Of a DNA stretch of 64,000 nucleotides, positions 1 through 64,000 are shown in pieces. Both the position numbers and the translations under genes were made by a program. How positions within the stretch are numbered: position 1 is the first letter of the stretch; each line of letters opens with the position of its first letter. The notes below the pieces were generated by a model, which ran no database searches, was not told the origin of the DNA, and saw only the letters and a list, made by a program, of their open reading frames with translations. Source of the stretch: Nitrospirota bacterium (lineage in GTDB: Bacteria; Nitrospirota; JACRHL01); assembly GCA_029881725.1 (NCBI GenBank), contig JAOUMB010000013.1, positions 1-64,000 on the forward strand. Reading direction: 5' to 3'.

Positions 1-146
1 ATTCTCTGAAGCGGCGGGAGGGGCACTTTGCACCCGGAGGGTTGGCGCTGTCCTTCGAGTTTCCGGACGATGCCCGGGTCTATCGTGAGTTCCGCCGTCG
101 GCTGGCGCTAATCAGCGAGCGGGTGGAGGCGGCCCACGCGCACTGA
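1..146 (+). CDS. C-terminal fragment of an unidentified protein (5' end outside window)
   Basis: An open frame enters from the left edge (codons from base 3) and stops at TGA 144-146, giving 47 residues. The fragment is Arg-rich and ends in an amphipathic helix-like stretch (FRRRLALISERVEAAHAH). Codon third positions are GC-rich, as in neighbouring genes, which supports real coding. Too little is present to name a family. The next gene runs in the opposite direction, so the two converge with a 14-base gap. Confidence 0.5.
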   Translation, partial: SLKRREGHFAPGGLALSFEFPDDARVYREFRRRLALISERVEAAHAH

Positions 147-160
147 AGGAGGGCTTTTCC

Positions 161-712
161 TCAGTCCAGGGCCGGATCGATACCGGTGGGCAGTCCGTCC
201 ATGCTTACGGCGTTTTTCTCGCGCCAGTACTTCACCAATCCCTCTGGACCGCGCCCCTGGGCCCACTCCTTGAGTCGGGTGCGCTCACCGGTGAACTCCA
301 TCTCCGGCACCGAAAACCCACAGGAACTTTGCACCCGTTCCACTTGCATGTCGATCACCTGCCGGTAGCCGGGGGTGTCCGGAAACAGAGCGATCAACGC
401 CTCCCACTCCGCATCACGCGGGTGGACGGTGCGAGCGGTGCCGTACAGACGCAGGATCATCGGGTCACCGGAAAAGGCGCACAACATCAGGGTGATGCGT
501 CCATCTGCCAGCAGATGGGCGGCGGTCTCGTTGCCGCTGCCGGTCAGGTTCAGCCAGCATACCCGGTTCGGGCCCACCACCCGCAGGGTGTCGTATCCCT
601 TGGGTGACAGGTTGATATGGCCGTTGGCCGCCGCCGTGGCCACGAAAAAGATCGGCTGATTGCGGATGAACCGGGCGTGGTCGTTGCCGATATGGTCAAA
701 CGCTTTGGCCAC
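161..712 (-). CDS. Pyridoxamine 5'-phosphate oxidase family (FMN-binding split barrel) protein
   Basis: About 183 residues. The N-terminal half has the pattern of the PNPOx-like split barrel: FFVATAAANGHINLSPKG, then a WLNLTGSGNETAAHL segment and an LMLCAF strand. Such proteins bind FMN or a related flavin; the substrate cannot be read from sequence and it is probably not PdxH itself. The frame stays open further upstream, but the upstream gene ends at 721, so I place the start at GTG 712, eight bases after that stop. This makes it the second gene of a leftward pair with the exported protein at 721-1443. The C-terminal part (WAQGRGPEGLVKYWREKN) is typical of this subfamily in proteobacteria. 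Confidence 0.8.
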   Translation of the reverse strand: MAKAFDHIGNDHARFIRNQPIFFVATAAANGHINLSPKGYDTLRVVGPNRVCWLNLTGSGNETAAHLLADGRITLMLCAFSGDPMILRLYGTARTVHPRDAEWEALIALFPDTPGYRQVIDMQVERVQSSCGFSVPEMEFTGERTRLKEWAQGRGPEGLVKYWREKNAVSMDGLPTGIDPALD

Positions 713-720
713 CGGGGATG

Positions 721-1443
721 CTATTCCCGTGTCCCATACACCACCCGCACGGGCAGCGCATCTCCGGAGGCGGTAGGCACCACGCCCCGCCCACGAAACT
801 GAACCGACGGGTGATCCCCGTCCAGGGCCATATAGAAAAACATCGGGTCCACCACCTTGCGAATCAGCCATCCGGACGGCTCCATGCGGAATATGGCCGT
901 GGCCCGTCCGTTGACGGTCTCCTCTCCAGTGCGGTTCAGACGGAAGCCGACGGTACCCGTGCGGCTGGGAACGATCAGTTCAAACGCCAGTTGCTCTCCC
1001 GCCGCCAGTCGTCCCCACTCTCGATGGATCAGGGCGGGAATGCTCAGGGACAATAGTTGCATTCCCGCCGAGGCGAGAATGCTCGACTTTTCCTTGTGCT
1101 TTGCATCCTTTTTGAAGCGGATTTCCAACCCACCGTTGGTACGTCGCACGGCTTCCTCCATCCCAAGCCGGAGGTCGGTGGCGCGGTAGGAAACGGCGGA
1201 CAGGGTATCCGCCCGGTACGCTCCCTCGCGTTCGAAAATCAATGTACCGTCTGGCGCACGGTAGGTTACCCGTTCGGTGAAAGTCTCTCCGGTTTCGGTC
1301 ATGGTCTGTTCGCCGGTGTACAGCACCTCGTCGGTTTCCAGGTCGTGGGCGGTAAAATGGGAAGGGGGGGCGGCAATCGCCGGCAAGGGAAACGTGGTTA
1401 TCAGGATGGTGAGCGCAATCAGGCGGACAATTGACCGGGCCAT
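721..1443 (-). CDS. Exported DUF3108-like protein
   Basis: 240 residues with a clear signal peptide (positively charged start, hydrophobic core to about residue 22, AIAA cleavage region). The mature part is beta-rich and resembles periplasmic DUF3108-type proteins, which begin with a phrase like F.A.....G...Y.G.....G and probably fold as a lipocalin- or LolA-like barrel. No catalytic motif is visible. ATG at 1443 is the only start that keeps the signal peptide. It is followed after eight bases by the flavin-binding protein on the same strand, suggesting one transcript. The family assignment is by pattern only. Confidence 0.65.
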   Translation of the reverse strand: MARSIVRLIALTILITTFPLPAIAAPPSHFTAHDLETDEVLYTGEQTMTETGETFTERVTYRAPDGTLIFEREGAYRADTLSAVSYRATDLRLGMEEAVRRTNGGLEIRFKKDAKHKEKSSILASAGMQLLSLSIPALIHREWGRLAAGEQLAFELIVPSRTGTVGFRLNRTGEETVNGRATAIFRMEPSGWLIRKVVDPMFFYMALDGDHPSVQFRGRGVVPTASGDALPVRVVYGTRE

Positions 1444-1634
1444 GGGGAGTCTCCGTCACCAAGGAATTCAGCCTGCAATCTCCTACTCTCAGGCAGTGTA
1501 GGGAAGTTCTGTCGCGAGTGCAAAATATGCCTGTGGCGCAGAGGGTTGGGTTGCGCTGTGCGATGGCCGATAAGGGGTGTACGGCGCGCCGTCGGGTGCG
1601 GATTACAAACACTCTTTTGCATGGGTGATCCGTC

Positions 1635-2084
1635 GTGAACGAGACAGTGGAAAAAAAGCGCGGGAGCAAATGGCTGATCCTCCTCATGTGCTCGCTGACG
1701 TTCAGCTTTGTGTTCCGTGCGGAGTTGGCCGATTTTACCCTCAAGGTGACGGCTCAGGCGTTGAACCGGAAACTCCCCACCATGATGGGTGACGGTCTGC
1801 GTCTTGAGGGTGTGGCCGCCGCGCCGGAGAAGCGGTTGCTTGCCTATTTGACCCTGCTGGACATGCCGGGCGCCAGCCCGGCGGCGCGCCAGGTGAGCAA
1901 GCAACTGCCCGGAATGGTGCGTGAGGGGGCCTGTGGCGAACAAAAGATTCGCCAGTTGTTGGATTTTGGGCTGGTGCTGGAGTTCTCCTTTTCCGGTAAC
2001 GACGGCAAGCCGGTGGGGACCAGTGTGGTGGACGCTGCTGCGTGCGCGGGGGTACCGCTACCAGTGACCACGGCCGCACACTGA
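1635..2084 (+). CDS. Hypothetical membrane-anchored protein
   Basis: 149 residues from GTG 1635. The N-terminus is basic (VEKKRGSK) and followed by one hydrophobic segment (about residues 13-28) that could be a signal anchor or an uncleaved signal peptide. The rest is a soluble domain with two cysteines (GACGE and AACAG), possibly a periplasmic disulphide. No family recognised. GC-rich third positions support coding. A perfect 7-bp hairpin follows the stop at once. It diverges from the exported DUF3108-like gene, and the 190-base gap between them presumably holds both promoters. Confidence 0.6.
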   Translation: MNETVEKKRGSKWLILLMCSLTFSFVFRAELADFTLKVTAQALNRKLPTMMGDGLRLEGVAAAPEKRLLAYLTLLDMPGASPAARQVSKQLPGMVREGACGEQKIRQLLDFGLVLEFSFSGNDGKPVGTSVVDAAACAGVPLPVTTAAH

Positions 2085-2101
2085 CGCACTTCGCAAGTGC
2101 G
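2085..2101 (+). other. Perfect hairpin immediately after the 1635-2084 gene
   Basis: CGCACTT / AAGTGCG form a 7-bp stem with a 3-base loop starting right after the stop codon. No T-tract follows, so this is not a canonical intrinsic terminator. It may stabilise the 3' end of the message. Confidence 0.4.
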
Positions 2102-2404
2102 ATGGTGCGGATGGCATCGGCACGGGTTTCAACAGGCCCTGAACAGGTAGATCGGGGGATCCGCGACGCGCTTGATCTTGAGTGGGTACCTGTTCGCGTC
2201 GACGATTTCGGATCAGCTTCTGAATAATCTATCGAGACCAGTGCCAGGATGCGGACCGCCAATGGCGATGCCCTCGTGGGGTAACCCGCTCCACCCGTGT
2301 ACGAGAGGCGGGTGCGCACCCCCCTGTAACCCCTCACTGCCTCAAGGGGACAGACCGGCACTGTAACCCATTAAATCAGAACAGCCAGCAATACGGGGTC
2401 CAGT
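2102..2404. other. Intergenic region, no gene seen
   Basis: About 300 bases between convergent genes. No frame has convincing length, start or ribosome-binding site on either strand, and no tRNA-like or repeat structure is evident. Short inverted segments occur but none is a convincing terminator. Confidence 0.4.
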
Positions 2405-2944
2405 TCAGATGCGCTGCGCGACGATCCGCGCGCAGGCGGTTTGTGCCGCTTCGTCGATGCGCTCCTCGTAGTGGCGCACCCGGAAGCCGGAATCAAACTC
2501 GCGCAGCAATTCGTTTTTTCCCCAGGCAAATTCGGCATGGCGCGGGGTTCCCCAGCGCTCGCGCTGATCGATCAGGAAGGTTTCGTAGACCAGAAAACCG
2601 CCCGGCATGACCGCGTTGCGGATCGCTGGCATCAGCGGACGGTGCAGAAAATAGAACACGCACACCACTCCGAACGGTCCCGGCAGGGTGGCCCCTTCCG
2701 CCTCCAGATCACTCTTGGTGACGTGGGCTTCGATGTCGCGCTTGCGGACCTCGGCCATCACGTGGCCGATGGAGTCGTCGTCGTATTCCACACCCGTGAC
2801 GTTAAATCCCTGTTCCGCCAGGTAAATCAGGTTGCGCCCCTTGCCGCAGGCCACATCCAGTGCAGTCATCGCCGGGGCGGTTTTGAGCAGATCGATCTGC
2901 CCGGTCAGAAAAGGGGACGGCTGGTCGCTGTGTTCGTGGGCCAC
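2405..2944 (-). CDS. Class I SAM-dependent methyltransferase (TehB/UbiE-like)
   Basis: 179 residues. Motif I DVACGKGRN (about residues 30-38) and the acidic end of strand 2 (GVEYDDDS) form the SAM-binding site, and a motif IV-like stretch (VVCVFYFLHRPL) follows. It is short, as in the TehB-like group that methylates small substrates; the substrate is unknown. The start is GTG 2944, supported by AAGGAGG eight bases upstream. It stands alone between glmS and a non-coding gap. Confidence 0.8.
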   Translation of the reverse strand: MAHEHSDQPSPFLTGQIDLLKTAPAMTALDVACGKGRNLIYLAEQGFNVTGVEYDDDSIGHVMAEVRKRDIEAHVTKSDLEAEGATLPGPFGVVCVFYFLHRPLMPAIRNAVMPGGFLVYETFLIDQRERWGTPRHAEFAWGKNELLREFDSGFRVRHYEERIDEAAQTACARIVAQRI

Positions 2945-3071
2945 GGGATGCGCCTCCTTGCGCGGTAGATCAGTAACGTCTGCACAGTCTATTCGGCCAT
3001 CCCGGCCAGACCGTTAAACCAGCACTTCACCTGTTGGGCGGGACAACAGAACGAATTAACTTTGTGTGAGT

Positions 3072-4904
3072 TTATTCAACCGTCACGCTTTTGGCCAGAT
3101 TACGCGGCTGGTCCACGTCGCATCCCCGCAGCACCGCGATGTGATAGGCCAGAAACTGCAACGGAATCGTATACAGTGCAGGGGAGGCAAAAGGCCCGGC
3201 CATCGGTACGCGCAGCACCGCATCCACCTTGGCGGACAGTTCGGTGTCGGCGTCGTCCACCACGGCGATCACGATGCCGTCGCGGGCTTTCACTTCCATG
3301 GCATTGGCCACCACTTTTTCATATTGGGGGCCCGGAGGAGCCAGCATCACCACCGGCATTTCCTCGTCGATCAGCGCGATGGGGCCGTGTTTCATCTCTC
3401 CGGCCGCATAGGCTTCCGCATGAATGTAGCTGATTTCCTTCAGTTTCAACGCCCCCTCCAAGGCGATGGGGAACATGGATCCACGTCCCAGGAACAGGAA
3501 ATCCCGGTGCCGGAAGAATTGTTTGGCCAAGGACTCCGCCTCATCTTCACGGGCCAGAGCCATTTTTACCTGCCCCGGTAAACGGGCCAGATCGTCCAGC
3601 AACTCCCGAGCTCCCTCCGCACCCAACGTACCGCGCACGCGCCCCAGATGCACTGCAAACAGATACAGGGCCACCAACTGGGTGGTGAATGCCTTGGTGG
3701 AGGCCACACCAATTTCCGGTCCGGCGTGGGTGTATACCACCCCATCGGCGGCGCGCGCGGCGGAACTGCCCACCACGTTGCACACGGTCAGCAGCGTCGC
3801 CCCCTTTTTTCGGGCCTCCTGCATGGCCGCCAGGGTGTCGGCGGTTTCGCCTGACTGGGTAATGGTCAAAATCAGTTCGCCGGGTCCAGTGAGCGGGTCC
3901 CGGTAACGGTATTCTGATGCGATATCCACTTCCACCGGCAGGCGGGCCACCGCCTCGATCATGTATTTGGCAGCCAGCCCCGCGTGCCAACTGGTGCCAC
4001 AGGCAACGATGGTGATGCGCGTCAGCGCGCGCAGGGCATCGTCGGAGATTTCCATCTCCGGCAGCAGCACCCCGTCCCGGTCCGGCGTCACGCGCCCCAT
4101 CATGGTGTCGCTGATGGCCGACGGCTGCTCGTGTATTTCTTTTAACATGAAGTGCTTGAACCCGGCCTTTTCGGCCATCACCGGGTTCCAGTCCACCACG
4201 TTCACCGGGTGCGTGACCGGCGTGCCGTCCACCCGGGTGACCGTCACTCCGTCCGCCGTCAGTACCGCCACCTCGCCATCATCCAGATAAATCACCCGGC
4301 GGGTGTGGGCCAGAATGGCCGGAATATCGCTGGCGATGAAATTTTCGCCCTCTCCCATACCGACCACCAGCGGGCACGCCTTGCGCGCTGCGTATACAAC
4401 GTCCGGCGCATCCTCGCACACCAGCCCCAGGGCGTACGCCCCACGAACCTCGCCCAATACGTGACGCAGCGCGGCTTCGGCATTGTCCCCCTGCTGCATG
4501 CGCTCATCGATCAGGTGTGCAATCACCTCGGTATCGGTTTCCGAGTTCATGGTGCGGCCCGCGGCAATCATCCGTTCACGCAACGGGATGTAATTCTCAA
4601 TAATGCCGTTGTGTACCAGAGCGATGCGCCCCACCTTGTGCGGGTGCGCGTTGGGCACGCTGGGGCGTCCGTGGGTCGCCCATCGAGTATGGCCGATCCC
4701 GGTCGTGGCGATATATTCCTTGCCGTGGATCTGCGCCTCCAGTACGGCCAATTTGCCTTCGCCGCGCTCCACGGCGATACCGTTTCCCGGCTCCAGCACG
4801 GCAATTCCCGCTGAGTCGTACCCCCGGTATTCCAGTTTGCGCAACCCTTCGATCAGCACCGGGACCGCCATCTGCGACCCCACATACCCGACAATCCCGC
4901 ACAT
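3072..4904 (-). CDS. glmS: Glutamine--fructose-6-phosphate aminotransferase (isomerising)
   Basis: 610 residues, the usual length. The N-terminus MCGIVGYVG exposes the catalytic Cys2 of the class II glutaminase domain (about 1-240). Two SIS sugar-isomerase domains follow; the first holds CGTSWHAG and ITQSGETADT. The C-terminus DQPRNLAKSVTVE is the family signature that closes the active site. The cytosolic enzyme makes glucosamine-6-phosphate from fructose-6-phosphate and glutamine, the entry to peptidoglycan and LPS precursors. It lies downstream of ruvB on the same strand with a 163-base gap. I see no glmU next to it and no convincing leader ribozyme; the ribozyme form is typical of Firmicutes. 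Confidence 0.98.
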   Translation of the reverse strand: MCGIVGYVGSQMAVPVLIEGLRKLEYRGYDSAGIAVLEPGNGIAVERGEGKLAVLEAQIHGKEYIATTGIGHTRWATHGRPSVPNAHPHKVGRIALVHNGIIENYIPLRERMIAAGRTMNSETDTEVIAHLIDERMQQGDNAEAALRHVLGEVRGAYALGLVCEDAPDVVYAARKACPLVVGMGEGENFIASDIPAILAHTRRVIYLDDGEVAVLTADGVTVTRVDGTPVTHPVNVVDWNPVMAEKAGFKHFMLKEIHEQPSAISDTMMGRVTPDRDGVLLPEMEISDDALRALTRITIVACGTSWHAGLAAKYMIEAVARLPVEVDIASEYRYRDPLTGPGELILTITQSGETADTLAAMQEARKKGATLLTVCNVVGSSAARAADGVVYTHAGPEIGVASTKAFTTQLVALYLFAVHLGRVRGTLGAEGARELLDDLARLPGQVKMALAREDEAESLAKQFFRHRDFLFLGRGSMFPIALEGALKLKEISYIHAEAYAAGEMKHGPIALIDEEMPVVMLAPPGPQYEKVVANAMEVKARDGIVIAVVDDADTELSAKVDAVLRVPMAGPFASPALYTIPLQFLAYHIAVLRGCDVDQPRNLAKSVTVE

Positions 4905-5067
4905 GTTTAGATCTCGCGACCGGTATTGAATTGATAAACCGCAGGCAACCCCGCGAAGGATGAAACCGCCTCAAGTGCCAAGCAATAGAAGGCCGCGGTG
5001 GGGGACGGGTGGGGCATTGCCTGGGCAGCTTCCACGACGGCCGAATCGTGCTGGTTCGATATCGCCA

Positions 5068-6135
5068 CTATCCGTCTCCAAACAGATCGCTTTGCGGTCT
5101 GGGCGGCAGTGCCCGTCCCAGATGCTCCACCGCCCTGGCAGTGGCCACACGGCCGCGCGGGGTGCGATCCAGGAAGCCCTCTTTTAGCAGGTACGGCTCA
5201 TACACGTCCTCAATGGTATCGCGGGACTCTCCCAATCCGGCCGCCAGCGTGTCCAGCCCTACCGGGCCACCACCGTACTTGTCCACAATGGACGACAGCA
5301 GCTTGCGGTCCATCGGATCGAGTCCGCCTTCGTCGACCTCCATCATGGCCAGTCCCGCGCGGGCGGTTTCCAGATCAATGGCGCCGGTGCCCTTCACCTG
5401 GGCCACGTCGCGCACCCTGCGCAACAAGCGGTTGGCGATTCGGGGGGTGCCCCGCGAGCGGCGGGCGATCTCCATCGCCCCTTCGCTGGACAGGGGGACT
5501 TCGAGCAGTTGGGCCGAGCGGGTGACAATGCGCACCAACTCCTGCGGGGTATAGAATTCCAGCCGGCTGATGATTCCGAACCGGTCGCGCAGCGGGCCGG
5601 TGAGCAGGCCGGCACGGGTGGTGGCCGCCACCAGAGTGAACGGCGCCAAATCGATTTTCACCGAGCGTGCCCCCGGCCCCTGGCCGATCACCAGATCCAG
5701 GGTGTGGTCCTCCATGGCCGGGTACAGCACTTCTTCCACCGCCGGGTTCAGGCGGTGAATCTCATCGATGAACAGCACGTCCCGCGGTTGCAGGTTGGTG
5801 AGGATGGCGGCCAGGTCGCCACCATGTTCGATCGCCGGGCCGCTGGTTCCCACCATGTTGACCCCCAGCTCCGTGGCCACGATGTGCGCCAGGGTGGTCT
5901 TGCCCAGTCCGGGGGGGCCATACAGGATTACGTGATCGAGCACCTCCCCCCGTCCGCGGGCGGCCTCGATATACACGGTCAGGCTTTCCTTGATGCGCTC
6001 CTGGCCCACATAGTCCGCCAGGGTGCGCGGACGCAGTGCCGGTTCTCGGCGCGCCTCGGCGTCACCCGCCTGTGGGTCGGTCAGCCGGTCGGATTCATAA
6101 TCCAGGTCGGGCATGGAGGAAAAATCGGGCTGCAT
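5068..6135 (-). CDS. ruvB: Holliday junction branch-migration ATPase RuvB
   Basis: 355 residues. The AAA+ core shows Walker A (GPPGLGKTT, about residue 70), Walker B (FIDEIHRLN) and sensor 1 (ATTRAGLL), followed by RDRFG. The C-terminal winged helix contains [11 protein letters not shown] and ends near RTPRGRVAT. RuvB forms hexameric rings that drive branch migration with RuvA in the cytoplasm. It is the last gene of the ruvC-ruvA-ruvB block, 67 bases after ruvA. The start ATG 6135 has only a weak ribosome-binding site, and another in-frame Met is close by (MQPDFSSM). Confidence 0.98.
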
Positions 6136-6202
6136 GGAAGGTAGGATAGCACGGGGAAAGGTGATTTTGGCGGCAGCTGTCCGCTACCACGGGAAGGTGA
6201 TT

Positions 6203-6811
6203 TTACCCCTTCGCCAACTGCGCCAGCCCCAGTCGGATCAAGCCTTCCAACGGCATGTCCGGGTGTTCGGCGAGGACGGTCTGGATGGCTTTATCCGCGC
6301 GTGCCTTGGAGTATCCCAGATTGACCAGTGCGGACACCGCGTCACCCATCCCCGCACCGGGCAGAGCGGGGGTTCCAGCCGAGGCGGTGGCCATGACGGG
6401 GGAAACACCAAGGCCCAGCACCTTGTCCTTTAGCTCCAGCGCCAAGCGGCTGGCGGTCTTTTTTCCCACCCCGGATACCCTGGAAAGCGCCGTCACGTCC
6501 GCCCGGGCGATGGCCCCGGCCAACTCCGCAATCGGCAGATCCGAAAGCAGCGCCAGCGCCACCTTGGGGCCCACCCCGGTTACGCCGGTCAACAGCAGGA
6601 ACATGGCCTTTTCCGGCTTGCTGCCAAAGCCGTACAGGTGAAATGCATCCTCACGTACCAGGGTGTGTACGTACAGGGTTGCTTCCGCACCCTCCCGCAA
6701 GGTCATTGATGTGGAGCGGGGGCAGAACACCTCGTAGCCAACCCCATGCACGTCCACGGTCAGCCGCTGGTCGTCCCGTTCCGCCACAGTGCCGGTCAAG
6801 CGCGCAATCAT
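6203..6811 (-). CDS. ruvA: Holliday junction DNA-binding protein RuvA
   Basis: 202 residues from ATG 6811 (MIARLTGTV, the usual N-terminus), close to the normal length of about 203. The frame continues upstream, but the start at 6811 overlaps the ruvC stop as ATGA, which indicates translational coupling. Domain I is an OB-fold; domain II has two helix-hairpin-helix motifs (GVTGVGPKVALALL and RVSGVGKKTASRLALEL); domain III is the flexible C-terminal RuvB-binding module (ALVNLGYSKARADKAI). It recognises four-way junctions and loads RuvB. Confidence 0.97.
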   Translation of the reverse strand: MIARLTGTVAERDDQRLTVDVHGVGYEVFCPRSTSMTLREGAEATLYVHTLVREDAFHLYGFGSKPEKAMFLLLTGVTGVGPKVALALLSDLPIAELAGAIARADVTALSRVSGVGKKTASRLALELKDKVLGLGVSPVMATASAGTPALPGAGMGDAVSALVNLGYSKARADKAIQTVLAEHPDMPLEGLIRLGLAQLAKG

Positions 6812-7326
6812 CTCCTTCTCCCTTGTGTGGCGCCTGCCGCCAGAGCCTCGTAGCGCCCGCGTTGAATGTGGCACAGGGCGATGCCCAGCGCGTCAGCCGC
6901 GTGTTCCGAGGGAGGATCGCCGGGCAGGTTCAGCAGCCGCTTGATCATATAGATCACCTGCTCCTTGGGCGCGGCGCCGTTTCCGGCCACGGTCTGCTTG
7001 ACCGTTACCGGGTTCACGTCCACCACTGGCAACCCGGCCCGGGCCGCCGCCAGAAGAATAACCCCGCGGGCCTGACCCAGTTTGATCGGCGTTTGCGGGC
7101 TTTTGGTTTTGGAGATGAACGCCGTTTCCACCGCCACAGCATCCGGGTGAAATTCGGCAATCAGTGATTCAATGCAGTCGAAGATGGCCAGCAGCCGCAT
7201 TTCCATCGGATTCCTGGCGCTGGAGCGGATGTCGCCCGCGGTAAGGCAGTGAAAGCGGTTTCCTTCCCCGGCCACCACGCCATAACCAGTGGCCACGGTG
7301 CCCGGATCGACCCCCAGGACAATCAC
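6808..7326 (-). CDS. ruvC: Crossover junction endodeoxyribonuclease RuvC
   Basis: 172 residues, normal size. The first strand VLGVDPGTVATGYG carries the first catalytic Asp. VETAFISKTKSPQTPIKLGQARG carries the conserved Glu (quoted here only to locate it, about residues 67-89), and HAADALGIALCH near residue 150 carries the C-terminal Asp. It resolves Holliday junctions in concert with RuvAB. The start is GTG 7326 with AAGGGA upstream. It overlaps ruvA by four bases and lies 57 bases after yebC, so yebC-ruvCAB is probably one operon. Confidence 0.97.
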   Translation of the reverse strand: MIVLGVDPGTVATGYGVVAGEGNRFHCLTAGDIRSSARNPMEMRLLAIFDCIESLIAEFHPDAVAVETAFISKTKSPQTPIKLGQARGVILLAAARAGLPVVDVNPVTVKQTVAGNGAAPKEQVIYMIKRLLNLPGDPPSEHAADALGIALCHIQRGRYEALAAGATQGRRR

Positions 7327-7383
7327 CGGCGATGTCCCTTTTGCAAGGCGCGGGCAAAAACCGGCGGGGAGGGCACGGGCCGA

Positions 7384-8133
7384 CTACCCCATCAACTGTT
7401 CGAGAACGTCGTCGGGAATGTCGAAGTTGGCGGCGACCGACTGGACATCGTCCTGGTCTTCCAGAAGATCCATGATCTTGATCATCTTTTCCGCATCCTT
7501 ACCCTCGATGCCCACGTGGTTTTCGGGCACCATGCGGACTTCGGCGTCGGAAGGTTCAATGTCCGCCGCCTTCAGGGCTTCCAGCACCGCCTCGAAGTCT
7601 TCCGGGGTGGTGGTGATGGAGAACGAGTCGCCGTCGTTTTGCAGGTCTTCGGCACCGGCCTCAAGGGCGAGTTCCATCAGGTCGTCCTCTGAACGCCCCT
7701 CCGCGTCGACGGTGATCACACCCTTGCGGTGAAACATCCACCCCACGCATCCGTTTTCACCCATCTTGCCACCGTTTTTGGACAGGATGTAGCGGATTTC
7801 ACCCACCGTGCGATTGCGGTTATCGGTGGCCACGTCGATCAGGATCGCCACCCCTCCGGGGCCGTATCCCTCATAGACGATCTCCTCGTAGGTGACACCT
7901 TCCAGATCGCCGGTGCCCTTCTGAATGGCGCGGGTAACATTGTCGAGCGGCATGTTGGCACTGCGTGCCTTGAGCATCGCCAGCCGCAGGCGCGGGTTGG
8001 CATCCGGATCGCCGCCGCCGGTTTTGGCGGCGACGGTCAGTTCTTTAGCCAGCTTGGTGAATATCTTTCCGCGCTTGGCATCCACCGCCGCCTTGCGGTG
8101 TTTGGTGTTAGCCCACTTGGAATGTCCCGCCAT
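7384..8133 (-). CDS. yebC: YebC/PmpR-family protein
   Basis: 249 residues starting [14 protein letters not shown], the family hallmark. The family has three domains and is known both as a DNA-binding transcriptional regulator and, in recent work, as a factor that helps ribosomes through difficult proline-rich stretches. ATG 8133 has GGAG nine bases upstream. Its place immediately before ruvC is a widely conserved arrangement. No unusual insertions or missing segments. Confidence 0.95.
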
Positions 8134-8171
8134 GGGGGTGCTCCGCCGCTATGAAACCAGAGGGTGCCGGA

Positions 8172-8531
8172 CTAGTTGCCGCCTGTCGGGGCCGCATTGC
8201 CTTCCGCCGGAGCGGACAGGTCGGGCAGGGCCGCCGGGGCGATTTCGTCGGTGAAGAACTCGGTGCTGGTGACGCCCATGTCATCCACCACCGAAGAGCC
8301 GGCCTGATTGCGGGCCGCAACCGCTAAGGACAGCGAGGTGACCATGAAGATCCCCGCGCAAGTGACGGTTACCTTGGCCAGAAAGCTGGTGGCGCCGCGG
8401 GCACCGAAAAGGGTGTGACTGCCGCCGCCGAAGGCCGCGCCAATGTCCGCGCCCTTGCCGTGCTGGAGCAAAATAATGCCGATCATCAGCACACAGGCGG
8501 TAACGTGAAGAATGGTAAGCAGGGTGGCCAA
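8172..8531 (-). CDS. secG: Preprotein translocase subunit SecG
   Basis: 119 residues from TTG 8531, supported by CAGGAA nine bases upstream. Two membrane helices (about residues 2-20 and 52-73) flank the conserved GKGADIGAAFGGG loop and LFGARGATSFLAK. SecG is the small non-essential subunit of SecYEG and eases SecA-driven translocation. The C-terminal tail of about 40 residues is Pro/Ala/Glu-rich, as in other proteobacteria. The commonly preceding tpiA is absent here; the gene starts next to a divergent promoter region and ends 38 bases before yebC. Confidence 0.95.
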   Translation of the reverse strand: MATLLTILHVTACVLMIGIILLQHGKGADIGAAFGGGSHTLFGARGATSFLAKVTVTCAGIFMVTSLSLAVAARNQAGSSVVDDMGVTSTEFFTDEIAPAALPDLSAPAEGNAAPTGGN

Positions 8532-8830
8532 TGTGTAAATTCCTGTACAGCCGGTTGCCGCAAAAGCCGCCCGTTTAAAACGGGATGGCTCCCCATACCC
8601 CCCGCCGCCGGAAAAATGGCCGGGACCGTTGGCGCGGAGGTAAGCGCGCCATTATAGCGGCAAACACAGCAAAAACAAAGGGGGCAGGGATGTTCGCCGC
8701 TTCGGTGCGGGCCTCAGGTGCGGCATTTGTCTTTTATCACTCAGTTGCCGATAGGTAAGAGCGGTTTTGCATCGGACAGAGTATATTTGGCCGGTTTCCG
8801 CAACTATAAGAAAATACAGAAAAAGGGGAG
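8532..8830. other. Divergent intergenic region between secG and the DUF3592 gene
   Basis: About 300 bases with no coding frame. The right half is AT-richer (TTATAGCGGC and ACTATAAGAAAATACAG) and presumably carries the promoter of the rightward gene; the left half should drive secG. No tRNA or repeat seen. Confidence 0.4.
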
Positions 8831-8833
8831 GTG

Positions 8834-9484
8834 ATGGGCTCCTATTCGCTACACAAAACGGTATCTCCGGAACGGAAACTCGAGGCCACCCGCGCGCGCC
8901 ATTATCGCGACAAGGCGGAATCGGCCCTGTTCCGTCAATACATCAAAATCGCTTTAGCCCTGTGTGTGGCCCCGGCCCTGTTTTTTGTAAAGGCCATCAG
9001 CGCCTACGTGGTCACTGCCATGGGTGCGGTGTTTCTGGTTGGTGGAGTGGCGGGTTCCGTCTGGTACGGACGCCGGTTCAAAAACAGCCAGAACCGGGAG
9101 GAATGGCCCACGGTGGAGGGGCGCATGCTCAAAAGTCGTCTGATCAAACTGCCCTCCAAGTTCGCGCGTGGAACCTTTGATTACCTGCCCGAGGTGCAGT
9201 ATGAATACACCGTGCGCAACAAAACCTACACCGGCACGGCGATTCGTGTGGGAGATGACAAGGATCCCCTGCTGGAAACCCATCGCGGGCGTTGGGCGCC
9301 ACTGATCGAACGGCAGCCGGTGGGCAGTTTCATCCGAATCCACTACAATCCGGACCGACCGGCCGAGGCGTGTCTGGAGCCAAGCGAGTCCGGTTTAGGT
9401 GTGGCGTTTGTCACCGCCGGACTGGTGGCCGTTCAGGGGGCTTACGGCCTGCTGAATGGACTGATCCGGATGGGGGTCTGGTAG
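8834..9484 (+). CDS. DUF3592 domain membrane protein
   Basis: 216 residues. Two adjacent hydrophobic segments lie at about residues 37-75. A soluble domain follows with the DUF3592 pattern: WPTVEGRMLKSRL, then Y-P-V-Y-Y spacing, and PVGSFIRIHYNPDRPAEACL. A final hydrophobic stretch lies near the C-terminus. The function is unknown; the family is a beta-rich membrane-attached domain. GTG 8831 and ATG 8834 are adjacent in frame; GGGGAGG sits so close that ATG 8834 is the better choice. It stands alone, with 270 bases before the next gene. Confidence 0.8.
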   Translation: MGSYSLHKTVSPERKLEATRARHYRDKAESALFRQYIKIALALCVAPALFFVKAISAYVVTAMGAVFLVGGVAGSVWYGRRFKNSQNREEWPTVEGRMLKSRLIKLPSKFARGTFDYLPEVQYEYTVRNKTYTGTAIRVGDDKDPLLETHRGRWAPLIERQPVGSFIRIHYNPDRPAEACLEPSESGLGVAFVTAGLVAVQGAYGLLNGLIRMGVW

Positions 9485-9757
9485 TCGGTTTGAGGCCGAT
9501 GGAAAGCTCCGCCTGACTGTTGGATTTCGTGTAACCCGCCGGTTCTAAACGCACTCGAAAAAAAACTGAAAAATTGCCGCAAAAACCGTTGCGTGTTTGA
9601 GCGATCGGACCTACATTTCCCACGTTCGGTCAACCGGACCCACCCGCAAGGTTCGCCCCCATGGGATCGAAACCGTAAGCCGAATCTGCCCCCCTGCGGA
9701 GCGCGTGGTGCCTTTCGTGATGGGGAGTGGAACCGCGTTCTGCTCGGGAGGACCATA

Positions 9758-11698
9758 ATGAGCCGGAACAAGACCACCGCGCCGCGCCGGGTGGCGCGGC
9801 GCCGCACCCTGGGCCCGGTGCCCGATCTTCAGGCCCATGTCACCGGTGACTGGTGGCGACAGATTTTTAATCCTTTGTACCTCAAGACCGACGGTGACGT
9901 GGTGGGCGATGCGGAGATCACCCGTGGCGAGGTGGCGCGCATTGTCGACCTGCTGGCCCTGCCTCCGGATGCCAGGGTGCTCGACCTGTGTTGTGGGCAG
10001 GGGCGTCACACCTTGGAACTGGCCCGGCGCGGGCTGGTCAATGTGGAGGGGCTGGACCGTTCTCACTACCTGATCCAAAAGGCCCGCGAGGCCGCTCGCA
10101 AGGACGGGCTGAAGGTGCGTTTCCGCGAAGGCGACGCGCGCAAGCTGCCGTTTCCCGCCGACCGTTTCGATGCGGTGCTGATTCTGGGTAACAGCTTCGG
10201 CTATTTCGAGAGTTTGCAGGACGATCTGGACGTGCTGCGGGAAGTGCTGCGGGTACTCAAACCGTGGGGCCGGGTGGTGATGGATCTGGCCGACGGGGAC
10301 TACCTGCGCGAGCACTTCCAGCCCCGCTCCTGGGAGTGGATCGACCGCAACATGTTTGTTTGCCGGGAACGCTCCCTGTCCGACGACGGCGACCGCCTGG
10401 TATCGCGCGAGGTGGTAACCCATGTGGAAAAAGGGGTGCTGGCGGACCAATTCTACGCCGAGCGGCTCTATTCACGGGAGTCCATCGGGCGTCTGCTGGT
10501 CCGTGCCGGATTTCACGACACCGCTTTTCCGGAAGAGGCGGTGCGCACCGCCTCGCAACGGGATCAGGACCTGGGCATGATGGCCCAGCGCAACATCGCC
10601 ACAGCCGTGGCCCGCAAGGACTGGAGTCCCAAGCGTAAAACCGCCGCGGGGGCCCGTCACGTGGTGGTGTTGATGGGAGACCCGGAGCGGCCCGATGCCC
10701 TGAAGCCGCTTACGGTGTTCGACGATGACGATTTTTACACCATCGACCGCATGAAGGACGCCCTGGCGGAACTGCCGGGCTACAAGTTCACCTACCTGCA
10801 CCGCCACGGCACCCTGATCCAGGACCTGGCCAAGCTGGTGGGCAAGGTGGACTATGTTCTGAACCTTTGTGACGAGGGATTCAACAACGACCCGCGCCTG
10901 GAACTGCACGTGCCTGCCATGCTGGAGATGCTCGGTATCCCCTATACCGGCTCCAACCCCCAATGTCTGGCCTATTGCTACGACAAATCGCTGGTGCGCG
11001 GTATTGCCAAGGAAATGGGCCTGCCCACGCCGCAGGCGGTATTTTTGCAGGCCGAGGACATGGCATATGAACTGCCGTTTCCGTTTCCGGCCATCGTAAA
11101 ACCCAACTTTGGCGATTCCAGCTTCGGCATTAACGTGAACAGCGTGGTGCATACCCCCGAGGCGTTGATCGATCAGGTGCGCGCGATCCGCGATCAGTTT
11201 GGTTATGACAAACCTGTACTGGTGGAGGAATTCCTCACCGGCAAGGACATCACCGTGGGGATTATCGGAACTCCACCGGCCGACTACACGGTGCTTCCGG
11301 TGCTGGAGGAGGACTATTCCGACCTGCCCGCCGATCTTCCGCGTATCTGCGGTTATGAGGCCAAATGGCAGCCGGACTCACCCTATTCGGTGCTCAAAAG
11401 CCTGCCAGCTGGGCTTCCCGCCGGAACCGAGCAGGCGTTGGTGGAGTGGTGCGTGGCGCTGGCTGAGCGGCTGGAATGCCGGGACTACATGCGTTTTGAC
11501 TGGCGCCTGGATGCCGACGGCGTGCCACGCTTGCTGGAAGCCAACCCCAACCCGGGCTGGTGCTGGGACGGCCATCTGGCCAAGATGGCCGGGCTGATGG
11601 ACATCGGCTATGGCGACATGCTGGCAGCCATCCTGCGCGCCGCGGAACAACGAATCGGACTGACCGCTGAACTGGCTGTTCCGGTGGAAACCGGCTGA
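9758..11698 (+). CDS. Fusion: SAM-dependent methyltransferase + D-Ala-D-Ala-ligase-like ATP-grasp enzyme
   Basis: 646 residues from ATG 9758, preceded by GGGAGG. The frame is open 55 codons further upstream, but without a good start signal. Residues about 50-270 are a class I methyltransferase: motif I VLDLCCGQGRHTLELA, acidic GLDRS, DARKLPFP, and VLILGNSFGYF. From about residue 298 an ATP-grasp domain of the D-alanine-D-alanine ligase type follows: IPYTGSNPQCLAYCYDK, PAIVKPNFGDSSFGI, VLVEEFLTGKDITVG and the metal site LLEANPNPGW (about 592). The enzyme probably joins two amino-acid-like units with ATP and methylates the product or a precursor. Genuine Ddl is not fused to a methyltransferase and is normally found near murC or ftsQ, so this is probably not cell-wall Ddl. 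The antiporter gene starts four bases after its stop. Confidence 0.88.
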   Translation: MSRNKTTAPRRVARRRTLGPVPDLQAHVTGDWWRQIFNPLYLKTDGDVVGDAEITRGEVARIVDLLALPPDARVLDLCCGQGRHTLELARRGLVNVEGLDRSHYLIQKAREAARKDGLKVRFREGDARKLPFPADRFDAVLILGNSFGYFESLQDDLDVLREVLRVLKPWGRVVMDLADGDYLREHFQPRSWEWIDRNMFVCRERSLSDDGDRLVSREVVTHVEKGVLADQFYAERLYSRESIGRLLVRAGFHDTAFPEEAVRTASQRDQDLGMMAQRNIATAVARKDWSPKRKTAAGARHVVVLMGDPERPDALKPLTVFDDDDFYTIDRMKDALAELPGYKFTYLHRHGTLIQDLAKLVGKVDYVLNLCDEGFNNDPRLELHVPAMLEMLGIPYTGSNPQCLAYCYDKSLVRGIAKEMGLPTPQAVFLQAEDMAYELPFPFPAIVKPNFGDSSFGINVNSVVHTPEALIDQVRAIRDQFGYDKPVLVEEFLTGKDITVGIIGTPPADYTVLPVLEEDYSDLPADLPRICGYEAKWQPDSPYSVLKSLPAGLPAGTEQALVEWCVALAERLECRDYMRFDWRLDADGVPRLLEANPNPGWCWDGHLAKMAGLMDIGYGDMLAAILRAAEQRIGLTAELAVPVETG

Positions 11699-11702
11699 CC
11701 GG

Positions 11703-12947
11703 ATGCACCTGGATCCGGCCATGCCCGCGCTGGTAGGGGCGCTGCTGGCCATTCTGGCAGTGGGGCTGCTGTTGCGATTGCTGCGGCAGCCCCACGTGGT
11801 TGGCTACCTTCTGGTGGGCGTGGGACTGGGGCCCCACGGTCTGGCCCTGATCACAGACGAGCCGACCCTTTCCCGTCTGGGCTCCGTGGGTGTGATGCTA
11901 CTGTTGTTTTTTGTGGGCATGGAGGTCCATCCGCGTGAACTGATGCGGGGATGGAAGGTGGCCGTGTTCGGCACCGGACTGGGTACCCTGTTGATCGTCG
12001 CCGGTGTGGCGCTGATCGGCACCTGGCGGGACTGGCCCATGGGGCGGGTGGTGTTGCTTGGTTTTATCGTCAGCCTTAGCAGCACCGCCGTGGTGCTGAA
12101 GCTGCTGGGGGACGCGCGGGAATTGGAAAGCCGTATCGGGCAGGGAGTTTTATCCATCCTGCTGGCTCAGGACCTGGCACTGATCCCGATGCTTGTAATC
12201 ATCTCGCTTTTGGGTGGCGACAACCTGTCCGGTGGGCAAATGGCGGCCCAATTGGCGGGGACCGCGGTGATCGCCGGGGTGGTCGGGTGGATGATTCGCT
12301 CCCCCAGGATCAGCCTGCCATGGCTGCGTTCCCTGCGCGGCGATCATGAAATGGAGGTGTTTGCCGCCCTGGCATTTTGCCTGACCCTGGCATTGGTCAC
12401 CGGCTTGACCGGACTGTCTACCGCGCTGGGGGCGTTTTTGGCCGGCATGCTGGTGGGCACCGCGCATGAGGGTGACTGGATTCACCGCCATCTGGCGCCG
12501 TTCCAGGTGGTGTTTCTGGCTCTTTTTTTCGTGTCGGTGGGCATGCTGCTGGACCTGGGCTTCCTGCGTGAATCCTTCACGCTGGCGCTGCTGCTGGTCA
12601 TGCTGGTGCTGATCGCCAAAACGGCGGTCAATGCGGTGCTGCTTAGGCTGTTGCACACCAACTGGAGAGATGGCCTGTATGCCGGGGCGCTCCTGGCGCA
12701 AATCGGGGAATTCAGTTTCGTGCTGGCAGCGGTGGGATTGCAGGCGGGGCTGATTGGCCGGTATGGCTACCAGATGGGGATTTCGGTGATTACCCTGTCG
12801 CTGGCGGTTAGCCCGTTGTGGATTGCCGCGTTCCGGATACTGACTGGCCAGCGCCGGAGGCCGCTTACCCCTTTGGAGCCGGATTTCCCAGCCGGGCGAG
12901 TTGAGTCTCCAGCGTCTCCAGCAGGCAGCGTGACACGTCCGGAGTAA
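11703..12947 (+). CDS. Kef-type cation:proton antiporter (CPA2 family)
   Basis: 414 residues with about 12 hydrophobic segments and the conserved Na+/H+ exchanger core GFIVSLSSTAVVLKLL plus LAQDLALIPML. It lacks the C-terminal TrkA-N nucleotide-binding domain of KefB/KefC; the tail after the last helix is only about 35 residues. It should exchange K+ or Na+ for protons across the inner membrane. It starts four bases after the ligase/methyltransferase fusion without its own strong ribosome-binding site, so translation is probably coupled. Its last 83 bases overlap the 3' end of the convergent gene at 12865-13416. Confidence 0.88.
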   Translation: MHLDPAMPALVGALLAILAVGLLLRLLRQPHVVGYLLVGVGLGPHGLALITDEPTLSRLGSVGVMLLLFFVGMEVHPRELMRGWKVAVFGTGLGTLLIVAGVALIGTWRDWPMGRVVLLGFIVSLSSTAVVLKLLGDARELESRIGQGVLSILLAQDLALIPMLVIISLLGGDNLSGGQMAAQLAGTAVIAGVVGWMIRSPRISLPWLRSLRGDHEMEVFAALAFCLTLALVTGLTGLSTALGAFLAGMLVGTAHEGDWIHRHLAPFQVVFLALFFVSVGMLLDLGFLRESFTLALLLVMLVLIAKTAVNAVLLRLLHTNWRDGLYAGALLAQIGEFSFVLAAVGLQAGLIGRYGYQMGISVITLSLAVSPLWIAAFRILTGQRRRPLTPLEPDFPAGRVESPASPAGSVTRPE

Positions 12948-13416
12948 GGCCGAAGCCAACCCGGGCCACGCGCCCCTGACATTCGAAGCGCACCACGCCG
13001 CCGGTGGGGCGGTCCAGCCGCAAACCGCCGATGCATTCGGCCGGGTAGCGATGATGGGGACCGAGGCCAAGCAGGGTACGCCGGTGCGCCAGGCTGCCGT
13101 TTTCCACATGGATGCTTTCACGGCTCATGTGAATCCACGTAAAACGCGCCAATGCCACGCACAGGGTGGCCATCATCACCAGAAAATATGGATCGGCGGG
13201 GCCACGGCTTTCCAGCAGCGCAAGGGAAAATCCCGCGAGCAGAACGGTCACCACTGCCAGGCTGGTGCCCATGGCGGCCATCACCGAAACAAAGGTGGGG
13301 TGCAAATGCACGGTGCATCCGGTTTCGTGTTCCTCCAGCCGCAGGTCGCGAGCCAAGTTTCCGCCGGTCAGAAAGTTGGGCCTGTGGTGCCGCTTGCGGG
13401 TGTGCTTGATCGGCAT
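12865..13416 (-). CDS. Membrane protein with PH-like C-terminal domain, unknown function
   Basis: 183 residues. Two close transmembrane segments (about residues 45-68 and 76-92) are followed by a soluble part (RESIHVENGSLAHRR...PAECIGGLRL) resembling bacterial PH-like domains after a two-helix hairpin. The start ATG 13416 has GGGGAGG upstream. It lies 17 bases after the M48 protease gene and is probably the last gene of the DUF898-M48 operon. It converges on and overlaps the antiporter gene by 83 bases. The family is not confidently identified. Confidence 0.65.
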   Translation of the reverse strand: MPIKHTRKRHHRPNFLTGGNLARDLRLEEHETGCTVHLHPTFVSVMAAMGTSLAVVTVLLAGFSLALLESRGPADPYFLVMMATLCVALARFTWIHMSRESIHVENGSLAHRRTLLGLGPHHRYPAECIGGLRLDRPTGGVVRFECQGRVARVGFGLTPDVSRCLLETLETQLARLGNPAPKG

Positions 13417-13433
13417 GGGTCATCCTCCCCGGA

Positions 13434-14513
13434 TCAGGACGGCGAGGCGCAGATATCCTTCAGGGCCGTCCATTCCTTATCGGTCAGTGCCGGGGGAAAC
13501 CTTTGTGTGTCACGGGTCCGGGCGGTAAGGTCGGCCACCCGTTGTTCCGAAGGCGGATGCGTGCTGAACAGGGCGGGCAGGGCGAGGGGTTCCTGCGCCA
13601 TCAGGCGGGTGAAAAACTGCACCAGCCCCTCACCGCTTATCCCGGCGCGGTCCAGAATCTCGGTCCCCACCCGGTCCGCTTCCCGCTCCTGCTCGCGGGA
13701 GAAGGACAGCTCCAGCAATTGCGCACCTAATTTACCGATAGCGGCTCCGCTTTCGGCAGAGCCGCCCATCAGGATGCCGATGGTGACACCGAAGCCAATG
13801 GAGCGGATCATCCCCTCGGTTCCGTGGCGCCGGGTTACGTGTGCGACTTCGTGGGCCAGCACTCCGGCCACCTCGTCCGGCGATCCGGCCCCCGAGATCA
13901 CGCCGTTCATGACCACGATCTGCCCTCCCGGCAGGGCGAAGGCGTTGATAACATCACTGTCCACCACGCGCACGGACAGTGGAAACCGGCTTTCCGACGC
14001 CTCTTCCAGGCGTTTGGTCAGCAACGCCAGCGCGTGGCTCCCCCGCGGAGATTCGCATACGGTTTTGCCATCCAGCATCCCCTCCATTGCCCATTCGCCG
14101 AGCTTCTGCTCCCAGTTCGGGGGGATATGGCGAACCAGTATCTGTGGCAGCCACAACACGGCAGCCGCCAGTACCAGCAGGACCGACGCCACTGCGCCGA
14201 TGCCCCGCCATGCGGTGCGGGCCTTGCGTTCCGCTCGCGCGCGGTCACCCAGAACCTCGGGGGCGGCCTCCTTGAGTGCTGTATCGAAGTCCGGGTCGGC
14301 CACGGTAAGCACCGCGTCCGGGTGATCCGGGTGGCGGACAGTTAGTGGGTCACCCGGCATCACCGGTTCCGGCGGCACGATGCCGTTCAAACGCCAACTG
14401 GCCAGGCGGTCGCCCTCCGGGGAACAGATGTCCAGAGTTATCCGGGTGACCTCCACCCTGACCGGATGCACCATGGCGGTGCGTCCGTCGCAGAAGCGGC
14501 CGGAAAAAATCAT
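13434..14513 (-). CDS. M48-family zinc metallopeptidase with N-terminal membrane anchor
   Basis: 359 residues. An N-terminal beta-rich region (about 1-100) precedes one transmembrane segment (about 104-127). The M48 catalytic domain follows: HEVAHVTRRHG (zinc ligands and catalytic Glu), the third ligand in EREADRVGTEIL, and STHPPSEQRV near the C-terminus, as in BepA and Oma1-type enzymes. It probably degrades misfolded envelope proteins. ATG 14513 overlaps the upstream stop as ATGA, which shows coupling with the DUF898 membrane protein. The Oma1-like N-terminal DUF is unlike secreted BepA, which has TPR repeats instead. Confidence 0.88.
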   Translation of the reverse strand: MIFSGRFCDGRTAMVHPVRVEVTRITLDICSPEGDRLASWRLNGIVPPEPVMPGDPLTVRHPDHPDAVLTVADPDFDTALKEAAPEVLGDRARAERKARTAWRGIGAVASVLLVLAAAVLWLPQILVRHIPPNWEQKLGEWAMEGMLDGKTVCESPRGSHALALLTKRLEEASESRFPLSVRVVDSDVINAFALPGGQIVVMNGVISGAGSPDEVAGVLAHEVAHVTRRHGTEGMIRSIGFGVTIGILMGGSAESGAAIGKLGAQLLELSFSREQEREADRVGTEILDRAGISGEGLVQFFTRLMAQEPLALPALFSTHPPSEQRVADLTARTRDTQRFPPALTDKEWTALKDICASPS

Positions 14514-15724
14514 CCGAAGCCGATGTCACCCAATTCCAGCACCTCGGATATGCCTTCGGCGTCTCCGGCCGTCTGGCGGGTCCCCTGCTGGACGGTGCCG
14601 AAGTCCACATGACCGTGCAGCGAGTGGCGCGCACATAGGAACCCCATATTGCGGTGAAACACCAACGGGCCGCCAAGGCCGAACGTGAACGAGGTCAGTG
14701 CCCAGTTTCCGGAAATAAGGGAAATCAACTTGCGGTAGGTGACATCCGAAGCAAAACGGGCCCCTTGCAGGGTGGTGTGCTCGGCGATGTAGCGGTGAGC
14801 CCGGGCCCGGTACCACACCGTAATCAATCCGAAGGTAGGCAACAGCAGGATCAAGGTGACCAGCCACGGCTTGATCAAGCCGCGACCGGTGCCATCGTAG
14901 CCCAGGTGTTCGGCCCCCAGGGAAGTGGCACGGGCCATGCGACTGGTCAGGTTGCTTTGGGCCCAAGGCAGATACAGCCCCAGAGTGGCAAGGGTCAACA
15001 ACCCCTGGACCATTCCATACAGTCCGTAGCGCATGGCCGATCCGTGCAGGCCAAGGCGAATGCCTCGCCATACGGTGCGGCTGTAGCGGTAACGGCGGGC
15101 ACTGAAGCGGGCCAGTTCCATCACGAAGATGCCCAAGGTCGCGAACAGTCCGAAGCCGACGGCTGCTGCGGTGCCCTGGCCATACATGGAGCCCACGGCG
15201 CTCACCAGGGCGGCGCCACCAAAGTACAGAACCATCATCAGTACCGAGCCGATGATCATTCCTTTGAACAACTCCTTTCCGGTGCCGGTGTATTCAAAGC
15301 GGTCCCCCAGAAAGGAAACCCGGCTCCACAGATAGCGCCGGTAGTTTGTCTTGGCCCACGGGTGGTAGAGACCGAGGGTGAGGATGTTGAACATCAGGTT
15401 GCGGAAAAAAATGCGGTACAGCTGTCCGCTGGCGCCGTCATAGGTGAGCCGGCGATCTCCGCCGGAAAACAGGGAGCGATCGGCGCCCGGTGCTGCTGTG
15501 GGCGGCGCGACCTCGCGCGGGACCGAATTGGACTCGGATGGAACCGCTGTTGGGGTCATTTCGGACGTGGCCGGTGTCGTAGTTGGTTGCGGTGGGGATT
15601 CGGCAGCGGGTGTTTTTTTGAACTTGCTCAAAAAACCGCCCCCTTCCTTCTTAGGCTTTGGAGAGCCACCGGATGATCCTTGGGAACGGATGCGCCGCGG
15701 GGGGTTGGATTGATCGATGCCCAT
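14510..15724 (-). CDS. DUF898 (YjgN-like) multi-pass membrane protein
   Basis: About 404 residues. A Pro/Thr/Ser-rich, basic N-terminal tail of about 95 residues is followed by the DUF898 domain, with repeated phrases LTLGLYHPWAKTNYRRYLW and LATLGLYLPWAQSNLTSRM and about six membrane segments. The GTG at 15760 has a strong AAGGAGG six bases upstream and would add 12 residues, so it is a real alternative to ATG 15724, which has only GGAG. The stop overlaps the protease start. YjgN-family proteins are of unknown function; their coupling to an M48 protease recurs in proteobacteria as far as I recall. Confidence 0.82.
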   Translation of the reverse strand: MGIDQSNPPRRIRSQGSSGGSPKPKKEGGGFLSKFKKTPAAESPPQPTTTPATSEMTPTAVPSESNSVPREVAPPTAAPGADRSLFSGGDRRLTYDGASGQLYRIFFRNLMFNILTLGLYHPWAKTNYRRYLWSRVSFLGDRFEYTGTGKELFKGMIIGSVLMMVLYFGGAALVSAVGSMYGQGTAAAVGFGLFATLGIFVMELARFSARRYRYSRTVWRGIRLGLHGSAMRYGLYGMVQGLLTLATLGLYLPWAQSNLTSRMARATSLGAEHLGYDGTGRGLIKPWLVTLILLLPTFGLITVWYRARAHRYIAEHTTLQGARFASDVTYRKLISLISGNWALTSFTFGLGGPLVFHRNMGFLCARHSLHGHVDFGTVQQGTRQTAGDAEGISEVLELGDIGFG

Positions 15725-15756
15725 ACAAAAAAACTCCGCTAGAGGCGCGCACTGGC

Positions 15757-15790
15757 GCACCGCATACCTCCTTTCGGCGGCATGCGGTGC
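15757..15790 (-). other. Inverted repeat around the DUF898 ribosome-binding site
   Basis: GCACCGCAT and ATGCGGTGC form a 9-bp stem whose loop contains AAGGAGGT. On the leftward transcript this would place the Shine-Dalgarno sequence of the GTG 15760 start inside a hairpin loop. It could tune translation, or be a leftover terminator of the EamA gene without a T-tract. Confidence 0.3.
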
Positions 15791-15806
15791 ATCCTTTACA
15801 CTCGGG

Positions 15807-16757
15807 TCAGCAACGCCGGGACAGGCCGATGACCGTGACCCCTGCCAGCACAAGGACCGTGCCGACCAGATGTGTGGCGGTCAGTGGTTCGCCCAGGGCC
15901 AGAGAGTCCAGTCCGAGGGTGGCCACCGGTCCCACGGTGCTGAGGATGGCCGCGCGCGGAGCACCAACCAGGGCCACCCCGGCACTGAAACAGAATGCGG
16001 GCAGTACGGTGGCGAACAGCGCCATTACCGCACTGAACATCAGGGCCCCGGCGGGCAGGGTGAGCGGCGAGGTGGCGCCGGACAATCCGAAATGCAGCCC
16101 CACGGCCAGTGAGGAGCCGCACATGGCCAGGGCGGTGAAGCGCGTGGCTCCCAGCTTGCTGATTACCGGCGCGCTGCCCACCGAGTAGAGCGCGAAGGTG
16201 AAGGCCGCGCCCAGCACGAGGGCGACTCCCAGGGTCCCGTTCGAGCGTGGCAAACCCAAATGCCCAGAAACGGCGAGCGCCACTCCGGCCCAGGTGAGCA
16301 CAAGCGCGGGAACCGTGCCGCGCTCCACCCCGCGCCGGTACAGCATTGCGGAGATCACCACCACCAGGGTTGGATAGGCGAACAACACCACCCGTTCCAG
16401 CCCGGCAGAGATGTAGGCCAGTCCGGCGGTATCCAGCAGTTGCGACAGATAGTAGCCAAGCAGGGCCAGACCCCCCACCTGTGCCCAGTCGCGACCAGTA
16501 AGCGGAACCCTGCCGGGGCGGTTGCTCCACAGGGCGATGAACACGAACAGTGGCACGCTGAACATGAGCCGCGCGGCCATCACCGTGATCGGTTCGATGC
16601 CTCCGGCGCTTTGATAGACCAGTTTTACCAGCACCGGCTTGGCGGAAAAGCAAATGGCTGTCGTCACCACCAGCAGGGTGCCGGTCCAGTGTGCCGAACG
16701 GGCGCGCAGCTGCGCATCGGTCGGGTTGCCGGAACAAGGTGACTGGGAGGGCTGCAT
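15807..16757 (-). CDS. EamA-family drug/metabolite transporter
   Basis: 316 residues from ATG 16757; an upstream in-frame start would add 23 residues unlike the family. Ten hydrophobic segments are arranged as two EamA repeats, with the conserved ISAGLERVVLFAYPTLVV and ALVGAPRAAILSTVGPVATLGL stretches. Such inner-membrane carriers export amino acids, nucleobases or related metabolites; the substrate cannot be inferred. GGAAAGG lies about seven bases before the ATG. It precedes the DUF898 operon by 82 bases on the same strand but is functionally unrelated by content. Confidence 0.88.
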   Translation of the reverse strand: MQPSQSPCSGNPTDAQLRARSAHWTGTLLVVTTAICFSAKPVLVKLVYQSAGGIEPITVMAARLMFSVPLFVFIALWSNRPGRVPLTGRDWAQVGGLALLGYYLSQLLDTAGLAYISAGLERVVLFAYPTLVVVISAMLYRRGVERGTVPALVLTWAGVALAVSGHLGLPRSNGTLGVALVLGAAFTFALYSVGSAPVISKLGATRFTALAMCGSSLAVGLHFGLSGATSPLTLPAGALMFSAVMALFATVLPAFCFSAGVALVGAPRAAILSTVGPVATLGLDSLALGEPLTATHLVGTVLVLAGVTVIGLSRRC

Positions 16758-17104
16758 GATGGACCTTTCCGCCGGAAACTTCCGCGCGAAAAGATGCGCA
16801 ACGCAGCCTGACGCGGGAAGCGCCACGGCCGTCTGCGGGGTTGCTGGTTCTTAGGAGAAAATCAGGAGAACGCACGCATGCAGGCCGGGCCGTGGACGGC
16901 GGCCTTTAGCCACAGACCGACGGTCGGAATACGGCGCACAATGGCCGCCTGCGAGATGCGTACTGAATTGAACATGATCCGCGCAATCTAACAGGAGAGA
17001 CTGCCGATTGTCAACTGGCTATCAGTCGGGTCCGTGCATGCAGCGCTTGGGGTGAACCCGTTAGACGTCACTATTTCTGCTGGCTTGCGCCACGTTGCGG
17101 TCCG
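16758..17104. other. Intergenic region upstream of the EamA gene
   Basis: About 350 bases between two leftward genes. No coding frame, tRNA or repeat recognised. It should contain the EamA promoter and the end of the kinase transcript, but no clear intrinsic terminator follows the kinase stop. Confidence 0.35.
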
Positions 17105-18850
17105 CTACAGCAGGTTGCCCAGGGTCTGCTTGAGTGCCTCCGGGGTGATCGGCTTGAACAGGATGCCGCATCCGGCGGCGGCACTGGCGGCGGCCACCTG
17201 TCTGGAGGTATCTCCGGTCAGGATCAGTGCCGGAATCGGGTGTTTATAAAGGGCACGGATGCGAGCCACCGCTTCCAGACCTGTTTCGCCGCCACGCAGT
17301 CGGTAGTCAGCCACCACTACGTCGGGGCACGGGTGGCCGTTGACGCTCAATTCTGATACTGCCTGGTCCCCACCGGAGGCGGTCAGCAATTCGCAATCCC
17401 AACCGCGCAACAGGCTGCGCATACCCTGACGGATTGGCCGCTCGTCGTCCACCACCACCACAAACGCCCCGGCCAGACCAGCCACCCGGTGCGTTTCACC
17501 GTTTACCGGCATCCGTTCCGTTGTGAGCGGTACGTCAATGGAAAAACAACTGCCCTTTCCCGGCTTGCTGAGCAGGGCCACTGGGTGATCCAGCAGGTCG
17601 GACAACCGCCGCACGATGGCCAGCCCCAAGCCCAGCCCCTGGGAGCGGTCCCGCTCTGGATTGCCCAACTGGTGAAACTCGGAAAATACCGCCTCACGGT
17701 CTGTGTTGGCGATGCCGGGGCCGGTATCCCACACCTGGATGCGGGCGAACCCCCCGCGCCGCCGCACGCCGATCAGCATGCCGCCGGAGCGGGTGTGACG
17801 CACCGCGTTGGTGGCCAGGTTGCGTACCATACGCCCCAGCAGCACCGGGTCGGTGCGTACCGTCAAGTCGCGAATGCGCAGGCGCAGGGTCAGGCCGTGG
17901 GTGTTGGCCTCGCCGCGCAGCTCGTCGGCGATATTGGTCAGCAGTGGTGCCAGTGAGGTGGTGACGGGGGTCGGCAGGATGGAGCCGGAATCCAGTTGCG
18001 AAACATCCAGCAGGGCATTCAGCAAGTCACTCAGGGCACTGCTGGAGCGGCGCGCGTTTTTCAGCAGGTTGCGCTGCTCGGCGGTCGACAGGTTCTGCTC
18101 CAGCGCGCCCAGAAACAGGTCCAGGGCGTGCAGCGGCTGGCGAAGGTCGTGGCTGGTGGCAGCCAGAAAATGGGACTTTTCCTGGCCGCGTTGCTCGGCC
18201 AGAAGAGTCTGTCCGCGCAGGTGGTCAAGCAATTCCAGGTTTTCATAGCGCAATTCCAGCGAGCGCAGGAACTCCCGCCCCAGATGGCGACCCAGTACCA
18301 GCGAAACCGGCAGGCTGCCAAGCATCACCATGGAGATCAGCAACCAATGCTCAGGGGTCGGATTCAGCAGCAGCCACCCCACCAGCGGCAGTTGCAGCCC
18401 CAGCGCCATGCCGTAATGCAGCGCCACGAACGGAGCGCCGACGATGGCACTGCCGAACACCGGCAGCACCAGAAGGGCATAGGCCGCGTATTTGTAGGTG
18501 GTGAGCGCCGGATCGAGCAGATAGAACGGGCTGGTACCCACCAGCACGGCCACCAGTGTGCTGCTGGCGGCGATACCCCAGGCCCAGCGGGTGGCGGCAT
18601 CGCCCACCGGGGGGGCTGCCAGATAGCGGCGGATGGCCACCCACTCGGCCACGCCGACGAGCAGGATTACCGTTGCCCATGGGATTAGCCAGGCCGGTTC
18701 CGCGTGGCGGTAGACAAAGCACAGGTTGCCCACCCAGGCCAGCAGGCCGAGTAGCACCCGTTGCAGGTTTTCGTACAGGATGCGGGTGCGTTCGCTGGCA
18801 ATGGCCGCCTCGCGCGACGAGGGAGACGGCTCCGTGGCGGCTGCCTGCAT
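17105..18850 (-). CDS. Hybrid sensor histidine kinase with C-terminal receiver domain
   Basis: 581 residues; ATG 18850 follows directly after an in-frame TTG. The N-terminal third has about six transmembrane helices, so it senses from within the membrane. The H-box SHDLRQPLHALDLFLGAL (about residue 232) belongs to the subtype common in kinases paired with LuxR regulators. The ATPase follows: N-box NLATNAVRHT, DTGPGI and GLGLGLAIVRR. A receiver from about residue 455 has VVVVDDERP, phospho-Asp in DVVVADYRL, and KPI. It lies seven bases after the cognate regulator gene; signal unknown. Confidence 0.92.
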   Translation of the reverse strand: MQAAATEPSPSSREAAIASERTRILYENLQRVLLGLLAWVGNLCFVYRHAEPAWLIPWATVILLVGVAEWVAIRRYLAAPPVGDAATRWAWGIAASSTLVAVLVGTSPFYLLDPALTTYKYAAYALLVLPVFGSAIVGAPFVALHYGMALGLQLPLVGWLLLNPTPEHWLLISMVMLGSLPVSLVLGRHLGREFLRSLELRYENLELLDHLRGQTLLAEQRGQEKSHFLAATSHDLRQPLHALDLFLGALEQNLSTAEQRNLLKNARRSSSALSDLLNALLDVSQLDSGSILPTPVTTSLAPLLTNIADELRGEANTHGLTLRLRIRDLTVRTDPVLLGRMVRNLATNAVRHTRSGGMLIGVRRRGGFARIQVWDTGPGIANTDREAVFSEFHQLGNPERDRSQGLGLGLAIVRRLSDLLDHPVALLSKPGKGSCFSIDVPLTTERMPVNGETHRVAGLAGAFVVVVDDERPIRQGMRSLLRGWDCELLTASGGDQAVSELSVNGHPCPDVVVADYRLRGGETGLEAVARIRALYKHPIPALILTGDTSRQVAAASAAAGCGILFKPITPEALKQTLGNLL

Positions 18851-18856
18851 CAATGG

Positions 18857-19465
18857 CTAACCCAGCCCCAGAATGGCCCGCGCCTGCATGCCCGCCTGGG
18901 TGCGGTTATCGGCCCCCAGCTTGGACAGCAGGATACTTACGTACTGCTTGACGGTGCCTTCCGACAGGCACAGTCGATCGGCAATTTCACGGTTGGAGCG
19001 CCCCTCGGCCAGCTCTGCCATCAGGGAGCGTTCCCGCTCGGTAAACTGGAGCGATCCCGCCGCCATGGCCGATGCCGTAATGCGTGGCCGCCAGATCTCC
19101 CCCGCCAGCACTTGGCGCACGGCGGTCAGAATGGTGTCGCCGGAGGCCGATTTGGGCACGTACCCGGCGGCCCCGGCGTTCAGGCAGTAGTCGATGGCGT
19201 GCGGGTTTTCATCCGCCGACACCACAATCACCGGAATTTTCCTGGCCAGCGCACACACCCGCCGCACCCCCTGGACCCCGTCCATGCCGGGCATGGCCAG
19301 ATCAAGCAGGATCAGGTCGGGCCGGTCACCCCCGTCGTCAAGCGCCTGCGCCACATGCGCGAAGCAGGTGCCGGTGGACACACGCACAGGGCCGTTCAGC
19401 GCTTTCAGCCAGGCGCTTAGGGCGTCGCGGAACAGGCCGTGGTCGTCTGCCAGCAGGATGTGCAT
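18857..19465 (-). CDS. NarL/FixJ-type response regulator
   Basis: 202 residues. The receiver domain has the acidic pair ADDHG near the start and the phospho-acceptor Asp in LILLDLAMPGMDG. The C-terminal LuxR helix-turn-helix has FTERERSLMAELAEG, NREIADRLCLSEGTVKQY and LLSKLGADNRTQA. It is a phosphorylation-controlled transcription factor and the obvious partner of the hybrid kinase seven bases downstream. ATG 19465 is the natural start (MHILLADDHG). Confidence 0.93.
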   Translation of the reverse strand: MHILLADDHGLFRDALSAWLKALNGPVRVSTGTCFAHVAQALDDGGDRPDLILLDLAMPGMDGVQGVRRVCALARKIPVIVVSADENPHAIDYCLNAGAAGYVPKSASGDTILTAVRQVLAGEIWRPRITASAMAAGSLQFTERERSLMAELAEGRSNREIADRLCLSEGTVKQYVSILLSKLGADNRTQAGMQARAILGLG

Positions 19466-19493
19466 GGTGCTCCAGAATGTCTGCCCGACAGGC

Positions 19494-22172
19494 TTATGTC
19501 CTGCGTGACACCAGCCGGATCAGGGGCAGGGCGAGCAGCGTCAGCAGCACCAAGGCGTCCTCCAGAGGAGCATCGCCTCTGCGGACGGTGCACCCACCGC
19601 CCCCGCCGTTATCGTTTTCTGTCTCTTGAGCCACCGCCAGGTTGGTATTTAAGCCTCCGTTTAGGTCCGCCATAATGGTGGACAGGGTTTCCGCCGTCGG
19701 TGGAGTGGGTGTGACCCACTGGTTGACCGATGTCGTAGGCAGGTGCGGGGGGGAATCGTCCCCATCCTGCTCGGCCACGCACATCGGTTTTGCCAGGGTT
19801 GCCTTGTTTGCCCGAGTCCGGGTGCCGTCCGGCAGCGAAATCAGGGTGCCGTACTCCTGGTCGTGCTCGTACTCTCCGATCCAGTAAGTGCCGGTTTCGG
19901 CCAGCCCGGCAAACAGCATGGCGTGCTCACCCTCGGCCATTTCCCACTCGTGCAGTCCCATATAACGTTCGAATTCCAGTCCCTCGCAGTGGCTGTGGGC
20001 CTCCCGCAGGGGCATCGGCTCGGGGGCCATGGTGGGCGTATACAGGTATTCCACCTCATTTTCTTCCCCATCGTCCTCTTCTTCCGGCTCGATCACGCGG
20101 ATCAGCGGAGGCGGCTCGGAGACCACCTTCCAGTAGCCGTCCCGGTCCAGGTCGTTGACGTTGATCCACGTTTGCTGCGGCTCCTGCCCGTTGGGTGTGG
20201 GTACGTATGCCAGGGTCGAGTTTTGAAAACCGTTGGCGGGACCCGCGAAAAACCAGCGGAAGCCGGTTTGCTGATTCAGCGCGCGTACTTCGTCCACCAG
20301 GGCGTCACCGGGATAGAACAGGGCGTCGGGGGTACCCACCATGTCCCAGGTGCCCGCCGTTTGGGAACGGGTCCACAGGTAGGCGCCATTTTCCGTGTTC
20401 AAGGGCAGACGGAACTCGGCCGGGTTGTTCATGTCGGCCGTCTCCGGCGTTCCTTTCGGGTAAACCCGCGACATGGTGCGCAGGGAATAGGGCCGTGCCG
20501 CATACCCCGGCGCGACTGAATACCAGCGTGGAGAGGTGAGGTTTCCATCCTGCAGAACCACGTCCTGGCCGTTGCTTACCGCCTGTCTGGCGATTTCCAC
20601 CAGCACGTCGGGATGCAGAAAGTCGGACGCGCTGTTGTTGGTGAAGAAGTTGGACCCGTCGGTGCGGTTGCTGTACTCCCGCATGCTGTACTCCCAGGTG
20701 ACCCGATGCCGTGTGTACAGACTGCTCCCGGTATTGTCGCCGGCAAGCATGTCATTGTATGCGGAACGCATGGGCGCCGGGTCTCCGGGGCGCCAACTCC
20801 ACACCGCCCAGCGCAGGCGGTCGTAGGAGGACTCAGTGGGCGGAACGTCCCATAGGTGCCGCTGTACGTTTTCCAGCGAGTTTTTCTTGCATCCCCAGGT
20901 TTTGTCTTCCAGACCAACACGCTGGTTTGAGTTGAGGTCGTGGTCGTTCCACAAGGCACCGACTGTGTATTTGGGAAGTATGTGGTACTCGTTCCCCAAC
21001 AGGAAGTCCATCTTGACGATGTTTATGTTCATGTTGGCTGCCTGCCACATGCGTGTCGGGGTGACCCGGTATTCTCCGAAATTAAACTTCCCGCCGCTTT
21101 TGTCGTAGAGGCAGCGAATCCACCAACTCGGGTCCCCCGGAATGTCCTGATCTCGGCCCTGGCTGTCCCCCTGCAGAATGTAAAATCCATCGGGGTTGTC
21201 GTTGCGTTCGAAGCGGTCTTTGGCGGCGGTGCTGTTTTCCGAAAAATTAATGGTGCCGACCTGCTTCACGAAATAATCCGGGAGGGTGCCATGCCACCCA
21301 AAGGCGATCCGATCCTCCCCGGCAGGAGTTTGTGCGTTCAGAAAGATGGAGTGGTCGGAGAGGATGATGATCCGCCGCTGAAGATCCACCATCTGCCGCT
21401 GTGTGGGCCAGCGGTTGCCGTTGCGCTGAAAATCGTCCAGGGTGTAGATGAGCGAATTGCCGGCTTGATCGTCCACCAGTTGCTGCACCAACAGTCCGCG
21501 GAGGGCGGCCTCCATGTAGTTGAACCACCATGTGCGGTCCGTATCGTTCATGTTCTTGACGCGATCGTCCCAGTTCTCGGTGTTGAGAATCTGATCTTCG
21601 AAATCGATGATGACGATCTCGTTCTGGTTCTCCGGGCGGTTCAGCCACCCGGCAATGTCGCGGAGGTTGTAAAGTACTGGACGCCAATTGCTGTTTTTGG
21701 GGTTGTAGTGAAAGGTCACCAGGGCGTTGAAATAGACGGTGGCGTCCTTGATCGGCACCGTCGTGACGTCCAATTCGACGTAGCGTGCGCCGATGGACAA
21801 CTGCTCCGGAATGGTGAACGTCTGGTTGGGGCCAACCAGACCGGTAAAATAGGCCCTGGAATCCCAATCTCCCCCACCCACGCCGCGCCGGGCGTTGGCG
21901 GCGTTGTGGCTGCCGATGTGCATGGTGTTGGTGATCGGCAAGTCCAGCGCCATATCGCGCTGACTTTTTAATGCCCACCAGATGCCATCGCGGTGGAACG
22001 CGAACATGTAGGCTTCCAGGGAACCCGGAAATTCCCGCCACGCTTTTGTGTTTGAGGTATGCACCCCGTCATGCGGCGTGTCGCTGTGCGCCCATGCGGC
22101 TGCGGCGAACGCACACAGCCCCACCATCAAGATTGTAACGGCACCTACGGTTTTGATTTCGGATCCTCCCAT
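19494..22172 (-). CDS. Large exported PI-PLC-X-like protein with C-terminal sorting signal
   Basis: About 892 residues (ATG 22172, preceded in frame by TTG). Signal peptide to about residue 29. Residues about 80-340 resemble the phosphatidylinositol-specific phospholipase C X domain: MHIGSHNAAN, with the first catalytic-type His, ARYVELDV, and a second His in VTFHYNP, then NEIVIIDFEDQ. A middle region lacks recognisable domains. Near residue 740 a DUF1566/lectin-like block reads AHSHCEGLEF, YWIGEY and ANKATLAKPMCV. The tail is GGGGGC, a hydrophobic helix and RRT, a tripartite cell-surface sorting signal. Function could be phospholipid or GPI-like substrate cleavage at the surface; catalytic competence is not proven. 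Confidence 0.75.
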   Translation of the reverse strand: MGGSEIKTVGAVTILMVGLCAFAAAAWAHSDTPHDGVHTSNTKAWREFPGSLEAYMFAFHRDGIWWALKSQRDMALDLPITNTMHIGSHNAANARRGVGGGDWDSRAYFTGLVGPNQTFTIPEQLSIGARYVELDVTTVPIKDATVYFNALVTFHYNPKNSNWRPVLYNLRDIAGWLNRPENQNEIVIIDFEDQILNTENWDDRVKNMNDTDRTWWFNYMEAALRGLLVQQLVDDQAGNSLIYTLDDFQRNGNRWPTQRQMVDLQRRIIILSDHSIFLNAQTPAGEDRIAFGWHGTLPDYFVKQVGTINFSENSTAAKDRFERNDNPDGFYILQGDSQGRDQDIPGDPSWWIRCLYDKSGGKFNFGEYRVTPTRMWQAANMNINIVKMDFLLGNEYHILPKYTVGALWNDHDLNSNQRVGLEDKTWGCKKNSLENVQRHLWDVPPTESSYDRLRWAVWSWRPGDPAPMRSAYNDMLAGDNTGSSLYTRHRVTWEYSMREYSNRTDGSNFFTNNSASDFLHPDVLVEIARQAVSNGQDVVLQDGNLTSPRWYSVAPGYAARPYSLRTMSRVYPKGTPETADMNNPAEFRLPLNTENGAYLWTRSQTAGTWDMVGTPDALFYPGDALVDEVRALNQQTGFRWFFAGPANGFQNSTLAYVPTPNGQEPQQTWINVNDLDRDGYWKVVSEPPPLIRVIEPEEEDDGEENEVEYLYTPTMAPEPMPLREAHSHCEGLEFERYMGLHEWEMAEGEHAMLFAGLAETGTYWIGEYEHDQEYGTLISLPDGTRTRANKATLAKPMCVAEQDGDDSPPHLPTTSVNQWVTPTPPTAETLSTIMADLNGGLNTNLAVAQETENDNGGGGGCTVRRGDAPLEDALVLLTLLALPLIRLVSRRT

Positions 22173-22408
22173 CAAGTCTGGCCTCCATAGACTATATCAA
22201 TAAGGATTCGTGCCCACCATTCACCAAAGTTAGGAATTTTTCGCCCCGGGACAGACGCCTTCGCGTTCCGCCCCTGCCTCAGGGGTGCGGGGGGGCGTGT
22301 CCGGGTGCCGGTGACGTGGTGACGCGGTGGGGGAAGTGGATTGCATCCGGCCCCACAAAGGCTTCACGGTCCGGTCTCGAATATCCGAAAAGGACCCACA
22401 AGGACGTT

Positions 22409-23017
22409 ATGACACGCAACGCCACATTTACCATCGGCTTGTTTTTCATGCTGTTTCTGACGGGGGGATGCGCCTCGCTCGGGGGCGGCAGAGCACTGGC
22501 GCCGGACGAGGGGGTGGTGTTCGGCTCCGTGCGCATGCATTTTGTGGATGAATCCGGTCAGCCCGTAGTGCCGGACAATACCCATGGCGTGTTCGAAATA
22601 TTTGTCGGCAGGCCGGGCAAGGGATTGCTCGCGCGCTATCTGTCTGCCCCTCCGGTGCTGTCCATGTTCCCCAGCCAGAAACGCATCGTCGGCGGACTGG
22701 GGGGAGCCACCGGGTTTTCCCGACATCTGGCGTCCGGAGAATATGCCATCTATAAGGTGCGCATCCATTTGGACGGCCGCTACCTGGAGGCCTATCCTGA
22801 AATTCGCTTCCCCGTGGTGAGTGGTCGGGCCAACTATCTGGGCGCTCTGGAACTGGATCTGGTCACACGTAACACGGTATCCCACGGCATTGTGGTGGAC
22901 CGGATCACCGGCTGGCGGGTGACCGACGCCTATCCCCAGGACGTGACCGCGTTCCGCAAGCATCACCCGGAGTTGCCCATGCCGCTGACTGCCCGCCTGA
23001 TGGAGTCCCAGCCCTAG
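22409..23017 (+). CDS. Lipoprotein, unknown function
   Basis: 202 residues from ATG 22409, preceded by AAGGA. The signal peptide ends in the lipobox LTGGC, so the mature protein is acylated and placed in the inner or outer membrane. The mature part contains VFGSVRMHFVDESGQPV and HLASGEYAIYKVRIHLDGR, a beta-sandwich-like pattern of carboxypeptidase-regulatory type. No close family recognised. It is divergent from the PI-PLC-like gene and 76 bases ahead of the glycosyltransferase gene on the same strand. Confidence 0.72.
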   Translation: MTRNATFTIGLFFMLFLTGGCASLGGGRALAPDEGVVFGSVRMHFVDESGQPVVPDNTHGVFEIFVGRPGKGLLARYLSAPPVLSMFPSQKRIVGGLGGATGFSRHLASGEYAIYKVRIHLDGRYLEAYPEIRFPVVSGRANYLGALELDLVTRNTVSHGIVVDRITGWRVTDAYPQDVTAFRKHHPELPMPLTARLMESQP

Positions 23018-23093
23018 CCTCCGCCGGGGAGGTATCTCCGCTGTGTGCTAGGATGTCCCGATGTGTCTGTAATCCGTAGGTTCGGGAGGTCGA

Positions 23094-24887
23094 ATGGCCA
23101 ACATTGACGGTTGGTTCCGCGAGGCGATTCAATTTAATAGCGAGGGAAGCGCTGCCCAGGCTCTGGAGCGCTGCCGCAAGATATTGAAAAAGGTTCCCAA
23201 ACACCCCGGTGCCCTCGCGCTGGCAGGCGTGCTGAGCATGGATCGGGGGGATGCCAAAGAGGCCATCCAATATCTGCAAAAGGCGGTAAAAATCCACCCC
23301 GGAGACGGCTCCGTGCATCTGGTGCTGGCCCGCGCGTTTCGGTCCACCGGCGATCACGCGGGCGCTCGCAAGGCATTGGAACAGGCCACAGGCCGTGGCC
23401 AGTCTGGTGCCCGGCTGTTTTTTGAGCAGGGTCTGCTGGCGATGGAAGAGGGGCAGGTGAGTGACTCGATCCGCCTGCTCGGCAAGGCGGTCACCCTCAC
23501 CCCGACCAGTCCGGAGTTCGCCTTTGAACTGGGGGTGGCCAAGGGCATCGCGCTGGATTTCCCCGGATGTGTCCAGGCTTTCGAGCGTGCCGCCGCATTG
23601 CGTCCTGGGCACGCGCTGTCCGAGGATCAGGCGCTGTTTTTTACCCTCTACGATGAAACGCTGTCACTTGCCGAGGTGCGTGCCCGCCATGACAAATGGG
23701 GCAGTGAACAGATGGCGCGGCTCCAGAACCTTTCTCCGATCGTCCACACCAACCGGCCCGATCCGGAACGGCCGCTGCGGGTAGGGTTGATCTCCGGCGA
23801 CTTTCGCCAGCACGCAGTGACCTATTTTTTGCAGCCGCTGCTTACCCACCCGAATCCTGACGTGTTTGAGCTCACCTGTTATGCGAACGTGGAAAAACCG
23901 GACGCGGTGACCGAAGTACAGCGCTCCCTGGTGCCCCGCTGGCGGGATATTGTTTACGACACGGATGCGCAGGTGGCCCAAAGGATTCGTGAGGATGGCA
24001 TCGACATCCTGATCGATCTTTCCGGGCACAGCACCGGCAACCGGTTGCGGGTAATGGCTCTGCGTCCGGCACCGGTGCAGGCCACCTGGTTGGGACATCC
24101 GTCCACCACCGGTCTGCCCACTGTGGATTACCGCCTCACCGACCGGGAGTTGGACCCGCCCGGCACCGAGCGGTTCTATCGGGAGCGGCACGCGTATATC
24201 GAGGGCGGATTCTGTGCCTACGAGCCGCCGCCGGACTCCGTGGCGCCAGAGGTCGGCCCCCTTCCTGCAGTTGCCAATGGGCATGTGACCTTCGGCAGCG
24301 TCATGAACCCGCGCAAGATCAACGAGCGGGTCATTGGCCTTTGGAGCCGGGTGTTGACTCAGGTGCCAGGATCACAATTGAAACTGCTGCGTTCCACCTT
24401 CCGGCGTGGGGAGATGCGCGAAAAATTCCTTGAGGCTTTCGAGGCCCACGGGGTGGATCGGTCACGGGTAGAGATCACCGGTGACGACAACTCCGGTTGG
24501 GACGATGTACTGGGATTTTACAATACGGTGGACCTTTCCATGGACACGTTCCGCTACAACGGCCACACCACCACCTGCGAGGCCCTGTGGATGGGGGTTC
24601 CGGTGGTGGCCCTGTCCGGTGAGGCGTATATCGGCCGGGTTGGGCAGGCGCTGTATGCGATGCTGGACCTGCCGGAGATGGTGGCTGAAAGCGAGGACGC
24701 CTTTGTATCGCTGGCAGTGGGGTTGGCCAACGACACGAGCCGTTTGTCTGCGTTACGTGCCGGCATGCGCGATCGGATGCGTGCCAGCCGTCTGCTGGAT
24801 GCGGAGGGGTTTACGGCCGCGTTTGCCGACTCCTTGCGCAGAATGTGGCGGGAGTGGTGCGCGGAAAAGGCGTCCCGTCCCGGTTGA
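23094..24887 (+). CDS. TPR protein with SPINDLY/OGT-type glycosyltransferase domain (GT41)
   Basis: 597 residues. TPR repeats span about 1-190 (ALERCRKILKKVPKHPGALALAG, located only approximately). From about residue 215 the GT41 domain follows: LRVGLISGDFRQHAVTYFLQ, HSTGNRLRVMALRPAPVQAT, WLGHPSTTGLPTVDYRLTD and the C-terminal VTFGSVMNPRKINERVI with DTFRYNGHTTTCEALWMGVP. These are hallmarks of O-linked GlcNAc or fucose transferases acting on Ser/Thr. It is cytosolic (no signal peptide); the acceptor protein is unknown. ATG 23094 follows GGGAGG. It sits between two lipoprotein genes on the same strand. Confidence 0.9.
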   Translation: MANIDGWFREAIQFNSEGSAAQALERCRKILKKVPKHPGALALAGVLSMDRGDAKEAIQYLQKAVKIHPGDGSVHLVLARAFRSTGDHAGARKALEQATGRGQSGARLFFEQGLLAMEEGQVSDSIRLLGKAVTLTPTSPEFAFELGVAKGIALDFPGCVQAFERAAALRPGHALSEDQALFFTLYDETLSLAEVRARHDKWGSEQMARLQNLSPIVHTNRPDPERPLRVGLISGDFRQHAVTYFLQPLLTHPNPDVFELTCYANVEKPDAVTEVQRSLVPRWRDIVYDTDAQVAQRIREDGIDILIDLSGHSTGNRLRVMALRPAPVQATWLGHPSTTGLPTVDYRLTDRELDPPGTERFYRERHAYIEGGFCAYEPPPDSVAPEVGPLPAVANGHVTFGSVMNPRKINERVIGLWSRVLTQVPGSQLKLLRSTFRRGEMREKFLEAFEAHGVDRSRVEITGDDNSGWDDVLGFYNTVDLSMDTFRYNGHTTTCEALWMGVPVVALSGEAYIGRVGQALYAMLDLPEMVAESEDAFVSLAVGLANDTSRLSALRAGMRDRMRASRLLDAEGFTAAFADSLRRMWREWCAEKASRPG

Positions 24888-24978
24888 TCCCGTCCCGACG
24901 CCCCGGATATGCTGTCGGGCGACATGCGAGTATCCGGTTTTTCCGGTGCTCGGCCAATTGATTGAGGGGAGAGAATCC

Positions 24979-25656
24979 ATGCAGCGAGGGACTGTCGTGC
25001 TCCGCATCCTTTGCGGATTGGCGCTGGTGATATCCACGGCCTGCAAGCCGTCCGAGCCGCCGCCTCCACCCAAGGTGGAGGCACCGCCTCCCGTTGCAGC
25101 GCCTCCGGCAGCAAAGAAGCCGGACCCCGTGGCTCAGGTGGTCAAAAAAGGGGGGGGCTGGGTGCTTGAATTAACTCCCCCGATGCAGGATGCCCTCCAG
25201 CGCACGCATCCGTACTTCAAGGCCTGGGAGATGGGGGATTTCTTTGCCCCTTCCGTTGCCCACTACAAGATCACCCGACGGCAGGTGCCGTGGGGCGTGG
25301 TGGCCGACTTCAATGGAGATGGAATCTCGGACGCGATGTTAATGGGGCGCGACGCCACCTACCGGATGCGGGTGGCGATCCTGTCCGGCCCGGACGGGTT
25401 TCAGGTGCAGACCCTGTCCCGTTCCCGATTCCAGGAGATCGAGGGTCGCAAGGGCCTGGAAACCTATGTGATGTACCATCCTCCCGGCGTGGTGCGAGAG
25501 TATCTGGATCCGGAATTTGGCGACGACGAATCCGGCAGTGGATGGAAAAAACGCAAGGTACCCCACGAAGCCTTCAAGGAGGTATACGACGAGGTGGGTG
25601 GAACCGTGTATTACTTTGAGGAAGGCAACTGGAAAGACGTGGTTCCAGCCAGATAG
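24979..25656 (+). CDS. Lipoprotein with a proline-rich linker and a Ca-type loop
   Basis: 225 residues from ATG 24979 with GGGGAGAG upstream. The lipobox is VISTAC. A Pro-rich linker (EPPPPPKVEAPPP) spans about residues 26-50 and could cross part of the periplasm. The globular part contains VADFNGDGISDAMLM, a DxDxDG-like loop of the FG-GAP/VCBS type that binds calcium. It could be a periplasmic scaffold. No enzymatic motif is seen. It converges on the adenosine kinase gene with a 24-base gap. Confidence 0.72.
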   Translation: MQRGTVVLRILCGLALVISTACKPSEPPPPPKVEAPPPVAAPPAAKKPDPVAQVVKKGGGWVLELTPPMQDALQRTHPYFKAWEMGDFFAPSVAHYKITRRQVPWGVVADFNGDGISDAMLMGRDATYRMRVAILSGPDGFQVQTLSRSRFQEIEGRKGLETYVMYHPPGVVREYLDPEFGDDESGSGWKKRKVPHEAFKEVYDEVGGTVYYFEEGNWKDVVPAR

Positions 25657-25680
25657 CCTGTCGGAACCGGACGGCCGGGG

Positions 25681-26673
25681 TTATTTGAGCAACACCTCGA
25701 TCTCTTCCTTTGTAAATTTCCGTCCCATGCGTGCGCCCAATTGACTCACCACCCGGCCCGCCGCGTGGCTTCCCAAGTGACCTGCCTGCTTCCACGATAG
25801 GCCGTTGGTGATGCCGTACAGCACGCCGGCGGCATACATATCGCCCGCGCCGGTGGTGTCGATGGCGTCCACGTCCACCCCCTCGATGGGGAGCAGATCG
25901 CCGCCATGCATGATGATGGAGCCGTTCTTCCCCAAGGTCAGGCACACGTTCTCGGCGTGTTCGTGGATCAGCCGGGCACAGGAAACGGCGTCGTCCAGAC
26001 CGGTTAGCGCCTTGGCCTCCTCCTGATTGCAGAACAGCAGATCCACAGGGCCACGGATCAGATCCCAGAACACGTCCTTGCAGATGGAGATCAGGAACGG
26101 ATCGGAAACCGTGAGCGCGACCTTCACCCCTTCCTCCTGGGCAATCTCGATGGCGCGGATGGCGGCGGCGCGGGTTCCGGGGCTCGAAAACAGATACCCC
26201 TCCACATAGATGTATTTGGCGCGCGCAATCTGGTAGCGGTTCACATCGTCGGTGGACAGGCCGGTGGAGGCTCCCAGATGGGTGAGCATGGTGCGTTGGG
26301 CATCATTGGTGATCAGGATCACGCTGGTTCCGGTATCGCCGGAACCGGGTTCCACATCGCAGGTAATGCCCAGGTCGCGCAGTTCGCCCACATATAAACC
26401 GCCCATCTCGTCCGCGCCGGTCTTGCAGGCATAGGCGGCAGTGCCGCCAAAGTCGGCCACACCCACCACGGTGTTGCATGCCGAACCGCCGGAGCAGCGG
26501 TTGACTGCCTTGCCCTCCAGGCCCTCGAGCCCACTCAGGATGTGACGTTGCTGGGCCGCTTCCACCAGGGTCATTACCCCCTTCTGGACGCCAATGGCCG
26601 CGAGAAAATCATCATCCACCTGAACCTGAAGGTCCATGATGGCGTTGCCAATGCCGTATACGTCGTATGCCAT
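25681..26673 (-). CDS. PfkB-family sugar/nucleoside kinase, probably adenosine kinase
   Basis: 330 residues from ATG 26673 ([17 protein letters not shown]); an upstream in-frame start adds 30 unlike residues. The substrate motif [16 protein letters not shown] and the anion-hole motif [12 protein letters not shown] (about residue 270) are typical of PfkB kinases. The long form and the ending [12 protein letters not shown] match the bacterial adenosine-kinase group related to ribokinase. It would phosphorylate adenosine to AMP with ATP in purine salvage. It follows the convergent lipoprotein gene and stands 145 bases from the end of the next kinase gene. Confidence 0.85.
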
Positions 26674-26818
26674 GAGGGCCGGTTCTTCCTTGAACGGGGC
26701 CGTGCGTCGGGTGAGCGCGCCGTGCCGGTTGTCGCCTGCGGGGACGGATCCTGCCGGAACCATATCGGTTACCCCAAGGGGGCAACTTTAAAGGATGTTC
26801 CCCTCGATCGACAACCGT

Positions 26819-29800
26819 TCAATGGGATTGGCCCGTCGCGAAGCCTTGTGCAGAGGCACTGGAAACGCGCATGGAGACCGGGTCGGCGGGCAGGGTGAAG
26901 GTGAATGTGGAGCCATTCCCCAATTCGCTCTGCACCGAAATCACCCCCCCGTGCAGTTGCACCAGTTCCCTGCAGATAAACAGTCCCAGTCCCAGCCCCT
27001 GATGAGTGTGCGCGTCACCTTTATCGATCTGATAAAAGCGCTGGAACACATGTGTCGCCTGCTCCGGGCTCATGCCGCGACCCGAGTCGCGCACAGAAAT
27101 CGCCACCATGGCCGGATCGTCCGCGGACCTTTCCGCATCCACCTCCACGGTGCCGCCCTCCGGGGTGAACTTAAGCGCATTGGTCAACAGGTTGGTCAGC
27201 ACCTGGGTGATGCGGTGTGGGTCGGCCACCACGCCGGGCAACGGATCCGGAATATGGTTGAGCAACACCACCCCTTTTTGCGTGGCCCGCTCGGCTACCG
27301 CTGCCAGTGCCCGTCCGGTCAGTTCCGCCACCCGCACCGGCACCGGGTCGATGGCCAGCTTGCCGGTTTCGAGCCGGGTGGCATCCACCAGATCATTAAT
27401 GATCAGGGTCATCTGGTTGCAGCTTTCCTCGATGTCCGTCAGATACTCGTCCTGCTCATCGGTGAGGGGACCCGCCAGGCCATCCTTGATGATCAGGGTG
27501 AACTCGCGGGCGCTGGTCAGGGGCGTCTTTAGCTCGTGGGACAGGGTGTGATAGAAACTCTGGATCTCCCGTTTGCTGGCCTCCAGTTCTCTCACCCGAT
27601 CCGATAGCTCGGCCTCCAGTTTCTTGTGTTCCGTAATATCGTGCACGGTACCGACCATGCGCACCGGCTTGCCGCTTGTCGTACTGCGGGTGACCTCGCC
27701 CTGTTCGCGCACGAAGCGGATTGTGCCGTCCGGCTGTACCACGCGGTGTTCCACGTCGTAATCGCGGGAGCCGCGCAGGGCCATGTCCACTCCTCCCGTT
27801 ACGATGTCCCGGTCCTCCGGGTGGACGGCCAGCAGAAACGAATCGTACGTGGCCGGAAACCGGTCCGGATCAAGGCCGAAAATCCGATAGATTTCCTCTG
27901 ACCAACTGAGCGCTCCGCTTTCAATGTCCCAGACCCAGTGCCCCAGGTGGGCGATCTGCTGTGCCAGGATCATCCCTTCGCTGCTTTCCTGAAGGGCGCG
28001 CTCCGCCTCCTTGCGTTCTGTCAGGTCGCGCACGATCCCTGAGTACTTGATTTTTCCGGCAATCTGCATGCGCCCCACCGAGAGCTCCGCAGGAAATTCG
28101 CTGCCGTCCTTGCGCCGGGCGCGCACCTCCCGGCTGTGAATAGACATCGGGTCCGCTTCCGTCGATTCCATGTCCTCCGGACGGGGACCGGTCTGATCCG
28201 GCATCAGCAGGGTGATGGGCTGTCCCGCCGCTTCCCGGGTGGGATATCCGAACATGGCTTCTGCGGCACTGTTAATGGTTTCGATGCGTCCATGATTGTC
28301 GATTGTGATGAGTGCATCCACCATGGTTTCCAGCACCGTGCGGTGGCGCACCACGCTGTCACGCAGCGCCAACTCCGCTTCCCGTGCTGCCTGATCCACG
28401 GAGTGGGCGGAGAGAATATTGGCAAAGGTGTGCAGGAACGGGTGAAGGGTGTCCACCAGGTCGGACGGATACCCACCATCCCGGTTGGCCAGGGTGACAA
28501 TCCCAACGGCTTTGGTTCCTTTGAATACCGGAACCGCCAGCAGACAGCGAAGCGGCGGATGACCCGGCGGCAGACCAGCAAGCCGGGAAACTTCCAGCGG
28601 ATGGTTCAGGATCACCGGCTCCCCGGAATTGACGACCCGCTCCACCAGTGAGTTCAGTCCGGAAACCACTGCCGCATCCGCCAGATGGTTGGTCTGCCAC
28701 TGGGCGCGCTCGGCGTTCCAGCCCATTTCAGTAGCCGCCTGGACCCGCAGGCACGGGGCGCCGTCCTGGCGTTTACAGATGTCTCCCATAAACCCGTAGC
28801 GGCTTCCGGTGGCGGTCATCAAGGCGTCCAGCAGCCGCTCAAAGGCGTGCCGTGGATCGCCGCCGGTGATGAACGCCCCCTGGGCGGCGCCAATGGCGTC
28901 CAGTTGTCGGATGACTCGGTCCCGAATCACCAGATTCCGCTGGGAAGCACGATAATATCCGGTTACAAAATACAGGATGGCCAGCGTGGCAAGCACACCT
29001 CCCGCCGCGCCGCCATAGAGCATCCGGGTGAATTTTTGCTCCCTTTCGGCCAGTAATGATTGCAGCAGGTCGTTGGCTTCGTCGTACAACACCATAACTG
29101 GCTTGTATAAGGTCTTTCCCTGCTCGTAAATGGTGTTCGCCGAATCCGGGCTCCGGGCATCCCACTCCTGCAATAATCTCCGGAATTGGTTGTCGGCCGC
29201 AGCCATGCGCACTCCAAACGGGGTCACCTGGGCGGCCAGTTCCGGCACGTATTCGGCGATGGCCCGCATGTCACGGACAAGCGCCTGAGTCTGCATGTTG
29301 AACTGGTCGTACAGCAGTTCCAGGCGGGCCCTTTCCACCTCGGAAAGGGCTTTGCCGGAGGCCCCTCTGATCTGTAGACCCAGCAAGGTGGTGGTGTCTT
29401 TCATCATAAGGGGGAGGCGGTGGACCTGAAGGTACATCAGATGATAGCTGGCCAGTTTCGGATCCAAAATCAGGGTGGAACGCTCAGCTACCGTATGGCG
29501 GATGGCATCGGTCTCGGCCAGTAACGACTGGATCCGTTCGGGGTGTGGCGTTTCTCCGGAAAACGCCAACTGAATGTTTTCACGGAGGGAAGCAAGTGGC
29601 CCCGCCACCTGAAACATGTTTGTTGCCGAGTGCAAGGCAAGCTGTTCAATCAAACCCGATGCGATATCGGCGGTATTCCCGGTGCCGCCGGTCATCGGCG
29701 GGTCACCGGTTTGTATTTGCGATCGCAACGATGCCTGATGCAGGCTGTACGACAGCCGGTTCAGATCCCGCAGGAAGCTGGCGCCACTCTGTTCCAGGCG

Positions 29801-29932
29801 GGCGATTCGCCGTTCCCCGGCGGAATACATGCCGAACGTCACGACCACCCCGGACAGCAGGATGACCGGAATCAGCATGGCCGCCAGATAGCGCCAGGTT
29901 TCGGCACGGAAGAAGTTGCGGATCAATTCCAT
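26819..29932 (-). CDS. Membrane-bound sensor histidine kinase with GAF and two PAS domains
   Basis: 1037 residues. Transmembrane helices lie at about 11-33 and 302-325, enclosing a large periplasmic sensor of about 270 residues with no recognised family. Inside follow a GAF domain (about 340-515), PAS1 (530-640, ALITIDNHGRIETINSAAEA), PAS2 (655-775, HLGHWVWDIESG) and HisKA with SHELKTPLT (about 795). The HATPase has LLTNALKFTPEGG, DSGRGM and GLGLGLFICREL. It has no receiver of its own; two single-domain receivers precede it on the same strand, with gaps of 53 and 25 bases. It probably phosphorylates one or both. Confidence 0.93.
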   Translation of the reverse strand: MELIRNFFRAETWRYLAAMLIPVILLSGVVVTFGMYSAGERRIARLEQSGASFLRDLNRLSYSLHQASLRSQIQTGDPPMTGGTGNTADIASGLIEQLALHSATNMFQVAGPLASLRENIQLAFSGETPHPERIQSLLAETDAIRHTVAERSTLILDPKLASYHLMYLQVHRLPLMMKDTTTLLGLQIRGASGKALSEVERARLELLYDQFNMQTQALVRDMRAIAEYVPELAAQVTPFGVRMAAADNQFRRLLQEWDARSPDSANTIYEQGKTLYKPVMVLYDEANDLLQSLLAEREQKFTRMLYGGAAGGVLATLAILYFVTGYYRASQRNLVIRDRVIRQLDAIGAAQGAFITGGDPRHAFERLLDALMTATGSRYGFMGDICKRQDGAPCLRVQAATEMGWNAERAQWQTNHLADAAVVSGLNSLVERVVNSGEPVILNHPLEVSRLAGLPPGHPPLRCLLAVPVFKGTKAVGIVTLANRDGGYPSDLVDTLHPFLHTFANILSAHSVDQAAREAELALRDSVVRHRTVLETMVDALITIDNHGRIETINSAAEAMFGYPTREAAGQPITLLMPDQTGPRPEDMESTEADPMSIHSREVRARRKDGSEFPAELSVGRMQIAGKIKYSGIVRDLTERKEAERALQESSEGMILAQQIAHLGHWVWDIESGALSWSEEIYRIFGLDPDRFPATYDSFLLAVHPEDRDIVTGGVDMALRGSRDYDVEHRVVQPDGTIRFVREQGEVTRSTTSGKPVRMVGTVHDITEHKKLEAELSDRVRELEASKREIQSFYHTLSHELKTPLTSAREFTLIIKDGLAGPLTDEQDEYLTDIEESCNQMTLIINDLVDATRLETGKLAIDPVPVRVAELTGRALAAVAERATQKGVVLLNHIPDPLPGVVADPHRITQVLTNLLTNALKFTPEGGTVEVDAERSADDPAMVAISVRDSGRGMSPEQATHVFQRFYQIDKGDAHTHQGLGLGLFICRELVQLHGGVISVQSELGNGSTFTFTLPADPVSMRVSSASAQGFATGQSH

Positions 29933-29985
29933 GGTTCCCCCCTGGTCCAGTCCTTCCCCCTCCGTAAACGGAGAGGCATTTCCCG

Positions 29986-30381
29986 TCAGGAAGCGATGCT
30001 GCCGGCGGTGGGTTCCCCCAGCACCAGCGTTTCGCGGATGGCGTTCAGCAATTGATCGGAGTCGAACGGTTTTTCGAAAAACGCCACCGCTCCCAATTCC
30101 TCGGCCTGTTTTCGATACTCCGGTCGTTTGCTGGCGGTGATGAGGATGACCGGGATCATTGCGGCTGTGGGGTTCATCTGTACCCGCTGCATGACCGAGA
30201 AGCCTCCTCCCCCCGGCATGCCGATATCCAGCAGAATGAGGTCGGGCTTGTCCTGCACGGCGGCTCGCACGCCCATCATGGCGTCCTCCGCCATCGCCAC
30301 CACGAAGCCGCTGGACTTCAGACGGATGGACAGGGATTTGGTGATTTTTTTATCGTCTTCGATGATCAGGATTTTTTTCAT
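29986..30381 (-). CDS. Single-domain response regulator
   Basis: 131 residues from ATG 30381. The acidic pair IIEDDKK, phospho-Asp in LILLDIGMPGGGG, Thr in VILITASKRPEY and Lys in FFEKPFDSD form a complete receiver. There is no output domain, so it should act by protein contact, like CheY or a phosphorelay shuttle. It lies between another receiver gene and the histidine kinase gene on the same strand. Confidence 0.9.
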   Translation of the reverse strand: MKKILIIEDDKKITKSLSIRLKSSGFVVAMAEDAMMGVRAAVQDKPDLILLDIGMPGGGGFSVMQRVQMNPTAAMIPVILITASKRPEYRKQAEELGAVAFFEKPFDSDQLLNAIRETLVLGEPTAGSIAS

Positions 30382-30406
30382 TTGTAGTGGCTCCCCCCAA
30401 GGCTGT

Positions 30407-30823
30407 TCAGGCAGAGTGGCGGCTCCCTTGTCGATCCGGTGACTCGCTGTTGGAAATGATTGGCGCGGCCAGCAGGCCGCGAACGGTGGCCAGCAATTGT
30501 TCGCTGTCGATCGGCTTGGGTAACAGGGCCTCGGCACCGTGGATTTTTGCCCGTTCACTGTGTGCGTCGGTGGCGTGGGCGGACAGCATCACTACTGGGA
30601 TCCGCGCATGATCCGGGTTGGATTTCAGGCGGTCCAGTACCGTATAGCCGCTGCCACCGGGCAGGTAGATGTCGAGCAGGATCAGGTCGGGTCGGGCGGA
30701 CGCTACCATCGACAGGGCGCGTTGCCCCTCGCGGGCTTCGTCCACCTGCACCCCGGCGTGCTCCAGGCGCACGCGGATTGCCTTGGCGATGTAAGGATTG
30801 TCCTCAACGACGAGGATACGCAT
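30407..30823 (-). CDS. Single-domain response regulator
   Basis: 138 residues from ATG 30823 (MRILVVEDNPYIAKAI). It contains phospho-Asp in LILLDIYLPGGSG, Ser in VVMLSAHATDAHS and Lys in ALLPKPIDSEQ. No output domain is present. It is the first gene of the receiver-receiver-kinase module. The short C-terminal tail (ISNSESPDRQGS) is polar and probably disordered. The two receivers differ clearly, so each may have its own partner. Confidence 0.9.
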   Translation of the reverse strand: MRILVVEDNPYIAKAIRVRLEHAGVQVDEAREGQRALSMVASARPDLILLDIYLPGGSGYTVLDRLKSNPDHARIPVVMLSAHATDAHSERAKIHGAEALLPKPIDSEQLLATVRGLLAAPIISNSESPDRQGSRHSA

Positions 30824-30906
30824 TCGGGACCCCCCCCTTGTGCTAAAGCCCACACCCGGCTCTGTCTTCCTCTTCGGCTGATTTTCCCAACCGGTTAAAT
30901 ATTATT

Positions 30907-31752
30907 TCAGGCGGCTGGCGGGGTCCTGGCCAGCGTACACACGCTGTAATAATCAAACAGTGGTGAATTCAGCGGCACATGCGGCTGATAGCGCGCGGAA
31001 AGCTGTGCTGTGGTGAACTGACCATGCACTTGCAGCCCGGCGTCGCGTGCGGTGGGGGAGATATCGTCAAAGCCACTCACCCAGGGGGCGCCCATGCGTG
31101 CCAGGTGGTCGATGTAGTCGTTCAGATCGGTATGTCCGGTGCTGCGGGCAATCACCTGATGATGCATGAAATCCATGGCCGCCACCACCCCGGCGGCACA
31201 CTGGCCGATTTGGGAAAGTACGTCGGCAACGGTTTGCGTCGGCAGGTAGGTGGCATTGCCCTCCCACAGGAAAAACGCCGGGGCGCCGTGGTTGAAGCCC
31301 GCAGAGGCCAACATGGGAGCCACCCGCTCCGCCACGTAATCACCAGGGATGTAGCAGACGTGCGGTAACAGGCCGTTGGCCGCTAACGTGTGCTCCTTGT
31401 AGGCCAGTGTTTCCGGGTTGTCGATTTCGAAGTAACGCACCCCCTCGCCGCCAATGCGCGCGGCGCGGGTGTCCAGGCCGGACCCGAGGATCACAACCTG
31501 GGTGACCCCCCCCGCAATGGCCTCGCGTAATGCATCGTCGAAATAGCGGGTGCGCAAACGGATCATGTCCGGGGCGTGGGGAAATTTCTTCGCCGCTTCC
31601 CGCGCCGCCGCCAGCGCCCCTTCGTCGAGCAGCAGACCGGTGACCGGGTCGTCATACAACGGCGGGTTACCTGCCTGTCCCCACACACGGAAGCTGGCGG
31701 TAACGAATGCCGTTCCACTCACGTTGGCAATTTCGGGCCGGGCCTGAGCCAT
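30907..31752 (-). CDS. Class I SAM-dependent methyltransferase (leucine carboxymethyltransferase-like, PPM family)
   Basis: 281 residues from ATG 31752, with GAGGGGAA upstream; an open frame continues upstream but lacks a start signal. Motif I is VVILGSGLDTRAARI, and the acidic motif YFEIDNPETLAYKE plus FFLWEGNATYL are the PPM/LCMT signature (O-methyltransferase group that includes polyketide-type enzymes). It probably O-methylates a carboxyl or hydroxyl of a small molecule. It stands alone, followed by the receiver genes and preceded by the thiC terminator. Confidence 0.85.
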   Translation of the reverse strand: MAQARPEIANVSGTAFVTASFRVWGQAGNPPLYDDPVTGLLLDEGALAAAREAAKKFPHAPDMIRLRTRYFDDALREAIAGGVTQVVILGSGLDTRAARIGGEGVRYFEIDNPETLAYKEHTLAANGLLPHVCYIPGDYVAERVAPMLASAGFNHGAPAFFLWEGNATYLPTQTVADVLSQIGQCAAGVVAAMDFMHHQVIARSTGHTDLNDYIDHLARMGAPWVSGFDDISPTARDAGLQVHGQFTTAQLSARYQPHVPLNSPLFDYYSVCTLARTPPAA

Positions 31753-31873
31753 GACGGTTCCCCTCGCCAGACGCGCTCCCCCCGGCACCACACACCCGCC
31801 CGGGTTTGACCGCGTACAGATTTTGGAAGCTTCTTCGAGTATAGCCAAATCCGGTCCGAAGTTCCAAAAATAC

Positions 31874-31914
31874 AAAACCCCGCCCCCGGGATGTCGCGTC
31901 CGGTGGGGGCGGGG
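31874..31914 (-). terminator. Intrinsic terminator downstream of thiC
   Basis: CCCCGCCCCC and GGGGGCGGGG form a perfect 10-bp stem with a 17-base loop. On the leftward strand it is followed by TTTTGTATTTTTGG. It lies about 40 bases after the thiC stop. The other side (GGGGCTTTCT) is a weaker T-tract, so partial bidirectional activity is possible. Confidence 0.8.
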
Positions 31915-31956
31915 CTTTCTCCATCCCGCGCCGATGGCGCGAGATGGGGATTCGAA

Positions 31957-34170
<2,214 letters not shown>

Positions 34171-34899
34171 ATGTCCCGCGATTCCGACTCTCCCTCCCGC
34201 ACCGAAACCGCTCCCGACGAGGAGTTCACCCCCGCTCCCGACGAGGTGGAGGAGCAACCGTCCGGCCCGGACGCTTTGCCGGAGGCAGACCCGGAATACG
34301 ACCTGGATGCCGAGGAGGAAGATGCCCGCTCCTACGAGCAGGACTACATGACCAAGGGCATGATCATTCTGGTGGTGCTGGTGGTGGGGTTTATGTTCGC
34401 AGTCTGGTCCATCCAGTGGTCGCTGCTGAAACAACAGGCCGCCCGGCCGGAAACCTCCCACGACATCACCACCGCCGTGTCCGGCCTGCACCGGGCCATG
34501 CACGGGCAGGGGGTGCGCCTGGAGGAGGGCCCGGAAGCCGAACTAGCCGCGTGGCTGCGTGATTCCCTTGGCGCCCATGCCCGTCTTCCGGACCTGTCCG
34601 CCGCCGGCCTGCACCCGGTGGGGGTGCGTGACCTGAAAACCGGCACCGGCTTCGGTTTTATCCGCTATCGGGGAGACGGAGGTGACCTGCTGGTGGTGAT
34701 GGGGCCGAAGGACATGATTCTGGTGCCCGCCGATGCGGTTGCCCGGCAGATGGCAGGCACTGAGGTGTGGCTGCAGGAGACCCCGGTGCTGCGGCTGGTC
34801 TATGTGCCCGGCAGGCTGGCCGACTGGGCGCTGGTGGCCGCCCCGGATCAGGGTGACCTGCCCGCGGTGGCGGAGGTGTTGCTGGCTGGGCTGCGCTGA
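34171..34899 (+). CDS. Single-pass membrane protein with periplasmic anti-sigma-factor-like domain
   Basis: 242 residues from ATG 34171; other in-frame starts upstream (ATG 34129, TTG 34105) are possible. A very acidic cytoplasmic tail of about 65 residues (DAEEEDARSYEQD) precedes one transmembrane helix (about 66-86). The C-terminal domain, with LSAAGLHPVGVRDLKTGTG and FIRYRGDGGDLLVVMGP, resembles the periplasmic domain of ECF anti-sigma factors. No zinc-finger motif of the cytoplasmic anti-sigma type is visible, and no sigma factor gene lies nearby, so it may bind another partner. Confidence 0.55.
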   Translation: MSRDSDSPSRTETAPDEEFTPAPDEVEEQPSGPDALPEADPEYDLDAEEEDARSYEQDYMTKGMIILVVLVVGFMFAVWSIQWSLLKQQAARPETSHDITTAVSGLHRAMHGQGVRLEEGPEAELAAWLRDSLGAHARLPDLSAAGLHPVGVRDLKTGTGFGFIRYRGDGGDLLVVMGPKDMILVPADAVARQMAGTEVWLQETPVLRLVYVPGRLADWALVAAPDQGDLPAVAEVLLAGLR

Positions 34900-34983
34900 C
34901 ACTGGCAAGGGCTCACGATTCTCCACCATAATGATCCCTGTCGCCGGTCGGGCATATAGCTCGTCAGGGTCCTGGAGAGGGGC

Positions 34984-35883
34984 ATGGAACAAATCACCAA
35001 CTGGCTGCACAGTTCCTGGGTTGGCGCGAAACTGCTGGAGGGGAGCCATCTGCTTCTGATCCTGGCCGGTACTGTGCTGGTTCTGACGACCGTCCTGCGC
35101 CTGATGCATATTCTGGAGTCCCGGACGGTGGCGCGCCTGGAAGGACCGGAACTGGTGCCCACCGAGGCCTCCAAGCGCACCCGCACCCTGATGAAACTCA
35201 CCCGTACCGGGCTCACCCTCGGCATTCTGGCCGTGGCGCTGTTGCTGGTGCTGGGTCAGTTGGGCATTGATATCGGTCCGATCCTGGCCAGCGCCGGAAT
35301 TCTTGGTCTTGCCGTCGGCTTCGGTGCCCAGAACCTGGTGCGGGACGTGATTTCCGGCTTCTTCATGACCATGGAAAACCAGATTCGCGTGGGCGACGTG
35401 GTGAAGATCAATGGTACCGGCGGGCTGGTGGAAAACATCAGCTTCCGCACCGTGGTGTTGCGCGACGTGGAAGGTACCGTGCACGTGTTCCCCCATGGGA
35501 CAGTGAACACGCTGAGCAACCTGACCAGCGGCTGGTCGGCGGCGGTGTTTGACATCGGTGTAGCCTATCACGAGGACACCGACCAGGTGGTGACGGTAAT
35601 GAAGTCAGTGGCGGCCGAGTTGCGCGCGGACACTTCCTTCGGACCGTTGATCCGCGAGGATATGGAGGTGTTCGGGGTGGATGCATTCGGGGACAGCGCC
35701 GTAGTGATCAAGGCACGCATCAAGACCGTTCCCGGCAAGCAGTGGGACGTGGGCCGCGAATACCGCAGGCGCCTGAAAAAGGCGTTTGACGTGGAAGGTA
35801 TCGAAATTCCGTTCCCGCAACGGGTTATGCACACAGCTCCGTCGCTGGAACGCTCCGCGGCTCAAAAGGGCGTGAAATCGTGA
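34984..35883 (+). CDS. MscS-family mechanosensitive channel
   Basis: 299 residues from ATG 34984. Three transmembrane segments are followed by the pore-lining helix GPILASAGILGLAVGFGAQN and LVRDVISGFFMTMENQ, the MscS signature. The C-terminal vestibule (about 130 to 290) is intact. It opens under membrane tension to release solutes in osmotic downshock. Its TGA overlaps the start GTG 35880 of the next gene, so the channel and the ZntB-like transporter are translationally coupled. Confidence 0.9.
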   Translation: MEQITNWLHSSWVGAKLLEGSHLLLILAGTVLVLTTVLRLMHILESRTVARLEGPELVPTEASKRTRTLMKLTRTGLTLGILAVALLLVLGQLGIDIGPILASAGILGLAVGFGAQNLVRDVISGFFMTMENQIRVGDVVKINGTGGLVENISFRTVVLRDVEGTVHVFPHGTVNTLSNLTSGWSAAVFDIGVAYHEDTDQVVTVMKSVAAELRADTSFGPLIREDMEVFGVDAFGDSAVVIKARIKTVPGKQWDVGREYRRRLKKAFDVEGIEIPFPQRVMHTAPSLERSAAQKGVKS

Positions 35884-36881
35884 GCCCGAATATCGAGCCG
35901 TTGCCCACCGACGCCCCGGACAACGGGCCGTTGGTTACCGCGTGGCGCCTGGATGGCGCCGGTGGCGGCACTGAAATCGGATGGGGGGAGGTGAATGCCG
36001 GAGTGGAGGGGCCGGTGTGGATTCACCTGCATTTTCCCAATCCGGAGGCCCAGCGCTGGCTGGTGGAAGCCAGTGGTCTGGACGAGGTGGTCACCGACGC
36101 CATGCTGGCGGAGGAAACCCGCCCCCGCGCGGTGACCCATGGCAGCGGGATACTGGCCAACTTGCGCGGCGTCAACCTGAACCCGGGCGCCGAGGCGGAG
36201 GATATGGTGTCAGTGCGTATCTGGCTGGAGCCGGGGCGCATTATCACCACCCGTCGCCGTCACCTGCGCAGCGTCGATGACGTGCGCGCGGCCCTGGTGC
36301 GCGGTGGCGGTCCGGAAAACCCGGCGGCGCTCATGGCCCTGCTGGCCGAGCGGCTGGCGGAGCGTGCCTCGGACGTGGTGGAGGCCCTGTCCGATCAGGT
36401 GGATGACCTGGAGGAAGCGGCCACCCGTCGCGACCCGCAGGCGGTGCGTCATCAGGTGGCCGACTGCCGCCACCGGGCGGTGCAATTGCGCCGCTATCTG
36501 GCCCCCCAGCGCGATGCCTTAGGGCGGGTGGCGGTGGAGCGCGTCGGGTCTCTGTCCGATGATGACCGCCTGTTGCTGCGCGAGGTGGTCGATCGATTGA
36601 CCCGCACCGTGGAGGAACTCGACATGGCCCGTGAGCGGTCGCAGGTGATTCAGGAGGAAATCACTTCCTACGCAACCGAGCAGCTTTCCCGGCGCATGTA
36701 TGTCCTTTCGCTGGTGGCGGGGGTGTTCCTGCCGCTTAGCTTTGTCACCGGTCTGCTGGGGATCAACGTGGGTGGAATTCCAGGCTCGGACAACCCAGAT
36801 GCGTTCCGCTGGGTGATGGCCATGCTCGGCGTGGTGTTCCTCGGGTTGCTGGCCACATTCCGATGGGTACGTTGGTGGTGA
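35880..36881 (+). CDS. zntB: CorA-like divalent metal transporter, ZntB type
   Basis: 333 residues starting GTG 35880, overlapping the MscS stop by four bases. A long cytoplasmic alpha/beta-helical region is followed by two C-terminal transmembrane helices with GLLGINVGGIPG, the GxN signature of the CorA superfamily; GIN rather than GMN is the pattern of ZntB. ZntB moves Zn2+ across the inner membrane, with direction debated in the literature. The coupling to a mechanosensitive channel is unusual. The last residues WVRWW are basic/aromatic, as in ZntB. Confidence 0.88.
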   Translation: MSPNIEPLPTDAPDNGPLVTAWRLDGAGGGTEIGWGEVNAGVEGPVWIHLHFPNPEAQRWLVEASGLDEVVTDAMLAEETRPRAVTHGSGILANLRGVNLNPGAEAEDMVSVRIWLEPGRIITTRRRHLRSVDDVRAALVRGGGPENPAALMALLAERLAERASDVVEALSDQVDDLEEAATRRDPQAVRHQVADCRHRAVQLRRYLAPQRDALGRVAVERVGSLSDDDRLLLREVVDRLTRTVEELDMARERSQVIQEEITSYATEQLSRRMYVLSLVAGVFLPLSFVTGLLGINVGGIPGSDNPDAFRWVMAMLGVVFLGLLATFRWVRWW

Positions 36882-37035
36882 CCTGCTTCCCGCTGCGGCC
36901 CCTTTAGGCTCCTTGGGCCAGAAGCGCCACATTCGCCGCAAGCGAAGGCCCCACGCTGGTGTGGCCCCCTACCTTTCCCACCCACGGCCGGATGGCTCCG
37001 GCTGCGAGTGACGCAAAAGGTGGTAAATTAGTACG

Positions 37036-37413
37036 ATGAATCCGTGGGCACTGCATCGAACCGTGCGGCAGACTGGAATTGGCCTGCTGACGGTGCTGTA
37101 TCTGATGCTGACCATCAGTGCGCTGCTGTGCGTGCTGGATCACGGAATTGCCCTGGCCGGTGGCCCGTGTCACCAGAGCAGCGATTCCTCCATGCTCGGG
37201 GGCGAGGCTCCCGGCGACGTCCACTCCATGTCAGGTTCCCTGTGCGACTGCCTGGACAAGCTGGCCGCCCACGGGGTGGACTTGCCCCGGCTGGCGGGGC
37301 TGGATGGCCCGTCCTTCGAGTCTCCGGCGGCTGCCGACCAGTCCGTTCCCTCCTCCGCCGATTTCGGCGTGCTTCCCGCCCGCGGACCACCCGCGTCGGC
37401 CGTTTCCGCCTAA
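37036..37413 (+). CDS. Small secreted or membrane protein with Cys/His motif (CopL/DUF2946-like?)
   Basis: 125 residues from ATG 37036. An N-terminal hydrophobic helix (about residues 14-35) precedes GPCHQSS and later SGSLCDCLDKLAAHGVDLP. A small exported protein with CH and CDC motifs is reminiscent of CopL-like metal-responsive proteins, but similarity is weak. The C-terminus is Pro/Ala/Ser-rich. It lies 80 bases before the outer-membrane barrel gene, on the same strand, so it is probably the first gene of the metal/redox cluster. Confidence 0.55.
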   Translation: MNPWALHRTVRQTGIGLLTVLYLMLTISALLCVLDHGIALAGGPCHQSSDSSMLGGEAPGDVHSMSGSLCDCLDKLAAHGVDLPRLAGLDGPSFESPAAADQSVPSSADFGVLPARGPPASAVSA

Positions 37414-37492
37414 AAAACCGATCTTCAATTTGACCGTTCCAGAGGGGAGGCCCAGTCCGCCTGCGCCCTCCTCCGTGTGAAAGGAAACCGTT

Positions 37493-38665
37493 ATGCGTAT
37501 TGGTATCCGCGTGCTCGCATGCGCTGTTGTGTTGCTGTTTGGGCTGCTGTCCCCCCTGTCCCGAGCTGAGGCCTATGTTGGCCTGTGCTGCGGAAAATGC
37601 GGAGGCAACATGCCCATGAACATCCCCGGCGGCGGCGTCCCCGAAACCCACGAGTTCCGCTTCAAAGTCACCCCCATGTTCATGCACATGGACGGCCTTC
37701 TGTCCGGCACCTCCCGCGTGGACCCGGCCTCGATCCTGGGTACCCCCGCTCCGGGCGTATACATGGCGGCGCCTACTTCCATGGATATGCGTATGCTGAA
37801 CCTTGCGGCGGGGTACAGCTTTACCGATGACTTCTTCGCCGGGCTCATGTTCATGTACAAGGACCACGAGATGGACATGCTGTTCAACAGCAACATGGCG
37901 ATGATGACCGGCCTGCCCGGCTACACCATGGAATCGTCCGGTATGGGTGACACCATGCTTATGACCAAGTACCGCCTGTTCACCGATGACCCACTGGTGC
38001 CAACCCGTCAGGCTTCCCTGTTTTTGGGCCTGTCGTTACCCACCGGCTCCATAGACGAAAAGAACACCACGCACCCGGTGGTCATGCGCCGGGCGGAACA
38101 GCTTCCCTACGCGATGCAGCTTGGCTCGGGCACGTTCGACCCAACGGTGGGACTGCTCTATCAGGGTTCGGCCAGCCCGTTCTGGTGGGGTGCCAACCTG
38201 ACCAGTACCCTGCGCCTGTACGACAACAAACGGGACTACCGCCTGGGTAACCGCTATGCTCTCGATCTGTATGCCATGCACCAGTGGCGGTACGATCTGC
38301 TGGGACAGTTGCAGTTGAATGGCGAGGCGGTGGGCGCCATCGGCGGCGAGATGGACGCCTACACCGACGGATCCTCCGGTCGAGCCAATTGGCCCGTGAA
38401 TCCGAACCCAATGACTCCGGCCTGGGAGACGGACAACTACGGCGGCCAGCGGGTATCCGTGTCGGCGGGCTTTCAGTGGCAGCCGCGCCCGTTGCATATC
38501 GTCGATCTGACCGTGCAGGTACCGGTCTATGAAAATCTGAATGGTCCGCAAATGAGCGAGGACTACCGGGTGATGCTGACCTGGTATCTGGAGGTTCCCA
38601 CTAAACGCAGCGTGCGTCACCCGGACAGCGTGGGTGCGGCGGGCGAAAGCCGGCTCGGATTCTAG
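37493..38665 (+). CDS. Outer-membrane beta-barrel, MetA-pathway transporter type (PF13557-like), Met/Cys-rich
   Basis: 390 residues from ATG 37493 with AAAGGAA upstream. Signal peptide to about residue 27. The mature N-terminus is GLCCGKCGGNMPMNIPGGG, a Cys/Met cluster well suited to soft metals such as Cu(I). Met-rich loops follow (MFMHMDG and DHEMDMLFNSNMAMMTG). The rest has alternating strands ending with VMLTWYLEVP, like Phenol_MetA_deg transporters. It could form an outer-membrane pore or sensor for copper or a related substrate. It is followed eight bases later by a cytochrome c gene. Confidence 0.78.
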   Translation: MRIGIRVLACAVVLLFGLLSPLSRAEAYVGLCCGKCGGNMPMNIPGGGVPETHEFRFKVTPMFMHMDGLLSGTSRVDPASILGTPAPGVYMAAPTSMDMRMLNLAAGYSFTDDFFAGLMFMYKDHEMDMLFNSNMAMMTGLPGYTMESSGMGDTMLMTKYRLFTDDPLVPTRQASLFLGLSLPTGSIDEKNTTHPVVMRRAEQLPYAMQLGSGTFDPTVGLLYQGSASPFWWGANLTSTLRLYDNKRDYRLGNRYALDLYAMHQWRYDLLGQLQLNGEAVGAIGGEMDAYTDGSSGRANWPVNPNPMTPAWETDNYGGQRVSVSAGFQWQPRPLHIVDLTVQVPVYENLNGPQMSEDYRVMLTWYLEVPTKRSVRHPDSVGAAGESRLGF

Positions 38666-38673
38666 GGGGTGCC

Positions 38674-38976
38674 ATGAAATTCAGCGAAAGGAAGATCAAA
38701 CGGATTTCCCTCGGCCTGTTCGGGACATTGATGTTGACGGGGCTGGTTGCCTGTGCCGGGGCGCCGACCCCGGTGCCGGACGGGGAGGGGGTGGACCTGT
38801 ACCGGGCCCGCTGTGGTGCCTGTCATTCAGTGCCACACCCGGCCCGCCATACCAAAGAGCAGTGGCCCCCGGTGCTGACCCTGATGGAGCGGCGCATGGC
38901 CGAAGCGGGCATGCCGCCCTTTGTTGAGGGCGAGCGTGCGCGCATTCTCGGTTATCTGGAAAGGCACGGACGATGA
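38674..38976 (+). CDS. Mono-haem c-type cytochrome lipoprotein
   Basis: 100 residues from ATG 38674 (GGGGGTG upstream). The signal peptide ends with LVAC, a lipobox, so it is a membrane-anchored periplasmic lipoprotein. CGACH near residue 46 is a CxxCH haem-binding motif. The distal ligand may be one of the Met residues in LTLMERRMAEAGMPPF. The small size and single motif resemble the electron-transfer subunits of copper or sulfur pathways. Its TGA overlaps the ATG of the TlpA gene (ATGA at 38973-38976). Confidence 0.85.
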   Translation: MKFSERKIKRISLGLFGTLMLTGLVACAGAPTPVPDGEGVDLYRARCGACHSVPHPARHTKEQWPPVLTLMERRMAEAGMPPFVEGERARILGYLERHGR

Positions 38977-39539
38977 ACCGGTTGCTGCGGATGATTCTGC
39001 CATTGCTGGTGGTCGGGGCGCTTGGGGGGGCGCTTCCGGCCGCCGCAGGGCCGGCCCCCCCGGAGAATGTTTCCGGTGCCTTGGCGTCCCTGGGCATGTC
39101 GGCCCCTCGGGAGCGGCTGTCGGCTCCGGAGTTTCGCCTGTTCACCCCGGACGGCGCCGAAGGGAGGCTGGCCGATTACCGGGGCAAGCTGGTGGTCCTT
39201 AACTTCTGGGCCACCTGGTGCGGTCCCTGTGTCACCGAGATGCCCGCCCTCGAAGCGGTATGGAATACCTATCGGGAAGCCGGGCTGGTGGTGCTGGCGA
39301 TAAACGTGGACCGGGGCCGTTTGAAGGCGGTGCGTCAGTTCGTGGCGCGGCGCGGTCTCTCCTTTCCCGTATTGCTCGACCCCACCGGTGAAACGCGCAA
39401 AGGGTATGAAGTGGCGGCGCTGCCGGTAACCTATCTGATCGGGCGCGACGGCCGGTTCATGGGTAAATCACTGGGGGCACGGGAGTGGAACGGGGCCGCG
39501 CAGATGGCCGCATTCGAATCATTGCTTGCCGCACCCTAA
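38973..39539 (+). CDS. TlpA/ResA-like thiol-disulphide oxidoreductase
   Basis: 188 residues. A signal peptide (about residues 1-23) is followed by a thioredoxin fold with the redox motif NFWATWCGPCVTEMP (about residue 80) and the cis-Pro segment AALPVTYLIGRDG. It acts in the periplasm as a reductant in cytochrome c maturation or as a protector of other thiol proteins. Coupled translation with the upstream cytochrome suggests the two act on the same partner. It is the last gene of the cluster. Confidence 0.9.
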   Translation: MNRLLRMILPLLVVGALGGALPAAAGPAPPENVSGALASLGMSAPRERLSAPEFRLFTPDGAEGRLADYRGKLVVLNFWATWCGPCVTEMPALEAVWNTYREAGLVVLAINVDRGRLKAVRQFVARRGLSFPVLLDPTGETRKGYEVAALPVTYLIGRDGRFMGKSLGAREWNGAAQMAAFESLLAAP

Positions 39540-39796
39540 TGGACCCACCGGAATGTTCCGATTCGTACATAGCGGGTGGATTTTGAACACCGGCGGGTAA
39601 GAAATACTGTCACCTGGACCAATTTCCGGCACGGGGACAGGGGGCGAAGACTCGGGGGTGGTCTTCACAAACGATTGAAAATTTTTAATTTACGCCCTTC
39701 CGTGAAGGATGCGGTGGTGACCTGTTTAAAAATGGTCCGCCGTTTGCAGCCTCTATTGGCAGGTTTTGTCAGACACGTACTCGTAGGATTGATCCA
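39540..39796. other. Gap after the TlpA gene, no long gene
   Basis: About 260 bases with no long frame. An AT-rich run (GATTGAAAATTTTTAATTTA) occurs at 39673-39692, where an upstream promoter for the tiny gene at 39797 may lie; no clear sigma70 pair was found. No tRNA-like structure. Confidence 0.35.
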
Positions 39797-39877
39797 ATGC
39801 CTGTTTTCGCCAATCTCATCTGTGGTACCTGCTTCGCCCTTGCGGCCATGGGTTGGCTGGTACTGTTGGCTGGCTGA
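39797..39877 (+). CDS. Candidate small membrane protein (26 residues)
   Basis: ATG 39797 to TGA 39875-39877. The Shine-Dalgarno-like TAGGA lies eight bases upstream. The peptide starts MPVFANLICGT, continues with a hydrophobic helix and contains AAMGWLVLLAG at the end; nearly all of it could be one membrane helix. A strong rightward terminator lies 57 bases downstream (39934-39962), giving it a compact unit of its own. It resembles the second tiny peptide at 44012-44089 (shared N-IC and AM-W positions). No known family recognised. It could be spurious. Confidence 0.4.
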   Translation: MPVFANLICGTCFALAAMGWLVLLAG

Positions 39878-39933
39878 CCACCAGCTCCTCACGCGGCGCC
39901 CGGGACTTTCTGGTTCCGGACGGTGTGACAAAG

Positions 39934-39964
39934 AAGCCCCGCTTTCCGGCGGGGCTTTTTTTGT
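39934..39964 (+). terminator. Intrinsic terminator with T7 tract
   Basis: AAGCCCCGC and GCGGGGCTT form a 9-bp stem with loop TTTCCG, followed on the rightward strand by seven Ts. It ends the short unit containing the 26-residue gene. On the leftward side it lies about 25 bases after the GGDEF gene stop and has a weaker tract (TTCTTTGT), so it may serve both directions. Confidence 0.85.
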
Positions 39965-39986
39965 CTGCGGGCAGTGATCCGCAGGT

Positions 39987-41840
39987 TCAATCCTTCTTTG
40001 TTTTCTTGCCTTTGGCGGTGGTTTCACGCGGCTTGGGGGTAGCTTTGGAAATCACCCCCGCCTGCTTGGGAGACTTCCCGTCCTTCTTGCCGGGTGAGGT
40101 GGTGTCCGCCGCAGGTGCCGGTTCGGTCTCCACTCCCACGTCGGTGGCCGGGGCGGACTGTACAACGGCCTTGGGCACGCCGCGCTTTTCTTCCGGTCCG
40201 TCCGGGGTGGAGGCGCCGTCCGGAATCGTCCGGGCCGGCAAGGGGGCTGCCAGAGGCGCTTCGGAGCCGAACAGGATGACCCGGTTGCGGCCATTGTTCT
40301 TGGCCCGGTAGAGGGCCTGATCGGCCCCTTCCAGCAGTTCGCGCGGGGCGATCATGGTGGTGGTCTGGGGAGAGGCTACCCCGATCGACAGGGTGGTGCT
40401 CACCTTGTGCTTGCCACACACCACCACCATTGCCTCGGCCTGCTCGCGCAGCCTTTCGGCCAGCATGCTGGCCTGCTCGCCGTTGGTCTGTGGCAGGATG
40501 ATGGCGATTTCCTCACCTCCGTAACGGGCGGCCAGATCCACCTTGCGGATGTGCCGGGCCACCAGTTTGGCCAGTTCAATCAGATAGGCGTCACCGGCCT
40601 GATGGCCGTAGCTGTCGTTGACGTTTTTGAAGTGATCGACGTCGATCAGCAGCAACGACAGGGGCAGGTCGTAGTAGGTGACCGCGCGCTGGAATTCCTC
40701 CTCCAGGCGGCGGTCGAACTGGGCCCGGTTGAACAGGCCGGTGAGTCCATCGAACAGCGCCATCTGTTCCAGTTTGTCCTCGAACGCCTTGCGCTCGGTC
40801 ACGTCGCGGAAGTTGAGCACCATGCCGGCCTGCTCTCCTTCGTGGTCCAGCAGCGGCGAGGCCGTCAGTTCCACCGGGCGGCGGGTGCCGTCGCTGCAAA
40901 GAATGTGCATGGTCTTCAGAGTGACCGGCTGTTCCTCCACTACCACTTCATACAGAATGTGGCGCGCGGTGGGACGGTCGCGGGTGCCCTCGATTTTCAG
41001 TACGTCCTCGATGGCCTGATGCATGGCCGCCTCGTGGGAGCGGCCGGTGAGCGCCTCGGCCAGGGGGTTGATCATGGTGACCACCCCTTTGCGGTCGGTG
41101 GCGATCACGCCCTCGCCCACGCTGCGCAGCACGGTGGACACCAGTTGCTTGTCGTTTTCGCGGGCGCGCAGGTTGGCCTCCAGCAGGGCTTCCGTATGTC
41201 CGGCCCGCTGCCATTCAAAGCGGAAAAAGGTCAGCGCCGCAGCCAGTCCCAGCAGGGCGCAGGCGATGATCAGCGCCAGTTGGGTGCGCACAAAAGCGGA
41301 AAACTGGTTGTCCATGGCGTGGTGCAGGGCTTCGTTGGTGCGCTGCATGGACAGGTTGAAGGCGGTGAAGGCCCCCTCGAACTGCTCATTGTCCTTGTTG
41401 TCGTGCCCGGCGCGGCGGTTGACGGTGGCCAGGTACAGTCGGGTCTTGGCGGCGTCGCGGAATTCCTCCAGCCGGGTCACGGTGCGGCCCAGTTGCTGGG
41501 TCAGTTCCGGGTCGTCGATGGGGATGATCTTCCATTCCTCGGTGTCGGCCCCATCCAGCATGGCGCGGGCCAGCAGGTCGGCATGATCCAGCCGCGAACG
41601 GACTTCCTCAAAGCGGCTTTTGGCGTCTCCGGCCAGAATCTCGTCCATCACCAGGTGGGCACGCACCACTTCCACCTCAATCGAGGTTGCGGCGCGGGTC
41701 AATGGTACGTTCACCGCCTGAATGCGCGCACCCGTGGACAGCACGTACCCCATCCCCGCCAATACGAACAGGGTTAGCACGATGGTGAAGATGGGCATGC
41801 GGCCCGGGCCGGCGAGGGTTTTGAGATTGAAGCCCTGCAT
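39987..41840 (-). CDS. Membrane-bound diguanylate cyclase with PAS domain
   Basis: 617 residues from ATG 41840. Two transmembrane helices (about 15-37 and 187-210) enclose a periplasmic sensor. A PAS domain (about 245-360) follows, then GGDEF with active-site RYGGEEIAIIL and the inhibitory I-site RKVD five residues upstream, so it should make c-di-GMP with product feedback. After the catalytic domain there is a long, highly basic Lys/Pro/Ala-rich tail (about residues 540-617). The domain order is standard; the tail is not. It is divergent from the 42122 lipoprotein gene. Confidence 0.93.
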   Translation of the reverse strand: MQGFNLKTLAGPGRMPIFTIVLTLFVLAGMGYVLSTGARIQAVNVPLTRAATSIEVEVVRAHLVMDEILAGDAKSRFEEVRSRLDHADLLARAMLDGADTEEWKIIPIDDPELTQQLGRTVTRLEEFRDAAKTRLYLATVNRRAGHDNKDNEQFEGAFTAFNLSMQRTNEALHHAMDNQFSAFVRTQLALIIACALLGLAAALTFFRFEWQRAGHTEALLEANLRARENDKQLVSTVLRSVGEGVIATDRKGVVTMINPLAEALTGRSHEAAMHQAIEDVLKIEGTRDRPTARHILYEVVVEEQPVTLKTMHILCSDGTRRPVELTASPLLDHEGEQAGMVLNFRDVTERKAFEDKLEQMALFDGLTGLFNRAQFDRRLEEEFQRAVTYYDLPLSLLLIDVDHFKNVNDSYGHQAGDAYLIELAKLVARHIRKVDLAARYGGEEIAIILPQTNGEQASMLAERLREQAEAMVVVCGKHKVSTTLSIGVASPQTTTMIAPRELLEGADQALYRAKNNGRNRVILFGSEAPLAAPLPARTIPDGASTPDGPEEKRGVPKAVVQSAPATDVGVETEPAPAADTTSPGKKDGKSPKQAGVISKATPKPRETTAKGKKTKKD

Positions 41841-42121
41841 CAGGGGGGGTAACTGCTCCTTGCTATCCACCGGGGGGCAAAACACCCCGAATTCCGGCAC
41901 CTTCCCATAATCGTCCGGGTGCGGCTCCGCCGGACGCCCCGATGCACATCGGGTTGCGGCGTATCGGCAGTACGGCACCTTGTCACGGTCTTATCGGACG
42001 AAGTGCGCGAAAAGTGCAACGAACAGGCTCATTTTTCGCCCCGTATTTCGATTTTTGGGTGGGGTATCGTCTATGATGCGGACCACGCTGGACAATTCCA
42101 ATTCGTCAGAATGGGGCGCGG

Positions 42122-42697
42122 ATGACGGCAATCGGGCAAACAACTGGACGGACCGTATCGACCCATCGCCGATGGGGAATCGGCGTGCTGCTGTTGCTGG
42201 TGGCCGTGCTGGAAGGGGGGTGCTCCGTGCTGACCCTGGCCCGGGGCCTGAGCGCCGAGCGCATGGAGATCCGGTCGCGTCAGGAGGCCATCGACCGATA
42301 CCTGACCGGCCGCCCCCTGTCGTGGCTGGAGGGGGTATGGGTGTGGCAGGACAACACCTACGAGGTGGCGATCCTGCCCAACGAAACCGGCCTGTATCCC
42401 GACTTTCAATACGTAGCGGTGGTGACCGACGCGATTCCCTTCGGCTGGCAGAAGCCGGGGCGCATCAAGATGTTTATCCAGTCCACCGCCCGGCGCGACG
42501 TCTATACCGGCCGCATCTGGATGCGCGATTCCACCGAATCCGGGGTGCGTCTGAAAATCAGGAATCGCAACGAACTGCGCCTGGATGTGGGCGAGGAGAA
42601 GGTGTCCCTGTACCGGGTGTTTCCTGCCGATACCGGCCCGCCCGATGCGGACGATCCGGGCCCTGGCCCGTCCAGCAGCGGCAGGCAGGCACCCTGA
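42122..42697 (+). CDS. Lipoprotein, unknown function
   Basis: 191 residues from ATG 42122. The N-terminal segment has a hydrophobic core and lipobox LEGGC (about residue 34). The mature domain has Trp/Tyr-rich strands (WLEGVWVWQDNTYEVAIL, FIQSTARRDVYTGRIWM), and the C-terminus is Pro/Gly/Ser-rich and likely disordered. No family recognised; a beta-barrel of lipocalin-like character is possible. It diverges from the diguanylate cyclase gene and is followed by a coding-like remnant. Confidence 0.65.
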   Translation: MTAIGQTTGRTVSTHRRWGIGVLLLLVAVLEGGCSVLTLARGLSAERMEIRSRQEAIDRYLTGRPLSWLEGVWVWQDNTYEVAILPNETGLYPDFQYVAVVTDAIPFGWQKPGRIKMFIQSTARRDVYTGRIWMRDSTESGVRLKIRNRNELRLDVGEEKVSLYRVFPADTGPPDADDPGPGPSSSGRQAP

Positions 42698-42722
42698 GCC
42701 CAACCGGGGGACCCGCATCTAA

Positions 42723-43010
42723 GCGTTTGGCTTTCCGCTGGCGGGGAAATTGTCGGACCAACTGACGGTGACCGTCGGCATCATCAACAACACCTCCGGA
42801 TTCGAGGGCGTTCCCGGCGCGTTCCAGATACGTCCGCAGGTCCATGCGGGCAATACAGCGGTGGCCCGGTGCTGGATGAGCGGGGGCGCGTGGTGGGGGC
42901 GCGTGGTGGGGGCGGCCCCGTGCGCCACCCGCCCGGCGGGCGGTGTGCTGGCGGCGGACGAACTGGTGCGACGCACCTCCGGTGCGGTGGTGCAGGTGCG
43001 GGTGTTTTAG
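42723..43010 (+). pseudogene. Coding-like remnant with no clear start
   Basis: The frame from after TAA 42720 to TAG 43008-43010 has very GC-rich third positions and a protein-like composition (TVTVGIINNTSGFEGVPG, LAADELVRRTSGAVVQVRVF), 95 codons. The first Met-type codon is TTG at 42750, without a ribosome-binding site. It reads like the end of a larger protein whose front is missing, or an N-terminally truncated gene. Alternatives: a real TTG-started 86-residue gene, or chance. It overlaps the end of the leftward gene at 43007 by four bases. Confidence 0.35.
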
Positions 43011-43753
43011 GCGCCCGGATTCTGTATCTGACGGACCACCAGCGCCGATCCCCAGGCCAGCCCCAGGATCATCAGCGCCCCTCCCATGTTCCACGCCACC
43101 GTGGCAATCAGCCGGTCGTGGCGAAGTAGTTCCAGGGAATACAGCAGGTTGCGCCAGTCGTGGGCGTCGGGCACGTCCTCGGCCAGAAATCCGCCGATCA
43201 TCATCAGTTTCAGCGATTGGGCATCGCCGATGTAGGGGGACAGGTCGATCAGGCTGGTGCCCAGCCACCAGGTGGCGACCGCGGCACCAAACGGCTGGGG
43301 CCGGGCGTATAGAAACCCGGCCATTGCCGCCAGCGGAATCAGCAGTTGCATCAGACTGCCCCCGGCGATGCTCATAAAACGTCCGAATGGGGCAAACAGC
43401 AGGTGCCCCGCCTCGTGAAACACCAGATGGGCGTTGTGCAGAAAGTGGCTGTCCCACACCCCCCAGGGACGGTTGAGCTGGGCGAAACGCCACCCCCACC
43501 AGGCCAGCAGCACTAATAGCAGGGCGCGCCCGGCGGCCACCGGCAGACCATCTTCCGGGTCGACCCAGGTCAGGTGACGCCAGACGTGGGAACCCCAGCC
43601 GGCCCCGCCGGGGACGGGAGGCGGCGCGCTCGGTGCCGGTGCTCGACGGGCGGCGTTCGCGCGCGCAAACACCACACCGCAGCGGCCGCAGGCGCGGTCA
43701 CCGGGCACCATCCCGGCCGGGGTGGAAACTCCGCATTGGCGACAGTCGTGCAT
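43007..43753 (-). CDS. Membrane protein with zinc-ribbon N-terminus and HEAGH motif (M50-like)
   Basis: 248 residues from ATG 43753 with GGGAGGT upstream. The first 27 residues have two CxxC pairs (CRQCG and CGRCG), a zinc ribbon. About five membrane segments follow. Between the first and second is HLVFHEAGHLLFAPFG, an HExxH zinc motif typical of M50-type intramembrane proteases; LMQLLIPLAAMAGFL and SLIDLSPYIGDAQ resemble the second half of that fold. A second ligand motif is not obvious, so protease activity is an inference. It is divergent from the 44012 tiny gene. Confidence 0.72.
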   Translation of the reverse strand: MHDCRQCGVSTPAGMVPGDRACGRCGVVFARANAARRAPAPSAPPPVPGGAGWGSHVWRHLTWVDPEDGLPVAAGRALLLVLLAWWGWRFAQLNRPWGVWDSHFLHNAHLVFHEAGHLLFAPFGRFMSIAGGSLMQLLIPLAAMAGFLYARPQPFGAAVATWWLGTSLIDLSPYIGDAQSLKLMMIGGFLAEDVPDAHDWRNLLYSLELLRHDRLIATVAWNMGGALMILGLAWGSALVVRQIQNPGA

Positions 43754-43873
43754 ACCTCCCTTTTCGGCGCGATCACGCGGAGCGGAAAGCAAACGGCGGG
43801 CATACGGGACAAAGATTTTCCCAGAATCGGCGGTTTTCACCCGTTGTAAGGTAGGGGCCGGTACGGCGCGGTG

Positions 43874-43902
43874 TTGTGGTAACAATTTGATTTAAATATA
43901 CA
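43874..43902 (+). promoter_or_regulatory. Candidate sigma70-type promoter
   Basis: TTGTGG (-35 like) and TATACA (-10 like) separated by exactly 17 bases, in an AT-rich stretch of an otherwise GC-rich gap. It points towards the tiny gene at 44012, about 110 bases downstream. Confidence 0.45.
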
Positions 43903-44011
43903 AAAACCCATTAACCCGATGCGGTCCGCGAATTGCAATATTGCCCGCTTGATAATCAGTAATGGCCCGTGTGTTTGGGGCCGTGTGTGCCCTTGTGAGG
44001 AACAATATTCT

Positions 44012-44089
44012 GTGAACGTGATGAACTTCATTTGCACCGCCGCCGTGATGCTGCTCGCGATGGCCTGGGCGGAATACTACATCGAGTAG
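44012..44089 (+). CDS. Candidate small membrane protein (22-25 residues)
   Basis: GTG 44012 (25 residues) or ATG 44021 (22 residues) to TAG 44087-44089. GAGGA lies ten bases before GTG 44012. The hydrophobic peptide contains MNFICTAAVMLLAMAW and ends in acidic AEYYIE. A candidate promoter lies about 110 bases upstream and a weak hairpin with a T-rich tail (CCGGATCTCCGG) follows at 44102-44113. It resembles the peptide at 39797 (N-IC start, AM-W near the helix end). The acidic tail suggests the C-terminus is outside or interacts with a partner. Confidence 0.4.
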   Translation: MNVMNFICTAAVMLLAMAWAEYYIE

Positions 44090-44332
44090 TCGCCACTCCC
44101 TCCGGATCTCCGGGTCCGTTTCGTTTCTTACCATTCAACATTGAACCCTGCGACTGCTTGTGCGCCCCGCTGGCGGCGGCATGCGTAACTTGCTGGAAAA
44201 GATGTCACGGGTTTAGTACCGTACGTGAAAACAGAACGAGTCCCGAACGGCCAACCAAGGTGGGTTCGGGTGGCGGAAGAATTGCCCGCGCGCCGGGGGG
44301 AGCGCGGTCCTGTATGGCAGGAGGTTGCCCCG

Positions 44333-46369
44333 GTGCGTGTGTGGTTTCGGAATGTTCTGCCTCTTCTCCTGCGGGCATGCGCGGTCTCGCTGACAGTGGG
44401 AGTGGCGCTCCCCGGGATGGCGCTGGCCGGAATGTCGATTTCCGAACGGCACAACGGGATATCTCCGCTCGGTTGTGTGACCCTGAATAACCCGGGGCAA
44501 CTCCTGTATTGCGGCCATTCCGCGGTCGACCTTTGGCAGATTTACCTGTATCAACCGGCTACCGCCACCTCCCCCGCAGCCTCCATCCGCTTGAGTCACC
44601 AGCCGGAACTGGTGGAGCCGCAGGCCGATCTGAACGACGTGGGGCAGGTGGTGTGGGCCGCCGGCGCCACGGGAGCCAGGCACATCTTTTTTTACGACGG
44701 TGCGGGGGCGGCCCGCATCTCCGTGGATGGTGACAATCGCCACCCGCGCCTGAACAACACCGGGCAGGTGGTGTGGGAGTGGTCCCCGCCCGGCGGAACC
44801 GGTTCCGCCATCGTTCGGTATGACATCGCCACCGGCGCGTTGACGCCGGTCAGCAACCCCGGCACGGCCATGGACCTTCGTCCCGATATCAACGACTCCG
44901 GGCAAATGGTGTGGATGCGGCGGACACTCTATTCCTCATCCCTGATGCGACTGGACGCCATCGGCGGGACTCCGGCCACCGTGCCGGATTCGGGGCAGGC
45001 GGGCATTCCCCGGATCAACAATCCGGGTCACGTCGCCTGGGCGGTTGCGAGCGGCCCGGGCGGCGGCATCCATCTGCACGATGGGATGGTGGACCGGATC
45101 ATTGCGGCAACCGGTACGGACGGATTTTTATCCCCGGCATACGTTTCCCTGAACGATCAGGACGAGGTGATGTGGACCGCTCCTCATTCCGCGACTCAAA
45201 CCGGTCAATTGTTCCGTGGCGGCATCGCCGGGGTTGCCCAACTCACCACCACGTTCCAGGACAACGCCTTCCCGTCCATCAATGACGGCGGGCATTTCGC
45301 CTGGGTCCAGCAGGCCGACGACGGCTACCGCCTGCTGTCGGCCTTCGACGATCCCAACCTGACGCCGGGCAGTGAGTTGTGCAATGGCCTGGACGACGAT
45401 CTGGACGGGGAGATCGACGAATTTCAGACCGTGGACGGCTATACCGACGCCGATGGCGACGGTTGGGGGGTGTTGCCCCCCGCACGCGTGTGCCGTGATA
45501 CGCCGGGGTACACCGCCCGGTGGGGGGATTGTGACGATACCGATCCGCAGGTCTATCCGCAGGCAATGGAAGTGTGCAACGGGGTGGACGACAATTGCGA
45601 CGGCCGGGTGGACGAGGGCGTGGATTGGCCCTATTTCCGCGATGCGGACGGCGATGGCTACGGCCATTCGGCATCGACCACCCGCGCCTGCGCCACGCCC
45701 CCGCCCGGATTCAGCGCCAACCCGGACGATTGTGACGATACGGACCCCGCCATTCATCCCCTTGCGGTGGAGGTGTGCAACCTGCTGGACGACAACTGCA
45801 ACGGCCGCAACGATGAATACGTATGCAACACGACTGCGGGCAGCGACGTGCTGGCCAACGCCGGCCCGGTTGTGGACGTGCTGTTTTCCGTGGTCAGCCT
45901 GCGCGGGGAAACCGTGGCCGTGATCCGGGATGACGCGCCACCCCTGCCGGACGGGTATACCGGGGGGATCGCCCCGGTGTACTACGACATTTCCACTTCC
46001 GCCCTGTTTGCCGGGGAGGCCATTGTGTGCATGGCGCCGGAGCCGGGCCGGTTTGCGCCCGATGCCGACCTGCGCCTGCTGCACTGGGACGCGGTGGATC
46101 AGGCGTGGCGCGACCTGCCCCAGGTGGCCGGCCTGCCCACCACTCAGGTGTGCGGCGTGACTGCGTCCTTTTCCACCTTCACCCTGGCGGCGGCCATGCC
46201 TCCGCCCCCATCCCCCCCGGCACCGGGGGCCGAGCCCGGTGCCGGGGGAGGCTGCGCCGTGGCCACCGGTGTCGCCTCCCGCGGTGACGGCCTGACCGTA
46301 ATGGCCCTGCTGGCCCTGTTGTCTGCCGCCCTGCGCGGTCGTGGAAAACGGAAAATTGCTGAGGGTTAA
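44333..46369 (+). CDS. Exported MopE-like protein with GQ repeats and CTERM sorting signal
   Basis: 678 residues from GTG 44333, chosen because AGGAGG sits eight bases upstream and a signal peptide follows; the frame is open to GTG 44225. The mature N-terminal half has about seven repeats of the form [LI]N[ND]xGQxVW spaced about 50-60 residues, a propeller-like architecture. Then come MopE-type metal-binding repeats: CNGLDDDLDGEIDE, CNGVDDNCDGRVDEGV and CNLLDDNCNGRNDEYVC. The C-terminus has a Gly/Ala-rich GGGC, a hydrophobic helix and RGRGKRK. MopE proteins are surface or secreted copper/calcium binders. No operon partner is adjacent. Confidence 0.8.
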   Translation: MRVWFRNVLPLLLRACAVSLTVGVALPGMALAGMSISERHNGISPLGCVTLNNPGQLLYCGHSAVDLWQIYLYQPATATSPAASIRLSHQPELVEPQADLNDVGQVVWAAGATGARHIFFYDGAGAARISVDGDNRHPRLNNTGQVVWEWSPPGGTGSAIVRYDIATGALTPVSNPGTAMDLRPDINDSGQMVWMRRTLYSSSLMRLDAIGGTPATVPDSGQAGIPRINNPGHVAWAVASGPGGGIHLHDGMVDRIIAATGTDGFLSPAYVSLNDQDEVMWTAPHSATQTGQLFRGGIAGVAQLTTTFQDNAFPSINDGGHFAWVQQADDGYRLLSAFDDPNLTPGSELCNGLDDDLDGEIDEFQTVDGYTDADGDGWGVLPPARVCRDTPGYTARWGDCDDTDPQVYPQAMEVCNGVDDNCDGRVDEGVDWPYFRDADGDGYGHSASTTRACATPPPGFSANPDDCDDTDPAIHPLAVEVCNLLDDNCNGRNDEYVCNTTAGSDVLANAGPVVDVLFSVVSLRGETVAVIRDDAPPLPDGYTGGIAPVYYDISTSALFAGEAIVCMAPEPGRFAPDADLRLLHWDAVDQAWRDLPQVAGLPTTQVCGVTASFSTFTLAAAMPPPPSPPAPGAEPGAGGGCAVATGVASRGDGLTVMALLALLSAALRGRGKRKIAEG

Positions 46370-46820
46370 ATCACTCACAACAGATTGATCTTTTTCAAAA
46401 AAGCGGAAATGTTAGGCAGACACTAAATATTCCTTGCATCCGCTTCTCCGGGTCGTCACAATGCGCTCCACAAAATTCTTTATCAGGCGCGCATCCGGTC
46501 ATTCAACCGGTGCGATGCGGGCCGCCAACCCCGTGTGAATGCCACACGGTGATTACGCTTCTCGGGGGCCGATTCCGCGTCCCCGGCTGGTGTGTGTTTT
46601 CCCCCTTTTCACGCCTCGTGTGTGTGGTGGATCTGGGTGTGTGTCTTTCGATTTGTACCCCCCCGCCGTGCCTCGGGGTGGCCGGGTGCCCGTGGGGGTT
46701 CGGCAAGCGCGCGCGGGATGTGTTATCGTGAAAGCGTTTGCATGGCACTGCCGGTTCCGTGCCCGCATGCGGCGGGCGGCGGGTGTGACCGGGGTGCCGC
46801 ACCGGGGGAGGACCACCATC
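46370..46820. other. Intergenic region upstream of the RRM gene
   Basis: About 450 bases with no confident gene. It is GC-rich in the right half with GTGTGTG-type tracts and contains GTGTTATCGTGAAAG, a possible -10 region, just upstream of the RRM gene. No tRNA, repeat or terminator with a clear T-tract is seen. Confidence 0.35.
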
Positions 46821-47126
46821 ATGGGCAACCGGGTATACGTAGGCAATCTGCCGTTTTCAGTACGGGACGAGTCCCTTGCGCAGTTGTTTGCCGAGGTGGG
46901 GGAAGTAACCCGCGCCAGCGTGGTGACCGATACCTCCGGCACACGTTCGCGGGGATTCGGTTTTGTGGAAATGGCCAGTGACGCGCTGGCTGCGTCCGCC
47001 GTCGAGCGCTTCAATGGCCGCGAGGTTTCCGGCCGTGCGCTGAAGGTGGACCTGGCCCGCCCGCGGCCGGAACGCTCCCGCAACGCACCGCGCCGCGAAT
47101 CCCCCCGGCAATCCCCCACCCTTTAA
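46821..47126 (+). CDS. RNA-binding protein with one RRM
   Basis: 101 residues from ATG 46821, preceded by GGGGGAGGA. RNP2 is VYVGNL, RNP1 is RGFGFVEM, typical of single-RRM bacterial proteins. The C-terminal tail is Arg/Pro/Ser-rich (ARPRPERSRNAPRRES) and probably adds nonspecific RNA affinity. Members in cyanobacteria and proteobacteria act in cold or stress adaptation. It lies 75 bases before the FKBP gene. Confidence 0.9.
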   Translation: MGNRVYVGNLPFSVRDESLAQLFAEVGEVTRASVVTDTSGTRSRGFGFVEMASDALAASAVERFNGREVSGRALKVDLARPRPERSRNAPRRESPRQSPTL

Positions 47127-47201
47127 TTCCCGGACCGGCCGGAACAACCCGACGTGACCGTGGAGCGGTCGCGTCGACAATCCAAAGACAAGAGCACGAA
47201 C

Positions 47202-47630
47202 ATGGAACAGACGGTAAACCAGGGCGACGTTATCGGCATTCATTACACGGGAAAGCTGACCGACGACTCGGTTTTCGACAGCAGTGAAGGGCGCGACCCG
47301 CTCGAATTCACCGCCGGCGGCGAGGAAGTGATTCCCGGCATGAGCGCCGGAGTGCTCGGCATGAAGCTGGGGGAGCAGCGCACCCTCACCATTCCGCCGG
47401 AGCAGGCCTATGGCGAGTACAACCCGGAGCTTCAGGTGAAGGTTCCGGCCAGCCAGCTGCCGGAAGGGGTGTCCCCCGGCGACGTGCTGGGCGACAACCA
47501 GCAGCCGGGCCGCATGTGGACCGTGCGCGAGATCGGCGGCGAAAACGCCACCATCGACGCCAACCACCCGCTGGCCGGTCAAACCCTGGTGTTTGACGTG
47601 GAGATTGCCTACATCGGCGCCAACGCCTGA
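47202..47630 (+). CDS. FKBP-type peptidyl-prolyl isomerase, SlyD-like
   Basis: 142 residues from ATG 47202. Residues GDVIGIHYTGKL and FDSSEGRDPLEF begin the FKBP fold, VIPGMSAGVLGMKLGE follows, and AYGEYNPELQVKVPASQLP begins the inserted flap (IF) chaperone domain as in SlyD. There is no His-rich metal-binding tail. It assists folding by cis-trans isomerisation at proline. The signature at the end (GQTLVFDVEI) is normal. Confidence 0.92.
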   Translation: MEQTVNQGDVIGIHYTGKLTDDSVFDSSEGRDPLEFTAGGEEVIPGMSAGVLGMKLGEQRTLTIPPEQAYGEYNPELQVKVPASQLPEGVSPGDVLGDNQQPGRMWTVREIGGENATIDANHPLAGQTLVFDVEIAYIGANA

Positions 47631-47640
47631 CGTGGTTTTT

Positions 47641-47680
47641 CGCCCCGGTGCGCGCAAATAAATGCACGCGCATCGGGGCG
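47641..47680 (+). other. Long GC-rich inverted repeat between FKBP and FIST genes
   Basis: CGCCCCGGTGCGCG and CGCGCATCGGGGCG pair over 14 positions with one G-T wobble around an AT-rich 12-base loop. There is no T-tract after it on the rightward strand, so it is not a classical terminator. It could stabilise the FKBP transcript or attenuate the FIST message, whose start is only 36 bases away. Confidence 0.5.
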
Positions 47681-47715
47681 GAATCATCGTACAATCGGGG
47701 GTCTGGAGAAAACTC

Positions 47716-48939
47716 ATGACCCGTTCCACCACCGATATCGACCGCATGCAGTGGGATTCCGCCCTATCCACCCGGACCAGTCTGGAGGAGGCGGTGGCCC
47801 AGTGCGCCAGCACCCTTTCCGCCACCGAACCGTACGACCTGCTGTTCGTGTTTGTCTCCCCGGAATACCCCGGTGTGGAGCGCCTGCCGGAACTGCTTGC
47901 CGAGGCCATTCCGCACCGCCACATGGTGGGCTGCGGCGGTGGTGGGCTGATCGGCCAGGGGCGCGAAATCGAATTCAATCAAGCCCTTTCCGTGGTGGCG
48001 GCACGCCTGCCGGGGGTGGCGGTGACCCCGTTCCGGCTGACGGCGGAAACCCTTTCCGGCATCGGCTCCTCCCCCGCCGAATGGGCGGCGGCCCTGGGTG
48101 TCCCGCGGGAGGACCACCCCGATTTTGTGGTGCTGGCCGACCCGTTTTCCTTTCCCGCCGAGGATCTGCTGGCGGGACTTGATTTTGCCTACACCGGCGC
48201 CCAGGTGATCGGCGGCATGGCCAGCGGCGCCGAGGGGCCCGGCAACAACGTGCTGTTCATCGATGGCCGCACCGAGCGCACTGGCGCGGTGGGGGTGGCG
48301 CTCAGCGGCGACATCCATATCGAAACGGTGGTCGCCCAGGGGGTGCGCCCGGTGGGCGAGGTGTTGATGGTCACCAAATCCGAAGCCCACGTGCTGCACG
48401 AACTGGACGAGGAACCGGCCCTGGCCGTGCTCGGGCGCATGTTTGCGGAACTGCCCGAAGAAGACCGGGAACTGGCCCGCTCCTCCCTGTTTCTGGGCAT
48501 TGCCCAGAGTGCCGTCAACGACCACCCGGAGCACGGGGATTACCTGATCCGCAACGTGCTGGGCATCACCAAGGACGAATCCTCCCTGGTGGTGGGTGAA
48601 AAGCTGCGCGAAGGCCAACTGGTGCGCTTTCACGTGCGCGACGGCGCCTCCAGCGCGGCGGATCTCATTCAGATGCTGTCCGCCTATCTGGAGCGCCATC
48701 AGGACGGCCCCAAAGCCTCCGGCGCCCTGCTGTTCTCCTGCCTGGGGCGCGGGCAAAGCCTTTACGGAACCCCCAATCACGATGCCGAAGCCTTCGCCAC
48801 CCTGGTGGATGGCGTCCCCATGGGCGGTTTCTTCTGCAACGGCGAGATCGGCCCCGTGGGCGACGCCACCTATCTGCACGGCTACACCTCCGCCTTCGCC
48901 ATCTTCCACCCCGCACAGGGGCTCCGCGCACAGCAATAA
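47716..48939 (+). CDS. FIST sensory-domain protein
   Basis: 407 residues from ATG 47716 (GGAGA upstream). It starts with the FIST_N pattern (LLFVFVSPEYPGVERLPELL, VGCGGGGLIGQGREIE) and ends with FIST_C (ALLFSCLGRGQSLYG, DGVPMGGFFCNGEIGPVG, LHGYTSAFAIF). FIST proteins are thought to bind small ligands and feed chemotaxis or signalling kinases. It is a stand-alone protein without a fused output domain. A function in redox or amino-acid sensing is an inference from the family. Confidence 0.88.
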   Translation: MTRSTTDIDRMQWDSALSTRTSLEEAVAQCASTLSATEPYDLLFVFVSPEYPGVERLPELLAEAIPHRHMVGCGGGGLIGQGREIEFNQALSVVAARLPGVAVTPFRLTAETLSGIGSSPAEWAAALGVPREDHPDFVVLADPFSFPAEDLLAGLDFAYTGAQVIGGMASGAEGPGNNVLFIDGRTERTGAVGVALSGDIHIETVVAQGVRPVGEVLMVTKSEAHVLHELDEEPALAVLGRMFAELPEEDRELARSSLFLGIAQSAVNDHPEHGDYLIRNVLGITKDESSLVVGEKLREGQLVRFHVRDGASSAADLIQMLSAYLERHQDGPKASGALLFSCLGRGQSLYGTPNHDAEAFATLVDGVPMGGFFCNGEIGPVGDATYLHGYTSAFAIFHPAQGLRAQQ

Positions 48940-49004
48940 GTGCGGATTAGCCGGGTGGGACCTTCCCGCGCCTTCCTCCCTCACCACCGGCCTTTCCTGA
49001 TGCA

Positions 49005-49023
49005 ATGGAATACGGCATTCCAT
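49005..49023 (+). other. Perfect 7-bp hairpin in the empty region
   Basis: ATGGAAT and ATTCCAT form an uninterrupted stem with loop ACGGC. No T-tract follows. It lies 66 bases after the FIST stop and could be a degenerate end of that transcript. Confidence 0.35.
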
Positions 49024-49396
49024 GGACTGCCATCCCGCCGCATGTGGGGGTGAGGGGAGTGATATTTCAAAGATCGGTTGGCCCCTTGCTGTTGGCCGCG
49101 ATGGCGGGGGGGCGGAATCGGCGGGAAGGCGGCACGGCGATTCCCCCGTCATGGTGGCCGACTTCCGCGCGGCCGGTGGCGTGCATCTGGCGCTGCTGGT
49201 GCTTGATGCGTTTGTGGGGATGCCCTGCTTCGTAAAAACAACACGTTATTCATCGCGAGGCCCCTGGTGCGTGGGGCGCTCCGGGGGCGCGGACGGGGAA
49301 AAATCGTGTTACTTCGCTTCGCAAACGGCAAAGCTAAACCGTGGGTCACGGTAAATCACCGGGCATAACCCACTGACAACGTGGTATTTTTGGCCG

Positions 49397-49722
49397 TTTG
49401 TGGGCACGGCGGATTTATTTCGCAAAAAATCGGCTGAAAACTCAGAACCATCTGTTTTTGCACGGCAAATCCCGTTTGTGGTTGCGAAATGAAACACGGT
49501 GAAAATTAACGGTTTTCGCGCGCAGAACCGGTTGATTTTGTGGAATAAAAACCGCTTTGTGGGGACGTTTAGCACCGTGGGTTTCGCATGTTCACGGTGT
49601 CCTCGGAACGGAATATCAAGGGGTTCTGAAGGCCGGTAGCACGATGCGGTGGGTTGAACCGGGAATTTCTCCGGATGATTTTCAGAACTCATTGAAATTA
49701 TGTGGAAAAAAGGCCTTTGTGG
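49397..49722 (+). repeat. Cluster of five TTTGTGG heptamers
   Basis: TTTGTGG occurs at 49397, 49475, 49537, 49556 and 49716, all in the same orientation, within an AT-rich non-coding stretch. Further TGTGG cores occur nearby, including TTATGTGGAAAA at 49698. Several are near-matches to the DnaA box complement TGTGGATAA. CACGG also recurs between them. Their purpose is unknown. Confidence 0.45.
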
Positions 49723-49856
49723 AGGGGCTGGCTTGCGAGACGGAACGTGCAGAAGGTATTGAAAACATGGTGGTTTTTGGAGTTGTGGAGGGCGCGGTTC
49801 ACGGTGGGGTGCACCGGGGAGTGCGGCCCTGGGGCCTCCGGCGGTCCCGAACGGCT

Positions 49857-49882
49857 GTCACTCCCGCGTGGCGGGAATCCGG
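49857..49882 (-). repeat. REP-like palindrome, copy A
   Basis: GTCACTCCCGCGTGGCGGG followed by AATCCGG, containing the inverted CCCGC/GCGGG core. It is a degenerate member of the widespread ATTCCCGC...GCGGGAAT proteobacterial repeat, in the opposite orientation to copies B and C. Confidence 0.5.
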
Positions 49883-49980
49883 AGTTCGGTGCCGTTTGAT
49901 CCACTCCACCGTACCCGTCGGGCCGCATCAATGAGCCAGCATCACCTTTGTTTATACGGTGATGCGCACCGTGATGGTCA

Positions 49981-50011
49981 CTGGAATCCCGCCTGCGTGG
50001 GAATGACGGGG
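49981..50011 (+). repeat. REP-like palindrome, copy B
   Basis: It reads CTGGAATCCCGCCTGCGTGG and then GAATGACGGGG. The GGAATCCCGC...GTGGGAAT arms match the family seen in copies A and C. It is the most intact of the three in this window. Confidence 0.6.
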
Positions 50012-50495
50012 TGTATTGGGAGCGAGGGCGGCGGGAGTGCACACGACCCATATCCCAGCTCGAGGAGCACTTTGCGGGAGGCTAAGTTACCGGTGCGTTA
50101 ACGGTTCGTAAAAGGGATTTTTACGGATTGATTACCGATCGACCGGTTCCCATCCAAACGGGTAACCGAAGCCACTCGATGCCCCTACGGCGTGGCCCAT
50201 CGACGATAGCCAATATGGAATGCAAGGCGGCTGGTCATTTCCACCGAAAGAACTCCAATCAGCCCTCTACAGTCACATACCGCCGTGCGCGCAGCACACC
50301 CCCTTGTCCCCTTGTGGGGGATAAGGGATGGGGATTGGGGGGTCGGGAAGGACGTGGAAGAAACGTAAGAAGCGGGATGAGACCCGTGCGACGGCCCCAC
50401 GCGGTCACTCACACGAAAATCCGGGCAAACTGGCACACAGCCATTCACCGGATACCCGCCGCCGATCCAAAAGGCCGATCGACCATGCCTTGCCC

Positions 50496-50548
50496 CTGGA
50501 ATCCCGGTGCCCGCCAAACGGCCAAACCGCCTGCGCGGGAATGACGGG
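50496..50548 (+). repeat. REP-like palindrome, copy C, interrupted
   Basis: The left arm CTGGAATCCC is separated from the right arm CCGCCTGCGCGGGAATGACG by an extra stretch of about 20 bases (GGTGCCCGCCAAACGGCCAA), so this copy carries an insertion or a duplicated arm relative to copy B. Confidence 0.55.
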
Positions 50549-50586
50549 GTGGGGTGGGAAGGCCAGGGGGAGCAGGCATCGCCCAC

Positions 50587-50623
50587 AAAAAAGCCCCTGG
50601 CGCTTGGGGCCAGGGGCTTTTTT
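50587..50623 (-). terminator. Strong bidirectional terminator after the first MCP gene
   Basis: AAAAAAGCCCCTGGC and GCCAGGGGCTTTTTT form a 15-bp stem with loop GCTTGGG. The leftward T-run (from the six As) follows the stem immediately after the stop of the MCP at 50647. The rightward T-run is equally long. Confidence 0.9.
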
Positions 50624-50646
50624 GGGTTCCCTATGGAAGGCTTCGG

Positions 50647-52365
50647 CTAGAAGTCTTCCATGTTATCCGGACCAGCGGCCGGTGCCGACCCGGCGGGGGT
50701 CGGGGTGGCCGTCTTCATGGCGCGCTTGCGGCGCTGGGTGGCCTTGCCCACAAAGCCGGTGGAGGCCGCCTTCTGGCTGGCCTGCCAGCCGGTTTCGCGG
50801 GTGGCGCGGCTGCTGACGTGATGGTCCATGCCGTCGATCTTGAAGAAGGTCATCAGGCGGGCCAGGTGCTTGGACTCCTCGGCCAGGTTGTCGGAGGTGG
50901 CCGCGGCCTCCTCCACCAGCGCGGCGTTGGACTGGGTGACTTCGTCCATCTGACCGATGGCCTTGTTCACCTGATCGATGCCCGAGGCCTGCTCCTGACT
51001 GGAGGCGTTGATCTCCGACACGATGTCGGTGACCTTGGCCACCGATTCGCTGATGTTGAGCAGCGCGCGGCCGGTCTCTTCCACCAGTTCGGAGCCGTTC
51101 TTCACCTTGGTGACCGAATCCTCGATCAGCTTCTTGATCTCGTCGGCGGCGGAACCGGCGCGCTGGGCCAGGTTGCGCACCTCGGAGGCCACCACGGCAA
51201 AGCCGCGTCCGTGCTCACCGGCACGGGCCGCCTCCACCGCGGCGTTGAGCGCCAGCAGGTTGGTCTGGAAGGCGATCTCGTTGATCATGCCGATGATCTC
51301 GGCGATCTTGCGGGACGATCCGGTGATCTCCTCCATGGCCGTGACCGCCTTCTGCACCACGGCGCCACCGCCTTCGGCCTGTTCGCGGGCTCCGTTGGCC
51401 AACTGGTTGGCCTTGGCCGCGTTTTCGGCGTTGGCCTTCACGGAAGCCGTCATCTGCTCCATGGAAGAGGCGGTCTCCTCCAGGGACGCCGCCTGTTCCT
51501 CGGTGCGCTGCGAGAGCTCCGAGTTGCCCTGGGCGATTTCGCCCGAGCCGTCGGTGATGGTGGCGGCCGCGGCGCGCACGTCGGAGACGGTCTCGCGCAG
51601 CTTGTCGTTCATCTCCTTGAGCGCGGTCAGCATCTGCCCGGTCTCGTCGGTGGTGGTCACCTCGACCTTGCTGTTCAGGTCGCCGGTGGCAATCGCCTTG
51701 GAAACGCGCACGGCCTGCTCCAGCGGAGCGGTAATGCGGCGGGACAGCCAGGTGGAAATGGTCATCAACAGACCGAAGGCCACCACGGAAATCACCAGGA
51801 TCAGGCCCTTGGCGCCGGACACCGCCTTGTCGCCGCCGGCCTGGGCTTCCGCGTTTTCCGACTCGATCATCGCCGACAGGCCTTCCATCTCCTCGGCCAG
51901 GGCCTCGAACGATTTCTCGAAGTCGGGCAGCATGGCATAGGCGGCCATCAGGTCGCCCTCGGCCACGCGCACGATCTCCTCGGTGGTCTCAATGTAGCGC
52001 TCCAGGGCCGGACGAGCCTTGTTCAACTCGTTGACCACGTGGGTATCCATGCCCAGGCCGTCGATGGCATCCAGTTCCTCGCGGAAGCTGGCGGCGCTCT
52101 CACGCAGGGAATCCTTGGCGTCGCCCAGGGCGCCGTGGTCGTTGCGGGCTACCGCCACCAACGAATTGAGCATGTCGCTCTTGATGGTGTCGTGGCGCAT
52201 ATCGGCCACCAACTGGTGGGCCAGCCCCTGGGAGTTGACCACGATGGTGTCCATCGCCTCGTCCACCGTGGTAAGGCCCATGTAGCCGGTGACGCCCAGC
52301 GTGATGGCCATGGCCATGCTGAGCATGCCGAACCAGAGTAGTTTTGCTTTAACTGAAATGTCCAT
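50647..52365 (-). CDS. Methyl-accepting chemotaxis protein (copy 1)
   Basis: 572 residues. Transmembrane helices lie at about 10-31 and 190-212 and flank a periplasmic four-helix-type sensor of about 160 residues. HAMP follows (about 213-265), then the cytoplasmic coiled coil with the hairpin tip [20 protein letters not shown] and methylation helices rich in Glu/Gln and Ala. The C-terminus is DNMEDF, a hydrophobic-acidic ending like the CheR/CheB tether of E. coli receptors but not identical. The start ATG 52365 has AAGGAAT upstream. The ligand is unknown. It has its own terminator. Confidence 0.95.
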
Positions 52366-52736
52366 TCCCGATTCCTTCCCGTATGTTTCCCAACCCCGAG
52401 GAGCCCGGTGCCCCTACATATCAAGCGGATGCGCGCCGATGAATGTGCGTCTGAAATCAGACGTACATTCACCGAAAGCCAAATGCCCGTGCGATCGAGA
52501 CCCCTCTCCTGGATGGGTGTGTTTCGCCGGTGCCGCCCCGCGTGCGCGGTCGCTTCCGTTACCTGCCGGAAGCCATGTCCCGAAGTTGGGAATGGCTTCC
52601 ATGACACTCCATTCGGAAGGCGCTCGGGAAAGGTTTAGGAAAATGTCCGGGTAGTGATGGACGAACGACCCTGAAAAAAAACCCCGCCGAAAACAATCGT
52701 TCCGGCGGGGGCAAGGGTCAGGAGACGGGAGACGGA
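52366..52736. other. Intergenic region between MCP copies 1 and 2
   Basis: About 370 bases without a gene. It contains the promoter of MCP copy 1 and, at its right end, the terminator of copy 2. TGCGTCTGAAATCAGACG and surroundings show a short inverted repeat (CGTCTGA/TCAGACG at 52449-52464) that could bind a regulator. No other feature. Confidence 0.4.
52673..52710 (-). terminator. Intrinsic terminator after MCP copy 2
   Basis: CCCCGCCG and CGGCGGGG pair over 8 bp with a 13-base loop; the run of As before it (52673-52681) is a T-tract on the leftward strand. It lies 27 bases after the copy 2 stop. Confidence 0.8.
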
Positions 52737-54407
52737 CTAAAAGTCCTCCAGTTCGCCACCCACGGGGGCGGTGACGCGGCGGGCCTTGACGGTACGCTTC
52801 GGCTTGCTCACATAGCGTCCGGCGCGGTGGCCGGAGGCGGAACCGGTGGAAACCGGCGAGTTGGCGGTGCCGGTGTCGATCTTGAAGAAGGCCATCAGCC
52901 CGGCCAGGTTTTTGGCCTCGTCCGCCAGGCTGTCGGAGGTGGCGGCGGCCTCCTCCACCAGCGCGGCGTTGGACTGGGTGACCTCGTCCATCTGGGTGAT
53001 GGCCTGGTTCACCTGATCGATGCCCGTGGCCTGTTCCTGGCTGGAGGCATTGATCTCCGACACGATGTCGGTCACCTTGGCGATGCTGTCCTGGATGGTG
53101 GCCAGCGCCTTCCCCGACTCGGCCACCAACTCGGTGCCGTTCTTTACCTTGTCCACCGAATCCTCGATCAGCTTCTTGATGTCGGCGGCGGCGGAGGCGG
53201 CCCGCTGGGCCAGGTTGCGCACCTCCTGGGCCACCACGGCGAAGCCGCGTCCGTGCTCACCGGCACGGGCCGCCTCCACCGCGGCGTTGAGCGCCAGCAG
53301 GTTGGTCTGGAAGGCGATCTCGCCCACCATGCCGATGATCTCGGCGATCTTGCGCGAGGACTCGTTGATCTCGCCCATGGCGTCCACCGCCCGGGTGACC
53401 ACGGCCCCGCCGCTCTGCGCCTGGTCGCGGGCGCCGGCGGCCAGGTCGTTGGCCTTGTGGGCGTTGTCGGCGTTGGCCTTTACGGCGGCGGTCATCTCCT
53501 CCATGGACGCGGCGGTTTCCTCCAGGGCGGCGGCCTGCTCCTCGGTACGTTGAGAAAGCTCGGTGTTTCCCTGGGCGATCTCGCCGGTGCCACCGGTGAT
53601 GGTGGCCGCCGAATGGCGCACGTCGGTCACCGTGCTGCGCAGCTTGTCGCACATGGCCTGCAGGGCGGTGAGCATCTTGCCGGTTTCGTCGTCGCCGGTG
53701 GCGGTGACCTTGCAGGTCAGGTCGCCCGACGCGATGGTTTCCGCAAACGACACCGCCTGTTGCAGTGGCACGATGATGTGGCGGCTCAACAACAGGGTGA
53801 ACAGGGTCAGCAGGCCGAACGCGAGCACGGTGACCGCAAGGATGGTGCGCCGGGCCAGCACCACCGCCTCGTCACCCTTGGCGCGGGCGGCGTCGTTGGC
53901 CTCGCTGATGATATCGGAGGTGCCGTCCAGCTGTACCGCCAGTGCCTCGAAGGCCTGTTCCATTTCCGGCAGCATGGCGTAGGCGGCGTTCGGGTCGGTT
54001 CGGGCGGTTCGGATGATGCGCTCGCCGGTGCCGATGTAGTCCTCCAGCGGTGCCTTGGCGCGGGCCAGACCGGCGGTGATTTCCTTGTTCAGATCCAGAT
54101 CGTCCTCCGCCGCCAGATCGGCGCGCATGGAGGCGGCCATTTCGCGGTAGGTTTCCGCGCGGTCGTTGAACCGGCCGCGGTCGTCCCGCTGGGCGGCCAT
54201 CAGGGCGCCGTATACCTGGCCGATAAGGCCCTCGTGGAACATGTCCGCGTCCTGGTGATAGCTGAGGGCGGTGGAATTGACGGCGATATGATCCATGGCT
54301 CCGTCCACCCTGGCCAGCCCCAGATGGCCGGTGACACCCAGCAACACCGCCACACCCATGCTGACAAGGCCGAAGGCGGCCAGTTTGGTTTTTACACTTG
54401 CGCTCAT
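52737..54407 (-). CDS. Methyl-accepting chemotaxis protein (copy 2)
   Basis: 556 residues from ATG 54407 (MSASVKTKLAAFGLVSMG); the frame is open 38 codons upstream but those residues do not fit the family. It has the same layout as copies 1 and 3: two transmembrane helices, a periplasmic four-helix domain, HAMP and signalling coiled coil with [20 protein letters not shown]. The C-terminus is GGELEDF. The sensor region diverges most from the other copies, suggesting a different ligand. Own promoter and terminator. Confidence 0.95.
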   Translation of the reverse strand: MSASVKTKLAAFGLVSMGVAVLLGVTGHLGLARVDGAMDHIAVNSTALSYHQDADMFHEGLIGQVYGALMAAQRDDRGRFNDRAETYREMAASMRADLAAEDDLDLNKEITAGLARAKAPLEDYIGTGERIIRTARTDPNAAYAMLPEMEQAFEALAVQLDGTSDIISEANDAARAKGDEAVVLARRTILAVTVLAFGLLTLFTLLLSRHIIVPLQQAVSFAETIASGDLTCKVTATGDDETGKMLTALQAMCDKLRSTVTDVRHSAATITGGTGEIAQGNTELSQRTEEQAAALEETAASMEEMTAAVKANADNAHKANDLAAGARDQAQSGGAVVTRAVDAMGEINESSRKIAEIIGMVGEIAFQTNLLALNAAVEAARAGEHGRGFAVVAQEVRNLAQRAASAAADIKKLIEDSVDKVKNGTELVAESGKALATIQDSIAKVTDIVSEINASSQEQATGIDQVNQAITQMDEVTQSNAALVEEAAATSDSLADEAKNLAGLMAFFKIDTGTANSPVSTGSASGHRAGRYVSKPKRTVKARRVTAPVGGELEDF

Positions 54408-55068
54408 TGCAGTCAAATCCCTCAAAAAGTAACAATCCCAATGGTGGATGAGGCCTCCTGGAACCTGTGGCAGCCGCACGGTGATTCCGCGCGCCATCTG
54501 CGATGGCGGCGCATACAACACACAGCGGTGGTTGCCATCGGGATCCCATGCCGGCGAGATCCTTATCGCCGGTTACGGGATCCCCATCCGGCCACGGACC
54601 GCATTGGCTGCGGCCCTGTATGTCCTATCGACTGAACATCGTTAAATCTTCATTAAACGAATGCAGAGTGTTTAGCGACACTTGTCACCTGCGCGGCTAA
54701 CGATGTAACGATTTGAAAATTAAGTAAATTATGGTTAACCTGATGGTTTGCGTTCATCTGAAAAATTTGCGTAATGCAAAACAGTTTTACCAGGCTATAT
54801 GACAACTATCATGTAAACAGGCCAACAAAATTCATGAATTCGGGGGTTGCGCGGGCCGGTTGCCTGCTTGGTGGGCAGGCGGGGTGCCGCCGGTGCCGGT
54901 GTGAAGTGGGTGGAAACCGTACCGGGACGGGCGGCGACCGGTCCCTCCGACAGGTGGGTTGAGTGGGGAGACCCCAAGGGGGTCCCCCCCCGCCGATTGG
55001 GGGTTGGAGGAGGCCGGCGGGGGGGGAGTGGGGGGCGAAGAGGATTTAGCCTGGGTAAGGGGAAGGGG
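54408..55068. other. Intergenic region between MCP copies 2 and 3, with AT-rich and G-rich parts
   Basis: About 660 bases. The left part up to about 54840 is AT-richer and should hold the MCP copy 2 promoter. The right part, about 54960-55050, has runs of five to eight Gs and could form G-quadruplexes on the rightward strand. No convincing intrinsic terminator follows MCP copy 3. No gene is recognised; frames on the right strand are antisense to the MCP genes. Confidence 0.45.
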
Positions 55069-56805
55069 CTAGAAATCCTCCATGGACGCCCCCTGCGGAA
55101 CAGGGGGGGTGGGCGCGGTGCGCCCGGCAACGGCGGTTTTCCGGCGGCGCCGGATTTTGGCCGCGAACCCGGTGGCCGGTGCGACCTTGCGCGCCGGGGT
55201 CCGGGTGGGGGCCGGTTGCGGGTGCAGACCGGGAGCGGTGGCGCCGTGCGTGGCGGCGCCGTGCGTGGAGGTGTTCACCTTGAAGAAGGTCATCAACTGC
55301 TCCAGGTGCCGGGCCTGGCCGGCCAGCCCTTCGGAGGTGGCGGCGGCCTCCTCCACCAGGGCGGCGTTGGACTGGGTGGCCGCGTCGATCTGGGTGATGG
55401 CGCGGTTCACCTGATCGATGCCGGTGGCCTGCTCCTGGCTGGAGGCATTGATCTCCGACACGATTTCGGTGACCCGGGCCACGCTGTCCTGAATGGCGAT
55501 CAGTGCCTGGCCGCTTTCGGCCACCAGCGCGGAGCCGTTCTTCACCTTGCCCACCGAGTCCTCGATCAGCTTCTTGATCTCGTCCGCGGCGGAGGCGGCC
55601 CGTTGGGCCAGATTGCGCACCTCGGAGGCCACCACCGCGAAACCGCGCCCGTGTTCCCCGGCGCGGGCGGCTTCCACGGCGGCGTTCAGGGCCAGCAGGT
55701 TGGTCTGGAAGGCGATTTCGGCGACCATGCCGATGATCTCGGCAATCCGCTTGGAGGCATCGTCGATCTCCCCCATGGCGGCCACCGCCCGGTGCACCAC
55801 GGTGCCGCCGGTGGCCGCCTGATCGCGGGCGCCGGTGGCCAGCTTGTTGGCGCGGGCGGCGTTTTCGGCGGTGGCTTTCACCGAAGCGGTCATCTGCTCC
55901 ATGGAGGAGGCCGTTTGCACCAGGGACGCGGCCTGCTCCTCGGTGCGCTGGGACAGTTCGCCGTTGCCGAACGCCATTTCCCCGGCGCCGCCGGTGATGG
56001 CGTCGGCGGCCTGACACACCTCGGACACCGTATCCCGCAGCCGGTCGTTCATGGCCTTGAGGGCGGTGAGCATGTCGCCGGTTTCATCCCGGCTGGTCAC
56101 CTCCACCTGGCTGTTCAGGTCTCCCGCGGCAATGGCGCGGGCCACCCGCACCGCCTGCTCCAGCGGCCGGGTAATGCGCCCGGACAGCCATACCGACAGG
56201 CTCATCAGCACCCCGAAGGCGGCCGCCGCCACCAGCCAGACCAGGGTCAGGGCGGTGCCCGATACCGCCTCGCCATGGGACAGGGCGTCCTCGTTGGCGC
56301 GGGTGATCAGGTCGGAAAGCCCGTCCAGCTGGGTGGTCAGATTGGCAAACGCGGCGTCGATCCTGGGCAACTCTCCCAGTGCGGCGCCAATGTCGTCCCC
56401 GGCAATGGCGATGATGGATTCGGCGGTGGCCACGTAGTTTTCCAGCGCCGGGCGAACCCGGGCCAGTTCCCGCTTGGTCTCCGCGTCCATGGCCAGCCCC
56501 TCGACGGTGTCCAGTTCGGCGCGCAGGGTGTCGGCGTCGGTCTGGAATTTCCGGCTGGCGGCGGCGATGGCGTCCGGGTCGTTGCGCGCGGCGGACACCA
56601 GCGACGCATACACGTCGCCGATGATGCCCTGGTGCATCATGTTGGCTTGCAGATGGTGGCGCAGCCCGGCGGAGTTGACCGCGATCCGGTCCATGGCGCC
56701 GGTGGCGGTGGCCACCCCCAGGTGACCGGCCGCCGCCACGGTAATGACCAGCCCCATGCCGATCAGGCCGAAGCCCAGCAGTTTTGTTTTGACGCGAAGT
56801 TTCAT
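55069..56805 (-). CDS. Methyl-accepting chemotaxis protein (copy 3)
   Basis: 578 residues from ATG 56805. Same architecture as copies 1 and 2, with the periplasmic sensor about 30-185, HAMP and the signalling tip [20 protein letters not shown]. The tail before the end is Pro/Arg/Ala-rich with AATHGATAPG-type stretches, and the last residues are ASMEDF. It begins 27 bases after the binding-protein gene and is in the same direction, so the porin, the binding protein and this receptor are probably one transcript, suggesting it reads the binding protein. Confidence 0.95.
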   Translation of the reverse strand: MKLRVKTKLLGFGLIGMGLVITVAAAGHLGVATATGAMDRIAVNSAGLRHHLQANMMHQGIIGDVYASLVSAARNDPDAIAAASRKFQTDADTLRAELDTVEGLAMDAETKRELARVRPALENYVATAESIIAIAGDDIGAALGELPRIDAAFANLTTQLDGLSDLITRANEDALSHGEAVSGTALTLVWLVAAAAFGVLMSLSVWLSGRITRPLEQAVRVARAIAAGDLNSQVEVTSRDETGDMLTALKAMNDRLRDTVSEVCQAADAITGGAGEMAFGNGELSQRTEEQAASLVQTASSMEQMTASVKATAENAARANKLATGARDQAATGGTVVHRAVAAMGEIDDASKRIAEIIGMVAEIAFQTNLLALNAAVEAARAGEHGRGFAVVASEVRNLAQRAASAADEIKKLIEDSVGKVKNGSALVAESGQALIAIQDSVARVTEIVSEINASSQEQATGIDQVNRAITQIDAATQSNAALVEEAAATSEGLAGQARHLEQLMTFFKVNTSTHGAATHGATAPGLHPQPAPTRTPARKVAPATGFAAKIRRRRKTAVAGRTAPTPPVPQGASMEDF

Positions 56806-56832
56806 GGTCCCTCGAATGGTGTCGTTTTTGGG

Positions 56833-57279
56833 TTATTGCGCGGTGCGGTATACGGCGCGCAGGCCGGATGCATCCGCCAGCGCCTGATCGGTCAGCACGC
56901 CGATGCCGCCGGGGCTCGAGGCCACCCGCTGGGCCACGGCGCTGCCGCCCGGCTCCCGGCCGGGGGCCTTGCCGCCCGCGCGGAACACCTGGCGCATCCA
57001 GTGGGAATTGAAGTCCGCCACGCTGAGGCCCAGCACCCGGTGCAGAAAATTCTCCTGAACCGGGTTGCTGTCCACATACATGACCACTGCCAGGCGGGTG
57101 CCTCCCACGCGGGAGATATCACCCAAAAAGATCTGCCGCACCTGGCTTTCCGAGAGTTGCTGCACCGGTGACTGGTCGGGAACCACCACCAGCAGGTCCT
57201 GCGCCAGGGCCATGCCCGGCACCGCGAGGGCGAGAAGGGCGCCCAGTGCGCAGGTCATCAATTGATTGGTTACTTTCAT
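56833..57279 (-). CDS. Small periplasmic substrate-binding-like protein (PstS/PBP type II-like)
   Basis: 148 residues from ATG 57279, with GAGGA seven bases upstream. Signal peptide to about residue 26. LLVVVPDQSPVQQLSESQVRQIF (positions about 29-51) and PGGIGVLTDQALADAS match the short, single-domain phosphate-binding-like proteins that are about half the length of normal PstS. No ABC permease or ATPase genes lie nearby, so it is not likely to work in uptake. It is flanked by a porin and an MCP on the same strand, with gaps of 47 and 27 bases. Confidence 0.75.
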   Translation of the reverse strand: MKVTNQLMTCALGALLALAVPGMALAQDLLVVVPDQSPVQQLSESQVRQIFLGDISRVGGTRLAVVMYVDSNPVQENFLHRVLGLSVADFNSHWMRQVFRAGGKAPGREPGGSAVAQRVASSPGGIGVLTDQALADASGLRAVYRTAQ

Positions 57280-57326
57280 GGTCTGGTCCTCTGTCTTGAG
57301 GTCTCTGGAATACATGCCTGCCTGTC

Positions 57327-58451
57327 CTAGAAGGCGAACGACCACTGCACGGCACCCTCGTTGTAGGAGCCGTCCACATCGTCGTCCACCGCCCGGTATT
57401 CGAGCTTGAGGGCGGAGCGGTAATTGAGGTCGTAGCGGAACCCGGCCACGGCCACGCTCTTCTGGCGGTTGGCGGCGGTGGTGGTGCCGTCCCAGGTCAT
57501 GCCCACCGCGTTGAACAGCGGATCGGCCTCCGCGTCCAGCATGGTGTAGCGGGCATAGGGGGTGAACCCGTCGCCGAAGCGGTAGCCCGCCTGCACGTAG
57601 TACCCGGTGCTGCCGTCGTAGGTGAGACCGGTCATCATGCTTTCGTTGCTCCAGGCGTAGTACTCGGCCAGCACCTCCAGGCGGTCGCCCCGGAAGGTCA
57701 GGTCGCCGGCCAGCAGGGTCTGGTCGATGTGGTCGTTCATGGTGGGGGTGGGGTTGGTATCCATGATGTGGATGGTGCCCACCTGGCCCGAAAAGCCCAC
57801 CGCCAGACCGGACAGGGCCGCCGGGTGGTAGCGTAGCTGCCACGAAACGGCCTTGTCGTTGTCCGCGTCACCGGCGGAGTCCGGGTTCAGTTCGCCGGTC
57901 TGGCCTCCGCTCAGGTCGGCGGCCAGGGATGCGCCGTTGCCGAACATCACCCCCAGGTCGATGCGCCCGGCGCCGGTGTCGAAGCGGCTGTCCCACCACA
58001 GGCCCACCGCATGCACCGGAACCACGCCGTTTTCGTCCTCGAACTCCAGAAAGAACGGACGGCCGACGGGGGTGTGCAACTGGGCCCCATGGTGGTAGGC
58101 CAGGTTCCAGTAGCCGATCAGGTTGTGAAAGCGTCCGGCGCGCAGGTGGTGGTTGTCGCCCACCGCGTAACCGATCTGCAAGCGCTCCAGATCCACCACA
58201 AACCCCTCGCCGGGGGACTCGATGACGAACTCGGTGAGCACGTCGATGCGGTCGTCGATCTCTTCGGCCACGTACAGATCGAGCTGCCCGAGGGCAAAGC
58301 CGTTGTTGGAGGTTCCGCCCTCCTCGGTGCTGCTGTAGACCACGTCGCCGAAGCCGTTCAGTTCGAAGGCGGCGGCGGCGCCCGGAAAGGCGAGCGCGGC
58401 GGCCAGCAATGCGGCGGCGCCCAGGTTTCGAATGGTAGCGGTGTTAAACAT
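57327..58451 (-). CDS. Porin-like outer-membrane beta-barrel
   Basis: 374 residues from ATG 58451 (an upstream in-frame extension does not fit). Signal peptide to about residue 28, mature start FELNGFGDVVYSS. Strands alternate polar and hydrophobic residues (LHTPVGRPFFLEFEDENG, YYVQAGYRFGDGFTPYARY), and the last residue is Phe, as in outer-membrane proteins. It is probably a general or phosphate-type porin. It precedes the binding-protein gene by 47 bases. Confidence 0.85.
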   Translation of the reverse strand: MFNTATIRNLGAAALLAAALAFPGAAAAFELNGFGDVVYSSTEEGGTSNNGFALGQLDLYVAEEIDDRIDVLTEFVIESPGEGFVVDLERLQIGYAVGDNHHLRAGRFHNLIGYWNLAYHHGAQLHTPVGRPFFLEFEDENGVVPVHAVGLWWDSRFDTGAGRIDLGVMFGNGASLAADLSGGQTGELNPDSAGDADNDKAVSWQLRYHPAALSGLAVGFSGQVGTIHIMDTNPTPTMNDHIDQTLLAGDLTFRGDRLEVLAEYYAWSNESMMTGLTYDGSTGYYVQAGYRFGDGFTPYARYTMLDAEADPLFNAVGMTWDGTTTAANRQKSVAVAGFRYDLNYRSALKLEYRAVDDDVDGSYNEGAVQWSFAF

Positions 58452-59034
58452 GCCCCTCTCCCGTGTGTGACGCCTCCCGCCCCATCCGCAAGGAGGGGGG
58501 AGAGGCCGTGTTTGTGCTGCACATGGCCCGGTGCCATGAATCATCGGCTCGCGGGGACGGTGCCCCGTGCGGACGGCCCGGAAACCGGGTGGTCCGGAAC
58601 TGCACGCTGTGCGGTTCACACTTCTTATCGAGTGCAACCCGTTAACACTTCATCAGAATTTTGTAATTTGTACAGTAATCGGCGATTAGCATGGTGAGGC
58701 GGGGTGAGCCGTTGAAAACACAGCGGGTGCGGGTGGGATGCGGGGCCGGAGAACCGCATTTTTCGTGTTAAATGCGAAAGACGCTAGCGCGGCCAGCCGG
58801 ATTTTTTTTGAAACGGACCGGCGCTTTCGACGCGATCCGGTCCGCCGCAGCGTGCGACGGGAACCGGAGGGCGGAATTATTGGCCGGTCATGACATTTGC
58901 AGTTACCGCTTCCGGAAACGGCAGTCTATGATGGTAGTGTGATGAGTGGTCACCCGTATTCGCGGGTGGGAATCCGAAGGTGAGCGCCCCGTCGGGGAGG
59001 CGCTGCCGGTTCGGGAACCGTCAAGGAGGTGCAG
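58452..59034. other. Divergent region between porin and hpf genes
   Basis: About 580 bases without a gene. The left half is AT-rich around 58640-58690 (ATTTTGTAATTTGTACAG) and should hold the porin promoter. CGCATTT and AAATGCG form a 7-bp stem at 58755-58776. GAGCGCCCC and GGGGAGGCGCT near 58982 pair in the hpf leader. A REP-like match (CGCGGGTGGGAATCC) is at about 58961. Confidence 0.4.
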
Positions 59035-59574
59035 ATGTCGCTGCAGATCACGTTTCGTGACATGCCGCGCTCGGAGGCAATCGAGGCCGCCGTCCGCGAG
59101 AAAGCCGAAAAGCTCGAGGAAGTATATGACCGCATCATGGGATGCCGGGTGGTGGTGGAGTCGCCCCATCGGCATCACCACAAGGGGCGCCTGTATCACG
59201 TGCGCGTGGACCTGACCGTGCCGGGCGCCGAACTGGTGGTCAGCCGGGCGCCGGGCGATAACCACGCCCATGAGGATGCCTATGTGGCGGTGCGCGACGC
59301 GTTTACCGCCGCCCGTCGCCAGTTGGAAAACTTTGCCCGCAAGCAGCGGGGCGACGTGAAGGCCCATGAGGTGCCCGAGGCGACGGGGATTGTGTCGGAA
59401 ATTTTCCCGCACCGGGACCACGGGCGCATTGAAACTGTGGACGGCCGCTCCGTCTATTTTCATCGCAACGCCGTGCAGGGTGGTGATTTCGAAAAACTCG
59501 ACGTGGGCAGCCACGTGCGCTTTGTGGAAACCACCGGCGATGAAGGGCCGCAGGCCAGCCTGGTCTACGCCTGA
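59035..59574 (+). CDS. Ribosome hibernation factor (HPF/RaiA) fused to a cold-shock-like domain
   Basis: 179 residues; ATG 59035 is preferred over GTG 59029 because AAGGAGGT lies five bases upstream. Residues 1-105 are the S30AE fold (LQITFRDMPRSEAIEAAVRE, HHKGRLYHVRVDL). Residues about 118-179 resemble a cold-shock domain: GIVSEIFPHRDHGRIETVDG and SVYFHRNAVQGGDFEKLDVG. Long HPF normally carries a different C-terminal dimerisation domain. The fusion suggests regulated ribosome hibernation with extra RNA binding. Followed by a strong terminator. Confidence 0.9.
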   Translation: MSLQITFRDMPRSEAIEAAVREKAEKLEEVYDRIMGCRVVVESPHRHHHKGRLYHVRVDLTVPGAELVVSRAPGDNHAHEDAYVAVRDAFTAARRQLENFARKQRGDVKAHEVPEATGIVSEIFPHRDHGRIETVDGRSVYFHRNAVQGGDFEKLDVGSHVRFVETTGDEGPQASLVYA

Positions 59575-59600
59575 TCCGACCGAAAGGCGTGAACATCCGG

Positions 59601-59644
59601 AACGGGCGGCGGGAGGGGGCAACCCTTCCGCCGCCCGTTTTTTT
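59601..59644 (+). terminator. Intrinsic terminator after the hpf-type gene
   Basis: AACGGGCGGCGG and CCGCCGCCCGTT form a 12-bp stem, extendable inward by GAGGG/CCCTT, followed by TTTTTTT. It lies 27 bases after the stop. On the leftward strand the sides are AA-rich, so activity is mainly rightward. Confidence 0.9.
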
Positions 59645-59720
59645 AAAAAAACCGGCACGGTAATTGCCGCTGGAATGCACCCGGGGGTACAGGGTGCGGA
59701 GTAAACCCACAGGCGTGCAC

Positions 59721-61199
59721 ATGGAACCGATCACAGATACTCCGCAAGCTCCATCCGATACGGACCCCGCGGCGTCGGGGGAGCCTTCCGCGCCCGTGAA
59801 CCCCAAGGCGGACGCCGATGTGGTGCGCGCCTTCTCGCGGGACCCGGAAAAGCGCCGCGAGGCCGAGCAGCCGCAGGCCGCACCGGCGGCCGTGCCGCGC
59901 ATCGTGGTGGTGGGCGGCGGCGCGGGCGGCCTGGAACTGGCCACCCGGCTGGGCAACACCCTGGGCAAAAAGGGCAGGGCCGAAGTCACCCTTATCGATG
60001 CCCGCCTCACCCACCTGTGGAAACCGCTGCTGCACGAGGTGGCCGCGGGCACCCTGGATTCCCACGACGACGACATTCAATTCCTGGCCCAGGCCCGCCA
60101 CCACCGCTTCACGTTCCGCCTTGGCGCCATGGAAGGGCTGGACCGGAAGCGCAAGGTGGTGCAACTGGCGCGGATTACCGACGCTTCCGGAGCGGTGCTC
60201 AGCGAGCGGCGCGAGGTGCCCTACGACACGCTGGTAATCGCCGTGGGCTCCGTGTCCAACGATTTCGGGGTGCCGGGGGTGCAGGAGCACTGCCACTTTC
60301 TGGACACCCGTGAGCAGGCGGACCGGTTCCAGAAGACCCTGCTCAACAGCTACCTGAAAACCCAGCACCGGGAGGCGCGCCAAACCGACGGGATTACCGT
60401 GGCCATCGTTGGCGGCGGCGCCACCGGGGTGGAACTGGCCGCTGAACTGCACCATGTGGCGCGGCGGCTGGTGGCCTATGGCTTCGATCGCATCGATCCG
60501 GACCGGGACGTGCGCCTGGTGCTGGTGGAGGCCGCTCCGCGCCTGCTGCCGGCGGCGCCGGAGCGCATCAGCCGTCTGGCCGAGCGGGAACTGACCCGGC
60601 TTGGGGTGGTGGTGCAGACCGGCGTGCAGGTGTCGCGGGTGAGCGCTCACGGGCTGGAAACCGGGGATGTATGCATCCCGGCGGATCTGCTGGTGTGGGC
60701 GGCGGGCATCCGTGCCCCGGCGTTCACCCAACGGCTGGATCTGGAAACCAACCGGGCCGGCCAACTGGTGGTCAAGGACACCCTGCAGACCACCCACGAC
60801 CCGGACATCTATGCCCTGGGCGACTGCGCCGCGTGCCCGTTTCCGGCCACCGGCCGCAATGTGCCGCCCACCGCCCAGGCGGCCCATCAACAGGCCGCGC
60901 TGCTGGTGCGCAACCTGAGTGCGCGGGTGGCCGGAGGGGCGGACCGGGACGCGGCGTTCCGCTACCGGGACCACGGCTTCATGGTGTCCCTGTCGGGCTA
61001 TACCGCCGTGGGCAACCTGATGGGCAACCTGATGCGTATGTCCGGCGCGGTGATGATCGAGGGGTGGCTGGCGCGTTTTACCTACCGGCTGCTGTACCGC
61101 AAGCACCAGATGGCCCTGTTTGGCCCGGCGCGCACCGCGCTGATGGTTCTCTCCGACTGGATCTCCCGGCGGGGGCGGGCGCGTCTCAAGCTGCATTGA
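59721..61199 (+). CDS. ndh: Type II NADH dehydrogenase (NDH-2)-like flavoprotein
   Basis: 492 residues from ATG 59721. A polar N-terminal extension of about 60 residues precedes the FAD motif RIVVVGGGAGGLELA (61-75). The NAD motif VAIVGGGATGVELA is near residue 227, and GDCAACPFP near 370 is the FAD phosphate site. The C-terminal amphipathic region (GWLARFTYRLLYRKHQMALFG) attaches to the membrane. It moves electrons from NADH to quinone without pumping protons. The extension is unusual for NDH-2, and no good ribosome-binding site supports a later start. Confidence 0.88.
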   Translation: MEPITDTPQAPSDTDPAASGEPSAPVNPKADADVVRAFSRDPEKRREAEQPQAAPAAVPRIVVVGGGAGGLELATRLGNTLGKKGRAEVTLIDARLTHLWKPLLHEVAAGTLDSHDDDIQFLAQARHHRFTFRLGAMEGLDRKRKVVQLARITDASGAVLSERREVPYDTLVIAVGSVSNDFGVPGVQEHCHFLDTREQADRFQKTLLNSYLKTQHREARQTDGITVAIVGGGATGVELAAELHHVARRLVAYGFDRIDPDRDVRLVLVEAAPRLLPAAPERISRLAERELTRLGVVVQTGVQVSRVSAHGLETGDVCIPADLLVWAAGIRAPAFTQRLDLETNRAGQLVVKDTLQTTHDPDIYALGDCAACPFPATGRNVPPTAQAAHQQAALLVRNLSARVAGGADRDAAFRYRDHGFMVSLSGYTAVGNLMGNLMRMSGAVMIEGWLARFTYRLLYRKHQMALFGPARTALMVLSDWISRRGRARLKLH

Positions 61200-61323
61200 G
61201 CGGATGCGCGTGCCGCGTGGCCTGCCGCATGACTCGCAAAACCGGGAAAAATCGGCTAGCATGCCAGAATAGCCCTGTCCCCGGACGGACCGGGCACCCC
61301 GTTACACAGGATGGAGAGGGACC

Positions 61324-62214
61324 ATGAGCATTCTTCTGGTTGGCGGAACCGGAATCATTGGCTGTGCAGTGGCGCATGCCCTGCTTGGGCGCGGCATTGA
61401 ACTGGCGGCGCTGACCCGCTCGCGGGACAACATGAGCGGCATGCCGTTTTCCGTGAGCGCGCGTCTGGGAGACCTGTCCCGTCCCGATTCCCTGAACGAC
61501 ACCCTGGCCGACTTCGAGAGTGTTTTTCTGGTCACCCCGGAAGGGCCCGACGAGGCCGCCATGGGCGTCGGGCTGGTGAAGGCCATCAAGCAGGCGGGCT
61601 GCAAGCAGGTGGTGTACCTTTCCGCCCCGGCTCCCGCCTGGGGCAACGAGGTGCCCATGCTGGCCGCCAAGCGCACGGTGGAGGATGCGGTGCGGGACTC
61701 CGGACTGCGCTGGACCATCCTGCGCCCCAATCACCTGTTCCAGAACGACCTGGCCTGCCGCGACGCCATTGCCGGGCGCGGCATCTACCCGCTGCCGCTG
61801 GGGGATGCCGGAATCAGCCGGGTGGACGTGCGGGACGTGGCCGAGGTGGCCGCCGCCGCCCTCACCGGCACCGGCCACAACGGCAAGACCTACCGTCTGG
61901 ATGGCCCGGACCCCCTCACCGGACGCGAGGTGGCGGCCGCCTGGAAGCGTCACATGGGGCGCAGCGTGGTCTATGCCGGGGATGACGTTTCCGCCTGGGC
62001 CGCCCAGGGCGCGGGTGATCTTCCCGCCGAAGTGGCCAGCGCGCAGGCGGAATACTACCGCCAGCTACAGCGCCACGGGTTGCATGCGGACCCGGCCGAC
62101 CTGAAGATCATGCAGGAGATTGTGGGCCGATCGGCACGCAGCTTCGAGGGCTTTGCCGCGCAGGTGTCCCACACCTGGCAGCAGGTGGCGCGCGAGGTGG
62201 CCGCCGGGGCCTGA
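61324..62214 (+). CDS. NmrA-like NAD(P)-binding protein
   Basis: 296 residues from ATG 61324 (GGAGAGGG upstream). SILLVGGTGIIGCAVAHALL starts a Rossmann fold, and FLVTPEGPDEAAMGVGLVKA resembles the SDR-type NmrA group; no classical YxxxK catalytic pair is visible. These proteins sense NAD(P) or reduce quinones. Function unknown. It lies 124 bases after the NDH-2 gene on the same strand; partnership is possible but not shown. Confidence 0.82.
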   Translation: MSILLVGGTGIIGCAVAHALLGRGIELAALTRSRDNMSGMPFSVSARLGDLSRPDSLNDTLADFESVFLVTPEGPDEAAMGVGLVKAIKQAGCKQVVYLSAPAPAWGNEVPMLAAKRTVEDAVRDSGLRWTILRPNHLFQNDLACRDAIAGRGIYPLPLGDAGISRVDVRDVAEVAAAALTGTGHNGKTYRLDGPDPLTGREVAAAWKRHMGRSVVYAGDDVSAWAAQGAGDLPAEVASAQAEYYRQLQRHGLHADPADLKIMQEIVGRSARSFEGFAAQVSHTWQQVAREVAAGA

Positions 62215-62361
62215 TTACCGGCCCGCGCGGGCGCACTGCGCCCACGGGATACATGACATCACCCCTGCGGTCGTGCGCCGTTCCGTATCGACCGGGAACG
62301 GCGCCTCCGCCGGACCGAATGAAGTGCCCCCAATGGGGCCGATGCAGCCGAGGAGGCGCGT

Positions 62362-62973
62362 GTGACTGAAGGCAGATTTCCCGATTGGACTGAACGCTAC
62401 GCCCAGGGTGCGGTGGCGGAAATGCCGTGGTACCACGAGGGGCTGGATCCGGATGTGGAGGCGGCCATGTCCCTGTTCGGGGTTTCCTCCGGGCGGGTGC
62501 TGGATATGGGCTCCGGGCCCGGAACCCAGGCGGTGGAACTGGCCCGGCGGGATTTTTCCGTGACCGGCGCGGACGTGGCCGAGGGGGCGGTGACCCACGG
62601 GCGGGAACTGGCCGCCCGGGCCGGGGTGAAGGTGGATTTTGTGCACCTGGACCTGCTGGAGGGCGACCTGACCCCGCTGGGGGTGCCGTTCGATCTGGTG
62701 CTGGACCGGGGCTTGCTGCACGCCGTGGCACCGTCCGCCCGCCGGGAATATGTGCGCCGGGTGGCGGCCATGGTCGCGCGCGGGGGACTGTTGATGGTGA
62801 AGTGCTTTTCCTGGCGGGAGCCGGGGGAGGACGGCCCCCACCGGTTCGACCCGGAGGACATCCGGCTGCTGTTCGAAAAGGATTTTCACCTGCAGCATGT
62901 GAAGGACACCGTGTTTCACGGCACCCTGAATCCGCCGCCCCACGCCCTGCTGGCGGTGCTGCGCCGCCGGTAG
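62362..62973 (+). CDS. Class I SAM-dependent methyltransferase
   Basis: 203 residues from GTG 62362 with AGGAGG just upstream. VLDMGSGPGTQAVELA is motif I, followed by FSVTGADVAEGAV and, after about 60 residues, FDLVLDRGLLHAV. It is UbiE/TehB-like in size, with unknown substrate. The remaining C-terminal stretch (TLNPPPHALLAVLRRR) ends in three arginines. Confidence 0.85.
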   Translation: MTEGRFPDWTERYAQGAVAEMPWYHEGLDPDVEAAMSLFGVSSGRVLDMGSGPGTQAVELARRDFSVTGADVAEGAVTHGRELAARAGVKVDFVHLDLLEGDLTPLGVPFDLVLDRGLLHAVAPSARREYVRRVAAMVARGGLLMVKCFSWREPGEDGPHRFDPEDIRLLFEKDFHLQHVKDTVFHGTLNPPPHALLAVLRRR

Positions 62974-62990
62974 CCCTCCTTGGCCGGGGC

Positions 62991-63212
62991 TCAGGCGCGG
63001 CGCGCCACCAGCCCCACCAGCACCCCCGCGGCAAATACAAAAAAGATCATCAGCGCCCGCGACAGGGACAGGTCCCAGAACAGGAAGCGCACCGTCACCA
63101 CGGTGGCGTTCTGCACCGTGAACACCACGATGAGCAGCAGCAGGGCCACACCCAGATACTTTTTGAAGTGCATCGGCATACCGGAGGGATGGGGTTGGGT
63201 TTTCCCCATCAT
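62991..63212 (-). CDS. LapA-domain (DUF1049) membrane protein
   Basis: Up to 73 residues; the likely core start is Met at 63173 or 63179, since the first residues (MGKTQPHPSG) are unlike the family and no start has a clear ribosome-binding site. Two transmembrane helices surround TVQNATVVTVRFLFWDLSLS, the LapA-domain signature (TVQN...F). The family contributes to LPS assembly in E. coli (LapA/LapB). It is convergent with the methyltransferase gene. Confidence 0.8.
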   Translation of the reverse strand: MMGKTQPHPSGMPMHFKKYLGVALLLLIVVFTVQNATVVTVRFLFWDLSLSRALMIFFVFAAGVLVGLVARRA

Positions 63213-63243
63213 CGGATTGCGGGACGGACGGCGTCAAGCGGGA

Positions 63244-63280
63244 CAAAAAAAACGGCGCCCGGTTGCCCGGACGCCGTTTT
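63244..63280 (-). terminator. Terminator after the HYR/PxKF gene
   Basis: AAAACGGCG and CGCCGTTTT form a 9-bp stem with an inner CCGG/CCGG pairing. A-run 63245-63252 gives a T-tract on the leftward strand. It lies 21 bases after the stop of the gene at 63301. Confidence 0.85.
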
Positions 63281-63300
63281 GAGGTTGCAGACGTTTGCCG

Positions 63301-64000
63301 TTAGCGGAGGGTGATCTCCACGTCGTGGCTGGTGCCGTCTTCCAGCACCACGCTCAGCCGGTACATGCCGACCATGCTGCGGTGGGTGCGGTAGTTGAGG
63401 CGGTACACGCCATCCTCCGCATCGTACCGGAACACGGACGGATCCAGCACCTGGCGATCGTGATCGCCGTGGCGGTCCTTGTGATCGCCGTCGTGGTGGC
63501 GCTCGTCTTCCACGGCCACCGGCAGCGGCGCGCCGTTCAGGGCGGTCACCTCCAGGCGGGCCACCGCGTTCGGCACCGGGGTGCCGTCGGCGAATAGCAG
63601 ACGGAAGCGAACCGGCAGGGTGCGACCGGCCTTGAAGGTCAGGTCGTGCCCGCGATCTCGGTCGTCATGGCGACCTTCGTGACGGTCCTCGTGACGGCCC
63701 TTGTCGTGGTCGTCGTCCGAGGCCACGCCCAGGGGGCGCAGGAAGCCGCCGAACAGGTAGCTGATCATCACGTTCTGGGTGTCCGTCACCCGGTTGCCGT
63801 TGGCATCGGTGGCGGTCCAGGTGACCGTGGTCAGGCCCACCGGGAAACCGTCCTTCGGGGCATCGTTGGTGATGACCACCGGGCCGAACAGGTCGGTGGC
63901 GGCGGCCTTGCCCAGATCCACCACGGTCAGCAGACCGGTGGCGGGCAGGTCCACCAGATCGTCCGGCACGGTCAGCAGCGGCGGGGTGGTATCCCGCACG
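63301..64000 (-). CDS. Exported HYR + PxKF domain protein, C-terminal part (N-terminus outside window)
   Basis: About 233 residues are visible; the gene continues beyond the right edge. An HYR-like repeat (VPDDLVDLPATG, FPVGLTTVTWTATDANG) is followed by a PxKF-type domain (FKAGRTLPVRFRLLFADGTP, NYRTHRSMVGMYRLSVVLEDG). A stretch rich in Asp, His, Arg and Lys (residues about 95-118, DDDHDKGRHEDRHEGRHDDR) and another His/Asp-rich segment (ERHHDGDHKDRHGDHDRQ) are unusual and may bind metals. Such proteins are secreted surface or adhesion factors. Confidence 0.75.
   Translation of the reverse strand, partial: VRDTTPPLLTVPDDLVDLPATGLLTVVDLGKAAATDLFGPVVITNDAPKDGFPVGLTTVTWTATDANGNRVTDTQNVMISYLFGGFLRPLGVASDDDHDKGRHEDRHEGRHDDRDRGHDLTFKAGRTLPVRFRLLFADGTPVPNAVARLEVTALNGAPLPVAVEDERHHDGDHKDRHGDHDRQVLDPSVFRYDAEDGVYRLNYRTHRSMVGMYRLSVVLEDGTSHDVEITLR

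Follow-up and report, generated by a model that had tools for sequence, protein, structure and literature searches.

A solitary methyltransferase–Ddl-like ligase fusion conserved across bacteria and archaea is a candidate enzyme for an N-methylated dipeptide-like compound

The window analysed here is a stretch of 64,000 nucleotides from a Nitrospirota bacterium (contig JAOUMB010000013.1, positions 1 to 64,000). It carries a gene in which a SAM-methyltransferase is fused to a Ddl-like ATP-grasp ligase, followed by an antiporter gene. The features of this locus and the evidence for each are:

9746–9752, + strand: GGGAGGA, probably the ribosome-binding site for the fusion (read in the sequence)
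9758–11698, + strand: fusion gene, 646 aa, SAM-methyltransferase and Ddl-like ATP-grasp ligase (open reading frame, Pfam, 80 of 80 loci)
9812–10612, + strand: methyltransferase domain, residues 19–285, including a cap region like that of NmbA (Pfam, alignment with 9RI2, model)
10655–11665, + strand: Ddl-like ATP-grasp ligase domain, residues 300–636 (Dala_Dala_lig_C, Foldseek to Ddl structures)
10721–10732, + strand: acidic cluster DDDD, residues 322–325, near the position of Ddl Glu15 (alignment)
11348–11368, + strand: omega-loop CGYEAKW, residues 531–537 (alignment with the genome's own Ddl)
11543–11575, + strand: substrate loop NPNPGWCWDGH, residues 596–606 (alignment with the genome's own Ddl)
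11703–12947, + strand: CPA2-type cation/proton antiporter, 414 aa (Pfam PF00999)

The fusion gene starts with an ATG downstream of GGGAGGA, and its homologues start at roughly equal positions. The Pfam analysis of the protein gave matches to Methyltransf_25 (residues 74–171, 1.9e-22) and Dala_Dala_lig_C (residues 418–626, 1.5e-19), and its AlphaFold model had a mean pLDDT of 87.4. The reading frame, Pfam and the model together confirmed the claim of the initial annotation that one 646-residue frame contains both domains. It should be noted that the pTM of the model was 0.58, that the mutual facing of the two active sites is not fixed by it, and that its confidence is low in the linker at about residues 290–299. 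The stop codon of the fusion ends at 11698 and the ATG of the antiporter lies at 11703, which leaves the gap of four bases that had been described; judging from this 4-bp gap only, the two genes may be co-transcribed. The antiporter matched Na_H_Exchanger (8.8e-58) and had no Pfam domain besides this transmembrane one. Its earlier designation as Kef-type holds at the level of the CPA2 family but not further, as the protein stayed below the NCBIfam cut-offs for KefC (175.1 against 752 bits), KefB and MagA, and below that of the general CPA2 subfamily (177.9 against 238.3 bits).

Relatives of the fusion were sought with an alignment of three close homologues, taking one genome per species, and at least 500 matches were obtained. 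The best 80 of these were used for the comparison of identity and gene order in the family. All 80 contained the full-length fusion in one open frame and with the same domain order. As this single frame is shared by 80 of 80 best relatives, we conclude that the fusion is one protein and not the product of chance, of a frameshift or of a sequencing error. Two of the three outcomes that the initial annotation had named as refuting it, absence from close relatives and two genes joined by error, were thus not observed. The pairwise identity among these 80 proteins ranged from 58 to 99% (median 65%), and 185 of the 646 positions, spread over both domains, were conserved in at least 97% of them. Beyond the fusions, the top matches fell to about 41% identity or below and covered one domain only, which sets the fusions apart as a clean family. 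Above about 41% identity, neither split nor single-domain versions were encountered, except for three broken or interrupted archaeal copies with frame changes, stops or missing stretches (L137, G217:C53; L138, G333:C2; L139, G215:C1), which suggest recent loss or assembly errors. The genome of the Freyarchaeota locus L064 contained two full-length copies (G208:C12:143343-145238 and G208:C32:339308-341173).

The bacterial hosts among the best 80 relatives belonged to Nitrospirota, Myxococcota and other former deltaproteobacteria, Planctomycetota, Omnitrophota, Atribacterota and Chloroflexota, with one Patescibacteria contig that was assigned to a 0.8-Mb genome. The archaeal hosts in this set were Methanoculleus, Methanophagales, Methanomethylovorans, Lokiarchaeota, Jordarchaeia and Freyarchaeota. 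The distribution was patchy in the window's own phylum, where 7 of 198 genomes carried the fusion; in the phylum of Methanoculleus it was found in 28 of 197 genomes, many of them assembled in one or few contigs. The tree of the fusions placed several phyla at more than one position and archaea among bacteria. A part of this scatter may come from mis-binned contigs. The Promethearchaeota and Methanoculleus groups of the tree were coherent, and the latter contained isolates. We infer that the gene moved as one unit across phyla and across the boundary that separates bacteria from archaea. Scans of IMG/VR for viral carriage of the fusion gave nothing, and none of the plasmid records covered 80% of the fusion protein.

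The ligase part of the model matched Ddl crystal structures with a TM-score of about 0.8, normalised to the target (Foldseek). Its residues were read from an alignment with the genome's own Ddl, with Ddl numbering and residue roles as in E. coli DdlB. Conservation was seen at the ATP/Mg residues K410, K448, E490, D581, E594 and N596, the last being the Mg ligand retained in the invariant NPNPGWCWDGH loop, and the donor-site arginine of the Arg255 type was retained as well. The acceptor side is remodelled. In the triad Ser150-Tyr216-Glu15 of Ddl, the serine is retained, Tyr216 is replaced by Trp537, which is invariant in the family alignment (A3), and Glu15 corresponds at best to an Asp of the DDDD cluster, of which residues 322, 324 and 325 are invariant in the same alignment. 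The Ser281-Leu282 pair, which holds the second D-alanine in Ddl, is replaced by Gly605 and His606 inside the invariant GWCWDGH. Cys371, Cys531 and Cys602, each at least 97% conserved, align around the Ddl substrate pocket, where they could possibly bind a metal or a thiol.

The score of the fusion against the Ddl family TIGR01205 (NCBIfam) was 105.8 bits and did not reach the cut-off of 245.65, and the window's genome holds a separate true Ddl (180.6 bits). The presence of this separate Ddl, the occurrence of the fusion in archaea without peptidoglycan and the rebuilt acceptor side argue strongly against D-Ala-D-Ala synthesis, and the role of a cell-wall Ddl was ruled out. In archaeal genomes with the fusion, such as that of L106 (Lokiarchaeota), no further Ddl-like gene matched at E<=1e-10. 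The gene contexts of single-domain relatives pointed to no substrate in common.

In the methyltransferase half, the SAM-motif positions D76, C79, G80 and G82 were conserved. The nearest solved methyltransferase was 9RI2 (1.4e-28, aligned over residues 30–252), and the next one matched at 4.4e-14 or worse. The structure 9RI2 is that of NmbA of Chlorobaculum tepidum, an enzyme shown to methylate the amine nitrogen of the cysteine in bacillithiol (PMC12719100). The fusion is 31–36% identical to NmbA, the cap region included. By analogy, an amino-acid-type amine is a reasonable candidate for the methylated group; nitrogen as the target atom is only a lead, since the identity is in this range and stand-alone methyltransferases without an assigned function are about equally close to NmbA. 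BshC was found in none of 23 genomes, 22 of which bear the fusion, while the positive controls matched. Given that none of these 22 genomes has BshC, bacillithiol was rejected as the substrate.

No conserved neighbour gene was observed across the 80 loci of many phyla, outside closely related groups, and several fusion copies had opposite-strand genes on both flanks. The antiporter adjoins the fusion only here and in one relative, G003 (35-bp gap, 66% identical), and it is absent from G001, a third member of the family, where the fusion is present. The expectation that it would be a conserved partner was therefore rejected, this being the one outcome observed among the three that the initial annotation had listed as refuting, and it is probably a local neighbour outside the function of the fusion. 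When 106 adjacent genes were compared with 106 distant ones (top 25 families per tally), no Pfam family was clearly enriched. In four related archaeal genomes (L124, L135, L136 and L141), a CitMHS-type permease lies upstream of the fusion on the same strand. As no neighbour is conserved, we conclude that the gene acts alone, presumably on common metabolites.

Taking these results together, we propose, with a probability of about 0.55, that the fusion is a bifunctional enzyme, sufficient by itself, whose product is a small, dipeptide-like molecule with an N-methyl group. Both halves look active, as the SAM-motif and ATP/Mg residues are conserved. The Ddl-type domain would use ATP to convert the carboxylate of an amino-acid-like donor into an acyl phosphate, which would be attacked by a second, amine-bearing molecule, the acceptor being other than D-alanine. 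The NmbA-like domain would methylate an amino nitrogen, either in the donor or in the product, and the outcome would be an N-methylated compound resembling a dipeptide. The fusion, its conservation, its key residues, its patchy occurrence and the lack of conserved neighbours are observed; we infer the substrates, the methylated nitrogen, the order of the steps and the identity and purpose of the product. The precursors would have to be common metabolites, since no dedicated partner genes are needed and the gene moved alone between phyla and domains. The product could be a redox or thiol buffer, a solute, a metal ligand or a signal, and the data do not choose among the four. The initial annotation had also read the fusion as making and methylating a small molecule; this part of it is the best supported, by the relation to NmbA and the Ddl-like donor site, whereas its proposed connection with the antiporter found no support.

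The unusually slow evolution of the fusion would likewise agree with a substrate that is a macromolecule. In the manner of RimK-type ATP-grasp enzymes, by which glutamates are added to a protein, the fusion might modify a protein or another macromolecule by methylating a terminal amine and attaching an amino acid. The very slow, protein-wide change in both domains speaks for this, as does the occurrence of stand-alone genes in scattered genomes, even one assigned to the 0.8-Mb Patescibacteria genome. However, the ligase has a complete Ddl-like fold and belongs with the Ddl enzymes that act on small molecules, the methyltransferase is closest to a small-molecule methylase, and a universal protein target is ill-suited to the patchy presence, so that we consider such a role unlikely.

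The initial annotation had connected the antiporter with osmotic or pH conditions under which the product is needed. N-methylated amino-acid derivatives are common osmolytes, and a compatible solute or pH protectant made in the same response would be in keeping with the spacing of 4 bp here and 35 bp in G003. It would also be in keeping with the ion transporters located next to the fusion elsewhere (a CitMHS-type one in the four archaeal genomes named above and in a Lokiarchaeon, CorA in Atribacteria and MgtE in bacterium 42_11). In spite of these examples, membrane proteins were not enriched (11.7% near the fusion against 9.2% far from it), and the ion-transport families, which were picked after the fact, made up 6 of 110 genes beside the fusion and 11 of 445 further away, a difference that is not significant (Fisher p = 0.12). 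Besides, G001 keeps the fusion without the antiporter, and the combination of NmbA-like and Ddl-like domains indicates no known osmolyte pathway. We therefore find the solute reading rather improbable, and the results do not support the antiporter link.

A special case of the small-molecule enzyme that we favour would be the synthesis of a low-molecular-weight thiol. Here, the ligase would couple cysteine with a small acceptor, and N-methylation of this cysteine by the NmbA-like domain would yield a new thiol redox buffer for organisms without bacillithiol. The nearest solved methyltransferase being a bacillithiol N-methylase, the absence of BshC from 22 of 22 fusion-bearing genomes tested and the three near-invariant cysteines around the aligned pocket all point in this direction. 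Against it, an identity of 31–36% to NmbA is not enough to define the substrate, the ligase differs in kind from BshC, no thiol-disulfide partner gene adjoins the fusion, and other thiols may exist in the hosts. Matches to the glutathione family GSH-S_ATP also appeared in control genomes for which no glutathione synthesis would be expected, and were probably RimK-like relatives. On balance, this special case appears doubtful. That the two halves have unrelated activities on different substrates and are tethered only for stoichiometry is very improbable: they could fold independently and are joined by the low-confidence linker, but above the level of about 41% identity the family showed no split or single-domain version apart from the three broken archaeal copies.

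No paper on a methyltransferase–Ddl-like fusion was found in the open-access literature searched. What is notable is how broadly and how strongly both bacteria and archaea have conserved an uncharacterised bifunctional enzyme that stands alone in the genome. An identity of at least 58% between Nitrospirota, Planctomycetes, Lokiarchaeota and methanogens points to a metabolite worth acquiring for many mostly uncultivated organisms. Cultured isolates of Methanoculleus and closed genomes of archaea also carry the fusion, which makes experiments practical. Should its product turn out to be a thiol or an osmolyte, this would help to explain what takes the place of glutathione or bacillithiol in the archaea and bacteria that lack them. 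There is a slim chance that the family represents a new N-methylated low-molecular-weight thiol or peptide cofactor common to archaea and bacteria and made by one horizontally transferred enzyme; such a cofactor would be a cross-domain counterpart of glutathione or N-methyl-bacillithiol, with one polypeptide replacing a pathway.

Among the known systems, NmbA (9RI2, C. tepidum CT1040) shares with the fusion the N-terminal signature W(W/F)...F..LYLK, the SFGYFE motif and the similarity across the Rossmann core and the cap region. In contrast to the fusion, it is a stand-alone protein of 266 aa found in BshABC genomes, and the SWEW and QDLGMM motifs are added in the fusion. Ddl (PF07478) has in common with the ligase half the complete fold, the ATP/Mg residues, the Arg255-type donor residue and an acidic residue near Glu15. 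The fusion differs from it by Trp for Tyr216, by Gly-His for Ser281-Leu282, by another N-terminal loop and by the added methyltransferase, as well as by its occurrence in archaea without peptidoglycan and, here, beside a true Ddl.

The Ddl-like ligases of two other loci, L027 and L029, are about 29–37% identical to the ligase half, and in some of them, as in the fusion, the loop begins with NPNP or a C-x-Y-x-AKW loop is present. They have no methyltransferase and, unlike any fusion locus seen, are located in biosynthetic operons. The operon of L027 (4103–8868), which comes from the window's phylum, contains KamA, an ATP-grasp-like gene, two tandem Ddl-like ligases and a GNAT gene, and possibly makes a beta-lysine-containing peptide. 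In L029 (4500–9981), on a plasmid of Thioflavicoccus mobilis, a Ddl-like ATP-grasp gene directly follows diaminopropionate genes (SbnA-like, ornithine-cyclodeaminase-like and transaminase) with a KamA gene opposite, and the whole looks like a small peptide pathway.

In the biosynthesis of mycosporine-like amino acids, a methyltransferase and a Ddl-like ligase (MysC/MysD) act on one molecule; the genes of that pathway are separate and clustered, whereas the fusion had no such cluster in the 80 loci. N-acetylglutaminylglutamine synthetase, which is paired with asnO, is a GNAT and ATP-grasp fusion making a small peptide. Its transferase is an acetyltransferase and not a methyltransferase, and its ligase belongs to another ATP-grasp branch; our fusion matches methyltransferase and Ddl-type families only, without a GNAT domain. 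The two proteins nevertheless share the same plan, in which a domain transferring a small group is fused to an ATP-grasp ligase.
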